Source of the DNA: Chitinophagales bacterium
Lineage (GTDB): Bacteria; Bacteroidota; Bacteroidia; Chitinophagales; Chitinophagaceae
NCBI GenBank assembly: GCA_026931905.1
Contig: JAIXLB010000093.1
Coordinates: 1 to 45,237 of the forward strand
Direction of reading: 5' to 3'
Length of the DNA stretch: 45,237 nucleotides
Shown: positions 1 through 45,237 of the stretch, one piece after another
Numbering within the stretch: the stretch's first letter is position 1
How the letters are laid out: every line of letters starts with the position of its first letter
Notes under the pieces: model-generated
The model's database searches: none
Seen by the model: the letters and a program-made list of their open reading frames with translations, nothing else
Told to the model about the DNA's origin: nothing
Position numbers and translations under genes: made by a program

Positions 1-6
1 AAACCT

Positions 7-14
7 TACATTTG
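7..14 (+). promoter_or_regulatory. -7 promoter box (TACATTTG) of the DUF4290 gene
   Basis: TACATTTG is a perfect match to the Bacteroidota -7 consensus TAnnTTTG. It ends 4 nt before the ATG at 19, so the transcript would start at or next to the start codon. The -33 element would lie outside the window. The same arrangement recurs at comB and fmt, which supports it being real. Confidence 0.6.
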
Positions 15-18
15 CATT

Positions 19-738
19 ATGGAATACAACACACAAAGAAACCATTTGGTAATGGGCGAATATGGCAGGCATGTACAAAAAATGGTAGAGTACCTTTTAA
101 CTATTGAGGATAAAGAAAAAAGAAATCAACAATCAAAATCTGTAATAGAATTAATGGGGCTTTTAAATCCTCATTTAAAAAATGTAGAAAATTTTAGACA
201 TATTTTATGGGATCATTTATTTGTTATCAGCAATTTTCAATTAGATGTTGAAAGCCCATATCCTATTCCTCAAAAAGAAACTTATAAAGGAAAAAGCGAA
301 AGATTGCCTTACCCTAAACGTCATCCTCGTTATGCTCATTTAGGAAAAAATTTAGAAACAGTTATTGATAAAGCATTAGAAGAAGAAGACCCAGATAAAA
401 AAGCAGGCTTTGCCAATGCTATTGCTTATTACATGAAATTATCTTACAGCAACTGGCATAAAGAATTGGTACATGATGATAGCATTAGAGCAGAATTGGA
501 CGAAATTACTGGAGGGCAATTAGAGTTTAGCAATACACCATACATCAAACATAGAAATCAAAATTTTGAAAGAGATGATTATGGTAGAAGTGGTAACAAT
601 CAACATAGAAGACAAAATTTTGGTAGCAGAAACAGAAACAACAATAACAACAACAGAAATGCAAATGGTAGAAATGGAAATAACAACAACAGAAACAATA
701 ATAACAACAACAATAGAAACTTTAAGAAAAGATTTTAG
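19..738 (+). CDS. DUF4290 domain-containing protein with Asn/Arg-rich tail
   Basis: A 239-residue protein. The first 180 or so residues match what I remember of DUF4290, a Bacteroidota-restricted family of unknown function; the N-terminus (MEYNTQRNHLVMGEYGRHVQ) is characteristic. From about residue 180 the sequence becomes low-complexity, rich in Asn, Arg and Gly (runs such as RNNNNNNRN) and ends in a basic FKKRF. There is no signal peptide or membrane segment, so it should be cytoplasmic. The basic RG/RN-type tail resembles disordered RNA-binding tails, but that role is inference only. No Shine-Dalgarno sequence is present; a -7 box abuts the start. It converges on the PBP4 gene with 13 bp between the stop codons. 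Confidence 0.85.
   Translation: MEYNTQRNHLVMGEYGRHVQKMVEYLLTIEDKEKRNQQSKSVIELMGLLNPHLKNVENFRHILWDHLFVISNFQLDVESPYPIPQKETYKGKSERLPYPKRHPRYAHLGKNLETVIDKALEEEDPDKKAGFANAIAYYMKLSYSNWHKELVHDDSIRAELDEITGGQLEFSNTPYIKHRNQNFERDDYGRSGNNQHRRQNFGSRNRNNNNNNRNANGRNGNNNNRNNNNNNNRNFKKRF
628..725 (+). repeat. AAC/AAT trinucleotide-rich tract encoding the Asn-rich tail
   Basis: This tract is made of imperfect AAC, AAT and AGA triplets and encodes two similar blocks of Asn interrupted by Arg. Repeats of this kind can change length by slippage in whole codons, so the tail may differ in length between strains. The observation is direct; variability is inference. Confidence 0.6.
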
Positions 739-751
739 TTGCTATACTAAT

Positions 752-2059
752 TTATAGTTTTATAATAATATCTGTTAAATAATTTTCCATTGCCTTTTTA
801 ATAGCACCTGTAGAAGATTGATGATTATTAACTAAAATAGAAAAAATTAATTCTTTTCCAGAGTTAGTAATTAGAAAACCACTCAAAGAAATATTGTTAC
901 TTAACGAACCAGTTTTTACAAAAATTTTACCTCTCAAATTTTTGAAATAACCCGATAAAGTACCTGTATTCCCTGTAGGAAAAATAGCTTTAATTCTATC
1001 TGCATTAAATTCAGTTCTCATTTTATTTAATACCCAAATAAAATCTTCCGGCGTTACTAAGTTATGCCTGCTCAATCCGCTACCATCTTCCCATCTGGGT
1101 TGTTGTGGTAAATCTTTAAAATAAGTGTTTTGTAAATTATTAATAATATTTCCTTGCTGAGTTTCTTGTAATTTTTCGTTACCTATCATTAATAAAAGTT
1201 GTTCAGCATAAAAATTATCGCTTCTATTCATCATTATTTTTAAAACTGTATCAGTAGGTTGAGATTTTATTTTTTGCCAACTTACTTTATTTACAATATC
1301 GGCATTGGTGTAGTTAATTAATTCCAACAAAGTATCTTGTAACAAATCAATAGAAAGCAAATCTGATGTTATAAAAGGAATATCTTTTTTTACAAAAATG
1401 CTACTACTGCTTACAAGGCTAAATTGATTATTATAAAAATTTCTTTCAATAGAATATTTACCAGATTGAGTATTGCCATAAATGGTTAATGAATCTTTAA
1501 ACCATTGAGGTGTAACAATAACTTTATTTTTATCTCTTAAAAAATTTACAGTGTTGCCGTAAATAGGAATTGAAGAAAGTTCAGGCATATAACCTGCACT
1601 ATAATCGTTCCAAGCCCAACCATTTCCATAACGTTTGTTTTTCCAATTTGCAGCTATAACCGTTAAATTATTATGATGTTTAGAAAAGAAATCAAATACA
1701 GGTTGTGTGGTAAAATCAGGATGTAAAAATGTAGGGTCGCCAGAAAATTTTACAAGATAACTGCTATCATCATCTAAAGTATAATACAAACCTGTTAAAC
1801 TATCTTCTAAGGTTTTCATAGCTGCATAGCAAGTAAATATTTTTAAATTACTTGCTGGTACAAAAAATTTATTTCCCTGATAATTGTATAAATATTTGTT
1901 GGTAGAAGGATCAAATACTGCAACACCTACATGTGCATTTGTAAACAAAGGGTTTGTTTCAAAACTTGATAAAGAATCCTGTGCTGTTGTTGTTTTAAAA
2001 GAAAAAAGTATTACTAAAGCAATAAAAATATTTTGTACATATAGTTTCAATTCTTTCAT
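752..2059 (-). CDS. dacB: D-alanyl-D-alanine carboxypeptidase/endopeptidase (PBP4 type, peptidase S13)
   Basis: A 435-residue exported peptidoglycan hydrolase that would trim D-Ala-D-Ala or cut cross-links in the periplasm. An N-terminal hydrophobic signal (about residues 8-26) ends near TTTAQD. All three penicillin-binding motifs are visible: SxxK at S70-N-L-K73, SDN at 280-282 and KTG at 382-384. A DGSGLSR segment at 325-331 is also typical of the family. The roughly 200 residues between the first two motifs are the extra domains expected in class C PBPs. It is 29 bp downstream of comB on the same strand and may be partly co-transcribed with it. No lipobox was seen. Confidence 0.9.
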   Translation of the reverse strand: MKELKLYVQNIFIALVILFSFKTTTAQDSLSSFETNPLFTNAHVGVAVFDPSTNKYLYNYQGNKFFVPASNLKIFTCYAAMKTLEDSLTGLYYTLDDDSSYLVKFSGDPTFLHPDFTTQPVFDFFSKHHNNLTVIAANWKNKRYGNGWAWNDYSAGYMPELSSIPIYGNTVNFLRDKNKVIVTPQWFKDSLTIYGNTQSGKYSIERNFYNNQFSLVSSSSIFVKKDIPFITSDLLSIDLLQDTLLELINYTNADIVNKVSWQKIKSQPTDTVLKIMMNRSDNFYAEQLLLMIGNEKLQETQQGNIINNLQNTYFKDLPQQPRWEDGSGLSRHNLVTPEDFIWVLNKMRTEFNADRIKAIFPTGNTGTLSGYFKNLRGKIFVKTGSLSNNISLSGFLITNSGKELIFSILVNNHQSSTGAIKKAMENYLTDIIIKL

Positions 2060-2088
2060 TTCTTTTCAAATTGTTTTTTTTAAACAAA

Positions 2089-2811
2089 TTATTCTACAAT
2101 TAAACATTCGTTTTTATAAATAGGCAAAATGTTTGCCACATTTTCTGTAACACAATATTCCAAATCTTTTTCTAATCCAAATTTTGCCAATCTATGCCAA
2201 TGTGTAGTGGTTCTTGCAAATGCTTTTAAATCATTTTTATGTAGTTTATACATTTGTTCTGCCATTAAACTACTATCGCAATGAATAGTAAAATATTCTT
2301 TTACTTGATTAATTACAGCACCTGCAAACAAGGTATCTTCTAAGTTTACTCTATTTTTCCAAGCACTACAACCTAAAAAAACATTTTTGTTTTGTTGTTG
2401 TAAGAAATTACAAACAGCATTTAAGTTAGGAAATGAACCAGTAACAATTTCACTTGCCCCATTGTTCAATGCCATGTGTAAAAGTTTGGTACCATTGGTT
2501 GTTGTAAGCACTAAAGTTTTTCCTTCAATAAAGTTTCTTGGATACTCAGCAGGGCTATTGCCAAATTGCAAACCTTCAATCACTTTTCCATCACGTTCAC
2601 CTGCTGTAATGCTATTGGGTGTTTGCATTCCAATGGTTATACATTTATCAACAGCATCTACAGGAATTACTTTTGCTGCTCCATTATACAAAGCTGTTAC
2701 AATAGTTGATGTGGCTCTAAAAACATCAATTATAACAACAACGCTATTATTAATATCGTAATTATGAAGTAAGTTGGGCGAAAGAATGGTGTACAAAAAT
2801 GGTTTACTCAT
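2089..2811 (-). CDS. comB: 2-phosphosulfolactate phosphatase
   Basis: A 240-residue ComB-family protein. The signature segment DVFRATSTIVTAL near the N-terminus and the NGT motif in the centre (TTTNGTKLLHMA) are characteristic. The founding enzyme removes phosphate from 2-phosphosulfolactate in archaeal coenzyme M synthesis. In Bacteroidota the family is widespread without coenzyme M, so the substrate here may be different, for example in sulfonate metabolism. Two ATG codons are adjacent (2814 and 2811). I chose 2811 because the perfect -7 box TATATTTG ends 4 nt before it, the same spacing as at two other genes. RlpA lies upstream on the same strand and PBP4 downstream. Confidence 0.85.
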   Translation of the reverse strand: MSKPFLYTILSPNLLHNYDINNSVVVIIDVFRATSTIVTALYNGAAKVIPVDAVDKCITIGMQTPNSITAGERDGKVIEGLQFGNSPAEYPRNFIEGKTLVLTTTNGTKLLHMALNNGASEIVTGSFPNLNAVCNFLQQQNKNVFLGCSAWKNRVNLEDTLFAGAVINQVKEYFTIHCDSSLMAEQMYKLHKNDLKAFARTTTHWHRLAKFGLEKDLEYCVTENVANILPIYKNECLIVE

Positions 2812-2815
2812 CATG

Positions 2816-2823
2816 CAAATATA
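2816..2823 (-). promoter_or_regulatory. -7 promoter box (TATATTTG) of comB
   Basis: On the minus strand this reads TATATTTG, a perfect TAnnTTTG match. It ends 4 nt upstream of the second ATG of comB and overlaps the base before the first ATG. This favours the second ATG and a leaderless mRNA. Confidence 0.55.
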
Positions 2824-2831
2824 TTGTGGCT

Positions 2832-3191
2832 TTATTGGTTCTTTCTTTTGTATTTTATTTTTACATTAACAACGCCAGAATTTAACATTCCTAATTCTTT
2901 TGCAGCAGCTTTACTCAAATCAATTATTCTTCCTGAAACGTAAGGACCTCTGTCATTGATGCGTACTGTAACTGTTTTATTGTTGTTTAAATTGGTAACT
3001 TTTACAGTAGTGTTGAATGGAAGTTTTTTATGTGCTGCTGTATATTCTGACGGTTGATACCTCTCTCCATTAGCAGTTTTATTGCCTCTTAAATTATCTG
3101 AATAATACGACGCTTTGCCTGTTTTAGTAACATATTTACCACAAGAAGTAAACACAATAATTGTAACAAATAAATACAAAAACTTTTTCAT
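2832..3191 (-). CDS. rlpA: RlpA-like septal ring lytic transglycosylase lipoprotein
   Basis: A 119-residue lipoprotein. The signal MKKFLYLFVTIIVFTSC ends in a lipobox with Cys17. A double-psi beta-barrel domain follows, with the family's diagnostic segments: GKASYYSDNLRGNKTANGE, a PFNT strand, and RINDRGPYVSGRIIDLS, which carries the conserved Asp and Arg of RlpA proteins. RlpA family members cut glycan strands lacking stem peptides at the septum. This protein has no C-terminal SPOR domain, so septal targeting is not evident. It is the first gene of the minus-strand group RlpA, ComB, PBP4. A near-match -7 box (TACTTTTA) lies about 8 nt before the start. Confidence 0.85.
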   Translation of the reverse strand: MKKFLYLFVTIIVFTSCGKYVTKTGKASYYSDNLRGNKTANGERYQPSEYTAAHKKLPFNTTVKVTNLNNNKTVTVRINDRGPYVSGRIIDLSKAAAKELGMLNSGVVNVKIKYKRKNQ

Positions 3192-3305
3192 AATGCAATA
3201 AAAGTATTGTGTTACTATAACAAGAAGTGCTTGTAATTTTCAACAAAAGATAAAAAATGTTGATAAGCAAATTTGTCCTTATTTTTACTCGCTCAAAAAA
3301 AATTA

Positions 3306-3378
3306 GACTCCTTAGCTCAGTTGGTAGAGCTACTGACTCTTAATCAGTAGGCCCAGGGTTCGAGTCCCTGAGGGGTCA
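3306..3378 (+). tRNA. tRNA-Lys (anticodon CTT)
   Basis: A complete 73-nt cloverleaf. The acceptor arm GACTCCT pairs with AGGGGTC (one G-T wobble), followed by discriminator A3378. The D arm is GCTC/GAGC. The anticodon stem ACTGA/TCAGT encloses loop CTCTTAA with anticodon CTT at 3339-3341. The T arm is CAGGG/CCCTG with loop TTCGAGT. CCA is not encoded. This is the AAG-reading lysine isoacceptor; a TTT isoacceptor must exist elsewhere because AAA dominates Lys codons here. A strong terminator follows 8 nt later, so it is a single-gene transcript. Confidence 0.97.
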
Positions 3379-3386
3379 CTAAAATC

Positions 3387-3418
3387 AAGGCTTTGCAAAA
3401 AACAGCAAAGCCTTTTAT
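3387..3418 (+). terminator. Rho-independent terminator of tRNA-Lys
   Basis: A perfect 10-bp stem AAGGCTTTGC / GCAAAGCCTT with loop AAAAAACA, followed directly by a T-rich run (TTTATAAT). It begins 8 nt after the tRNA. Confidence 0.85.
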
Positions 3419-3514
3419 AATATATCTACTTCTTATCTTTTTTATTTCTTACTCTTTCATAAAAAATATTTTATCCTTTTTTATTTTAAAAAAAATGTTT
3501 GACAATTCTATGGC

Positions 3515-3531
3515 AGAAAATAAATTTTTCT
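3515..3531. promoter_or_regulatory. 17-bp palindrome upstream of the haem receptor gene (possible operator)
   Basis: AGAAAA and TTTTCT are perfect inverted arms around a 5-nt AT spacer, 46 bp before the chosen start of the TonB-dependent receptor and just upstream of a -7-like TAAATATTTG at 3535-3544. An iron or haem regulator site is conceivable. In such AT-rich DNA a chance palindrome is also quite possible. Confidence 0.2.
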
Positions 3532-3577
3532 AACTAAATATTTGCCCACCATAAAATTTTTTTTTAAAGAGCAATGT

Positions 3578-5659
3578 ATGATTCAACTAAAACAACTTTT
3601 GATTTTAACGTTTCTATTTACTGTTACAAACATTTACAGTCAGCAAAAAAACAATCAACAAGATACCATTAAAGGCTTAGGCGATGAAGTAGTAGTTACA
3701 GGACAATATACTCCTCAGCCTTTAAAAAATTCTGTTTACAAAGTAAGAAGTATAAATGAAGAACGTATAAAAATGCGTGCAGCCAATGATGTTGTTGGAG
3801 TGCTTAATAGCGAATTAGGAATACGTTTTGCATCAGATAATTATTTAGGAGAAACTGATACAAAAATTTTAGGCTTAGGAGGAACTCGAGTTAAAATTTT
3901 AATTGATGGAATTCCTTTAGCAGATAGAGATGCAACCAAACAAAGTATTTCTCAAATTGATATTAATACTGTAGAAAGAATAGAAATTGTTGAAGGACCT
4001 ATGAGTGTTATTTATGGCACAGATGCTTTAGCTGGTGTTATAAATATTATTACAAAAAAAGGAATAAAAAGTGGAAATAATTTTTCAGTAGGAGTAAAAA
4101 TAAGAGAAGAAGGTGTATATAACACTTATGTGCCTTTTACCAAAAATGGTGTGCATTATGAAAATGTTTCATTAAGTTGGAACAATAATCACTGGAGAAG
4201 TTCTGCCTATTTAACAAGAAATAATTTTGGTGGATTTGCTGATACTGCTGCTTTTCCTGCCAAAGTATTTAGACCTAAAAAACAATGGATGACTGGAGGA
4301 ACTTTAGGTTATAGTAACAACAATTTTGATATTTGGTACAGATTAGATTTTTTGAATGAAGAGTTGTTGGCTGCAAGCCCTATGAGCCTTACCACTTACA
4401 AAAGCTTTCAGCAATATTATATTACTAATAGATTTACACATCAATTACAATCTGTATGGAATATTAACAAAGCACTAAAATTAAATACTGCAATTTCTTA
4501 TCAAGATTATAAGCGTAATACAAAATCATTTACACATGATTATTGGACTGGTATAACAATAAAAAATAACACGCCTGAAGATTTATTAAATGGCTATTGG
4601 GATGTAACACCATTTAAAACATTTTTTGCAAGAACAACACTTGCTTATACTATTTCTCAAAAACTTTCTATACAACCAGGTTTTGATATAAAAAATGATG
4701 TAACTAGTGGTCACAGAGTAATACCTAATTCTTCCATTACAGATTATTCTTTTTTTGTTTCATCTGAAATAAAACCAACAACTTTCATCAATATTCGTCC
4801 AGGAATTAGAATTACCAAAAACAGTAAATACAGTGCCCCTCCTATTATTCCATCATTAAATACCAAATTTACACTTAATAAAATATTGGATTTACGATTA
4901 TCTTATGCAAGAGGTTTTAGAGCTCCTATTTTAAGAGAGTTATACTTTAGTTTTTTAGATGCCAATCACAATATACAAGGCAATCCAGATTTAAAGGCAG
5001 AAACCTCAAACAGTTTCATGGCAAGCCTTTCATGCAATGCAATGAAGAAAAAAGATGTTTCCATTACATCTAGCTTAACCGGATTTTATAATGATTATTC
5101 CGACTTTATAGATATGTATGATTATGTAGATAATAATGGAGTTACAATTTTTTCATACTTTAATAGAGATAAATTTAGAACAACAGGTTTTACATTAGAT
5201 AATACAATTACATGGAAAAATGTAGTTGCAAATATTGGTGCTTCATTCATTGGTTATTACAATACTTATCAGGAAAATAAAAATTTAGACGGAAATAAAT
5301 CTTTATACTCTTGGTCGCCAGAAATAACATGTAATGTAACTTACAAACTTCAAAAAATGAATGCAAGTGTAGGCTTCTATTATAAGTTTACAGGCAAAGT
5401 ACCTACCTATTCTTTGGATAACAGCAACGATATTATTTTATCAAAAAGAAATGCTTTTCATTGGGCAGATATAACAGCATCAAAACAATTATATAAGTTG
5501 TTTACAATTCAGGCAGGAATAAAAAATTTATTTGATGTAGGCAGAATAGGAAGTTCAGCAATTGGTGCAAGTGGCATTCATGAATCAGGTTCTGTTATAA
5601 ATTATGCTTACGGACGTTCTTATTTTATAGGAATAAATTTTAGCTGGAGTAAAAAATAG
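3578..5659 (+). CDS. hmuR: TonB-dependent outer-membrane receptor, likely haem/haemophore receptor (HmuR-like)
   Basis: A 693-residue outer-membrane receptor. I start it at the ATG at 3578, where a clean signal peptide begins (MIQLKQLLILTFLFTVTNIYS); an in-frame TTG 36 bp upstream would place charged residues before it. The plug domain covers about residues 30-165: it opens with a TonB-box-like EVVVTG and contains GGTRVKILIDGIPL, RIEIVEGPMSVIYGTDALAG and VINIITKK. The rest is a 22-strand barrel rich in aromatic residues with a family-typical RGFRAPILRELYFSF segment and a terminal aromatic strand. The next gene, 21 bp downstream, encodes HmuY, which is why haem is the favoured substrate. Other ligands cannot be excluded from the receptor alone. 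Confidence 0.85.
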   Translation: MIQLKQLLILTFLFTVTNIYSQQKNNQQDTIKGLGDEVVVTGQYTPQPLKNSVYKVRSINEERIKMRAANDVVGVLNSELGIRFASDNYLGETDTKILGLGGTRVKILIDGIPLADRDATKQSISQIDINTVERIEIVEGPMSVIYGTDALAGVINIITKKGIKSGNNFSVGVKIREEGVYNTYVPFTKNGVHYENVSLSWNNNHWRSSAYLTRNNFGGFADTAAFPAKVFRPKKQWMTGGTLGYSNNNFDIWYRLDFLNEELLAASPMSLTTYKSFQQYYITNRFTHQLQSVWNINKALKLNTAISYQDYKRNTKSFTHDYWTGITIKNNTPEDLLNGYWDVTPFKTFFARTTLAYTISQKLSIQPGFDIKNDVTSGHRVIPNSSITDYSFFVSSEIKPTTFINIRPGIRITKNSKYSAPPIIPSLNTKFTLNKILDLRLSYARGFRAPILRELYFSFLDANHNIQGNPDLKAETSNSFMASLSCNAMKKKDVSITSSLTGFYNDYSDFIDMYDYVDNNGVTIFSYFNRDKFRTTGFTLDNTITWKNVVANIGASFIGYYNTYQENKNLDGNKSLYSWSPEITCNVTYKLQKMNASVGFYYKFTGKVPTYSLDNSNDIILSKRNAFHWADITASKQLYKLFTIQAGIKNLFDVGRIGSSAIGASGIHESGSVINYAYGRSYFIGINFSWSKK

Positions 5660-5680
5660 TTTTCTAAAAAAAAAAATAAA

Positions 5681-6727
5681 ATGATGAAAAATAAAATTAT
5701 AGCAATAGGAATAATTGTAGTATCTATATCAATTTTTGGTTCTTGTAAAAAAGATGAAATGCCTGTATTAACGCCACCTTCAACTGGTGGCGATACTACA
5801 CTTAATTTAATAGCAGGTTCTGAAAGTGGTGCTAATGCTGCAAATTCTGCCTTTGTAGATTTTAGTACCAATCAAATTACTCTATCAGAAAGAGCAAGTT
5901 GGGATGTAGCATTTTATTGTGGTAATGATTTTAGAGTAACTTTAAATTATAAAACCGCTGCATTAACTGTAGCATTAAACAAAAACGATTTAACTACTGT
6001 AAATGCTGCTGATACTGTAGGTTTAGCTTTGGATTTATCGTACTCTACAACAGATTTTGCAATGGTTGATAGTTTTTCGGACAATTTAGCTTATACTAAA
6101 ATTGCAATTAATAATGTACTTGCAGAAAATAAAGTTTACATAATACAAAGAGGTAAAGGTGGTGGTATTGCTGCAAGACCTTGGTACAAAATTAGAGTAT
6201 TAAAAAACGGTGCTGGTGGTTATACGCTTCAATATGCAAGAATTACAGAAACAACTTTTCGTACATTAGATATAACAAAAGATGCTGAATATAATTTCAA
6301 GTTTATTTCTTTTGACAATGGTATAGTTTTATCAGAACCTAAAAAAGATGATTGGGATATTCAATACAGTTCTGCTTTATATAAATTTCCTATGGGCAGC
6401 GAAGAAATACCTTTCTTTTTCTCTGATATTGTTTTAATAAATTATTTAGCAGGTGTGCAGGCTGCAGAAGTTTTAAATACACAATTCACTTACGAAAATA
6501 TTTCAAAAGCCAATGCCCAATCATTAACTTACAACTCAAGCAAGTGGGCTATTTCAGATAAATGGCGTACCTCAACTTCTGGTGCAATGGCTGGTGTAAA
6601 AACAGATAGATTTTATGTAGTAAAAGACCAAATAGGTAATTATTACAAACTAAAATTCATTAGCTTTCATAACTCAGAAGGTGGAGTAAGAGGCAAACCA
6701 AAAATTGCATATCAGTTAATTAACTAA
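5681..6727 (+). CDS. hmuY: HmuY-family haem-binding lipoprotein
   Basis: A 348-residue lipoprotein with signal peptide and lipobox (IFGSC, Cys22). The body is a beta-rich HmuY-type domain: the WDVAF and WDIQYSS segments and the C-terminal YYKLKFISFHN are typical. HmuY proteins capture haem at the surface and pass it to the HmuR receptor encoded just upstream. In Porphyromonas HmuY, haem is held by two histidines; here few histidines are present (one near the C-terminus), so the ligands may differ, as reported for other Bacteroidota HmuY proteins. The start may be 5681 or the next codon at 5684. At 348 residues it is longer than the founding HmuY. It converges on the E1 gene with 23 bp between. 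Confidence 0.8.
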   Translation: MMKNKIIAIGIIVVSISIFGSCKKDEMPVLTPPSTGGDTTLNLIAGSESGANAANSAFVDFSTNQITLSERASWDVAFYCGNDFRVTLNYKTAALTVALNKNDLTTVNAADTVGLALDLSYSTTDFAMVDSFSDNLAYTKIAINNVLAENKVYIIQRGKGGGIAARPWYKIRVLKNGAGGYTLQYARITETTFRTLDITKDAEYNFKFISFDNGIVLSEPKKDDWDIQYSSALYKFPMGSEEIPFFFSDIVLINYLAGVQAAEVLNTQFTYENISKANAQSLTYNSSKWAISDKWRTSTSGAMAGVKTDRFYVVKDQIGNYYKLKFISFHNSEGGVRGKPKIAYQLIN

Positions 6728-6750
6728 TAAAAAATTACGCTGTTAAAAAA

Positions 6751-8775
6751 TTAATAGCTTAATAATTTTTTTACATACTCACTTAATCTATTTTTAGCTA
6801 AATAATTTTTTTCTAAATCAATATTGAAAGGAATAGGGGTATCTAAACTTGCACAACGCATTACAGGTGCATCTAATTTTTCAAAACAATGTTCATTTAT
6901 CCATGCACTAATTTCTCCTCCAAATCCACTATTAAGGCTATCTTCATGCACAATTAAAACTTTACCTGTTTTTACAACTGCTTTTTGTATAGCATCATAA
7001 TCCAATGGTTGTAATGTTCTTAAATCAAGCAACTCGCAACTTATATTTTTATTCTTTTCTAAAAATTCTAATACCCAATGTACGCCAGCACCATAAGTTA
7101 TAATAGTAATATCGTTTCCTTCTTTTACAACATTTGCTTTACCAATTTCAATTTCATAATAAGCATCAGGGACTGCACCTTGAACGCTTCTATACAAAGC
7201 TTTATGTTCAAAAAACATAACAGGATTTGGATCATTAATTGCTGCAATTAATAAACCCTTAGCATCAAAAGGTGTTGATGGATATACCACTTTTAAGCCT
7301 GCAACTTTTGTAAACCATGCTTCATTGGTTTGGCTATGAAATGGTCCAGCACCTACTCCACCACCACAAGGCATACGAACTACAACATCAGCATTTTGTC
7401 CCCAGCGATAATAAATTTTTGCAAGATTATTTACAATTTGATTAAAGCCAACACTAACAAAATCGCTAAACTGCATTTCAACCATACTTTTAAAACCTTC
7501 TAAACTCAAGCCTAAAGCAGTACCAATTATAGCACTTTCACACAATGGTGTATTGCGTACTCTTTCTTTACCAAATTCTTGAACAAAACCTTCAGTAATT
7601 TTAAAAGCTCCACCATATTCAGCAATATCTTGCCCCATTAAAACCAAGTTGCTATGCTGTTGCATACTTTGTTGCAGCCCTTGTTTTATAGCATCTATAA
7701 ATCTTAATTCAGTAGTAGCACCAAAATTTTCTACCCATTCTCCTTGGTAGTTTAAAATTTTATTTGTTGATGAATTTGTTTTTGTAAAATTATTTTTGGG
7801 AGCAAAAACATCATGCAACTCTTCATTAGTATCAGGTATTAATGCAGCAGCTTTATAGGCTTCTTGCAAATCTGTTTCAATGTATTCTTTTATTTCGTTG
7901 CGAATAATATTTACTACATCTTGGGTTAAAATATTTTCGCTGAGTAAAAAATTTTCAAAGTTTGTAACAGGATCTTTTTTAGCCCATTCTTCAAACAAAT
8001 GAGGAGGTACATACTTTGTACCACTTGCTTCTTCATGACCTCTCATTCTAAAAGTCATGCACTCTATTAAATAAGGCTTCTGATTTTTTATGCAATATTC
8101 TCTTACTCCTTTTATGGTATCGTAAACAGTTAAAATGTTATTACCATCAATTTGTACACCATCCATGCCATAGCCTTTTGCTTTAGATATAAGGCTTTCG
8201 CAACGATATTGTTCATTAACTGGTGTGCTTAATCCATAACCATTATTTTCAATAATAAAAATTACAGGCAAATCCCAAACTGCTGCTACATTCAAGGCTT
8301 CATGAAAATCTCCTTCACTCGTTCCTCCATCGCCAGTATATACAAGAGAAACCTTATTTTCTTTTTTTAATTTATATGCCAAAGCTACACCATCTGCAAT
8401 GGCAAGTTGTGGACCTAAATGAGAAATCATGCCACATATAAAATGTTCTTTAGAGCCAAAATGAAAACTTCTTTCTCGTCCTTTACTGTAGCCTTCTTTA
8501 TTACCTTGCCACTGCATGAATAATTTTTGCAAAGGCATTTTTCTTGTAGTAAAAACTCCTAAATTTCTGTGCATGGGCATAATCCACTCATCACTTTCTA
8601 AAGCCAGTGTAGAGCCTACTGCTATTGCTTCTTGACCTATACCACTAAACCATTTGCTTATTTTGCCTTGACGTAATAATAGAAGCATTTTTTCTTCTAT
8701 CATTCTGGGCAATAACAATGCTTTGTATATAGAACGAAGTTCTTGATTAGATAAATTATTTTTATTGAATTGCAT
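6751..8775 (-). CDS. 2-oxoacid dehydrogenase E1, alpha and beta subunits fused
   Basis: A 674-residue thiamine-diphosphate enzyme that decarboxylates a 2-oxoacid and passes the acyl group to an E2 lipoyl protein. The first half is E1 alpha: GIGQEA at 45-50 and the thiamine-diphosphate motif from GDG (148-150) to NN (177-178). A linker around 325-345 leads into E1 beta, with the typical ENFGATTELRFIDAI start, LMGQDIAEYGGAFKIT, MPCGGGVGAGPFHSQ and a C-terminal transketolase-type domain. Branched-chain 2-oxoacids are the likeliest substrate because fused E1 of this kind in Bacteroidota is usually so annotated; pyruvate is an alternative. No E2 or E3 gene is nearby. A weak -7 match (TATCTTAG) lies about 28 nt upstream. 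Confidence 0.88.
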   Translation of the reverse strand: MQFNKNNLSNQELRSIYKALLLPRMIEEKMLLLLRQGKISKWFSGIGQEAIAVGSTLALESDEWIMPMHRNLGVFTTRKMPLQKLFMQWQGNKEGYSKGRERSFHFGSKEHFICGMISHLGPQLAIADGVALAYKLKKENKVSLVYTGDGGTSEGDFHEALNVAAVWDLPVIFIIENNGYGLSTPVNEQYRCESLISKAKGYGMDGVQIDGNNILTVYDTIKGVREYCIKNQKPYLIECMTFRMRGHEEASGTKYVPPHLFEEWAKKDPVTNFENFLLSENILTQDVVNIIRNEIKEYIETDLQEAYKAAALIPDTNEELHDVFAPKNNFTKTNSSTNKILNYQGEWVENFGATTELRFIDAIKQGLQQSMQQHSNLVLMGQDIAEYGGAFKITEGFVQEFGKERVRNTPLCESAIIGTALGLSLEGFKSMVEMQFSDFVSVGFNQIVNNLAKIYYRWGQNADVVVRMPCGGGVGAGPFHSQTNEAWFTKVAGLKVVYPSTPFDAKGLLIAAINDPNPVMFFEHKALYRSVQGAVPDAYYEIEIGKANVVKEGNDITIITYGAGVHWVLEFLEKNKNISCELLDLRTLQPLDYDAIQKAVVKTGKVLIVHEDSLNSGFGGEISAWINEHCFEKLDAPVMRCASLDTPIPFNIDLEKNYLAKNRLSEYVKKLLSY

Positions 8776-8868
8776 TATTGTAACATTAAAACGCTAAGAT
8801 AATTTTTGTTGTTTAATGTTGTTGAAATATTTAAAAGTATTGTGTTTTTTAAGAAAATTTTTCTTCTT

Positions 8869-10755
8869 TTATTCCTTTACGTTTACAATTAAAACAGGAA
8901 TATCTAAAGCATGGCGTACTGCTTCTATAGTTTCTCCAAAGAAATAATCTTTCAACCCTTTATGCCTGTGACCTCCCATTATCAACATATTTGCTTGTGT
9001 TTCTTTTACTATTCTTTGAATTTCTTTTACTCTATTTCTAAACCCAATTTCAGCAACTGCATCATAGCCTAATTGTTGTAATTGCTTACAATAATTCTCT
9101 AATCTTTTTTTATCATTTCTTGATTCTTCATCATCAGCATAAATACCTAAATACTTTGCAGATGCACTTTCTACTATGTGAATTAAAATATATTTTGTTT
9201 GTTTATTTCCTTGTGCTAAAGCATTGGCAATTAATTTTTCATCGCCAATACTAAAATCTAAAGCTATTGCTATAATTTTTGGATGTTGAACTTCTAAATT
9301 GCTTAATGTTTTTTCGTTTGGATGAATGACGAGTGAAGTTTTATTTTTATACTTTTTCATAAAAGGGAAAAAAGTCATTATTAAAAATAAAACAACAAAA
9401 AGTATAGCACCAATAATAATTACCATTTTCCAAAACAAAGTTCCACCATTATTGAAATATTCTATACACTGCCCAACCACCATTTGAACATTAAGAAAAA
9501 CTAAAACACCAGCAATTAACCAAGCAGCAAATTGTGTTAAAGGCTTAATAGCAAAGGCTCCCATAGTTTCTTTATCACTTACAAAATGTATGAGAGGAAT
9601 TACTGCAAAACCTAATTGAATACTCAAAATTACCTGACTTAAAACAAGCAAAGCATCTACTTCATCATCGCCATAAATTAATATAACCAAAATAGCAGGA
9701 ATAACAGCAATTAAACGTGTAATCAATCTTCTTAACAAAGGATTAATTCGTAATTTCAAATATCCTTCCATTACAATTTGTCCTGCTAAAGTGCCTGTAA
9801 CAGTGCTGCTTTGTCCTGCTGCAATTAACGCAATAGCAAATAAAAATGGAGCTAATTTTGTGCCTAATAATGGCGATAATAATTTATGTGCATCTTCAAT
9901 TTTAGCAACATCTTGATGACCTGTTGTAAAAAAGGTAGAAGCAGCTAAAATTAAAATGCCTGCATTTACCAAAAAGGCTGCATTTAATGCAATAGTGCTA
10001 TCAATATTATTAAACTTAATTGCTTTTTTTATACTCTTTTCATCGCTACCAATTTTTCTTGTTTGTACCAATGCACTGTGCAAATACAAATTATGTGGCA
10101 TAACCGTTGCACCAATAATTCCTACAGCAATGTACAATGCTTCGTTATTAAGATGTGTAGGTACAAAGCCTTTAGCAATATCTACAACATCGGGCTTTGC
10201 CAAAAAAAGCTGAATTAAAAAAGATAACCCAATTACAATAACCAAAGCCAAAATAAATGCCTCTAATTTTCTAATACCAAAACGTTGTAACCACAACAAT
10301 AAAAAAGTATCTAATACGGTAATACCAACACCCCAAATAAGTGGTAAACCTGTAAGCAAATAAATACCTAAAGCCATGCCTAACACTTCTGCCAAATCGC
10401 AAGCTGCAATAGCAATTTCAGCTAAAATGTACAAGCAAAAATTTATTACAGGAGGATAAGATTCTCTGTTTGCCTGGGCTAAATCTCTTCGTCTTACAAT
10501 ACCTAATCTTGCACTTAAACTTTGTAACAACAAAGCCATTAAGTTACTCATTAATAAAACCCAAATTAATTGATAGCCAAATTTTGCACCACCTTGTAAA
10601 TCTGTAGCCCAATTTCCTGGATCCATATAACCTACACTAACCAAATAAGCAGGACCTAAATATGCCAAAAAACGTTTAATGCCTTTACGAGGTTTAGTTG
10701 TATCAATACTTTCGTGTACTTCGCTTAAAGAATGATGAGGATGATGGTTTGGCAT
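8869..10755 (-). CDS. mntH: Nramp-family divalent metal transporter with C-terminal universal-stress domain
   Basis: A 628-residue inner-membrane protein. Residues 30-465 form the Nramp core: the metal-binding DPGN is at 45-48 and the MPH motif at 219-221, so proton-coupled Mn(II)/Fe(II) uptake is expected. The N-terminus is His-rich (MPNHHPHHS). From about residue 493 a UspA-type alpha/beta domain follows (IIAIALDFS to VLIVNV). Its nucleotide loop reads MGGHRHKG...FFGE at 593-608, where the usual second Gly is Arg and the usual GS is GE, so ATP binding is doubtful. Nramp-Usp fusions occur in several Bacteroidota; the Usp domain may sense a signal on the cytoplasmic side (inference). It stands alone between oppositely directed or unrelated genes. 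Confidence 0.9.
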   Translation of the reverse strand: MPNHHPHHSLSEVHESIDTTKPRKGIKRFLAYLGPAYLVSVGYMDPGNWATDLQGGAKFGYQLIWVLLMSNLMALLLQSLSARLGIVRRRDLAQANRESYPPVINFCLYILAEIAIAACDLAEVLGMALGIYLLTGLPLIWGVGITVLDTFLLLWLQRFGIRKLEAFILALVIVIGLSFLIQLFLAKPDVVDIAKGFVPTHLNNEALYIAVGIIGATVMPHNLYLHSALVQTRKIGSDEKSIKKAIKFNNIDSTIALNAAFLVNAGILILAASTFFTTGHQDVAKIEDAHKLLSPLLGTKLAPFLFAIALIAAGQSSTVTGTLAGQIVMEGYLKLRINPLLRRLITRLIAVIPAILVILIYGDDEVDALLVLSQVILSIQLGFAVIPLIHFVSDKETMGAFAIKPLTQFAAWLIAGVLVFLNVQMVVGQCIEYFNNGGTLFWKMVIIIGAILFVVLFLIMTFFPFMKKYKNKTSLVIHPNEKTLSNLEVQHPKIIAIALDFSIGDEKLIANALAQGNKQTKYILIHIVESASAKYLGIYADDEESRNDKKRLENYCKQLQQLGYDAVAEIGFRNRVKEIQRIVKETQANMLIMGGHRHKGLKDYFFGETIEAVRHALDIPVLIVNVKE

Positions 10756-10857
10756 ATATACAACTAAAATAAAACTTTAAATTTAATTATTTATGAATTA
10801 TAAATGAAGTTTTACCAAAAATACATTTTATACTTTTCCTTTGCTTAAAATTATTTT

Positions 10858-11766
10858 GTGAAAAAAAATTACAGCAAATGGATTTTATTTGTAGTGCTAT
10901 GTTTAATTTGGGGTAGTTCTTTTATGTTGATGAAATGGGGCATGTTTGATAAAGACAACAACCCTACTCTTTCTGCTTATGATGTAGCTGCATTAAGAAT
11001 TTTGTTTGCTGGAATTGTAATGCTTCCATTTGTTCCAAGTAGTATCAAAAAAATTACAACTAAAGATTTTGTATATGTTTTATTAAGTGGATGGTTGGGA
11101 AGTTTTTTTCCAGCATTTTTATTTTGTATTGCTGAATCTAAAATTGATGGCTCGTTGGCAGGCAGTTTAAATGCTTTAACCTCTTTGTTTGTAATTATAA
11201 CAGGCTTTCTGTTTTTTAATGTAAAAAGTAATCGTAAAAAAATAATTGGTGTAATTATAGGCTTATTGGGTTGTACATTAATAACAGTTGCTAATTACAG
11301 CAAACCTTTTGAATACATAGCTTACAGTGGTTTTGTAATACTTGCCACATTCATGTATGGCTTTAATATAAACCTAATTCAAAAAAAATTATCAGCATTA
11401 AATGCTTTATCTGTTGCAGCCATTAGTCTCACAGGTTTAATAATTCCTTCAGCAACAGTATTATTTTTTTCAGGTTATTTTTCATTGCCACTTTCACAAC
11501 ATAGTTATATAATTAGTACCCTGTCAAGTGTTGTTCTAGGCATACTGGGTACTTCGCTTGCAACCATTTTATTTTATGTATTAATTAAAAGTGCTGGTGG
11601 CTTATTTGCTTCGCTGGTAACTTATGGAATTCCCTTTGTAGCAATAGGTTGGGGTTTTTATAATAATGAACTTATAACATGGATACATATACTTGCACTA
11701 GTAATTATTTTAGTGGGAGTATATATTGTAAATCAAAAAGACTTCTCAATGAAATTGAAGGAATAA
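10858..11766 (+). CDS. EamA/DMT-superfamily transporter
   Basis: A 302-residue membrane protein with ten hydrophobic segments arranged as two repeats of five, the DMT/EamA pattern. It begins at GTG (10858) with KKNYSKWILFVVLCLIWGSSF; the WGSSF motif at the first helix is a hallmark of the family. A second EamA half begins near residue 155. The substrate (amino acid or metabolite export) cannot be told from sequence. It is divergent from the Nramp gene across about 100 bp and ends 3 bp before the end of queA, which lies on the opposite strand. A TACTTTTC near-match to the -7 box is about 20 nt upstream of the start. Confidence 0.85.
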   Translation: MKKNYSKWILFVVLCLIWGSSFMLMKWGMFDKDNNPTLSAYDVAALRILFAGIVMLPFVPSSIKKITTKDFVYVLLSGWLGSFFPAFLFCIAESKIDGSLAGSLNALTSLFVIITGFLFFNVKSNRKKIIGVIIGLLGCTLITVANYSKPFEYIAYSGFVILATFMYGFNINLIQKKLSALNALSVAAISLTGLIIPSATVLFFSGYFSLPLSQHSYIISTLSSVVLGILGTSLATILFYVLIKSAGGLFASLVTYGIPFVAIGWGFYNNELITWIHILALVIILVGVYIVNQKDFSMKLKE

Positions 11767-11769
11767 TTT

Positions 11770-12993
11770 TTATTTCCATATTAAACTGCCATCGCCGTAA
11801 CTTAAAAATCTAAAATTATTTTCTAAAGCATAATCATAGATTTTTTCCCAATTATTTCCTGCAACAGCAGCTACTAATAGTAATAAAGTAGATTGTGGCT
11901 GATGAAAATTTGTTATCAAAGCATCTGCAACTTTTAAAGAATAATTTGGTGCAATAATGATTTGAGTTTTGGTTAAAATTCTATTTAATTTATTAGCAAT
12001 CATAAATTGCAACAAACAATTTAATGCCTCTTGTTTTGCTATGTTTTGAGGTAGTTCATAAGCATCCCATTGCTGTATAGCAATATTTTCTATAGCGTTA
12101 TTTTCAGGATTTGTAATTAGCTTAACCCCCATCCAATAAAGGCTTTCAAGAGTTCTTAAAGTTGTTGTACCAGTGGCAATAATTTTTTTATCAGTATATT
12201 GTAGTAACTGCTCTATCAATTCTTTTGACACATCAATAAACTCTGTGTGCATTTCATGTTCTTGCATGGTTAATGCCTTAACAGGCTTAAATGTTCCTGC
12301 TCCTACATGTAGTGTAACATAAACAGGAATAATATTTTTGCTTTTCAAATTATGCATTAAATTCTCTGTAAAATGTAAACCTGCTGTTGGGGCAGCTACA
12401 CTCCCATCATGCTTGGCATAAATGGTTTGATACGTTTCTTTGTCTGATGTTGTTACTGCTCTTTTTATGTATGGAGGCAAAGGAATAATACCAAATAAAT
12501 GCAATAACTCTGCAAAAGATAATTGATTGTTATTCCATAAAAATTCAATTAAAAAATAATCATTTTTTTTAGCAACCATTGTTGCTTTTAACTCTATATA
12601 CTGGTTATTAACTTTAATTCTTTTAACTAAAAAATCTTCTTTCCATTTTTTTGCACCACCTACCAAGCATTTCCAAAATACTTTTTCTGTTTGTAACATA
12701 GCTGTAGTAATATCACTATATTGTTCATCTGGCTCTAAACAAAAAATTTCAATAGTACTGCCTGTTGTTTTTTCAAACAATATTCTTGCTTCTACAACTT
12801 TTGTATTATTAAAAACCAATAAAGAATTTTCAGGAATATAATGGTGTAAGTTGTAATAAAAGTCTTCTTGAATGTTGTTATTATTATACACCAATAATTT
12901 ACTTGTATCTCTTGGTTGAACAGGAAATTTTGCAATTTTTTCTTCAGGTAGCTGATAGCTGTAATCAAGTATTGATAAATGTTTGGGGTGCAT
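11770..12993 (-). CDS. queA: S-adenosylmethionine:tRNA ribosyltransferase-isomerase
   Basis: A 407-residue QueA, which moves the ribosyl part of S-adenosylmethionine onto preQ1 in tRNA to make epoxyqueuosine. Diagnostic blocks are present: SLLVFNNTKV near the N-terminus, HDGSVAAPTAGLHFT, VTLHVGAGTFKPV, TNFHQPQSTLLLLVAA and the C-terminal ENNFRFLSYGDG. It is about 50 residues longer than E. coli QueA (356), with additions in the N-terminal half (a loop after IFCLEPDEQ) and before the C-terminal motifs (around IENIAIQQWDAYELP). A longer form is, from memory, usual in this phylum. A perfect -7 box ends 5 nt before the ATG. It is the last of three minus-strand genes after ispD. tgt, the step before it, is about 5 kb away. 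Confidence 0.93.
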   Translation of the reverse strand: MHPKHLSILDYSYQLPEEKIAKFPVQPRDTSKLLVYNNNNIQEDFYYNLHHYIPENSLLVFNNTKVVEARILFEKTTGSTIEIFCLEPDEQYSDITTAMLQTEKVFWKCLVGGAKKWKEDFLVKRIKVNNQYIELKATMVAKKNDYFLIEFLWNNNQLSFAELLHLFGIIPLPPYIKRAVTTSDKETYQTIYAKHDGSVAAPTAGLHFTENLMHNLKSKNIIPVYVTLHVGAGTFKPVKALTMQEHEMHTEFIDVSKELIEQLLQYTDKKIIATGTTTLRTLESLYWMGVKLITNPENNAIENIAIQQWDAYELPQNIAKQEALNCLLQFMIANKLNRILTKTQIIIAPNYSLKVADALITNFHQPQSTLLLLVAAVAGNNWEKIYDYALENNFRFLSYGDGSLIWK

Positions 12994-12998
12994 AATAG

Positions 12999-13006
12999 CA
13001 AAAGTA
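12999..13006 (-). promoter_or_regulatory. -7 promoter box (TACTTTTG) of queA
   Basis: The minus strand reads TACTTTTG, a perfect TAnnTTTG match, in the 27-bp gap after ispD, and ends 5 nt before the queA ATG. queA therefore probably has its own near-leaderless transcript in addition to any read-through from ispD. Confidence 0.6.
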
Positions 13007-13020
13007 ACTGAAAGAAATTT

Positions 13021-13692
13021 TTATCGTTCTGCTAAAATATTTTCAGCTAAGTTTAAATCTATTGGTCTTGTTATTTTAATATTATTGTGTTCGCCTTCTG
13101 TTAAAAAAATATTTTTTCCATAAGCTTCCACAACAGTTGCTTCATCTGTAAAGCTATCTTTAAAATTATGTTGAAATGCTGGAATAATAATGGAACTTTT
13201 AAAAGTTTGTGGGGTTTGAATTATTTTAATTTTATTCCTATCAGCAACAATAGGTTTATTGTTTTCGTCTATAATTCTAATACTATCTGTTGCTGTTACA
13301 GCAGGAATGGCACTTCCCTTTTCTAAAGCTTGCTCATAACAGTTTTGAATAAGTTTAGTGGTAAGTAAGCAACGTACACCATCATGTACAAAAACTATAC
13401 ATTCTTCATCAATTAATTTCAATCCATTTTGCACAGAATGAAATCTTGTTGCTCCACCTTTTGTAATTAAAATCCTGTTCTTCTCTTCAAATTCTTCTAC
13501 AATAGTTTTGCCTCTTTCAATATGTTCTTCTGGTAAAACCAAAATAATTTGTAAATCATCGAAAGATTGTAAGAAAGTTTGTAAAGTATGCCACAGTACA
13601 GGCTTTCCTCTTAATATTAAAAATTGTTTAGGGATAAAACCTCCCATTCTTATTCCATTTCCTCCAGCTACAATAACAGCTACTTTTTTCAT
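13021..13692 (-). CDS. ispD: 2-C-methyl-D-erythritol 4-phosphate cytidylyltransferase
   Basis: A 223-residue IspD, the third step of the MEP isoprenoid pathway, which joins CTP and methylerythritol phosphate. The nucleotide-binding signature is VIVAGGNGIRMGGFIPKQF at residues 6-24. VHDGVRCLL around 104 corresponds to the usual DAARP-type block, and TDSIRI, IQTPQTFK and TDEATVVE follow in the expected order. Length is normal (220-240). It starts 22 bp after the isoaspartyl peptidase gene, suggesting a shared transcript, and queA follows 27 bp downstream with its own promoter box. No other MEP gene is nearby. Confidence 0.93.
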   Translation of the reverse strand: MKKVAVIVAGGNGIRMGGFIPKQFLILRGKPVLWHTLQTFLQSFDDLQIILVLPEEHIERGKTIVEEFEEKNRILITKGGATRFHSVQNGLKLIDEECIVFVHDGVRCLLTTKLIQNCYEQALEKGSAIPAVTATDSIRIIDENNKPIVADRNKIKIIQTPQTFKSSIIIPAFQHNFKDSFTDEATVVEAYGKNIFLTEGEHNNIKITRPIDLNLAENILAER

Positions 13693-13714
13693 GAATTATT
13701 TTTCAAATTTTCTT

Positions 13715-14662
13715 TTAACGATATATAGATATTTCCTGATAGTTTTCATTGTTTTTTACTCCTCTATACATACCCTCACTATTAAATAGTAAAGCAAAAT
13801 TTCCTTTTGTATCTACACCAATCATTCCTCCTTCGCCATTAATTTTTACAAGTTTATCATTTACTACTATGTTCATTGCTTCATGTAATGACAAACCTTT
13901 GTACTCCATTAAACAACTTACATCGTAAGCTGCAACAGCTCTAATAAATAATTCACCATGTCCTGTACAGCTTATTGCACAAGTATTGTTATTGGCATAA
14001 GTGCCACTACCAATAACAGGAGTATCGCCAATTCTATTGAATTGTTTGTTGGTCATTCCGCCTGTACTTGTTGCTGCTGCAAGGTTTCCAAATGCATCAC
14101 AAGCAACTGCACCTACCGTTCCAAATTTTTTATCTTTCAATAATTTTTCTGTTTCATGCTGGCTGTGATCCAACATATAATTATTGGTATCTCTTACAGC
14201 TTTCCATTGCTCGTAACGAAATTGTGAATAAAAATAATCGTCAGATTCTAAAGCTAATTTTTGTTGTAATGCAAATTCAAAAGCACCTTGACCACTCAAA
14301 AAAACATGATGGCTATGCAACATAATTTCATTAGCAAGTTGTATTGGATTACGAACATTTTTTACACCAGCTACTGCACCAGCTTCTAAATTTTTTCCTT
14401 CCATAATAGAAGCATCCATTTCATGTTCTCCTCTTTTGGTAAAAACTGATCCTCTGCCTGCATTAAATAAAACATTATTCTCTAATGCTGAAACTGCTGC
14501 TATTACTGCATTTGAAGCAGTTCCACTTTTTTCTAAAATAGTATAACCAGCCAATAATGCTTCTTCCAAGCCTGTTAAATAAAGTTGTTCCAATTCAGGA
14601 GTCATATCTTCTCTTAAAATAGTACCTGCTCCTCCATGTATTGCTAAAGTAATTTTTTGCAT
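13715..14662 (-). CDS. iaaA: Isoaspartyl peptidase / L-asparaginase (Ntn-hydrolase, plant type)
   Basis: A 315-residue precursor that should cleave itself before the catalytic threonine, giving alpha and beta chains. The nucleophile is T182 in the motif GTVGAVACDAFGNLAAATSTGG (181-202). The N-terminal HGGAG (9-13) and the NAGRGSVFT block (67-75) are family hallmarks, as is the C-terminal TGHGE segment that shapes the active site. It has no obvious signal peptide, so it should be cytoplasmic, where it would hydrolyse beta-aspartyl dipeptides and asparagine. Upstream it is divergent from the DUF6498 gene. This window also holds an unrelated one-domain type I/II asparaginase at 33758-34249. Confidence 0.92.
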   Translation of the reverse strand: MQKITLAIHGGAGTILREDMTPELEQLYLTGLEEALLAGYTILEKSGTASNAVIAAVSALENNVLFNAGRGSVFTKRGEHEMDASIMEGKNLEAGAVAGVKNVRNPIQLANEIMLHSHHVFLSGQGAFEFALQQKLALESDDYFYSQFRYEQWKAVRDTNNYMLDHSQHETEKLLKDKKFGTVGAVACDAFGNLAAATSTGGMTNKQFNRIGDTPVIGSGTYANNNTCAISCTGHGELFIRAVAAYDVSCLMEYKGLSLHEAMNIVVNDKLVKINGEGGMIGVDTKGNFALLFNSEGMYRGVKNNENYQEISIYR

Positions 14663-14716
14663 AATTTAATTATTCGCTATTTTAGGTTTTTATTCAAACG
14701 AAAATAGTTATTTTAA

Positions 14717-15421
14717 GTGCAAGAAAAATCACTGTATAAAAACATTTTTAAAAGAGAACTAACAATAGGAATGCTTTATTGGATGCTCATTAATTTAATA
14801 TCATTATGTGGTGTTTGGTTTTACAATTGGGATGCAAAAATTATTTTTTTAGTCTATTGTTTAGAGAGTGTAATAATTGGGATTTATACATTGATAAAAA
14901 TTTTTCTTACTTCTTTGTACAAAAGACAAACTGAATGGAGATTTAAGAATGGCAACAAAACAATGCTTCTTGGCATTTTCTTTATGTTATTTTTTACTTT
15001 TCATTTTGGGATGTTTATTTTCATACAACTAAGCATTTTTTTAGGAGTTGCAAACTTTGGCAACAACATCGGCATTTCTGTGCTTAAACTATTTTTAAAT
15101 CCATCTAAATTTTTACCCAATTACGCACTGTTATTAATTATTTTACTTTTTGTAACACATGGGTTAATTCTTATAAAAGATTACATTATTTCTCAAGAAT
15201 ATAAAACAGCTAAAATACCTGCATTAATGTTTGAACCTTATAGCAGAATAATTATTCAACAGATTGTTATAATTCTTGCTGCCATTACATTGCTATTTGA
15301 TAAAAACGGAAAAATATTAATGCTCATTTTTATAGTTATTAAAATTATTATAGACAATTTTATTGACTATAATAAAATAATAGCAAAAGCAAAAGCACAA
15401 ACAAAAAATAAAATTGAATAG
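14717..15421 (+). CDS. DUF6498-type integral membrane protein
   Basis: A 234-residue protein with about six hydrophobic segments. The opening pattern (LTIGMLYWMLINLISLCGVWFYNWD, then a membrane segment with CLESVIIGIYT) and the FHFGMFIFIQL segment match what I remember of DUF6498. The function is unknown. It starts at GTG (14717); the next in-frame ATG, at residue 19 (14771), would cut into the first membrane segment, so GTG is preferred. It has no Shine-Dalgarno sequence. An 82-bp gap separates it from the downstream MFS gene, so co-transcription is possible but not shown. Confidence 0.7.
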   Translation: MQEKSLYKNIFKRELTIGMLYWMLINLISLCGVWFYNWDAKIIFLVYCLESVIIGIYTLIKIFLTSLYKRQTEWRFKNGNKTMLLGIFFMLFFTFHFGMFIFIQLSIFLGVANFGNNIGISVLKLFLNPSKFLPNYALLLIILLFVTHGLILIKDYIISQEYKTAKIPALMFEPYSRIIIQQIVIILAAITLLFDKNGKILMLIFIVIKIIIDNFIDYNKIIAKAKAQTKNKIE

Positions 15422-15503
15422 AATGTAATTTATTTTAAAGTGTACTATTAATTAAGCTATAAACATTTTTTGTAATCGTTTGTATAACTTTTAATCATTT
15501 TAT

Positions 15504-17054
15504 ATGGCATCAGAGAAAGGAATTTGGAAAGTAATTACAGCTTCAAGCGTAGGCACTTTAATAGAGTGGTACGACTTTTATATTTTTGGTAGTCTTGCTT
15601 TGATAATATCAGAAAAATTTTTCCCTTCTGAAAACCCTACAACAGCATTTTTGGCAACCTTAGCAACTTTTGCAGCAGGTTTTATTGTAAGACCTTTTGG
15701 TGCTTTGCTTTTTGGAAGATTAGGTGATATGGTTGGTAGAAAATATACCTTCTTGCTTACATTAATTATAATGGGTGGCAGTACTTTTTTAATTGGCTGT
15801 ATTCCATCTTACGAAACATTTCATTTTGCTCCTTACTTAATTTTAATTTTAAGATTATTACAAGGTTTAGCTTTAGGAGGTGAATATGGTGGAGCTGCAA
15901 CTTATGTAGCAGAACATGTATCAAGTAAAAAGAGAGGCTATTACACCAGTTGGATACAAACTACAGCTACATTAGGTTTGTTTGTTTCCTTAATTGTTAT
16001 CATTACAACTCAAAATAGTTTAAGCAAAGAAGATTTTAATAATTGGGGTTGGCGACTTCCTTTTTTATTGAGTATTATTTTAGTTTTTATTTCTGTTTTC
16101 ATAAGGCTAAAGATGAAAGAAAGTCCCTTATTTGATAAATTAAAAACGGAAGGAAAAATTAGTTCAAACCCTTTAAAAGAAAGTTTTGGGAAAAAGCAAA
16201 ATCTTAAAATGGTATTACTTGCATTATTTGGTGCAACAATGGGGCAAGGTGTTATTTGGTACACAGGTCAATTTTATACGCAAACATTTTTACTAAAAGT
16301 TTGTAATCTTAATGCCACACAAACAAATACATGGCTGTGTATTGCATTACTTTTTGCAACACCATTTTTTATATTTTTTGGATGGCTTAGCGATAAAATA
16401 GGAAGAAAAACTATTATTCTAACAGGAATGTTTTTAGCTGTAATACTTTACAGGCCTGTATTTGCAAAGCTTTATTCTTTAACCAATATTGTAAATAAAG
16501 AAGAAGTTAGTTCCAACATTCAAGTTAATAAATTAGCACATGCTACTGCAGCAAAAGCTAATGATAGCATTATCATTAAAACAACAAAAATTATTTACAC
16601 CGATAGCTCTAAAGCAGTACAAGAGGAAAAATATTTTTCATCTGATTTACAAATAGGCAACAACAAACCTCATGAGCATAAAACACAAATTACACTTTCA
16701 GATTCTTATAAATGGAAAGTAATTGGTCTCATTTTTATTTTAGTATTTTTTGTAACTATGGTATATGGACCTATTGCTGCCCTTTTAGTAGAAATGTTTC
16801 CTACAAAAATTAGATATACTTCAATGTCTTTACCATATCATATAGGTAATGGAGTTTTTGGAGGGCTTGTACCTTTTATTGCAACCTTAATTACAGTAAC
16901 ACCAGGTAGTACTATTTTAAGTGGATTATGGTATCCTATTGGTGTTGGTGCAGTTTGTTTTGTAATTGGATTAATTTATTTAAGCAATAAAAAAAATACA
17001 CTTACATATGATGATGAGAGCAATTATGCAGATAATCAAATTTCAAAAAATTAA
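15504..17054 (+). CDS. MFS transporter of the metabolite:H+ symporter (MHS) type
   Basis: A 516-residue, 12-helix transporter. The N-terminus ITASSVGTLIEWYDFYIFGSLA is the MHS-family hallmark, and the MFS loop motif GRLGDMVGRKYTF follows at about 70-82; a second copy, GWLSDKIGRKTI, lies around 293-304. RLLQGLALGGEYGGAATYVAE is also typical. MHS members import organic acids or osmolytes such as proline, betaine or shikimate; the substrate here is unknown. A polar stretch of about 80 residues (near 325-405, rich in Lys, Ser and Thr) is inserted between helices in the C-terminal half, where related proteins usually have a short loop. The next gene, 9 bp downstream, encodes a small membrane protein and is probably co-transcribed. 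Confidence 0.9.
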   Translation: MASEKGIWKVITASSVGTLIEWYDFYIFGSLALIISEKFFPSENPTTAFLATLATFAAGFIVRPFGALLFGRLGDMVGRKYTFLLTLIIMGGSTFLIGCIPSYETFHFAPYLILILRLLQGLALGGEYGGAATYVAEHVSSKKRGYYTSWIQTTATLGLFVSLIVIITTQNSLSKEDFNNWGWRLPFLLSIILVFISVFIRLKMKESPLFDKLKTEGKISSNPLKESFGKKQNLKMVLLALFGATMGQGVIWYTGQFYTQTFLLKVCNLNATQTNTWLCIALLFATPFFIFFGWLSDKIGRKTIILTGMFLAVILYRPVFAKLYSLTNIVNKEEVSSNIQVNKLAHATAAKANDSIIIKTTKIIYTDSSKAVQEEKYFSSDLQIGNNKPHEHKTQITLSDSYKWKVIGLIFILVFFVTMVYGPIAALLVEMFPTKIRYTSMSLPYHIGNGVFGGLVPFIATLITVTPGSTILSGLWYPIGVGAVCFVIGLIYLSNKKNTLTYDDESNYADNQISKN

Positions 17055-17063
17055 AATTTTTAT

Positions 17064-17285
17064 ATGAATCATTTAAAAAAATATGCTGGTTTAGTTTGGA
17101 TATTGCTTGCCATTGTTGCAATTACTTTATTGTGTTATGCAGCTTACACAAATATTGCTGCACATGGTAAGCATGATATCGATAAGCCTTTACCTTGGAT
17201 AATTATCATAACTGTTTTTACACCTGTAGCTTTTGGATTAGGAATTTTTGGTTACTATGCTTTAAAAGATGAATACAAACAATAA
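17064..17285 (+). CDS. Small two-helix membrane protein (DUF6814-like), partner of the MFS gene
   Basis: A 73-residue protein with two membrane segments (about 8-30 and 43-65), a polar linker containing HGKHDIDKP, and a short charged tail YYALKDEYKQ. It resembles the DUF6814 proteins that I recall next to MHS transporters in Bacteroidota; that match is from memory. It starts 9 bp after the MFS stop codon, so it is likely translated from the same mRNA and might be an accessory subunit (inference). Confidence 0.7.
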   Translation: MNHLKKYAGLVWILLAIVAITLLCYAAYTNIAAHGKHDIDKPLPWIIIITVFTPVAFGLGIFGYYALKDEYKQ

Positions 17286-17318
17286 ATTCTAAAATTATTT
17301 TTAGTAATTCTGCCTTGT

Positions 17319-17326
17319 TACTTTTG
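17319..17326 (+). promoter_or_regulatory. -7 promoter box (TACTTTTG) of fmt
   Basis: A perfect TAnnTTTG match ending 4 nt before the fmt ATG at 17331. This is the same spacing as at the DUF4290 and comB genes and implies a leaderless mRNA. Confidence 0.65.
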
Positions 17327-17330
17327 CCCT

Positions 17331-18266
17331 ATGAATTATAAAGATTGGAGAATAATTTTTATGGGAACTCCAGATTTTGCTGTAGCTTCTTTACAAGCTT
17401 TAGTTGAAGCTGGATGTAATATTGTAGCAGTAGTTACAGCACCTGATAAACCTGCTGGACGTGGATTACAACTATCTGAAAGTGCTGTAAAAAAATATGC
17501 AGTTGCTCATAATTTATTAGTGTTACAGCCAGAAAAATTAAAAAATGAACATTTTATTTCAACATTAAAAAACTTACAAGCAACAATACAAATTGTTGTT
17601 GCTTTTAGAATGTTGCCTGAAATAGTTTGGAATATGCCACCCATGGGTACAATAAATGTACATGGAAGTTTACTACCTCAATATAGAGGTGCAGCTCCTA
17701 TTAATTGGGCAGTAATAAATGGTGAAATTGAAACAGGTGTTACAACTTTTAAATTAAAACATGAAATAGATACAGGCAATATTTTATTACAATCCACATT
17801 GCCCATTACTGAAAATGAAACTGCTGGCGAAGTGCATGATGCCATGAAAGAAGCAGGTGCAAAACTTTTATTGCAAACAATACAAGCCTTAGCTAATAAT
17901 GAATTGCAAGAGCAAACACAAAATTCTTTATTAAACAATTCAGTTATTAAACATGCACCCAAAATATTTACAGAACATTGTAAAATTGATTTTTCAAAGA
18001 ATGTAGAAGAAGTACATAATTTAATTCGTGGCTTATCTCCTTTTCCTGGTGCTTTTACTTTTTTAAATAATAAAATTTTAAAAATTTACAGAAGCACTAA
18101 AGAAATAATAAATCACCATGATGAAATAGGAAAATTTATAAGCGATGGAAAAACATTTTTAAAAATTGTCTGTGCTAATGGTTATGTTCATATTCTTGAA
18201 CTACAATTAGAAGGGAAGAAAAAGATGAAAATAGAAGATTTTTTGAGAGGTCATAAATTCAACTAA
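17331..18266 (+). CDS. fmt: Methionyl-tRNA formyltransferase
   Basis: A 311-residue enzyme that formylates Met on initiator tRNA using 10-formyltetrahydrofolate. The N-terminal Rossmann domain starts with IIFMGTPDFAVASLQAL. The catalytic block is INVHGSLLPQYRGAAPINWAV at about 103-123, with the HGSLLP motif and its preceding Asn. KLKHEIDTGNIL provides the conserved Asp. The C-terminal OB-type domain begins near residue 215. Length is normal. In many bacteria fmt follows def; no def gene is present here. The -7 box touches the start region, so it should be transcribed on its own. Confidence 0.95.
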   Translation: MNYKDWRIIFMGTPDFAVASLQALVEAGCNIVAVVTAPDKPAGRGLQLSESAVKKYAVAHNLLVLQPEKLKNEHFISTLKNLQATIQIVVAFRMLPEIVWNMPPMGTINVHGSLLPQYRGAAPINWAVINGEIETGVTTFKLKHEIDTGNILLQSTLPITENETAGEVHDAMKEAGAKLLLQTIQALANNELQEQTQNSLLNNSVIKHAPKIFTEHCKIDFSKNVEEVHNLIRGLSPFPGAFTFLNNKILKIYRSTKEIINHHDEIGKFISDGKTFLKIVCANGYVHILELQLEGKKKMKIEDFLRGHKFN

Positions 18267-18272
18267 AAGCTA

Positions 18273-19406
18273 CTACAATCTTTGTTTTAAAACTGGCAAA
18301 ATATCGTTCTTCCAATTGGTAAAATTATTTTGTAGTATTTGTTTTCTAGCTTCGCCAACCAACCATAAATAGAAAGATAAATTTTGCAAACTTGCTAATT
18401 GCAACCCTAAAATTTCATTGGCAACAAACAAATGTCTTAAATAAGCTTTAGTATAATAGTTACTAATTTCTGAATCAAATCCTTTATCAATGGGAGAAAA
18501 ATCAGTAGCCCATTTTTTATTTTTAATGTTAATTACACCTTGAGTTGTAAACAACATTCCATTTCTCCCATTTCTTGTAGGCATTACACAATCAAACATA
18601 TCAATACCTAATGCAATACACTCTAAAATATCCCAAGGTGTACCAACACCCATTAAATAACGAGGTTTGTTTGTAGGTAAATATTCACAACAATAATCAG
18701 TAAACTCGTACATCATTTCTATTGGTTCGCCAACACTTAACCCCCCTATTGCATTACCTACAGCATTTGTATTACTAACAAATTCGCAAGAAGCTTTTCT
18801 TAAATCTTTATAAGTACTACCTTGTACAATAGGAAATAAATTTTGCGAATAACCATATTTATCAGGTGTTTCAGCCAATTTGTTTACACAACGTTGCAAC
18901 CAACGATGTGTAAGTTCCATGCTTTTTTTTGCATACTTATAATCGCTTGGATAAGGTGGACATTCATCAAAAGCCATGATAATATCTGCCCCAATACTTC
19001 TTTCAATATCCATTACTTTTTCAGGAGAAAATAAATGTTTACTACCATCAATATGACTTTGAAACATTACACCTTCTTCTGTTATTTTTCTTTTTGCAGC
19101 TAAAGAAAAAACCTGATAACCACCACTGTCTGTAAGAATGGGTTTATGCCATCCATTAAATTGATGCAAACCACCAGCAGCTTCTAAAATTTCAATACCA
19201 GGTCGTAAGTATAAATGATAAGTATTACCTAAAATTATTTGTGCTTTAACATCATTATTTAATTGTTGTTGTGTTACAGCTTTTACACTACCAACTGTAC
19301 CTACAGGCATAAAAATAGGAGTTAAAATTTCGCCATGGTCAGTAGTAATTTTTGCAGCTCTTGCCTTTGATTCAGTATGTTGTAATTGAAATGTTAATGC
19401 TGACAT
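18273..19406 (-). CDS. tgt: Queuine/preQ1 tRNA-guanine transglycosylase lacking the usual zinc ligands
   Basis: A 377-residue Tgt, which exchanges guanine-34 for preQ1 in tRNAs with GUN anticodons. I start at the ATG at 19406, not the longer frame at 19457, because homology begins at SALTFQLQHTESKARA and a perfect -7 box lies 6 nt upstream. D93 (in LTDSGGYQVFSL) and D272 (in FDCVMPTRNGRNG) are the expected catalytic aspartates. The zinc site is unusual: where E. coli has CDCYTC before the YSRAYL-like segment, this protein has FDSEIS (310-315), and the His in the later NLxYY-type segment is Gln341. The fold could be stabilised without zinc. queA lies about 5 kb away. It converges on fmt with 6 bp between. 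Confidence 0.93.
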   Translation of the reverse strand: MSALTFQLQHTESKARAAKITTDHGEILTPIFMPVGTVGSVKAVTQQQLNNDVKAQIILGNTYHLYLRPGIEILEAAGGLHQFNGWHKPILTDSGGYQVFSLAAKRKITEEGVMFQSHIDGSKHLFSPEKVMDIERSIGADIIMAFDECPPYPSDYKYAKKSMELTHRWLQRCVNKLAETPDKYGYSQNLFPIVQGSTYKDLRKASCEFVSNTNAVGNAIGGLSVGEPIEMMYEFTDYCCEYLPTNKPRYLMGVGTPWDILECIALGIDMFDCVMPTRNGRNGMLFTTQGVINIKNKKWATDFSPIDKGFDSEISNYYTKAYLRHLFVANEILGLQLASLQNLSFYLWLVGEARKQILQNNFTNWKNDILPVLKQRL

Positions 19407-19412
19407 AGCTGG

Positions 19413-19420
19413 CAAAAGTA
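19413..19420 (-). promoter_or_regulatory. -7 promoter box (TACTTTTG) of tgt
   Basis: The minus strand reads TACTTTTGCC, a perfect TAnnTTTG match identical in its first ten bases to the fmt box, ending 6 nt before the chosen tgt ATG at 19406. Its position also argues against the longer reading frame that starts at 19457. Confidence 0.6.
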
Positions 19421-19503
19421 GAGTTTTATTGTTTTGATTATGAATGAAAATTATCAATTAAAAAATAATTAGCTTTGCTCTTTAATTATAAAACAAAAGA
19501 TAT

Positions 19504-20325
19504 ATGAAAGTGAAAGTGTTTTTGATTAGTATTATCGCTGGTGTTGTATTATATGCTTGCACAACCAATGCAATTACAGGGCGTTCGCAATTAAGTTTAG
19601 TTTCTGAATCAGAAGTTCAAGCTATGGCTTTAACTCAATACAAACAGTTTTTAACTGAAAATAAAGTAGTAGCTCCAACTAAAAATAATAATGCAGAAAT
19701 GGTGCAAAGAATTGGTAAAAGAATTTCTACAGCCATTACAAAATATTATACAGAACAAGGCTTATCCAATGAATTACAAGGTTATAATTGGGAATATAAT
19801 TTAGTAGATAGCAAAGAAGTAAATGCTTGGTGTATGCCTGGAGGTAAAATTGTAGTTTATACAGGTATATTGCCAGTAACTCAAAATGAAGATGCATTAG
19901 CAGTTGTCATGGGACACGAAATTGCTCATGCTTTAGCCAGACATGGCAATGAAAGAATGAGTGAAGGATTATTACAACAATTAGGAGGCGTTGCTTTAAG
20001 TACAGCATTATCAACTAAGAAAAAGGAAACACAAGATATTTTTATGGCTGCTTATGGGGTTTCTTCTCAATTAGGTGTTATGTTACCTCATAGTCGTAAG
20101 CAAGAATTAGAAGCTGATAAATTTGGATTGCGTTATGCAGCATTAGCAGGTTATAATGTTCGTGAAGCTATACCTCTTTGGCAAAGAATGGAAAAATTAT
20201 CTCAAGGGCAAGCACCCCCAGAATTTTTGAGTACACACCCTGCAGAACAAAAAAGAATTAATGAATTACAAAAAATAATGGACGAAACTATAAGAGATTA
20301 TTACAGACCAATTAATACTAAGTAA
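19504..20325 (+). CDS. M48-family zinc metallopeptidase lipoprotein
   Basis: A 273-residue envelope protease. The signal peptide ends in a lipobox (VLYAC, Cys19). The zinc motif is H138-E-I-A-H142, and E203 in ELEADKFG supplies the third ligand. This is the layout of the LoiP/BepA group, which degrades or helps fold outer-membrane proteins. Unlike BepA it has no TPR domain after the protease, so it is closer to LoiP/YcaL. It is transcribed alone and converges on prfC, whose stop is 20 bp away. Confidence 0.9.
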   Translation: MKVKVFLISIIAGVVLYACTTNAITGRSQLSLVSESEVQAMALTQYKQFLTENKVVAPTKNNNAEMVQRIGKRISTAITKYYTEQGLSNELQGYNWEYNLVDSKEVNAWCMPGGKIVVYTGILPVTQNEDALAVVMGHEIAHALARHGNERMSEGLLQQLGGVALSTALSTKKKETQDIFMAAYGVSSQLGVMLPHSRKQELEADKFGLRYAALAGYNVREAIPLWQRMEKLSQGQAPPEFLSTHPAEQKRINELQKIMDETIRDYYRPINTK

Positions 20326-20344
20326 TCAACTTTTAAAAAAAGTT

Positions 20345-21931
20345 TTACTTATGTACTTCACTTGTAAAGTGAAAAGTTATATCAGGGTTGTTGGTAATTT
20401 CTGTATTCAAAAACCATTCGCTTTGTGCTAAATAAATAGGATTTCCATCTTTATCCTCACCACTATTTTGTTGTTTAAAGCGTAAAAACTCTTCCAACTT
20501 TTTTTCATCTTTACTGGTAAGCCAACATGCTTTATAAAAAGGCAAAGGTCTAAACTCACAAGCTGCTCCATACTCTTGTAGTAAACGATATTGAATAACT
20601 TCAAATTGTAGTTCTCCTACACAGCCAATTATTTTTTTGTTGCCACCAAATTGGGTAAATAATTGTGCAACACCTTCATCTGTTAACTGTTGAATACCTT
20701 TTTCTAATTGTTTGGTTTTCATTGGGTCTTTATTAACCAATTCTTTAAATATTTCAGGTGAAAAAGTTGGTATTCCTGTAAAATAAAAGTTTTCGCCTTC
20801 GGTTAAAGTATCTCCAATTTTAAAATTACCTGTATCAAATAAACCAATTACATCGCCAGGGTAAGCATCATCAATAGTATCTTTACTTCTTGCTAAAAAT
20901 GAATATGGATTACTAAAACGTACATCTTTATCAATACGAACATGGTGATAGTATTTATTTCTTTCAAATCTACCACTACAAACCCTCATAAATGCAATTC
21001 TATCTCTATGTTTAGGATCTAAATTGGCATGAATTTTAAAAATAAAACCACTAAATTTATCCTCACCAGGGCAAACTTCTCTTGAATTTGTATTTCTACA
21101 CAAAGGAATTGGAGCTATCGTTGTAAAGGTTTCTAACATTTCTTTTACACCAAAATTATTTACTGCACTTCCAAAAAATACAGGAGCAACTTTACCTTTA
21201 AGATATTCATTTTCATTTAATTGCCCATAAACTCCTTCTATTAATTCTGCATCTTCTCTAAGTTGATTAGCATCTCTTTCTCCTATTTTTTTATCTAATA
21301 ATTCATTACTTAAATCTTCAATAGCTATGGTATCATCATCCTCTGCTTTTGTATTTGCAGAAAATAACCTTAAACTTTTATTGTGTATGTTATAAACTCC
21401 TTTAAAATCTTTTCCACTATTTATAGGCCAAGTCATTGGGTGTAAAGTAATTTGTAATTCCTTCTCAATTTCTTCTAATAAATCAAATCTATTTTTACCA
21501 TCTCTGTCTAATTTATTTATAAAAACAATTACAGGCGTATCTCTCATTCTACAAACCTCCATCAATCTTCTTGTTTGATCTTCTACCCCATTTACACTAT
21601 CTACTACCAATATTACACTATCTACAGCAGTTAAAGTTCTATAAGTATCTTCAGCAAAATCTTTATGCCCTGGTGTATCTAATAAGTTAATAAGAAAGTT
21701 TTTATACTCAAAAGTCATAACACTTGTAGCAACAGAAATTCCACGTTGGCGTTCAATTTCCATAAAATCGCTGGTAGCATGTTTTTTAATTTTATTGCTT
21801 TTTACCGCACCTGCTGTTTGAATAGCACCTCCAAATAATAAAAACTTTTCAGTTAAAGTAGTTTTACCAGCATCTGGGTGAGAAATAATTGCAAATGTTT
21901 TTCTTCTATTAATTTCTTTTTCAAATTTCAT
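20345..21931 (-). CDS. prfC: Peptide chain release factor 3
   Basis: A 528-residue GTPase that removes RF1/RF2 from ribosomes after termination. The G domain shows [15 protein letters not shown] (G1), RGISVATSV (G2), DTPGHKDF (G3) and NKLDRDG (G4). The later domains carry the RF3-type [10 protein letters not shown] and [12 protein letters not shown] segments. Length matches E. coli RF3 (529). The start codon is preceded by TACCTTTGCCGCCTT: a perfect -7 box 7 nt from the ATG. It is a single gene between the convergent M48 gene and the divergent coaE. Confidence 0.96.
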
Positions 21932-21938
21932 AAGGCGG

Positions 21939-21946
21939 CAAAGGTA
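21939..21946 (-). promoter_or_regulatory. -7 promoter box (TACCTTTG) of prfC
   Basis: The minus strand reads TACCTTTG, a perfect TAnnTTTG match, ending 7 nt before the ATG. The following CCGCCT also occurs downstream of the trpS box, so the initially transcribed bases may be shared. Confidence 0.6.
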
Positions 21947-22005
21947 AATGCTAAAGTTTTAGTTTTTTCAATCTTTAGTTTGCTTATTTTTATCCTTTAA
22001 CGTTT

Positions 22006-22602
22006 ATGCTAAAAATAGGAATTACAGGAGGAATTGGTAGTGGCAAAAGTATTGTAAGCAATATTTTTAAGGTATTGGGCATTGCAGTATTTGATGCAGA
22101 TTTTGCTGCTAAACAAATTATGAATGAAAACAAAATTGTTCAGCAACATTTAATAGATGCTTTTGGTGAAAGTGTTTTTTTGAATAATGAATTGAATAAA
22201 AAATATTTAGCAAACATTGTTTTTAATGATGCTTATCAATTAGAAAAATTAAATGCTATTGTGCATCCTGCAACAATAGAAGCAGGCAATCAATGGGTAA
22301 AACAGCAAAAAACTATTTACATTTTAAAAGAAGCAGCTTTATTGTTTGAATCTGGTAGTGCTGCTGATTTAGATTATATTATTGGTGTTTATGCACCCAA
22401 AATAGTTAGAATTAAAAGAGTAATGCAAAGAGATAATGTAAATGAACATGCTGTAATAAACAGAATGAACAAACAAATTGATGAGAACTTAAAAATGAAA
22501 CTTTGCGACTTTGTAATTATTAATGATGAACAACAATTACTCATACCTCAAGTTTTAGCATTGCATAAAATATTTGTAGAAAAAGCTGTTGCTATATCTT
22601 AA
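22006..22602 (+). CDS. coaE: Dephospho-CoA kinase
   Basis: A 198-residue P-loop kinase for the last step of coenzyme A synthesis. The P-loop is GITGGIGSGKS at residues 5-15, and FDADFAAKQI supplies the DAD-type substrate motif at about 30. VHPATIEAG, the AALLFESG lid segment and RDNVNEHAVINRM follow in the usual order. Length is normal (about 200). The gene is divergent from prfC with about 75 bp between. Two small inverted repeats downstream may end its transcript. Confidence 0.94.
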   Translation: MLKIGITGGIGSGKSIVSNIFKVLGIAVFDADFAAKQIMNENKIVQQHLIDAFGESVFLNNELNKKYLANIVFNDAYQLEKLNAIVHPATIEAGNQWVKQQKTIYILKEAALLFESGSAADLDYIIGVYAPKIVRIKRVMQRDNVNEHAVINRMNKQIDENLKMKLCDFVIINDEQQLLIPQVLALHKIFVEKAVAIS

Positions 22603-22627
22603 AATAGTCAAAGTTTTAGGCACACAT

Positions 22628-22649
22628 TTTACTCAAACTCTTGGGTAAA
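22628..22649 (+). terminator. Hairpin downstream of coaE (possible terminator)
   Basis: TTTACTC and GGGTAAA form a 7-bp stem with one T-G pair around an 8-nt loop. A second inverted repeat, CAGTTCAA / TTGAACTG, lies at 22659-22687. Neither has a strong T-run after it, so termination is only a weak inference. Confidence 0.35.
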
Positions 22650-22841
22650 GGCGTATTTCAGTTCAATAAAAAATCTTCTTTGAACTGTGTAAAAATATTG
22701 ATTAATAAATTTGTTTATTTGGATTTTAAATTATACATTTAGCCTAAGAAATAATACCAAACTATATAGACTAAGATAAAGTTTTTAAGACTGTAATTAC
22801 ACTCAAGAGCCATTAATTAAATCACCATAAACCGTAACCTT

Positions 22842-22988
22842 ATGAAAAGATTTTGGCCACTTGGTTTCTTAGGCATTTTAGGATTTTTTGGCATTCATTT
22901 TTTATCGCAAGGAAAATGGGCTGCTGCATTAATGATTTTATGTTTTGGGTTCTTTGCTTTCTTTTTACCTTTAGTACCTAAAAAGTAA
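22842..22988 (+). CDS. Small membrane protein, 48 residues, unknown function
   Basis: This short gene fills part of the gap between coaE and tdh. It runs from ATG 22842 to TAA 22988. The product starts MKRFWPLGFLGILGFFGIHF and has two hydrophobic segments (about 5-21 and 26-43) joined by SQGKW, ending in PLVPKK. Positive charges at both ends and the glycine/phenylalanine-rich first helix look like a genuine small membrane protein, not random frame. It recalls the small FLGFLG-type membrane proteins (DUF3796-like) but I cannot assign it. A 240-bp upstream region without other genes could hold its promoter. Its stop is 15 bp from the end of the convergent tdh gene. Confidence 0.6.
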   Translation: MKRFWPLGFLGILGFFGIHFLSQGKWAAALMILCFGFFAFFLPLVPKK

Positions 22989-23002
22989 TAGTTGATAGAA
23001 AA

Positions 23003-23947
23003 TTAAGCCTTTAGATTCAACAACATATCTTCAGTCATTTTTTCTAAATCATATTTGGGTTTCCAACCCCAATCAGTATTTGCTGTGCTATCATCAATAC
23101 TTTGAGGCCAGCTTTCAGCAATTTGTTGTCTATAATCTGGCTTGTAAGAAATAGTAAACTCAGGTATGTGCTTTTGAATAGATGCAGCAATTTCTTTGGG
23201 CGAAAAACTCATTCCTGAAATGTTGTAAGATGTTCTTACTGTAATTGCAGATGCAGGAGCTTCCATTAATTCTATGGTGGCTCTTATTGCATCTGGCATA
23301 TACATCATAGGTAAATAAGTATTTTCATTTAAAAAACATTCATATTTTTTTTCATCCAGAGCTTCGCTATAAATTTCTACAGCATAATCTGTAGTACCAC
23401 CTCCAGGTGCACTTTTATAACTAATTAATCCTGGGTATCTAATACTTCTTACATCTACACCAAATCGTTGATGATAATAATTGCACCAAAACTCACCAGC
23501 ATATTTACTTATACCATAAACAGTAATAGGTTCAATAATGGTTTGTTGTGGGCAATTTTGTTTGGGGCTTGTTGGTCCAAAAACAGCTATACTGCTGGGC
23601 CAATATACTTTTTTAATATTTTCTTCACGAGCAATTTCTAAAACATTCAATAACCCTTGCATATTCAAATGCCAAGCAAGGCTTGGATTTTTTTCTCCTG
23701 TTGCACTAAGTATTGCTGCTAACAAATAAATCTGTGTTATGTTTTGTCTTATTACTTGCACATGCAACATTTCTTTATTCATTACATCTAAACTTACATA
23801 AGGTCCAGTGCCTTCTAATAAAGGGTTTTGTTCTCTTAAATCGGAGGCTATAACATTATTATTGCCATATTGTTTTCTTAAAGCAAGGGTTAATTCTACA
23901 CCAATTTGTCCACTTGCTCCTATAACTAATATTTTATCTTTTGTCAT
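23003..23947 (-). CDS. tdh: L-threonine 3-dehydrogenase, short-chain (NAD-dependent epimerase-like)
   Basis: A 314-residue extended SDR. The NAD-binding motif is GASGQIG at 10-16, and the catalytic pair is Y144 and K148 in VYGISKYAGEFW, with S118/S119 in YWPSSIAVFG. The blocks PSLAWHLNMQGLLNVLE, SIRYPGLISY and PGGGTTDYAVEIY are those of the UDP-galactose-epimerase-like threonine dehydrogenases known from Flavobacterium and Thermoplasma. The enzyme would oxidise threonine to 2-amino-3-oxobutyrate, normally split to glycine and acetyl-CoA by Kbl. No kbl gene is adjacent. Confidence 0.9.
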   Translation of the reverse strand: MTKDKILVIGASGQIGVELTLALRKQYGNNNVIASDLREQNPLLEGTGPYVSLDVMNKEMLHVQVIRQNITQIYLLAAILSATGEKNPSLAWHLNMQGLLNVLEIAREENIKKVYWPSSIAVFGPTSPKQNCPQQTIIEPITVYGISKYAGEFWCNYYHQRFGVDVRSIRYPGLISYKSAPGGGTTDYAVEIYSEALDEKKYECFLNENTYLPMMYMPDAIRATIELMEAPASAITVRTSYNISGMSFSPKEIAASIQKHIPEFTISYKPDYRQQIAESWPQSIDDSTANTDWGWKPKYDLEKMTEDMLLNLKA

Positions 23948-24140
23948 AAAAAGTATTAAGTAATGAAAATTATAAAATTTAGAAATGCAAAGAAAAGAAA
24001 GTTAAGCATACAAAATTTTGAATTGATAATACAGTGCCTATTTTCTAAATTTTGCTCTTTTGAATAAACTAAAATATTTTATCAATATTGCTACAAAACC
24101 TCAAGATAATGTTCACTATCTTTTGAACGATAAAAAAATT

Positions 24141-25181
24141 TTACTCTAATTTTATTCTTGGGTCAATAATACTGTATAAAATATCTGAGAAAATATTTAC
24201 TACAACAAAAAATGCAGCAGTTAATAATACACTACCCATAACAACTGGAAAATCTAAATTTTCAAGAGCTGCTACTGTAACTTTTCCAATACCATTCCAG
24301 CCAAAAATATATTCAACAAAAAATGCACCAGCCAACAACTCAGCAAACCAACCTGTAATTGCTGTTACAACAGGGTTTAAAGCATTTCGTAAAGCATGTT
24401 TATAAATAATTTTTGCTGTAGTTAAGCCTTTCGCGTAAGCAGTTCTTATATAATCCTGATTTAAAACATCTAACATAGAACTTCTTGTAAGTTGTGTAAT
24501 AATTGCTAAAGGACGAATACCTAAAGTTATTGCTGGAAGAATTAAATTTTTAAGTTGTATTTGTTTGCCACCAAATGCATCTATTTCGTACAAACTGCCT
24601 GTTAATGGCAAGCCTGTATAATGGCTAAAAACAAAACCAAATAAATAAGCCAACACTATACCTATAAAAAACGATGGAGCTGAAATGCCTAATACACTTG
24701 CAAAAATGCTGCTTGTATCCATCCATGTATTTTGCTTTACTGCTGCTACAATACCTAAAAATATTCCTATTACAACAGCTATAAACATTGCAGCAATAGC
24801 TAACAAAACTGTTTGTGGCAAAGCCTCATTGAGTATGGTGCTTACATTTTTTTTGCTTTGATAACTTCTTCTTAAATAAGGCAGTTTTAAACCTACATTT
24901 CCAATAAAAATTCCTTTTATGTTTTTCTCTTTTCTTTCCAATGTATTATAAACACCAATAGGGCTAACATCGTTTATATACAAAACAAACTGCTTCCATT
25001 TGGGTTGGTCTAATGCTAATTCTTTACGAATATTTTTTATAGTTGCACTATCTCCTGTTTGTCCTATAATTAATCTGGTAGGATCGCCAAAACCTTGAAA
25101 TAAAAAGAAAACAACTATTACTACACCAGTCATTACTAAAAAGCCATACAGAATTTTCTTAGTAATAAATTGTAGCATCAA
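24141..25181 (-). CDS. ABC transporter permease, oligopeptide/nickel type (DppB-like)
   Basis: A 346-residue inner-membrane protein of the DppB/OppB group. After the first helix there is the usual periplasmic segment (FGDPTRLIIGQTGD and the ELALDQP block), longer than in E. coli DppB by roughly 40 residues around NDVSPIGVYNTLERKEKNIKG. The permease core has about five more helices, with the EAA-type loop YIRTAYAKGLTTAKIIYKHALRNAL and a final SDILYSIIDPRI. No second permease, ATPase or binding-protein gene is within reach, so it is an orphan subunit here, with its partners presumably elsewhere. It follows the DoxX-like gene by 8 bp. The start may be at 25181 or the next codon. Confidence 0.88.
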   Translation of the reverse strand: MMLQFITKKILYGFLVMTGVVIVVFFLFQGFGDPTRLIIGQTGDSATIKNIRKELALDQPKWKQFVLYINDVSPIGVYNTLERKEKNIKGIFIGNVGLKLPYLRRSYQSKKNVSTILNEALPQTVLLAIAAMFIAVVIGIFLGIVAAVKQNTWMDTSSIFASVLGISAPSFFIGIVLAYLFGFVFSHYTGLPLTGSLYEIDAFGGKQIQLKNLILPAITLGIRPLAIITQLTRSSMLDVLNQDYIRTAYAKGLTTAKIIYKHALRNALNPVVTAITGWFAELLAGAFFVEYIFGWNGIGKVTVAALENLDFPVVMGSVLLTAAFFVVVNIFSDILYSIIDPRIKLE

Positions 25182-25189
25182 AAAAGGAT

Positions 25190-26284
25190 TTAAAAGTTTT
25201 CCAATGTTTTTAATAATTTCTTGTCATTAGCATAACTTAATTTTTCTTTGATATCAGAGCCATTCATAAAAAAGTAAGTAGCATTAACTCTTGCTGCAGT
25301 TTTTATAACTGTTGCATCGCTTTTTAAAATTATTAAATTGGCAAATTGTTTTTGATCTACTTCAGCATTTGAAGTAACTAAATAAAAAGAAATATTTTTT
25401 TCTTTTGCTTTTGCTACCAACTCCTCAAAGGTTTTATTTTTCCATTGATTGATAGTAGAAAAATCTTTTGCAAAAAGCATAATATATTTTGTATTACTGT
25501 TTAAAATTTCTTTTGTAGTATCAGTGCCGTTTAATGTTGTTAATGAAAAATCTGTAATAGCAGGCAAAGCTGTTCCTTTACGAATAAGTTTATCGTATCT
25601 GTCTAAGTATTCATAACTATCATCAAAATCTTCTGGAAAATTGTTTTGGTCAAACTCAATTATTTGATTGTTTTTTTTGTATTTAAAAGTTATAGCAAAA
25701 CTGTCTGATACTGCACCTTTGGGCAATTTCATTCCTTCAATAATATTTTTTCCTTTGGCATAAGGCAAACAATCAGTGAATGGTAAATATTTTAAAGCAT
25801 AACTCTGTAAAGCACTTGTAAAAATTAAGGAAATAAGAATAATTGTTACAGATAGTTTTTTATTAAAGATTGGTTTTACTGTTTGAGCTTTAAAAAATAA
25901 AATTAAAATAAGTATTAGTAAAATAATATCTTTTGTAAAAGTTTGTATGGGGGTTAATGGCACACAATCGCCAAAACAACCACATGCGTGAATTTTTCCA
26001 GAAAATAATACATAAGATGTAAGGAAAGTAAAAAATACAATTAATAAAAGCAACAGCCATGCAAAGCGTTTCATTTGCCAACCTACAATAACTGCTACAC
26101 CTGCAACAACTTCTAACACATTCATGCCATAAGATGCAACTAATGTGTATTGATGAAAGCCTTGCAACTTCCATGCTTCAAAAAATTCTTGCATTTTGTA
26201 GCTTAAACCCAATGGGTCATTGGCTTTTATTAAACCCGAAAAAATAAAAAGTAAACCTACTATCCAACGAATAAGTGTAAGCAT
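25190..26284 (-). CDS. BT_3928-type DoxX/MauE membrane protein with C-terminal thioredoxin-like domain
   Basis: A 364-residue protein. Residues 1-130 form a four-helix DoxX/MauE-like domain with a conserved CGCFGDC cysteine cluster around residues 101-107, where MauE/VKOR-like proteins handle disulfides. After another membrane segment comes a domain of about 180 residues that looks like a degenerate thioredoxin fold (LFAKDFSTINQWKNKTFEELVAK, then FYLVTS), without a CxxC motif. This architecture is known in Bacteroidota as the BT_3928 family; its biochemical role is not established. It is 8 bp upstream of the permease gene, hinting at co-transcription, though no functional link is obvious. Confidence 0.8.
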   Translation of the reverse strand: MLTLIRWIVGLLFIFSGLIKANDPLGLSYKMQEFFEAWKLQGFHQYTLVASYGMNVLEVVAGVAVIVGWQMKRFAWLLLLLIVFFTFLTSYVLFSGKIHACGCFGDCVPLTPIQTFTKDIILLILILILFFKAQTVKPIFNKKLSVTIILISLIFTSALQSYALKYLPFTDCLPYAKGKNIIEGMKLPKGAVSDSFAITFKYKKNNQIIEFDQNNFPEDFDDSYEYLDRYDKLIRKGTALPAITDFSLTTLNGTDTTKEILNSNTKYIMLFAKDFSTINQWKNKTFEELVAKAKEKNISFYLVTSNAEVDQKQFANLIILKSDATVIKTAARVNATYFFMNGSDIKEKLSYANDKKLLKTLENF

Positions 26285-26363
26285 TGCAACTGTTTTTAAT
26301 TACTAAAAAAATGAAAATAGCTTAAAATGGTGAATTAAAAAACAATAACTACAATTATTAAAG

Positions 26364-26840
26364 TTATTTTACTTTCTTTAAAATTATAAATGCTAAAGAA
26401 TTAGTATTACCATTACTTACATACAAATTATTATCTTTCATATAGACTTCAAGATTCATAAATTTACCTGATGTAGCATTGAAAATTGTAATTATTTTTT
26501 TATCCTCATCTACTGCGTAAGTTGCTCTTTCAAAAATATCTTTATTTTCAAAAGTACAATTTCCGTTCTTTTTAAAATTGAAGTTAAATGGTAATATAGA
26601 ACGCATTTCTTTCCTGAAATATTTTTTTAACCCAGCCGTATCTTCATCATTACTTTTAAACTCGTCGTAAGTTTCTGGCATAATGTACAACGAATCTGTT
26701 TCTATATTATACATTATACCATTTGCAGAAAAGCCCACTGCTGTCCATTTGCCAACAATAGTATTTCTGTCTAAATTATCCTGTGTAAAAGCCAGAAAAA
26801 AAATAGAGAAAAATAAAAAAGTTAAACCAAGTTTTTTCAT
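26364..26840 (-). CDS. Secreted lipocalin-like hypothetical protein
   Basis: A 158-residue protein with an N-terminal signal (MKKLGLTFLFFSIFFLAFT). The mature part begins with IVGKWTAVGF, the typical first strand of lipocalin-like or DUF-type beta-barrels, followed by strands containing FKKNGNCTFENKDIF, ATYAVDEDKKIITIF and a final LAFIILKKVK. I do not recognise a specific family. It lies 6 bp downstream of the deoxynucleoside kinase gene on the same strand, so the two probably share an mRNA, but the locations (cytoplasm and envelope) give no clear common function. Confidence 0.7.
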   Translation of the reverse strand: MKKLGLTFLFFSIFFLAFTQDNLDRNTIVGKWTAVGFSANGIMYNIETDSLYIMPETYDEFKSNDEDTAGLKKYFRKEMRSILPFNFNFKKNGNCTFENKDIFERATYAVDEDKKIITIFNATSGKFMNLEVYMKDNNLYVSNGNTNSLAFIILKKVK

Positions 26841-26846
26841 GGTATT

Positions 26847-27482
26847 TTAAAATAAACCAAACAACATTCCATCTACTTTACTAATTACTTCTCCAAGATG
26901 TTCTTCATGTTCGGCAAATTTATTTTTATCGCAATCAATAATTAATAAAGGCCCCTCTTTATAATTATCAATCCATTTATTATACAGTTCATTTAATTTT
27001 TTTAAATAATCCAGTCTTATATTTTCTTCATATTCTCTTCCACGTTTTTCTATTTGCCCTACAAGTGTTGGTACAGAAGCCTTTAAATAAATTAATAAAT
27101 CTGGTGGTTGCACCATTGTTTTTAAGGTTTGAAAGAATCTGAAATAATTTTCAAAATCTCTTTTACTCATTAAGCCCATATCGTGTAAGTTAGGAGCAAA
27201 AATGTGAGCATCTTCGTAAATAGTTCTATCTTGAATAATGGTTTCAGTGCCTCTTTGAATATCTAATAATTGATTTAATCTGCTATTTAAAAAATAAATT
27301 TGAAGATTAAAACTCCAGCGTGGCATATCTTCATAAAAATCCATTAAGTATGGGTTATGATCCACATCTTCAAACTGAGGTATCCAACGATAATGTTTGC
27401 TTAGTAATTCTGTTAAAGTAGTTTTGCCTGCACCAATATTTCCTGCAACAGCAACATGTTTTGGTTTTTTAGCTTTAGCCAT
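26847..27482 (-). CDS. Deoxynucleoside kinase (deoxyadenosine/deoxyguanosine type)
   Basis: A 211-residue salvage kinase. I begin at the ATG at 27482 (MAKAKKPKHVAVAGNIGAGK), as the six residues upstream in frame are not family-like. The P-loop is GNIGAGKTT at 14-22. FEDVDHNPYLMDFYEDM and WSFNLQIYFLNSR are the substrate-binding blocks of the dNK/dGK family, and QDRTIYEDAHIFA carries the DRS-type ERS/DRT motif. The lid is KRGREYEENIRLDYL, with an Arg-rich stretch. It would phosphorylate purine or pyrimidine deoxynucleosides; specificity cannot be read with certainty. Confidence 0.9.
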   Translation of the reverse strand: MAKAKKPKHVAVAGNIGAGKTTLTELLSKHYRWIPQFEDVDHNPYLMDFYEDMPRWSFNLQIYFLNSRLNQLLDIQRGTETIIQDRTIYEDAHIFAPNLHDMGLMSKRDFENYFRFFQTLKTMVQPPDLLIYLKASVPTLVGQIEKRGREYEENIRLDYLKKLNELYNKWIDNYKEGPLLIIDCDKNKFAEHEEHLGEVISKVDGMLFGLF

Positions 27483-27585
27483 AAAATTTTTAAAATTCAA
27501 TAAATGGTATAAAAATATTTTCGAAAAGTGAAAGTAATGTTTATCGTTTAGAAAGCCTATTAAAAGCTGTAAATAATTTATACAC

Positions 27586-28590
27586 TTATCCTAACACTGC
27601 TTTTCTTACTAATTGTATAGTAGCAGATGCACTTGATCTTGCTTTATCTGCACCTTGTGCAATAATTTTATTCAACAAACCTGTATTCCTTTGAAGTTCA
27701 GTTGCTTTTTCTCTTATTGGTTGTATAAATTTTATCATATCTTCTGCTAATTGTTTTTTCATATCGCCGTAACGAATAACACAATTTCCAGAGCTACTAT
27801 TATTAAAATCATCATTAAATTTTTTTACAGTATCTGCACTGCTTACATGTTGCATTAATGTAAAAAGGTTTTCAATATAATCTGGTTTGATGGAATTTGG
27901 TACATCAGGTCCTGCATCTGTTTTAGCTTTTAATATTTTTTTTCTAATCGTTTCATCGTCATCAGCTAAATATAAAGTGGCTAATTGGTTTTCGCTTTTG
28001 CTCATTTTTCCATTTCCATCAAGGCTTAAAATTTTTACCAATTCGCCACCATAATTAAAAGCAAAAGGCATAGGAAAAATTTCGCCATAACGATGGTTAA
28101 AACGTTGTGCAAAATTTCTTGCCATTTCTAAATTTTGCTCTTGATCTTTACCTACAGGAACTTTTACGGCACGATGAATTAAAATATCAGCAGCTTGTAA
28201 TACAGGATAAGTTAATAATCCAGCATTAACATTATCTGGTTGCGTACGAGCTTTATCTTTAAATGTTGTTGTTTTTTCTAACTCTCCTTTATACGCCAGC
28301 ATATTTAAGTACAAATACAATTCAGCAATTTCAGGCACATCGCTTTGTACATATAAAACAACTTTTTCAGTATCTAAGCCACAGGCAATATTTTCTGCAA
28401 TAACACGATTAACGGCTTGCCTTAATTCTTTTGTATCAGGGTGTGTAGTTAATGAATGCCAATTAGCCACAAAAAAATAACAATTATACTCATCTTGCAT
28501 TTTTACATAATTACGCATGGCTCCAAAATAATTGCCTAAATGCAAAAAACCAGTTGGTCTTATTCCGCTTAAAACAGTTTCTTTATTCAT
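27586..28590 (-). CDS. trpS: Tryptophanyl-tRNA synthetase
   Basis: A 334-residue class I synthetase. Homology starts at MNKETVLSGIRPTGFLHLGNYFGA, so the ATG at 28590 is preferred over a frame starting at 28656. The HIGH-like motif is HLGN in TGFLHLGNYFGA, the KMSKS motif is GKMSKSEN, and the HSLTTHP segment after FVANWH is typical of bacterial TrpRS. Length is normal. A near-match -7 box (TATCTTCG) ends 6 nt before this start and is followed by CCGCCT as at prfC, which supports the short start. Confidence 0.95.
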   Translation of the reverse strand: MNKETVLSGIRPTGFLHLGNYFGAMRNYVKMQDEYNCYFFVANWHSLTTHPDTKELRQAVNRVIAENIACGLDTEKVVLYVQSDVPEIAELYLYLNMLAYKGELEKTTTFKDKARTQPDNVNAGLLTYPVLQAADILIHRAVKVPVGKDQEQNLEMARNFAQRFNHRYGEIFPMPFAFNYGGELVKILSLDGNGKMSKSENQLATLYLADDDETIRKKILKAKTDAGPDVPNSIKPDYIENLFTLMQHVSSADTVKKFNDDFNNSSSGNCVIRYGDMKKQLAEDMIKFIQPIREKATELQRNTGLLNKIIAQGADKARSSASATIQLVRKAVLG

Positions 28591-28596
28591 AGGCGG

Positions 28597-28604
28597 CGAA
28601 GATA
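28597..28604 (-). promoter_or_regulatory. Near-consensus -7 box (TATCTTCG) of trpS
   Basis: The minus strand reads TATCTTCGCCGCCT directly before the ATG. One base differs from TAnnTTTG, and the spacing of 6 nt to the start is like tgt. The plus strand carries a similar TATTTTCG at about 28710 before the M16 protease gene. Confidence 0.45.
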
Positions 28605-28736
28605 ATATTTTACTAATTTTTAAAAAGAAGTAAAATGTGCTTAATAATGTTTTCAAAAAAATGAAGTAGTTATTGTGTTTTGAATTTCATGTATTGAACT
28701 AATTTGCTTTATTTTCGCCTCTCAAAATATTTATTT

Positions 28737-31559
28737 ATGCAAATTTTTAAAAGAGTAGCATTACTGCTACTAATTTTTACAGTTAGTTTTAGTTATGCTC
28801 AAGACACTAAATTAACTATTGACCCAAATGTTAAAATAGGAAAATTAGCTAATGGGCTTACCTATTACATTAGAGCTAATAAAAAGCCTGAGAAAAAAGT
28901 TGAATTGCGTTTAGCTGTTAATGCAGGTTCTATTTTAGAAGATGATGACCAACAAGGTCTTGCTCACATGACAGAACACATGGCTTTCAACGGTACAAAA
29001 AATTTTAAAAAGAATGACATTATTTCCTATTTACAAAGCATAGGTGTAGGATTTGGTAGCGACTTAAATGCTTATACAAGTTTTGATGAAACAGTGTATA
29101 TGCTTCCTATTCCAACAGATAAACCTGGTAACATAGAAAAAGGTTTTCAAATTTTAGAAGACTGGGCTCATAATGTTAGTTTTTTTAATGAAGATATAGA
29201 TGGAGAAAGAAATATAATTTTAGAAGAAAGCCGTACTGGTAAAGGTGCAGAAGACAGGATGTTTAAAAAAGTGTATCCTTCATTATTTGCAGGAAGTAAA
29301 TACGCATCTCGTTTACCTATTGGAATTGATAGCATCATAAAAACCTTTAAACACGATGCTATACGCCGTTTTTACAAAGATTGGTACCGACCAAATTTAA
29401 TGGCAGTAATTGTAGTTGGAGATATTGATGTGGCTAAAGCAGAAGCATTAATTAAAAAACATTTTGCAGGTATAAAAAATCCTGTAAAAGAAAGAGCAAG
29501 AACTAATTTTCCAGTACCTGCATATGCAAAAGATACAGCTTTAGTAATTACAGATAAAGAAGCTACTATGTATAATTCATTTATTGTGTATAGTACTTAT
29601 CCTAAAAAAGAAGCCACTACTGTAAATGATTATAAAAATGATATAATTGAAAATATTTTTTCTACCATCGTTAATCAACGATTAAGAGAATTAACACAAA
29701 AAGAAAATCCTCCATTCTTAGGAGCATCTGTTGGTTTTGATTCGTATGCAAAAGGATATGCTTCATTTCAAGCTCAAGCTTCTAATGGTTCAGGTAATAT
29801 AGGAAAATCTGTAGAAGCTTTAATGGATGAAGTAGAAAGAGTAAAACGCTTTGGTGTTACTCAGGCAGAATTAGATAGAGCAAAAACAAATTTGCTTACC
29901 TCTATGGAAAGAATGAATAAAGAAAAAGATAAAACACAATCTGCCAATTTTGTAGATGAATATTTACGCAACTTTTTAACCAATGAACCCATTCCTGGAA
30001 TTGAAGCAGAATACAATCTTTATAAACAAATATTACCAACCATTACAATAGCAGATGTAAATGCTGTTAGTAATAAATTAAAAGAACATAAAAATTTTGT
30101 TGCTGTAACTGCTGGTCCAGATGCAAGCGAAGATGTTGTTTTACCTACTGAACAAGAGTTATTAAGCATTGTAAAAAATGCTTCTTCTAAAAAAGATTTA
30201 AAACCTTACGAAGAAAAAGCAGTTGCCTCTACCCTTTTAAAAACTGAACCTAAAGCAGGTAAAATAGTTGCTACAACTAAAGATGCATTACTGGGTACTA
30301 CAACTTACACTTTAAGTAATGGGGTAAAAGTAACATTGAAAAAAACAGATTTTAAAAACGACCAAATTTTAATGAGTGCTAAAAGATTTGGAGGTTTAGG
30401 AAATTATGATGTTGCCGATAAATACAATGCTTCTTTCCTTACTTCTGTAATTTCATCAATGGGTATTGGTGATTTTTCTCCTACAGATTTGCGTAAAGCA
30501 TTAACAGGAAAAACAGCATCTGTAAGCCCTTCGTTTGGACAAACTACAGATGGATTTTCAGGTTCAAGTTCTGTAAAAGATTTTGAAACCATGTTACAAC
30601 TTTTAAATTTATATGTAAATGCACCACGCAAAGACACCAGTTTGTATAAAAGTTTTATTCAAAAAAGCAAATCACAAACTAAGTTTATGATGGCTAACCC
30701 TCAAGTTACTTTTATTGATAGTTTTTACAACACTATGTTCAATAAAAATCCTCTTGCACCTGTTGCAATACCTAAAGGAGAATATTATGATGCAGTAAAC
30801 TTAGACCGTTGTTTAGAAATTTATAAAGAACGTTTTGGCGATGTTAGTGATATGAACTTTGTGTTTGTAGGTAGCTTACCCGAAGAAAAAACAACAGAAG
30901 AATTAATTGAAAAATATATAGCAAGCCTTCCTGTAAGTGGTAAGAAATTTAATTATAAAGACAATGGACTTCGTACAGCAGAAGGAAAAATTGATATTGT
31001 AGTGCATAAAGGTAAAGAAGAAAAAGCTTTAATCTTAGCTGTTTATAGTGGTGAAACACCTTACAGCGAAGACCTTGCTTTAAAAGCAGAAGCCATTAGT
31101 GAAGTTTTGAACATAAAAATTATTGAAGAATTGCGTGAAAAAATTCAAGGAATTTATGGTGGAGGAATTTACAGTAGTCTTACAAAATATCCTTACAGTA
31201 ATTATAATTACATAGCTCAATTACCTTGTGGTCCTGAAAAAGTAGATACATTAATTATTGCATTAAACAACGAAATTAATAACATCAAAAAACAAGGACC
31301 TTCTGCCGAAAATTTAAACAAAGTAAAACAACAATGGATTGAGCAATATAAAACTCAAGTAAAAGAAAATGGAACTTGGTTAAGCAACCTTCAATCTATT
31401 ATTGTAGAAGGTGAAAGTGCTGATAGATTTATAAATTACGAAAAATATGTAAATGCACTTACTGCAGAACAATTAAAAGCAACTGCTAATTTATTATTCA
31501 ATGGAAAAAATATTATTACAGCAGTACTAAAACCAGAAGAAAAGAAAGACGATAAATAA
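28737..31559 (+). CDS. Secreted M16-family (pitrilysin/insulinase-like) zinc protease
   Basis: A 940-residue two-module protease. I start at the ATG at 28737, which begins a signal peptide (MQIFKRVALLLLIFTVSFSYA); the longer frame from 28704 adds a poor N-terminus. The inverted zinc motif is H77-x-x-E80-H81 in GLAHMTEHMAFNGT, with glutamates E157 and E164 downstream as third ligand and helper. The second half (from about 510) is the inactive M16 partner domain, lacking the HxxEH motif. Such proteins degrade peptides in the periplasm. It has no partner gene and ends in front of a strong shared hairpin. Confidence 0.92.
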   Translation: MQIFKRVALLLLIFTVSFSYAQDTKLTIDPNVKIGKLANGLTYYIRANKKPEKKVELRLAVNAGSILEDDDQQGLAHMTEHMAFNGTKNFKKNDIISYLQSIGVGFGSDLNAYTSFDETVYMLPIPTDKPGNIEKGFQILEDWAHNVSFFNEDIDGERNIILEESRTGKGAEDRMFKKVYPSLFAGSKYASRLPIGIDSIIKTFKHDAIRRFYKDWYRPNLMAVIVVGDIDVAKAEALIKKHFAGIKNPVKERARTNFPVPAYAKDTALVITDKEATMYNSFIVYSTYPKKEATTVNDYKNDIIENIFSTIVNQRLRELTQKENPPFLGASVGFDSYAKGYASFQAQASNGSGNIGKSVEALMDEVERVKRFGVTQAELDRAKTNLLTSMERMNKEKDKTQSANFVDEYLRNFLTNEPIPGIEAEYNLYKQILPTITIADVNAVSNKLKEHKNFVAVTAGPDASEDVVLPTEQELLSIVKNASSKKDLKPYEEKAVASTLLKTEPKAGKIVATTKDALLGTTTYTLSNGVKVTLKKTDFKNDQILMSAKRFGGLGNYDVADKYNASFLTSVISSMGIGDFSPTDLRKALTGKTASVSPSFGQTTDGFSGSSSVKDFETMLQLLNLYVNAPRKDTSLYKSFIQKSKSQTKFMMANPQVTFIDSFYNTMFNKNPLAPVAIPKGEYYDAVNLDRCLEIYKERFGDVSDMNFVFVGSLPEEKTTEELIEKYIASLPVSGKKFNYKDNGLRTAEGKIDIVVHKGKEEKALILAVYSGETPYSEDLALKAEAISEVLNIKIIEELREKIQGIYGGGIYSSLTKYPYSNYNYIAQLPCGPEKVDTLIIALNNEINNIKKQGPSAENLNKVKQQWIEQYKTQVKENGTWLSNLQSIIVEGESADRFINYEKYVNALTAEQLKATANLLFNGKNIITAVLKPEEKKDDK

Positions 31560-31585
31560 TCATTAATCAATTTTTCAACAATAAC

Positions 31586-31619
31586 CACGAACGCCTCAAA
31601 AAATTTTGAGGCGTTCGTG
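31586..31619. terminator. Perfect 16-bp inverted repeat between convergent genes (bidirectional terminator)
   Basis: CACGAACGCCTCAAAA is repeated as its exact reverse complement after a 2-bp centre (AA). It lies between the stop codons of the M16 protease (+) and MscS (-) genes. It is conspicuously GC-richer than its surroundings. The inner A/T bases provide a short U-tract in both directions, though no long T-run follows the stem. Confidence 0.65.
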
Positions 31620-31637
31620 TGATTTAAGGTATAAGAG

Positions 31638-32729
31638 TTAATGATTATGTACTGTTACAGTGCTTGATTTTGCTGCCAATTCTATTTTTTGTTCAGCTAA
31701 AATTTCAAGTATTTTTAAATTAATTTCTTCTTTAAAAGCATTAAACTCTTGTATAGTTTGTGTAATTGAAGTGTATAAATCAACTACAAAAACATGAGCA
31801 TTTTTTCCTGTTTCCATAAAATAAATATGGTTGTTTTCTATAGCATCATACTGCTTAATCATTTCCTGAAAAAAAGGTGTAAGTTGCTTTAATTGCTGAA
31901 CTGTTGTATCTAAACTTATTTCTAAACGTACTTCAATTTTTCGTTGTGTACGCATCGTTAAATTATCCAAAATACTATCTACCATTTGCTTGTTTGGAAC
32001 AGTTACAAATGTTTTAACATCAGTTCTTAAACGAGTACTTCTTAATCCAATTTTTTCTACAGTTCCAGTAAAATTATTTACTTTAACTAAATCGCCTGTA
32101 ATAAATGGCTTATTGAAAAATATAATAAACGATGCAATTAAATTTTCTAAACTTTCTCTTAATGATAAAGCTATTGCAGCACCAACAATACTTAAACCTG
32201 TAAGTAAATTACTAATATTTTTATGAAAAGAAAAACGCAGAATAAGTAATATACCTATTATTACAAACACAACTTTAAAAAAATCTTTAAAAAAAACGAT
32301 AAGCTGATTATCTGTTTGGTCTGATGTTTTATTGGCTTTTTCTTCTAAAATCAATGCTATAAAATCTATTATTCTTCTGCACAACCAAATAAAAACAATT
32401 ACCAAAGCTCCGTTGCTAATACTTGAAATAATTTCTTTAAAAGAAACTTTTAAAATTTTAAAATTAAGTAGTTCAGGAAACTTTAATTCATCAAATGCAA
32501 TAACAGCCACCATTAGTACTAAAAAAACATCTAAAGGCTTTACTACCTTGTTTAAAAAAGATTGGCGTTTTACAACAGCATCAGATTTTGATACCATTTT
32601 ATACAATCTGCTTGCAATAAATTTTGTCAAAATTCTTTTTAGAATAAATACTACAAGTACAATACTTATCACTAAAGCATAACTTCTTATTGAATTACTT
32701 AAAAACACTTTATCTAAAAAATCTTGCAT
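31638..32729 (-). CDS. Mechanosensitive ion channel, MscS family
   Basis: A 363-residue inner-membrane protein with about four membrane helices. The pore-lining helix and following segment are visible in GLSIVGAAIALSLRESLENLIASFIIFFNKPF, and the MscS beta domain continues with TGDLVKVNNFTGTVEKIGLRSTRLRT and TVPNKQMVDSILDNLT. The C-terminal alpha/beta domain follows. It should open under hypo-osmotic stress to release solutes. It has about one more N-terminal helix than E. coli MscS (286 residues). It converges with the M16 gene at the shared hairpin. Confidence 0.9.
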   Translation of the reverse strand: MQDFLDKVFLSNSIRSYALVISIVLVVFILKRILTKFIASRLYKMVSKSDAVVKRQSFLNKVVKPLDVFLVLMVAVIAFDELKFPELLNFKILKVSFKEIISSISNGALVIVFIWLCRRIIDFIALILEEKANKTSDQTDNQLIVFFKDFFKVVFVIIGILLILRFSFHKNISNLLTGLSIVGAAIALSLRESLENLIASFIIFFNKPFITGDLVKVNNFTGTVEKIGLRSTRLRTDVKTFVTVPNKQMVDSILDNLTMRTQRKIEVRLEISLDTTVQQLKQLTPFFQEMIKQYDAIENNHIYFMETGKNAHVFVVDLYTSITQTIQEFNAFKEEINLKILEILAEQKIELAAKSSTVTVHNH

Positions 32730-32755
32730 AGAAATATTTTTAAAAAATTAAAACG

Positions 32756-32986
32756 TTAAGGTACTGGATCATAACCACTACCTCCTGCAGGATGACATTT
32801 GCTTATTCTTTTTATAGCAAGCCAACTGCCTTTAAAAATACCATATTTTTTTAAAGCCTCTGTTGCATATTGTGAGCAAGTTGGTGTAAACCTGCATTTA
32901 GGTCCTAACAAAGGAGAAATTATAAGTTGATATAATTTTATCAACAACAAAAAAGGAAAGGCTAATATTTTAAATAATTGATTCAA
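32756..32986 (-). CDS. yidD: Membrane protein insertion efficiency factor
   Basis: A 76-residue YidD. The whole family core is present: [32 protein letters not shown] with the CRxxPTCSxY signature, then [25 protein letters not shown]. An N-terminal amphipathic helix anchors it at the membrane, where it aids YidC-mediated insertion. Its ATG overlaps the rnpA stop codon by 4 bp, so the two are translationally coupled. Confidence 0.95.
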
Positions 32987-33372
32987 CTTAATTGCTTTAT
33001 TAATTTTTCAATTGCAATTTTCATTTTATTTTCCAACGTTTGATAACTGATTAATTCCTTGTCAATGTAAAGAAAAAAAACAGTTAATTGCTTATTGTTA
33101 TTATTTAATAATTCATGTAAAGAAAGTTTATTTTGCCTGTACGTTTCTCTCAACAACCTTTTTATTCTGTTTCTTTTGGTGGCATGTTTAAAATATTTTT
33201 TACTTACACCAACACCTACTTGAATAGTAGTATCTGGCAATTTATTTTCTACCACTTTAAAAAAAATTTTTATAGGAAAAACAACAAACGAATTTCCTTG
33301 AGTAAACAACTCGTCTAAGAGTTTCTTGCTTTTTAGCTTTTCTTTTTTATTGTATGTAAATATTGCAGGCAT
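32983..33372 (-). CDS. rnpA: Ribonuclease P protein component
   Basis: A 129-residue basic protein that assists the RNase P RNA in maturing tRNA 5' ends. The family signature is [22 protein letters not shown], with the RNR motif in KRNRIKR; the N-terminal [14 protein letters not shown] is also typical. It sits between rpmH (upstream, beyond a hairpin) and yidD (overlapping by 4 bp), the classic conserved order. yidC and mnmE, which often follow, are absent. Confidence 0.94.
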
Positions 33373-33384
33373 TGATTGGTTAAA

Positions 33385-33416
33385 AATAAAAAGTTCTGCT
33401 ATAACAGCAGAACTTT
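33385..33416 (-). terminator. Intercistronic terminator/attenuator between rpmH and rnpA
   Basis: On the minus strand a perfect 11-bp stem AAAGTTCTGCT / AGCAGAACTTT with a 5-nt loop is followed by a T-rich run (TTTATTTTTA). It lies after rpmH and before rnpA, so it would reduce read-through and let ribosomal protein be made in excess of RnpA. Confidence 0.75.
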
Positions 33417-33457
33417 GTGTATAAAAGTTATATTTCTAAAAAAATAAGATTAAAAAA

Positions 33458-33613
33458 TTATTTCAATCCGCTTTCATCAGAAACAGTTAATTTTTTACGT
33501 CCTTTAGCACGGCGACTTGCCAATACTTTACGTCCATTGGCAGTTTGCATACGTTTACGAAATCCATGAACAGATTTTCTTCTACGTTTGTGAGGCTGAA
33601 ATGTTTGTTTCAT
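33458..33613 (-). CDS. rpmH: 50S ribosomal protein L34
   Basis: A 51-residue, very basic protein. The sequence [20 protein letters not shown] is diagnostic, continuing with [22 protein letters not shown] and a family-atypical but lineage-common acidic end VSDESGLK. It is the usual first gene of the rpmH-rnpA-yidD cluster. A long untranslated leader (about 75 nt) separates it from its promoter box. Confidence 0.97.
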
Positions 33614-33651
33614 TAAGTTTAAAAGTTTACTATATCAACAATTTTGTTTCA

Positions 33652-33687
33652 TTTCAATGGAAGTCACCATACTACCATTTTGTGAAA
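33652..33687 (-). promoter_or_regulatory. Possible hairpin in the rpmH mRNA leader
   Basis: On the minus strand TTTC and AATGG (with a 4-nt bulge) can pair with CCATT and GAAA, closing a 14-nt loop. It sits at the very start of the predicted leader between the -7 box and the rpmH start. An autoregulatory role is only a guess. Confidence 0.3.
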
Positions 33688-33693
33688 GGTGTG

Positions 33694-33701
33694 CAAAGAT
33701 A
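33694..33701 (-). promoter_or_regulatory. -7 promoter box (TATCTTTG) of rpmH
   Basis: The minus strand reads TATCTTTG, a perfect TAnnTTTG match. Transcription would start near 33688, giving a leader of about 75 nt before the L34 ATG. Confidence 0.6.
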
Positions 33702-33757
33702 AGCGTAAAGAATAATTTGCCAAATGTTTCGTAAAAAAAATACAAGCTATATCAAAA

Positions 33758-34249
33758 TCAGTTACTTATTTTTTCAAAAGAGCCTGTTTGTTTATTCTTT
33801 CTTACATTTCCTGCATCAAAATATTGGCCATTCATGGCTATATAAACTCCTCTTGGTAATGTTTGAACAAAGGCTATAGCACTTCCTAAATTAAACAATC
33901 CATCGCTACTGCCAAATTTATAAGGTATCATAGCACCTGTAAGTACAATAGTTTTGTTGGTTATAGATTTTGATAATAACAATGCAGTTTCAGACATTGT
34001 ATCAGTACCATGTGTTATTATAATTTTATCTTCTTGGCATTGCTGGCATTGATATAAAATCATCATTCTATCTTCTTCTTTCATTTCAAGGCTATCAATC
34101 ATCATTAAAGTTCTTACATCAACTTCAGCTTTATTCCTTCCTAATTTTAGCATTTCTGGCATGTGCGAATCTTTGAAAAACAAAGTTCCATTTAGTTCAT
34201 TATACTCTTTATCAAATGTACCACCAGTAATAAATATTTTTATAGACAT
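33758..34249 (-). CDS. Single-domain asparaginase-like protein
   Basis: A 163-residue protein matching only the N-terminal domain of L-asparaginases. I start at the ATG at 34249 (MSIKIFITGGTFDKEYNE). The two threonine motifs are present: TGGT at 8-11 and HGTDTM around 80-85, followed by TIVLTGAMIPYKFG with its conserved Gly-Ala-Met. The C-terminal domain of normal enzymes (about 330 residues) is missing, and the frame ends cleanly with a stop, so this looks like a stable short form, not a recent truncation. Short forms are, from memory, common in Bacteroidota and other phyla. Asparaginase activity is not certain. Confidence 0.8.
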   Translation of the reverse strand: MSIKIFITGGTFDKEYNELNGTLFFKDSHMPEMLKLGRNKAEVDVRTLMMIDSLEMKEEDRMMILYQCQQCQEDKIIITHGTDTMSETALLLSKSITNKTIVLTGAMIPYKFGSSDGLFNLGSAIAFVQTLPRGVYIAMNGQYFDAGNVRKNKQTGSFEKISN

Positions 34250-34294
34250 ACTAATTTTTTGAAAATTTTGAAGCAAAGTAACTATAGTTTTTCT

Positions 34295-35410
34295 TTAATG
34301 ATTTGAAATAATTAAATCAGTTATCAACATAAAATGATCGCTAAGATTTTCGTCAATCATATCAAATTGTTTTATAGAAAAATGCTTATCAGGTAAAATA
34401 TAATCAATACGTAAAGTGGGTGCTAAAGAATTAAAAGTTCTGCCAATGCCCAACTGTGTTTTCAAAAAAGCATCTTGCCTATTTTCTTTTATAGTAAAAT
34501 AAGTATTGCTTGCTGGAACATCATTAAAATCGCCACAAATAATAGATGGCAGTAAGCATTTATTAATTTCACTTTTTACTATTTTAGCCTGTGCAGCTCT
34601 ATATTTAAAAGCCATTCTCATTTTTTTTAAAATATTCTTTGAAGCAACAGATGAAAGTTCTTTAGTTTGGCTTACATTTTCAATTTCATCGTAATCTTCT
34701 TTATTAAATTTAAACGATTGCAAATGTGTTGTGTAAACTCTAATCGTGTCTTTATCTTTTAAAACATCTGCATAAATTAAACTCTCTGCAATAGGATATT
34801 TTATTTTTCCTGTTTTTATAATGGGTAAAGTTGAGAAAATAATACAACCACTTTTATACTGATTCTTTTTTCGTTGATAATCTTCTGAAAAAAAATAATA
34901 AGGATAATTTTTATTGAAAAGTGCAATATTATTGGTGCTTTCATTTAGGTTAGATGTATTAAATTCTTGTAAGCAAACAATATCTGGTTGATATTTTAAA
35001 ATACTATTTTGAATTTCTGTTTTAATATTTTTTTTAGCCTCTTTATTTTTAGATAAACCATTAAAACTTTGAATATTCCATGTTGCAATTCTTAGGCTAT
35101 TTTTAGGCTTCTCAACAACAAATTCTTTTTCATCATTAAAAGCAAAAATTGCTTTGTAATTTTTAAACCCAAATACTAATACCAATAAAACAATAAAGCC
35201 AACTTTAGGTTTTGCAACAAACCAAAAAATACAAAGTAAAAACAAAATGGTTGTTGTATAAGGAAAGGCAAGGGTAAGAAAACCCATTAAAAAAAAATCA
35301 TTTGGGCTAAACCAAAAGCTTAATAATGCAGGCACATAAAGCATTATAACAACTATTGTAAAAAACAAAACAACATACTTAACAGCTTGCTTAGAAACTT
35401 TAGTAATCAT
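34295..35410 (-). CDS. Membrane-anchored endonuclease/exonuclease/phosphatase-family protein
   Basis: A 371-residue protein. Two or three N-terminal membrane segments (about 10-95) precede an EEP domain. The domain shows the expected order of motifs: RIATWNIQSFNG, DIVCLQEFN with the metal-binding Glu, a YTTHLQSFKFN segment, CGDFNDVPAS and a final LSDHFMLITDL with the catalytic Asp-His. EEP enzymes cleave phosphodiester bonds in nucleic acids, lipids or other substrates; the substrate here is not evident. It is 18 bp downstream of a gap after the asparaginase-like gene's upstream region and is divergent from the DUF6438 gene. Confidence 0.85.
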   Translation of the reverse strand: MITKVSKQAVKYVVLFFTIVVIMLYVPALLSFWFSPNDFFLMGFLTLAFPYTTTILFLLCIFWFVAKPKVGFIVLLVLVFGFKNYKAIFAFNDEKEFVVEKPKNSLRIATWNIQSFNGLSKNKEAKKNIKTEIQNSILKYQPDIVCLQEFNTSNLNESTNNIALFNKNYPYYFFSEDYQRKKNQYKSGCIIFSTLPIIKTGKIKYPIAESLIYADVLKDKDTIRVYTTHLQSFKFNKEDYDEIENVSQTKELSSVASKNILKKMRMAFKYRAAQAKIVKSEINKCLLPSIICGDFNDVPASNTYFTIKENRQDAFLKTQLGIGRTFNSLAPTLRIDYILPDKHFSIKQFDMIDENLSDHFMLITDLIISNH

Positions 35411-35497
35411 TTCATAAAAATAATTGAAAGCATTGAAAATTAAAATTCAAATATTAAATTGAGTTGATGAATATATAAAAGCTAAGAACATTTTATT

Positions 35498-35505
35498 TAG
35501 TTTTG
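35498..35505 (+). promoter_or_regulatory. -7 promoter box (TAGTTTTG) of the DUF6438 gene
   Basis: A perfect TAnnTTTG match ending 17 nt before the ATG at 35523. A GGAGAA follows immediately, which could serve as a rare Shine-Dalgarno-like sequence about 12 nt before the start. Confidence 0.5.
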
Positions 35506-35522
35506 GAGAAATAAGCATACAG

Positions 35523-36005
35523 ATGAAAAATATTCTTCTCGTTATTATTATAGCACTAATACTACAAGGTTGTGTAAGTACAAAAATTAATTCAATGCAA
35601 TTTGAAAAAATAATTTATCATTCATCTATGTGCTTTGGCTCTTGCCCTATGTTGGATATAGAAATAAATAAAAATAAAGAGGTAAAATTAAAAAGGCAGT
35701 TGTTTAAAATTAAAGCAGAAGTAGATTCTTTAAACTCTGGAAATTTTAAAGGAAAGTTAAGCAATAAGCAAATGAATAAATTGCTGCAAGTATTAGAAGC
35801 AAGCAATTACGAGAATTTAAAATTCCCTAATGTTGATTGTTGTGATGGCGTAGTTACTACATTTATTATTTATGCTAATGGCAAAAAAACATTTTTAAAA
35901 TCTATGATGCCTCCTATTGAAGCTGAGCAATTTATTAATTACTTTAAAAATTTAGCTTTAGAAATTCAACTCCCTAAAACAAACGAAGAATTTGAAATAG
36001 AATAA
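35523..36005 (+). CDS. DUF6438 lipoprotein
   Basis: A 160-residue lipoprotein: signal MKNILLVIIIALILQGC with Cys17 as the lipid-attachment site. The mature part matches DUF6438 as I remember it: ISYHSS-like first strand (IIYHSSMCFGSCPMLDIEIN) with a CFGSCP motif, and a later CCDGV pair of cysteines, which may form disulfides in the periplasm. The function is unknown. It converges on aroC (11 bp between stops). Confidence 0.75.
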   Translation: MKNILLVIIIALILQGCVSTKINSMQFEKIIYHSSMCFGSCPMLDIEINKNKEVKLKRQLFKIKAEVDSLNSGNFKGKLSNKQMNKLLQVLEASNYENLKFPNVDCCDGVVTTFIIYANGKKTFLKSMMPPIEAEQFINYFKNLALEIQLPKTNEEFEIE

Positions 36006-36016
36006 CAAGTTAATTT

Positions 36017-37012
36017 TTATTGTGCAACTCTTTTACATTGTTGTTCCAATAACATACAATCTGCTAAAACCAATGCTGTAGCTGCTTCTACAATAACAGG
36101 TGCTCTTAATGCTACACATAAATCATGACGACCTTTTACAGAGAAATTTTCCATTTTTTCAGTATGCCAATTCAAACTATTTTGCTCTTTTGGTGTAGAT
36201 GCAGCAGGTTTAAATGCCACTCTAAAAACTATTTCATTGCCATTACTAATTCCACCAACAATTCCTCCTGCATTATTTGTTATTGTTTTTCCTTGTATAT
36301 TTTCTATGGCATCATTATGTTTACTTCCAAACATTTTTGTTGCCTTAAAACCTGCACCAAACTCTATACCTTTTACTGCTGGAATAGAGAAAATAATATG
36401 AGCTAATAAAGATTCTAATGAATCAAAATAAGGCTCTCCTAACCCTACTGGTAAGCCTTCAACTTTACATTCTACAATACCTCCAACTGTATCTTTTGAA
36501 TCAATAGCTTTTTGTAAGCCTTTTTCAATATCAGTTTCTCCAGCCACTTCTATTACACTTGCATTAATTGAAATATTTTTGAGCATTTTTTTGGCTATTG
36601 CACCAGCAGCTACTAACCCTGTTGTAAGTCTTGCACTAAAATGCCCTCCTCCTCTGTAATCTTCATTACCTCCAAATTTTTGATGAGCTGTAAAATCTGC
36701 ATGACCAGGTCGTGGAATATTTCTTTGCATATCATAATCCTCACTGCGAATATTATTGTTTTCAAATAAAATAGTAATGGGAAAGCCAGTAGCTTTCCCA
36801 TTAAATATTCCACTTTTAAAAATGGGGTAATCTATTTCTTTTCTTGGTGTTGTTCCTTTTTGTAAGTTGCCTTTTCTTCTTTCTAAATCTGGCAGAACAT
36901 CGTTTTCGCTTATTGGTAAACCTGCTGTAACGCCATCTATAACAATACCTACACAAACTCCATGACTTTCTCCAAAAATTTGGACTTTAAACAATCTTCC
37001 AAAACTATTCAT
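36017..37012 (-). CDS. aroC: Chorismate synthase
   Basis: A 331-residue FMN-dependent enzyme making chorismate, the branch point of aromatic amino acids. The three signature regions are present: GESHGVCVGIVIDG at 15-28, the central RPGHADFTAHQKFGGNEDYRGGGHFSARLT and the C-terminal KGRHDLCVALRAPVIVEA. Length is slightly below E. coli AroC (361). No other aro gene is next to it. A -7 box lies upstream with a 16-nt gap to the ATG. Confidence 0.96.
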   Translation of the reverse strand: MNSFGRLFKVQIFGESHGVCVGIVIDGVTAGLPISENDVLPDLERRKGNLQKGTTPRKEIDYPIFKSGIFNGKATGFPITILFENNNIRSEDYDMQRNIPRPGHADFTAHQKFGGNEDYRGGGHFSARLTTGLVAAGAIAKKMLKNISINASVIEVAGETDIEKGLQKAIDSKDTVGGIVECKVEGLPVGLGEPYFDSLESLLAHIIFSIPAVKGIEFGAGFKATKMFGSKHNDAIENIQGKTITNNAGGIVGGISNGNEIVFRVAFKPAASTPKEQNSLNWHTEKMENFSVKGRHDLCVALRAPVIVEAATALVLADCMLLEQQCKRVAQ

Positions 37013-37028
37013 GTATTTTTATTTGAAA

Positions 37029-37036
37029 CAAAATTA
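37029..37036 (-). promoter_or_regulatory. -7 promoter box (TAATTTTG) of aroC
   Basis: The minus strand reads TAATTTTG, a perfect TAnnTTTG match, ending 16 nt upstream of the aroC ATG. The spacing predicts a leader of about ten bases with no Shine-Dalgarno sequence. Confidence 0.5.
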
Positions 37037-37082
37037 CACGAATATTATATTGTATCAGGAAGATAGAATAGGATTATATGTT

Positions 37083-38621
37083 TTACTCTTCATTATCAAT
37101 TAAGTTCAAAGGGTAAGTATAAGTACCTTCATAACCTGGGTAAATACCATCTAATCTTATTTTTTCTTTTGCTTGATTTATTGCATTTTTCAATTCTTCA
37201 AGGTTCTTTACATCAATACCATTTACAGTTGTAATAACAAAGCCTTCTTGTACACGAGTTTTAGACAAAGCACCATTACCTATTTTTTTCACAACTACAC
37301 CACCTTCAATATCATTTGCTTTTGCTGTTTTGCTATCTACATTTTCTAATGTACCACCAATTTTATCAAATAATGTAGATGCTTTTACAATATCTGTATT
37401 GCCAGCTTTGTTTTTTAATGTTACAGTAACCGTATTTTCTTTGCCATTTCTTAAATAAGTAACTTTTACTTTATCGCCAGGTTTGTACAAAGAAATCTGT
37501 TCTTGAATTTGAGGACCACTTGTTACAGCCACTCCATTTAATTTAGTAATAATATCTTTTTCTTTCAACCCTGCTGTTGCAGCAGCTCCTCCTTCTGGAG
37601 TTTCTAAAATAAATACGCCTTCATTGGTTTTCCAAGCATTGCCATATTTTTTATCTAATTCTGCTTGTTGCGATTCTGGCATACCATCTGCAGGATAAGA
37701 TATTCCTAAAAATGCTCTTTGTACTGAACCAAATTTTACCATATCGGCAATTACTTTTTTTACAATGTTTACAGGAATAGCATAAGAGTAGCCTGTATAA
37801 TAACCAGTAGGAGATGCAATAGCACTATTAATTCCCACCAGCTCACCATTTGTATTTATTAAAGCTCCACCGCTATTACCTGGGTTTACAGCAGCATCTG
37901 TTTGTATAAAGCTTTCAATGGGGGTTTTGCTTTGGCGTTGATTTATATTAATACTTCTTGCTTTTGCACTTACAATTCCTGCACTTACAGTAACATCAAG
38001 ATTTAAAGGATAACCAATGGCTAAAACCCATTGACCTAATTTTACTTCATCGCTATTACCATATACTAAATAGGGTAAGTTTTTGTCTTCAATTTTTATT
38101 ACTGCAAGGTCTGTACTCGGGTCTGTTCCTATTACAGAAGCTTTGTAAGTTTTTTTATTGGTAAGTGTTACATTAATTTCATCTGCACCATCAACAACGT
38201 GATTGTTGGTAACAATGTATCCATCTTCACTAACAATTACACCACTGCCACTTGCTTGTTGTTCTGGTATAATTTGCATACGAGGTCCATTAAAAAAATC
38301 ATCAAACATATCGCCACCAAACATATCACTAAAAGGATTTTTATAACGTGGTGCATTATTGCTTACTTGACGAGCTTTTGTTTTAGTTTTAATGTGTACA
38401 ACCGCAGGTGTTGCACTTGTTGCAGCAGCAGAAAAATCAAAACTTGCATTTCCTGGTGCTTCATTGTTGAAAAACCTTGCATAATTTACAGGAAGTTTTC
38501 CTTCTTCTTGTAATCCTGTGTACTTGCTTTGTTGCCATTTATCATAACCTACCACACTCAAAACAGCAGTAGCAGCACTTACAGCAACTACAACCATTAA
38601 ATTTTTGAGATTGTTGTTCAT
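37083..38621 (-). CDS. Do-family (DegP/DegQ) periplasmic serine protease with two PDZ domains
   Basis: A 512-residue envelope protease/chaperone. A single N-terminal membrane helix (about 8-26) acts as signal or anchor. The triad is H141 (TNNHVVDGADE), D171 (DPSTDLAVIKI) and S250 (AVNPGNSGGALIN). A first PDZ domain covers about 290-400 (ILETPEGGAAATAGLKEKDIITKLNG), and a second, less typical one runs to the end (GGVVVKKIGNGALSKTRVQEGFVITTVNG). It degrades misfolded envelope proteins under stress. The 420-bp upstream region includes a candidate RNA gene. Confidence 0.93.
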   Translation of the reverse strand: MNNNLKNLMVVVAVSAATAVLSVVGYDKWQQSKYTGLQEEGKLPVNYARFFNNEAPGNASFDFSAAATSATPAVVHIKTKTKARQVSNNAPRYKNPFSDMFGGDMFDDFFNGPRMQIIPEQQASGSGVIVSEDGYIVTNNHVVDGADEINVTLTNKKTYKASVIGTDPSTDLAVIKIEDKNLPYLVYGNSDEVKLGQWVLAIGYPLNLDVTVSAGIVSAKARSININQRQSKTPIESFIQTDAAVNPGNSGGALINTNGELVGINSAIASPTGYYTGYSYAIPVNIVKKVIADMVKFGSVQRAFLGISYPADGMPESQQAELDKKYGNAWKTNEGVFILETPEGGAAATAGLKEKDIITKLNGVAVTSGPQIQEQISLYKPGDKVKVTYLRNGKENTVTVTLKNKAGNTDIVKASTLFDKIGGTLENVDSKTAKANDIEGGVVVKKIGNGALSKTRVQEGFVITTVNGIDVKNLEELKNAINQAKEKIRLDGIYPGYEGTYTYPLNLIDNEE

Positions 38622-38880
38622 ATTTCTTATGTTTTAAATTTTTATAAATTCAATTTTATTGTAAAAAATTTCAGGTATTTTATCTCAAATACTATGCCTT
38701 TCGTATGCAAGTAAATAAACTGTCATAAATGTATGTATAAAACTGAATTGATTTAACAATCTTTTACGATGCATTTAACAAGTTTATAAATATCTAAAAT
38801 TAATTACAAAAATGAAAAATGACTTATTGGGCAAATAAAAAAATTAACCTGCATAAAAAATAATTTTCATCACAATAAAA
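38622..38880. other. AT-rich intergenic stretch upstream of the Do-protease gene
   Basis: No open frame or stable hairpin was found here. It presumably carries the promoter of the protease gene; a TAGTATTTG near-match is seen on the minus strand around 38690, one base too long for the consensus. Confidence 0.4.
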
Positions 38881-38910
38881 AAGCAAAAGAATTTTTTAAT
38901 TCTTTTGCTT
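38881..38910 (-). terminator. Rho-independent terminator in the ferredoxin/Do-protease intergenic region
   Basis: A 13-bp perfect stem with a TTTT loop region, followed on the minus strand by six T residues. It would end the candidate RNA and any read-through from the ferredoxin gene. Confidence 0.8.
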
Positions 38911-38970
38911 TGCTGAAGCGGGAAATATCACCCACTGTTACTTAAAGCATTTTACTGCTTGTACGAAGCA
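38881..38970 (-). ncRNA. Candidate structured small RNA with its own terminator
   Basis: Read on the minus strand, about 90 nt between the ferredoxin and Do-protease genes form a compact structure. Near the 5' end TGCTT can pair with AAGCA (38970-38956), or AAGCA with the next TGCTT (38949-38945). The following part folds as TGCT/AGCA, AAG/CTT and GGG/CCC (38949-38911) with a large one-sided internal loop. It ends in a 13-bp perfect hairpin AAGCAAAAGAATT / AATTCTTTTGCTT (38881-38910) followed by TTTTTTATTG, a textbook terminator. A weak -7 box (TATTTTAG, 38971-38978) precedes it. A 6S-Flavo-like RNA is one thought, but I could not verify the family. Confidence 0.45.
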
Positions 38971-39040
38971 CTAAAATAGTTATTAAAATTTTACAAAAAA
39001 AGTATTTTGATATAAATACTTTTGCACAGCTTAATGTGCA

Positions 39041-39388
39041 TTAAACGTGCATTTTGTCTTTCTTGGCTAATAATTCTTCTACAGTTTCTCTATATAACTC
39101 ATCTGGCACACAACAATCTACAGGACACACAGCAGCACATTGAGGCTCTTCATGAAAACCTTGACACTCTGTACATTTATCGTGTACAATATAATAAGTA
39201 TCTACACTTATGGGTGCATTGCGTTGCTCAACATCTATTGTTGTTCCATCCATTAATGTAAAAGTTCCTTTTACTGTGGTACCATCTGTAATAGCCCATT
39301 CTACCCCCCCTTCATAAATTGCATTATTAGGGCATTCTGGTTCACAAGCACCACAATTAATACACTCTTCTGTTATTTTAATTGCCAT
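39041..39388 (-). CDS. 2[4Fe-4S] ferredoxin
   Basis: A 115-residue electron carrier. Cluster I ligands C9, C12, C15 and C19 form CINCGACEPECP. Cluster II ligands C72, C75, C84 and C88 have a long CxxC-x8-CxxxCP spacing like Alvin-type ferredoxins, with two extra cysteines (92-93) behind. About 45 residues between the clusters are rich in Thr and beta-prone (TDGTTVKGTFTLMDGTTIDVE), an insert not present in the smallest ferredoxins. It is divergent from the LuxC-like reductase with 88 bp between, and I recall the two genes as neighbours in other Bacteroidota. Confidence 0.9.
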   Translation of the reverse strand: MAIKITEECINCGACEPECPNNAIYEGGVEWAITDGTTVKGTFTLMDGTTIDVEQRNAPISVDTYYIVHDKCTECQGFHEEPQCAAVCPVDCCVPDELYRETVEELLAKKDKMHV

Positions 39389-39444
39389 AAAAAAAAGTTT
39401 AAAGTAAGTTATTTGATTACAAATATTTTCGCTTTTTACAAGCT

Positions 39445-39452
39445 TACATTTG
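39445..39452 (+). promoter_or_regulatory. -7 promoter box (TACATTTG) of the acyl-CoA reductase gene
   Basis: A perfect TAnnTTTG match, identical to the box of the DUF4290 gene, ending 24 nt before the ATG at 39477. The predicted leader has no Shine-Dalgarno sequence. Confidence 0.5.
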
Positions 39453-39476
39453 CACTTTCAAAAATAATAGTAAATA

Positions 39477-40481
39477 ATGACTTTACAAGAAAGAATTGCG
39501 TTATTAGAAAACTTAGGTAATTACATGCAAGGCAATAGTGAAGAATGGCAAGCTATTCAACAAAAAGCTTACATAGAAAATGCCTGGTTTATTCCTGAAT
39601 TTATAACTTTAAGTGTAAATAATATTGTAAAAGAATTTTTAATTAAAGAAAAATTAGAACAATGGGCTTTACAATATAAAATTCCAGAACAAAATTTAAC
39701 TCCTAAAACCATTGGTGTTACAATGGCTGGAAATATACCTCTTGTTGGGTTCCACGACTTTTTGAGTGTATTTATTACAGGGCATAAACAAATGATTAAA
39801 CCCTCTTCTAAGGATAGTGTTTTAATAAAGCATTTTGTAGGTAAACTAAAAGAATGGGATAAAGAAATTGATAACTTTATATGCTTTGCTGAATTGTTGA
39901 AACATTGTGATGCATATATAGCAACAGGTAGCAACAACAGTAGTAAATATTTTGATTATTATTTTAAAAAATATCCAAACATTATTAGAAAAAATAGAAC
40001 TTCTGTTGCTATTTTATCTGGCAATGAAACAAAAGAAGAATTGAAAAAATTAGCAAGTGATATACAATTGTATTTTGGACTAGGCTGTAGAAATGTTACA
40101 AAACTTTTTGTGCCCAAACAATACGATTTTTTGCCACTTTTTGATATGCTAAAGCCATACGATTATTACTTAGACTTTCATAAATACAAGCACAATTATG
40201 ATTATCATTTAGCTTTATTAATTATGAGCAATAAATTATACATGAATACAGGCTCTGTGGTTATTGCAGAAAATACAAGCAACTTCTCTCCTATTAGTCA
40301 GTTGCATTATGAGTTTTATGAAGATGTAAATACTGTAATAGAACAACTACAAAACAACGAAGAAATACAATGTATTGTAGGATATAAAGGATTGCCTTTT
40401 GGTATTGCTCAACAACCTTGTTTAACAGATTATGCTGATGGTGTTGATACTTTGGATTTTTTATTGAATAAATTAAATTAG
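39477..40481 (+). CDS. LuxC-like acyl-CoA reductase
   Basis: A 334-residue protein of the acyl-CoA reductase (LuxC, PF05893) type, which in the known members reduces fatty acyl groups to aldehydes with NADPH. The nucleotide-binding half contains TIGVTMAGNIPLVGFHDFLSVF and IKPSSKDS; the expected catalytic cysteine is C204 in LYFGLGCRNVTKLFVP. It is shorter than LuxC (about 480), lacking much of the N-terminal part, as is common in Bacteroidota. No lux or fatty-alcohol genes are nearby. Its end overlaps the end of mutY by 9 bp. Confidence 0.8.
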   Translation: MTLQERIALLENLGNYMQGNSEEWQAIQQKAYIENAWFIPEFITLSVNNIVKEFLIKEKLEQWALQYKIPEQNLTPKTIGVTMAGNIPLVGFHDFLSVFITGHKQMIKPSSKDSVLIKHFVGKLKEWDKEIDNFICFAELLKHCDAYIATGSNNSSKYFDYYFKKYPNIIRKNRTSVAILSGNETKEELKKLASDIQLYFGLGCRNVTKLFVPKQYDFLPLFDMLKPYDYYLDFHKYKHNYDYHLALLIMSNKLYMNTGSVVIAENTSNFSPISQLHYEFYEDVNTVIEQLQNNEEIQCIVGYKGLPFGIAQQPCLTDYADGVDTLDFLLNKLN

Positions 40482-41543
40482 TTTTTGCTCCTTTAAAAAG
40501 CTGTTGATGAGTTTTGGAAATGCAAATTGTTTTAAATTTTTAGTATCAACCCATTGATATTTTTTTAAAGTAGTTGGCATTTTTTCAAGCTTAATTTCTA
40601 CAAACTGAGTTTTGATATTTTGATGTGTAAGCTGTTGTTGGTACTCTTTTGATATTTGTTTTATTTCATAAAATTTTATACCTATTTCTTGCATTACACT
40701 TTGTATCGTTTCAATATTCCATTGAATTAAAGTTTCTGTTTCGTACAAAAAAAACTCAAATAAATTTTGCCAAATATCTTTATCTACTCTTTTATGAATT
40801 AGAATTTTATTTTGGTAATTAAAAATAAAATAAATGAAAAATCTTTTCTTCTTTATTAGCCTTTTTTCTTTTACAGGTAAATGATTTACTTGCCCATTTT
40901 TATGAGCTAAGCAGTATGTATTTAAAATACAAGAACTGCACAATGCTATAACAGGTTTACAAACTGTTGCCCCAAAATCCATAATAGCTTGGTTGTATAA
41001 TGCAGCATTATTTTTATCTAAAACATCATTAGCTAAGTTGGTAAAAAAGTATTTTCCTTCTGTAGTATCTATTGCAAGATTATTTCCAAAGAATCTTGCA
41101 AGAACTCTAAACACATTTCCATCAACCACTGCATAAGGCTTATTAAATGCAAATGATGCAATAGCAGCAGCAGTATAAGGTCCTATTCCTTTAAACTTTA
41201 AAAGTTCATCATAATTTTCAGGAAAAACGCCATTGTATTTTTTTACAATATCTCTTGCAGTAATTAATAAATTTTTACAACGATTATAATAACCTAATCC
41301 TTCCCAAAGTTTAAAAACTTGTTCATCTTTTGCATTTGCCAAATCGTATATGGTAGGATAAGTTTTAATAAATTTTTCATAATAAGCAGTTCCCTGCTCT
41401 ACTCTTGTTTGTTGCAAAATAATTTCGCTAAGCCATATTTTATAAGTATCTTTTATTCCTTTCCATGGCATAGTTCTATTATTAATTACTTTATGCCATT
41501 GCATTAAATGAGAGGTAAATATTTTTTTTTGTTTGTTATTCAT
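40473..41543 (-). CDS. mutY: A/G-specific adenine glycosylase
   Basis: A 356-residue repair enzyme that removes A opposite 8-oxoguanine. I use the ATG at 41543; the frame extends to a TTG at 41552. LSEIILQQTRVEQGTAYY carries the catalytic Glu, and the helix-hairpin-helix LLKFKGIGPYTAAAIASFAF with PYAVVDGNVFRVLARF holds the catalytic Asp. The iron-sulfur loop is C-x6-C-x2-C-x5-C (CKPVIALCSSCILNTYC). A C-terminal NUDIX-like domain for 8-oxoG recognition starts near residue 225. Its 3' end overlaps the reductase gene by 9 bp. Confidence 0.95.
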   Translation of the reverse strand: MNNKQKKIFTSHLMQWHKVINNRTMPWKGIKDTYKIWLSEIILQQTRVEQGTAYYEKFIKTYPTIYDLANAKDEQVFKLWEGLGYYNRCKNLLITARDIVKKYNGVFPENYDELLKFKGIGPYTAAAIASFAFNKPYAVVDGNVFRVLARFFGNNLAIDTTEGKYFFTNLANDVLDKNNAALYNQAIMDFGATVCKPVIALCSSCILNTYCLAHKNGQVNHLPVKEKRLIKKKRFFIYFIFNYQNKILIHKRVDKDIWQNLFEFFLYETETLIQWNIETIQSVMQEIGIKFYEIKQISKEYQQQLTHQNIKTQFVEIKLEKMPTTLKKYQWVDTKNLKQFAFPKLINSFLKEQKLI

Positions 41544-41740
41544 GTTTTGCAAAAAACGAATTTCTTAATTCTCAAGTGAATCATAAAACAAAAATAACTT
41601 CCCTTTATTAAAAACTCATTTAACATTCAAATATTTCTCTTTCAAGTACTAACGATTAAATTTTTTAAAAAATTCCTTGTAAATCCAAAATATTTTTACT
41701 TACTTTAACACCAAATTCCACAACACTAAAAGTTTAACTT

Positions 41741-42028
41741 ATGAGAAAATCAGATCTTATCAATAATATATCAGACAAAACCGGTATTCCAAAAGTAGAT
41801 GTAATGGTTGCTGTGGAAACACTTATTAAAGAAGTAAAAGACAGCCTTGCATCAGGAAAAAATATTTATATAAGAGGTTTTGGAAGTTTTATTGTTAAAA
41901 AAAGAGCAGCTAAAATTGGCAGAAACATTAAAAAAAATACTGCTGTTCATATTCCTGAACATTATATACCAGCATTTAAACCAGCAAAAGAATTTGTAGC
42001 AGAGGTAAAAACAAAGTATAAGCCATAA
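41741..42028 (+). CDS. HU-family DNA-binding protein
   Basis: A 95-residue histone-like protein that bends DNA as a dimer. The HU/IHF signature is complete: MRKSDLINNISDKTGIPK, then VKDSLASGKNIYIRGFGSFIVKKRAAKIGRNIKKNT with the GFGSF turn, and a beta-arm ending in IPEHYIPAFKPAKEF. The IPEHYIPAFKP ending, slightly longer than E. coli HU, is usual in Bacteroidota. The TPR gene follows 28 bp later but has its own promoter box. Confidence 0.95.
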   Translation: MRKSDLINNISDKTGIPKVDVMVAVETLIKEVKDSLASGKNIYIRGFGSFIVKKRAAKIGRNIKKNTAVHIPEHYIPAFKPAKEFVAEVKTKYKP

Positions 42029-42033
42029 AACGG

Positions 42034-42041
42034 TACCTTTG
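42034..42041 (+). promoter_or_regulatory. -7 promoter box (TACCTTTG) of the TPR-protein gene
   Basis: A perfect TAnnTTTG match starting 6 nt after the HU stop codon. The box lies inside the region that a longer frame would use as start (TTG at 42039), so it decides in favour of the GTG at 42057. Confidence 0.6.
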
Positions 42042-42056
42042 CCCCAAATTTTAAAA

Positions 42057-42896
42057 GTGAAAAAAAATCAATTAATTGTTACAGTAGGAGGAATACTTTT
42101 ATTTTCTGCATTATTTTTCTTTGGTAGAACTGTATCCAATCAAAAGAAAAAACAAAGCACTGCACCAACACAACAAATAGCTGCATTAAACTTTCCTGAA
42201 TTATTAATTAAAGAAAAAGCAAAACTCTCATCCGTAAGATTAATATATCTTAATGCCTTAGAAAGTAGTTTAAAAAACAACTCCAAAGAAGAGCAAATAC
42301 ACATTTATCATCAGTTAGCCAACTTTTGGAAAGACACAGTAGCAGTATTTGAACCTTATGTTTTTTATACAGCAGAAGCAGCAAAGTTGGATAATTCAGA
42401 AAAAAGCCTCACTTTTGCCGCCCAATTGTTCATTGATAATCTTTTTGATGAAGCAGACCCTGCAAAACAAAATTGGTTAGCAACAACCGGAAAAGTTCTT
42501 TTAGAAAAAGCTTTAGCAATAAACCCTAATAACGACAGCACTAAAATTGGTATTGGTGCATGTTATATGTTGAGCAATATTTCTGAAAATCCTATGCAAG
42601 GAATTTTAGAAGTAAAAGAAATTGCAGATAAAAATCCAGACAATTTATATGCTCAATGGGTTTTAGCATTAGGAGGAAGAAAAAGTGGGCAATATGATAA
42701 AGCTGCTGAAAGGTTTTTAATTATTGTAAAAAAACAACCTACTAATTTAATTGCAATATTGCATTTGGCAGAATGTTATGAATTAAATAACGAAAAAACC
42801 GAAGCAATAAAATGGTACAAATTAGTACAAACAATGGTGCCAAGCCCTGAAGCTAAAAAAGAAATTCAAGAAAGAATTGAACAATTACAACATTAA
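42057..42896 (+). CDS. Membrane-anchored tetratricopeptide-repeat protein
   Basis: A 279-residue protein starting at GTG 42057. A single N-terminal hydrophobic segment (LIVTVGGILLFSALFFFG, about 5-22) anchors it, with the rest outside the cytoplasm. The body is helical with TPR-like units in the C-terminal half (LLEKALAINPNNDSTKIGIG, AQWVLALGGRKSGQYDKAAERF, LIAILHLAECYELNNEKTEAIKWY). Such proteins act as protein-binding scaffolds; the partner is unknown. It resembles TPR proteins I remember beside HU and rng in Bacteroidota. A weak hairpin (TTTGGA / TCCAAA) lies 10 bp after the stop. Confidence 0.75.
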   Translation: MKKNQLIVTVGGILLFSALFFFGRTVSNQKKKQSTAPTQQIAALNFPELLIKEKAKLSSVRLIYLNALESSLKNNSKEEQIHIYHQLANFWKDTVAVFEPYVFYTAEAAKLDNSEKSLTFAAQLFIDNLFDEADPAKQNWLATTGKVLLEKALAINPNNDSTKIGIGACYMLSNISENPMQGILEVKEIADKNPDNLYAQWVLALGGRKSGQYDKAAERFLIIVKKQPTNLIAILHLAECYELNNEKTEAIKWYKLVQTMVPSPEAKKEIQERIEQLQH

Positions 42897-42905
42897 AAAT
42901 TGATG

Positions 42906-42923
42906 TTTGGATTTAACTCCAAA
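42906..42923 (+). terminator. Weak hairpin after the TPR gene
   Basis: TTTGGA and TCCAAA pair over a 6-nt loop (TTTAAC), with a T-rich stretch starting about 8 nt later. Stem strength is low. Confidence 0.35.
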
Positions 42924-42976
42924 TGAAAATTTTATAATTTATTTTATTTTTTAACAGGTTAAAATTATTTGCATTT

Positions 42977-43072
42977 ATGCCTTGCGGTAAAAAAAGAAAG
43001 CGTCATAAAATAGCTACGCACAAACGTAAAAAACGTTTAAGAAAAAATCGTCATAAGAAAAAGAACAAATAA
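42977..43072 (+). CDS. AURKAIP1/COX24 (mS38)-like mini-protein
   Basis: A 31-residue, extremely basic protein running from ATG 42977 to TAA 43072. It begins MPCGKKRKRHKIATHKRKKR and ends LRKNRHKKKNK, with 19 Lys or Arg. I recognise it as the Bacteroidota member of the COX24/AURKAIP1 (DUF1713) family, whose mitochondrial relative mS38 is a ribosomal protein. A small ribosome-associated protein is therefore the best guess, and its place beside rng fits, but this is inference. A TATTTG-like near-match to the -7 box ends about 6 nt before the ATG. It is preceded by a T-rich stretch and no Shine-Dalgarno sequence. Confidence 0.85.
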   Translation: MPCGKKRKRHKIATHKRKKRLRKNRHKKKNK

Positions 43073-43096
43073 GTTATCGTTCTTTACAATGATTGT

Positions 43097-43110
43097 AAGG
43101 CTTATGCCTT
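43097..43110 (+). other. Short hairpin after the COX24-like gene
   Basis: AAGGC and GCCTT form a 5-bp stem with a TTAT loop, 24 bp after the stop codon. It has no T-run and is probably part of the untranslated region. Confidence 0.3.
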
Positions 43111-43118
43111 TGCTGAAT

Positions 43119-43157
43119 ACAAGTCTGTATAATTTTTAAACAATCATACAGACTTGT
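43119..43157. other. 12-bp perfect inverted repeat upstream of rng
   Basis: ACAAGTCTGTAT and ATACAGACTTGT are exact inverted copies with a 15-nt AT-rich loop. There is no T-run in either direction, so a terminator role is uncertain. It lies in the rng leader/COX24 downstream region and might be a processing site or operator. Confidence 0.45.
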
Positions 43158-43315
43158 TAAAGCTAAACACTAAAAAAGTAATTATCTCTTAACTCGCTGC
43201 AACTTTACCTTTTCTTCCTTTTCTTCTTATGGGTTAATTACTTCATGGTGATGTATGAAATATACTTGCTCAATGCTTGTATATTATTGTGTATTTATTA
43301 AAAGTTGCAAAATTT

Positions 43316-44863
43316 GTGAACAAAGAAATTATTATAAATTCAATGCCAACAGGCGTTGAAATAGCATTATTAGAAGATAAAAAATTAGTAGAACTTCATA
43401 ACGAAAAATCTGATGCAAGTTTTGGCGTTGGTGATTTGTATTTAGGAAAAGTGAAAAAATTGATACCTGGATTAAATGCAGCATTTGTAGATGTGGGTTT
43501 TGAAAAAGATGCTTTTTTACATTATACAGATTTATCGCCTTTTGCTCGTTCTATTTTAAAGTTTACCCAACAAGCCATGAATGCCAATGGCACGGCTTTC
43601 GATTTTTCAAAATTTCAAATAGAACCTGAAATTGTAAAAACAGGAAAAATTAATGAAGTACTAAATGGCAAACCCAATGTTTTAGTACAAATTTTAAAAG
43701 AACCTATTGCAGCAAAAGGTCCAAGATTAAGTTGCGAAATTAGTCTACCAGGAAGATTTATTGTATTAACACCTTTCAACGAAATTGTTGCTATATCCAA
43801 AAAAATTCATTCAAGCGATGAAAGAAAAAGGTTGCAAAAAATTGTAGAATCTATACGACCTAAAAATTTTGGTGTTATTGTTCGTACTGCTGCAGAAGGA
43901 AAATCTACTTCAGAATTACATCAGGATTTATTAGAGCTTTCAGCAACTTGGAAAACCATTCAAACTAATATTAATGGTGCAGAAGCTCCTGCAAAAATTT
44001 TAAGTGAGCAAAATAAAACCACCAGCATTTTAAGAGATTTACTGAATGAAGATTTTAATAAAATTGTTGTGAACGATAAAAATATGTACAACGATTTAAA
44101 AAATTATATTCAACGCATTGCACCAGATAAGGCAGATATTGTAAGTTATGTAAACAATGGCACGCCACTATTTGACCAGTTTGGAATTACCAAACAAGTA
44201 AAAGGTGCTTTTGGCAAAACAGTAAACTTAGATAGTGGTGCTTATTTAATTATAGAACACACAGAAGCTTTGCATGTAGTAGATGTAAACAGTGGTTATA
44301 AAAGTGTAAGTAATAGCCAAGAAGAAAATGCTTTACAAACAAATTTAGAAGCAGCAGAAGAAATTGCTCGTCAGTTGAGATTAAGAGATATAGGCGGAAT
44401 TATTGTAGTTGATTTTATTGATTTGAAATTGCCAGATAACAGAAAAAAACTACAAGATGCAATGGAAGAATTTATGAAAACTGATAGAGCTAAACATGCT
44501 GTATTACCTATTTCAAAATTTGGATTAATGCAAATTACAAGGCAACGTATGCGTCCTGAAGTAAACATTAATACATCTGAAAATTGCCCAAGCTGTGGTG
44601 GTACAGGAAAAATTAGTAGTACTTTATTATTAGAAGATGAGATAGAAAAACGTTTGAGTTATTTAGCAACACATGGTCATAAAAATCTTACACTTTTAGT
44701 TCATCCTATTGTTTACTCACATCTTACCAAAGGTATTTTTAGTTCAATAGCAAAAAGATGGAAAAGAAATCTAAAAATAAAACTTACCGTAGTAGCCAAC
44801 TCTAATTATAGCATTGTAGAATACAGATTTTTTGACCAAAACGAAGATGAAATAAAATTTTAA
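43316..44863 (+). CDS. rng: Ribonuclease E/G
   Basis: A 515-residue endoribonuclease for rRNA and mRNA processing. I start at the GTG at 43316 because homology begins with (M)NKEIIINSMPTGVEIALLED; the frame continues upstream to a TTG at 43277 without family-like residues. An S1 domain occupies about 35-115 (GDLYLGKVKKLIPGLNAAFVDVGF). The DNase I-like catalytic core has the metal-binding aspartates in HVVDVNSG and IVVDFIDL. The zinc-link cysteines are in NCPSCGGTGK. There is no C-terminal degradosome-type extension, so it is closer to RNase G in length. Its 3' side leads into a 370-bp gene-free stretch. Confidence 0.93.
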   Translation: MNKEIIINSMPTGVEIALLEDKKLVELHNEKSDASFGVGDLYLGKVKKLIPGLNAAFVDVGFEKDAFLHYTDLSPFARSILKFTQQAMNANGTAFDFSKFQIEPEIVKTGKINEVLNGKPNVLVQILKEPIAAKGPRLSCEISLPGRFIVLTPFNEIVAISKKIHSSDERKRLQKIVESIRPKNFGVIVRTAAEGKSTSELHQDLLELSATWKTIQTNINGAEAPAKILSEQNKTTSILRDLLNEDFNKIVVNDKNMYNDLKNYIQRIAPDKADIVSYVNNGTPLFDQFGITKQVKGAFGKTVNLDSGAYLIIEHTEALHVVDVNSGYKSVSNSQEENALQTNLEAAEEIARQLRLRDIGGIIVVDFIDLKLPDNRKKLQDAMEEFMKTDRAKHAVLPISKFGLMQITRQRMRPEVNINTSENCPSCGGTGKISSTLLLEDEIEKRLSYLATHGHKNLTLLVHPIVYSHLTKGIFSSIAKRWKRNLKIKLTVVANSNYSIVEYRFFDQNEDEIKF

Positions 44864-45013
44864 GCGACACTATGTCATTTTTTATAACTTTTAGTAGAAC
44901 TAAAAAAGACAAATCGGCTTAAATAGCATTGCTTTAGTTGATATATTAAAAAATAAATAGCTATATAAAATTAAGTTTTGCACAAAACCAAAAAAATATT
45001 TTGAATTCTGCCT

Positions 45014-45029
45014 CTAAATTGTAATTTAG
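45014..45029. promoter_or_regulatory. 16-bp palindrome overlapping a putative promoter at the right end
   Basis: CTAAATT-GT-AATTTAG is a perfect inverted repeat. Its right half overlaps TAATTTAG, a one-mismatch -7 box, and a TTTG 18 nt upstream of that box (near 45000) would suit the -33 element. Such overlap is typical of repressor operators. Confidence 0.35.
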
Positions 45030-45035
45030 CAAATA

Positions 45036-45093
45036 GAATTTAATGGGTTAGTAAGTAAAAGGGTTAGCAGCAATGCCGACCCTTTTACATTTA
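45036..45093 (+). ncRNA. Candidate short RNA or leader with strong terminal hairpin
   Basis: Downstream of the putative promoter the sequence contains GGGTTAG twice and ends in a long hairpin (45055-45088): GTAAAAGGGT pairs perfectly with ACCCTTTTAC over a 14-nt loop that can pair further (GC/GC). A weak T-rich tail (CATTTAT) follows. It could be a short regulatory RNA, or a leader/attenuator of a gene beyond the window. The remainder of the gap, 44864-45010 and 45094-45237, shows no gene. Confidence 0.35.
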
Positions 45094-45237
45094 TAGATAT
45101 TGAAACTCTTGCAATAAAATTTTTTAAAAATAAAACCTCTCAAGTTTTTAGTTGTTCAATTTTTCCTTTTATAAAAAACAATTTTAGTTTTTGTAAACAA
45201 AGTTTTTTTTAAAATTCTTCAATCAACATTGTAAAGC

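Follow-up and report, generated by a model that had tools for sequence, protein, structure and literature searches.

Comparative analysis points to a genuine, previously uncatalogued RNA family, of a known kind (a small RNA, sRNA, encoded in the 3' region of a gene), behind the ferredoxin gene fdx of the Chitinophagaceae. The alignments established a conserved structured element with covarying pairs, the signature of a promoter and a terminator, and constant linkage to fdx. This element is probably a family-specific sRNA that arises from the fdx 3' region under its own predicted promoter and acts in trans through the loop of its second hairpin.

A three-hairpin RNA in the gap behind fdx

The window, that is, the whole 45,237-nt stretch of DNA that was analysed, contains a gene-free intergenic gap of 419 bp (38622-39040, ORF check) between fdx and a Do-family protease gene, in agreement with the 420 bp described in the first-pass annotation of this DNA. 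The enrichment in G/C described there also held, with a G+C content of 0.33 for the RNA segment vs 0.20 and 0.21 for the flanks. The features of the locus, in the direction of transcription, are as follows.

39041-39388, minus strand: fdx, YfhL-family 4Fe-4S dicluster ferredoxin (NF033683, 90.4 bits, cut-off 86)
38995-39021, minus strand: weak A/T-rich hairpin followed by T7 past fdx, a probable separate fdx terminator (sequence and script)
38971-38978, minus strand: -7 promoter box TATTTTAG (aligned position of the TAnYTT box across loci)
38877-38966, minus strand: small RNA of ~90 nt (covariance-model match, fold and promoter spacing; the start is a prediction, and the 3' end falls in the terminator U-run)
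38945-38960, minus strand: hairpin H1, AAGCA-GUAAAA-UGCUU (fold; stem kept across loci)
38917-38936, minus strand: hairpin H2, (A)GUGGG-UGAUAUUU-CCCGC(U) (covariation in the outer pairs, near-invariance in the loop and the two inner G-C pairs)
38923-38930, minus strand: near-invariant H2 loop UGAUAUUU (comparison of loci)
38880-38911, minus strand: hairpin H3, the intrinsic terminator, followed by a U-run to 38877 (terminator scan; covarying pairs)
37083-38621, minus strand: Do-family (HtrA/DegP-like) serine protease, 3' neighbour of the RNA (TIGR02037, 407 bits, marginally below cut-off)

A gene for a LuxC-like acyl-CoA reductase (39477-40481, plus strand; PF05893) lies divergent from fdx in the window and likewise at a same-genus locus (L005).

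A fold of the single sequence 38860-39000 pulled promoter bases into H1 and was replaced by a promoter-trimmed fold. The 91-nt RNA (38966-38876) reached -28.2 kcal/mol vs -13.7 for its shuffles (z -5.05), none of the 200 shuffles being as good. The terminator scan of the minus strand found 14 pairs followed by a T-run at 38911-38880 (1 found vs 0.1 expected in shuffles), which bears out the textbook terminator recognised earlier. Thermodynamic and comparative structure agree on three consecutive, separate hairpins, replacing the nested pairings with a large internal loop that had been proposed. The extent given on first pass (38881-38978) reaches too far upstream: position 38978 opens the -7 box and lies outside the RNA; conserved promoter spacing places the predicted start at about 38966.

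The pairings covary around a near-invariant loop

Across a set of 100 loci, 98.7% of the cells in the two modelled helices were paired, and two-sided changes were found in 11 of the 16 pairs. The covariation score (0.257) was higher than in all 500 shuffles (mean 0.171) and in all slid controls (0.04-0.13). The first-pass annotation had called the segment an unannotated structured RNA candidate and had made conservation of the pairings in relatives the check on it. The pairings are indeed conserved and covary throughout the Chitinophagaceae, and the description is strongly supported.

The three hairpins vary in different ways. In H1, more than 40 different stem sequences occur, and a stem of the required strength is present in 90% of the loci vs 23% of shuffles; its distance to H2 is 7-10 nt in 112 of 121 loci (typically ~9 nt). 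The outer pairs of H2 vary (G-C, A-U, G-U, U-A), and its two inner G-C pairs and loop UGAUAUUU hardly vary. Across 121 loci this loop is invariant except for U to G at one position in 3, an invariance that is partly built in because many loci were found using the core; loci found by the model only nevertheless agree (L384, L385, L108 and L372 carry UGAUAUUU) or carry UGAUAUGU (L106, L371). H3 alternates between GGUGAAGG/CCUUCACC, GGCAAAAG/CUUUUGCC and other forms with pairing preserved, two-sided changes occurring in 8 of its 10 pairs.

Distribution within the Chitinophagaceae

A DNA search, run first, gave related sequences from genomes of the same genus as well as a 24-base match beside the same ferredoxin in another genus. 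Tracing through the family with the 18-mer GYGGGTGATATTTCCCRY led to an alignment of 30 loci and to the covariance model R1, which matches the window at 38876-38967 (70.7 bits, E 7.6e-17). Of 147 Chitinophagaceae genomes, at least 112 carry a match to R1 at E<=0.01, some 83 of them reaching E<=1e-8. This is probably a lower bound, because the search filters were strict; with laxer filters, seven of ten genomes of the window's own genus matched at E<=1e-5. The carriers, more than 100 related soil and water bacteria of the family, include Niastella, Flavihumibacter, Lacibacter, Pinibacter and Terrimonas among those with names.

Searches with R1 over 296 genomes of the phylum and 149 of the order gave only weak scores (at most 40 bits) outside the Chitinophagaceae, and the out-of-family loci that were read had no H2. 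Terminators alone yield weak R1 matches outside the family. Possible out-of-family members (L107, L109-L111, L373-L377) were rejected, no H2 being seen and most being bare terminators, as was one extra match within the family in which H2 was not seen (L378). A pattern scan of 84,980 GTDB species gave at least 119 places; among the matches listed, 104 lie behind fdx, five are genuine and at contig ends, and ten are chance matches in unrelated sequence. Pattern matches outside the family (Accumulibacter, Draconibacterium and metagenome-assembled Gammaproteobacteria) had neither fdx nor the terminator architecture. As far as tested, the RNA is restricted to the Chitinophagaceae.

A predicted promoter and constant linkage to fdx

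Housekeeping promoters of the Bacteroidota carry TAnnTTTG at -12 to -5 and TTTG near -33 (PMC7366714, PMC9723704). Of 122 non-redundant loci, 107-108 have a TAnYTT box some 40-60 nt ahead of H2, where shuffles give 42; TTG is concentrated 22-24 nt ahead of this -7 box (55 of 107 loci), and an A sits 12 nt after the T of the strict box in 76% of the loci having a strict box. Judged by these motifs, most copies of the RNA have their own promoter of the Bacteroidota housekeeping type. Three marks of an sRNA from a 3' region were found together, namely a fixed upstream mRNA gene, a promoter just ahead and an intrinsic terminator at the 3' end; the promoter is present overall, with the box absent in a minority of lineages and the -33 element weak in the window because its TTG (38996-38994) is off-spacing.

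The upstream gene is constant: of 121 non-redundant loci, 120 have fdx immediately ahead of the RNA. At one locus (L385, genome G009, 712-1415) two tandem ferredoxin copies lie directly upstream, and another (L260) has a further ferredoxin-like gene on the downstream side of the RNA.

This linkage also fits a rather unlikely alternative, in which H1, H2 and the terminator form a cis-acting element of the fdx 3'-UTR that protects or destabilises the fdx mRNA, perhaps with a protein bound at the H2 loop, and no independent sRNA is made. Between fdx and the RNA, no other terminator was detected in most genomes, the scan giving one at just 6 of 120 loci, the window's included. The distance from the fdx stop to H2 is 27-74 nt in 16 loci, many of them without a -7 box, and the lineages with gaps of 27-57 nt (about a dozen loci) often show no promoter box; with so short a gap and often no box, the RNA is there probably made from the fdx mRNA or starts inside fdx. 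Against a purely cis-acting role stand the well-placed promoter conserved in most lineages, the probable fdx terminator that precedes the RNA in the window and a few other loci, and the several family members that keep fdx without the RNA, followed by a plain terminator or none that could be seen. The first-pass annotation had itself offered an RNA derived from the ferredoxin 3'-UTR as an alternative, which comes nearer the mark than its 6S-like suggestion; it agrees with the position behind fdx and the usual lack of an intervening terminator, and disagrees with the conserved promoter of most copies and with the weak hairpin and T7 that intervene in the window.

At seven loci (L196, L197, L210, L231, L165, L273, L233) H1 begins almost directly past the fdx stop and no promoter box was seen; evolution may possibly have switched here between a processed form and one transcribed independently. 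Other family members have fdx without the RNA (L059 of genome G006, from the same genus, and L055, L056, L057, L060 and L066), with an unrelated terminator or another gene in its place, indicating that fdx can do without the RNA. Secondary loss is a possible explanation for these loci.

The downstream gene is variable

Among 108 loci, the 3' neighbour is ddl in 78, a small lipoprotein gene in 17, htrA in 4, and other genes singly or in pairs (names read off the sequences, htrA excepted). It lies on the strand of the RNA in 106 of the 108, at a variable distance of 58-510 nt. The small lipoprotein gene (125-164 codons) takes the place of ddl very close past the RNA terminator, for example at L051.

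The common orientation, the frequency of ddl and the order of promoter, RNA and terminator, which resembles an attenuator, would suit a leader of riboswitch or attenuator type, with a promoter, sensor hairpins and a terminator ahead of ddl or another downstream gene. We regard such a leader as improbable. A TATTTG box of its own stands ahead of the ddl start in 49 of 72 loci (2.7 in shuffles), mostly at 22-35 nt, past the RNA terminator. The RNA is retained beside htrA, the lipoprotein gene and other genes; the genome of the window has its ddl homologue on a different contig, and its sole R1 match stays behind fdx. The terminator form is the only pairing supported, no antiterminator being seen. 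Given a varying downstream gene and a separate promoter for ddl, the RNA does not qualify as a leader; it travels with fdx. A leader of ddl was likewise rejected, and no constant downstream gene dependent on the promoter of the RNA was found.

Relation to known RNA families

A search of the whole window with Rfam 15 returned one tRNA and nothing else, and at E<=10 nothing beyond chance-level matches was found in the region of the RNA and in a strong relative (L131), which had no Rfam match above the gathering score. On account of length and an internal loop, the RNA had been suggested to resemble 6S-Flavo, under the accession RF01705. That accession is wrong: RF01705 is Flavo-1, and 6S-Flavo is RF01685. 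RF01685 has no match within 38500-39400 at E<=10 and is above cut-off in 0 of 40 Chitinophagaceae genomes, and neither RF01685 nor RF01705 reaches its cut-off in the window's own genome. Identity with 6S-Flavo (108 positions) or Flavo-1 (76 positions) was accordingly rejected, both being Bacteroidota RNAs of similar length whose models match nowhere in the region.

A 6S-like RNA that binds RNA polymerase is thus rejected as very improbable. Only its length speaks for it, besides a fold of the lone sequence in which the promoter was included. The 6S shape is one long rod, an irregular hairpin with a bubble at its centre and a stem that closes it; in contrast, the consensus here has neither this rod nor the closing stem, consists of three consecutive hairpins and finishes with its own terminator hairpin. 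A chance fold, or merely a strong terminator, could account for the weak matches that bare terminators do produce outside the family, but with H1 and H2 conserved over more than 100 loci and their pairs covarying, this reading is refuted.

Proposed mode of action and targets

In the mechanism that we favour, the RNA, encoded in the interval that separates fdx from the following gene, would have a housekeeping-type promoter to itself and would end at the intrinsic terminator, which probably also ends the fdx mRNA in most genomes. A discrete RNA of ~90 nt would accumulate, and in some lineages it would be released from the fdx mRNA. H1 and H3 may serve as stabilising ends, and the H2 loop UGAUAUUU as the working part, in contact with either a short seed in an mRNA or an RNA-binding protein. 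Targets would then be regulated in trans by an RNA co-produced with ferredoxin. More tentatively, the near-invariant hairpin GGUGAUAUUUCC could be a dedicated recognition site for a protein or a small signal, tying a regulator to the synthesis of an iron-sulphur electron carrier family-wide.

In the window's own genome, the only exact 12-nt complement of the H2 core is the antisense strand of the RNA itself. In relatives, 81 occurrences of the 12-nt complement were inspected (some twice), mostly within coding regions and with no clustering at start codons, and pairing of the RNA with the fdx start region was no better than in shuffles. The negative complement searches make long perfect pairing by the H2 core unlikely, leaving a short seed or a bound protein. 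These searches count against an independent trans-acting sRNA, as do the loci with a short gap behind fdx and often no box, the weak -33 element of the window, and the share that searching with the core had in its invariance, though model-found loci agree.

Regulatory RNA of the Bacteroidota is little mapped beyond Bacteroides and Flavobacterium. A near-invariant loop behind one ferredoxin gene in more than 100 Chitinophagaceae species, several of them cultured, offers a tractable entry point, as the RNA is open to deletion or to mutation of its loop, and the loop can serve as bait for the partner. The RNA may also furnish a family for annotating Chitinophagaceae genomes.

Comparison with known systems

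Nothing relevant on the sequence or on Chitinophagaceae sRNAs was found in the openly searchable literature. The Bacteroides sRNAs GibS (RF04182) and FopS (PMC7366714, PMC11697453) are likewise sRNAs of the Bacteroidota and share the promoter type of the phylum, TAnnTTTG, but have another genomic setting. The GibS model did not match a relative significantly (21.9 bits, gathering score 115, E 0.49).

Closer in organisation are DapZ and MicL of enterobacteria, sRNAs with transcription of their own that are encoded in the 3' regions of mRNAs and use the terminator of the host gene. They belong to another phylum, and no homology in sequence or structure to them has been shown; the Chitinophagaceae RNA, for its part, is always found with fdx. 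What the systems have in common is a small structured RNA whose own promoter lies inside the upstream gene or past it, a shared intrinsic terminator and a fixed link to one gene.
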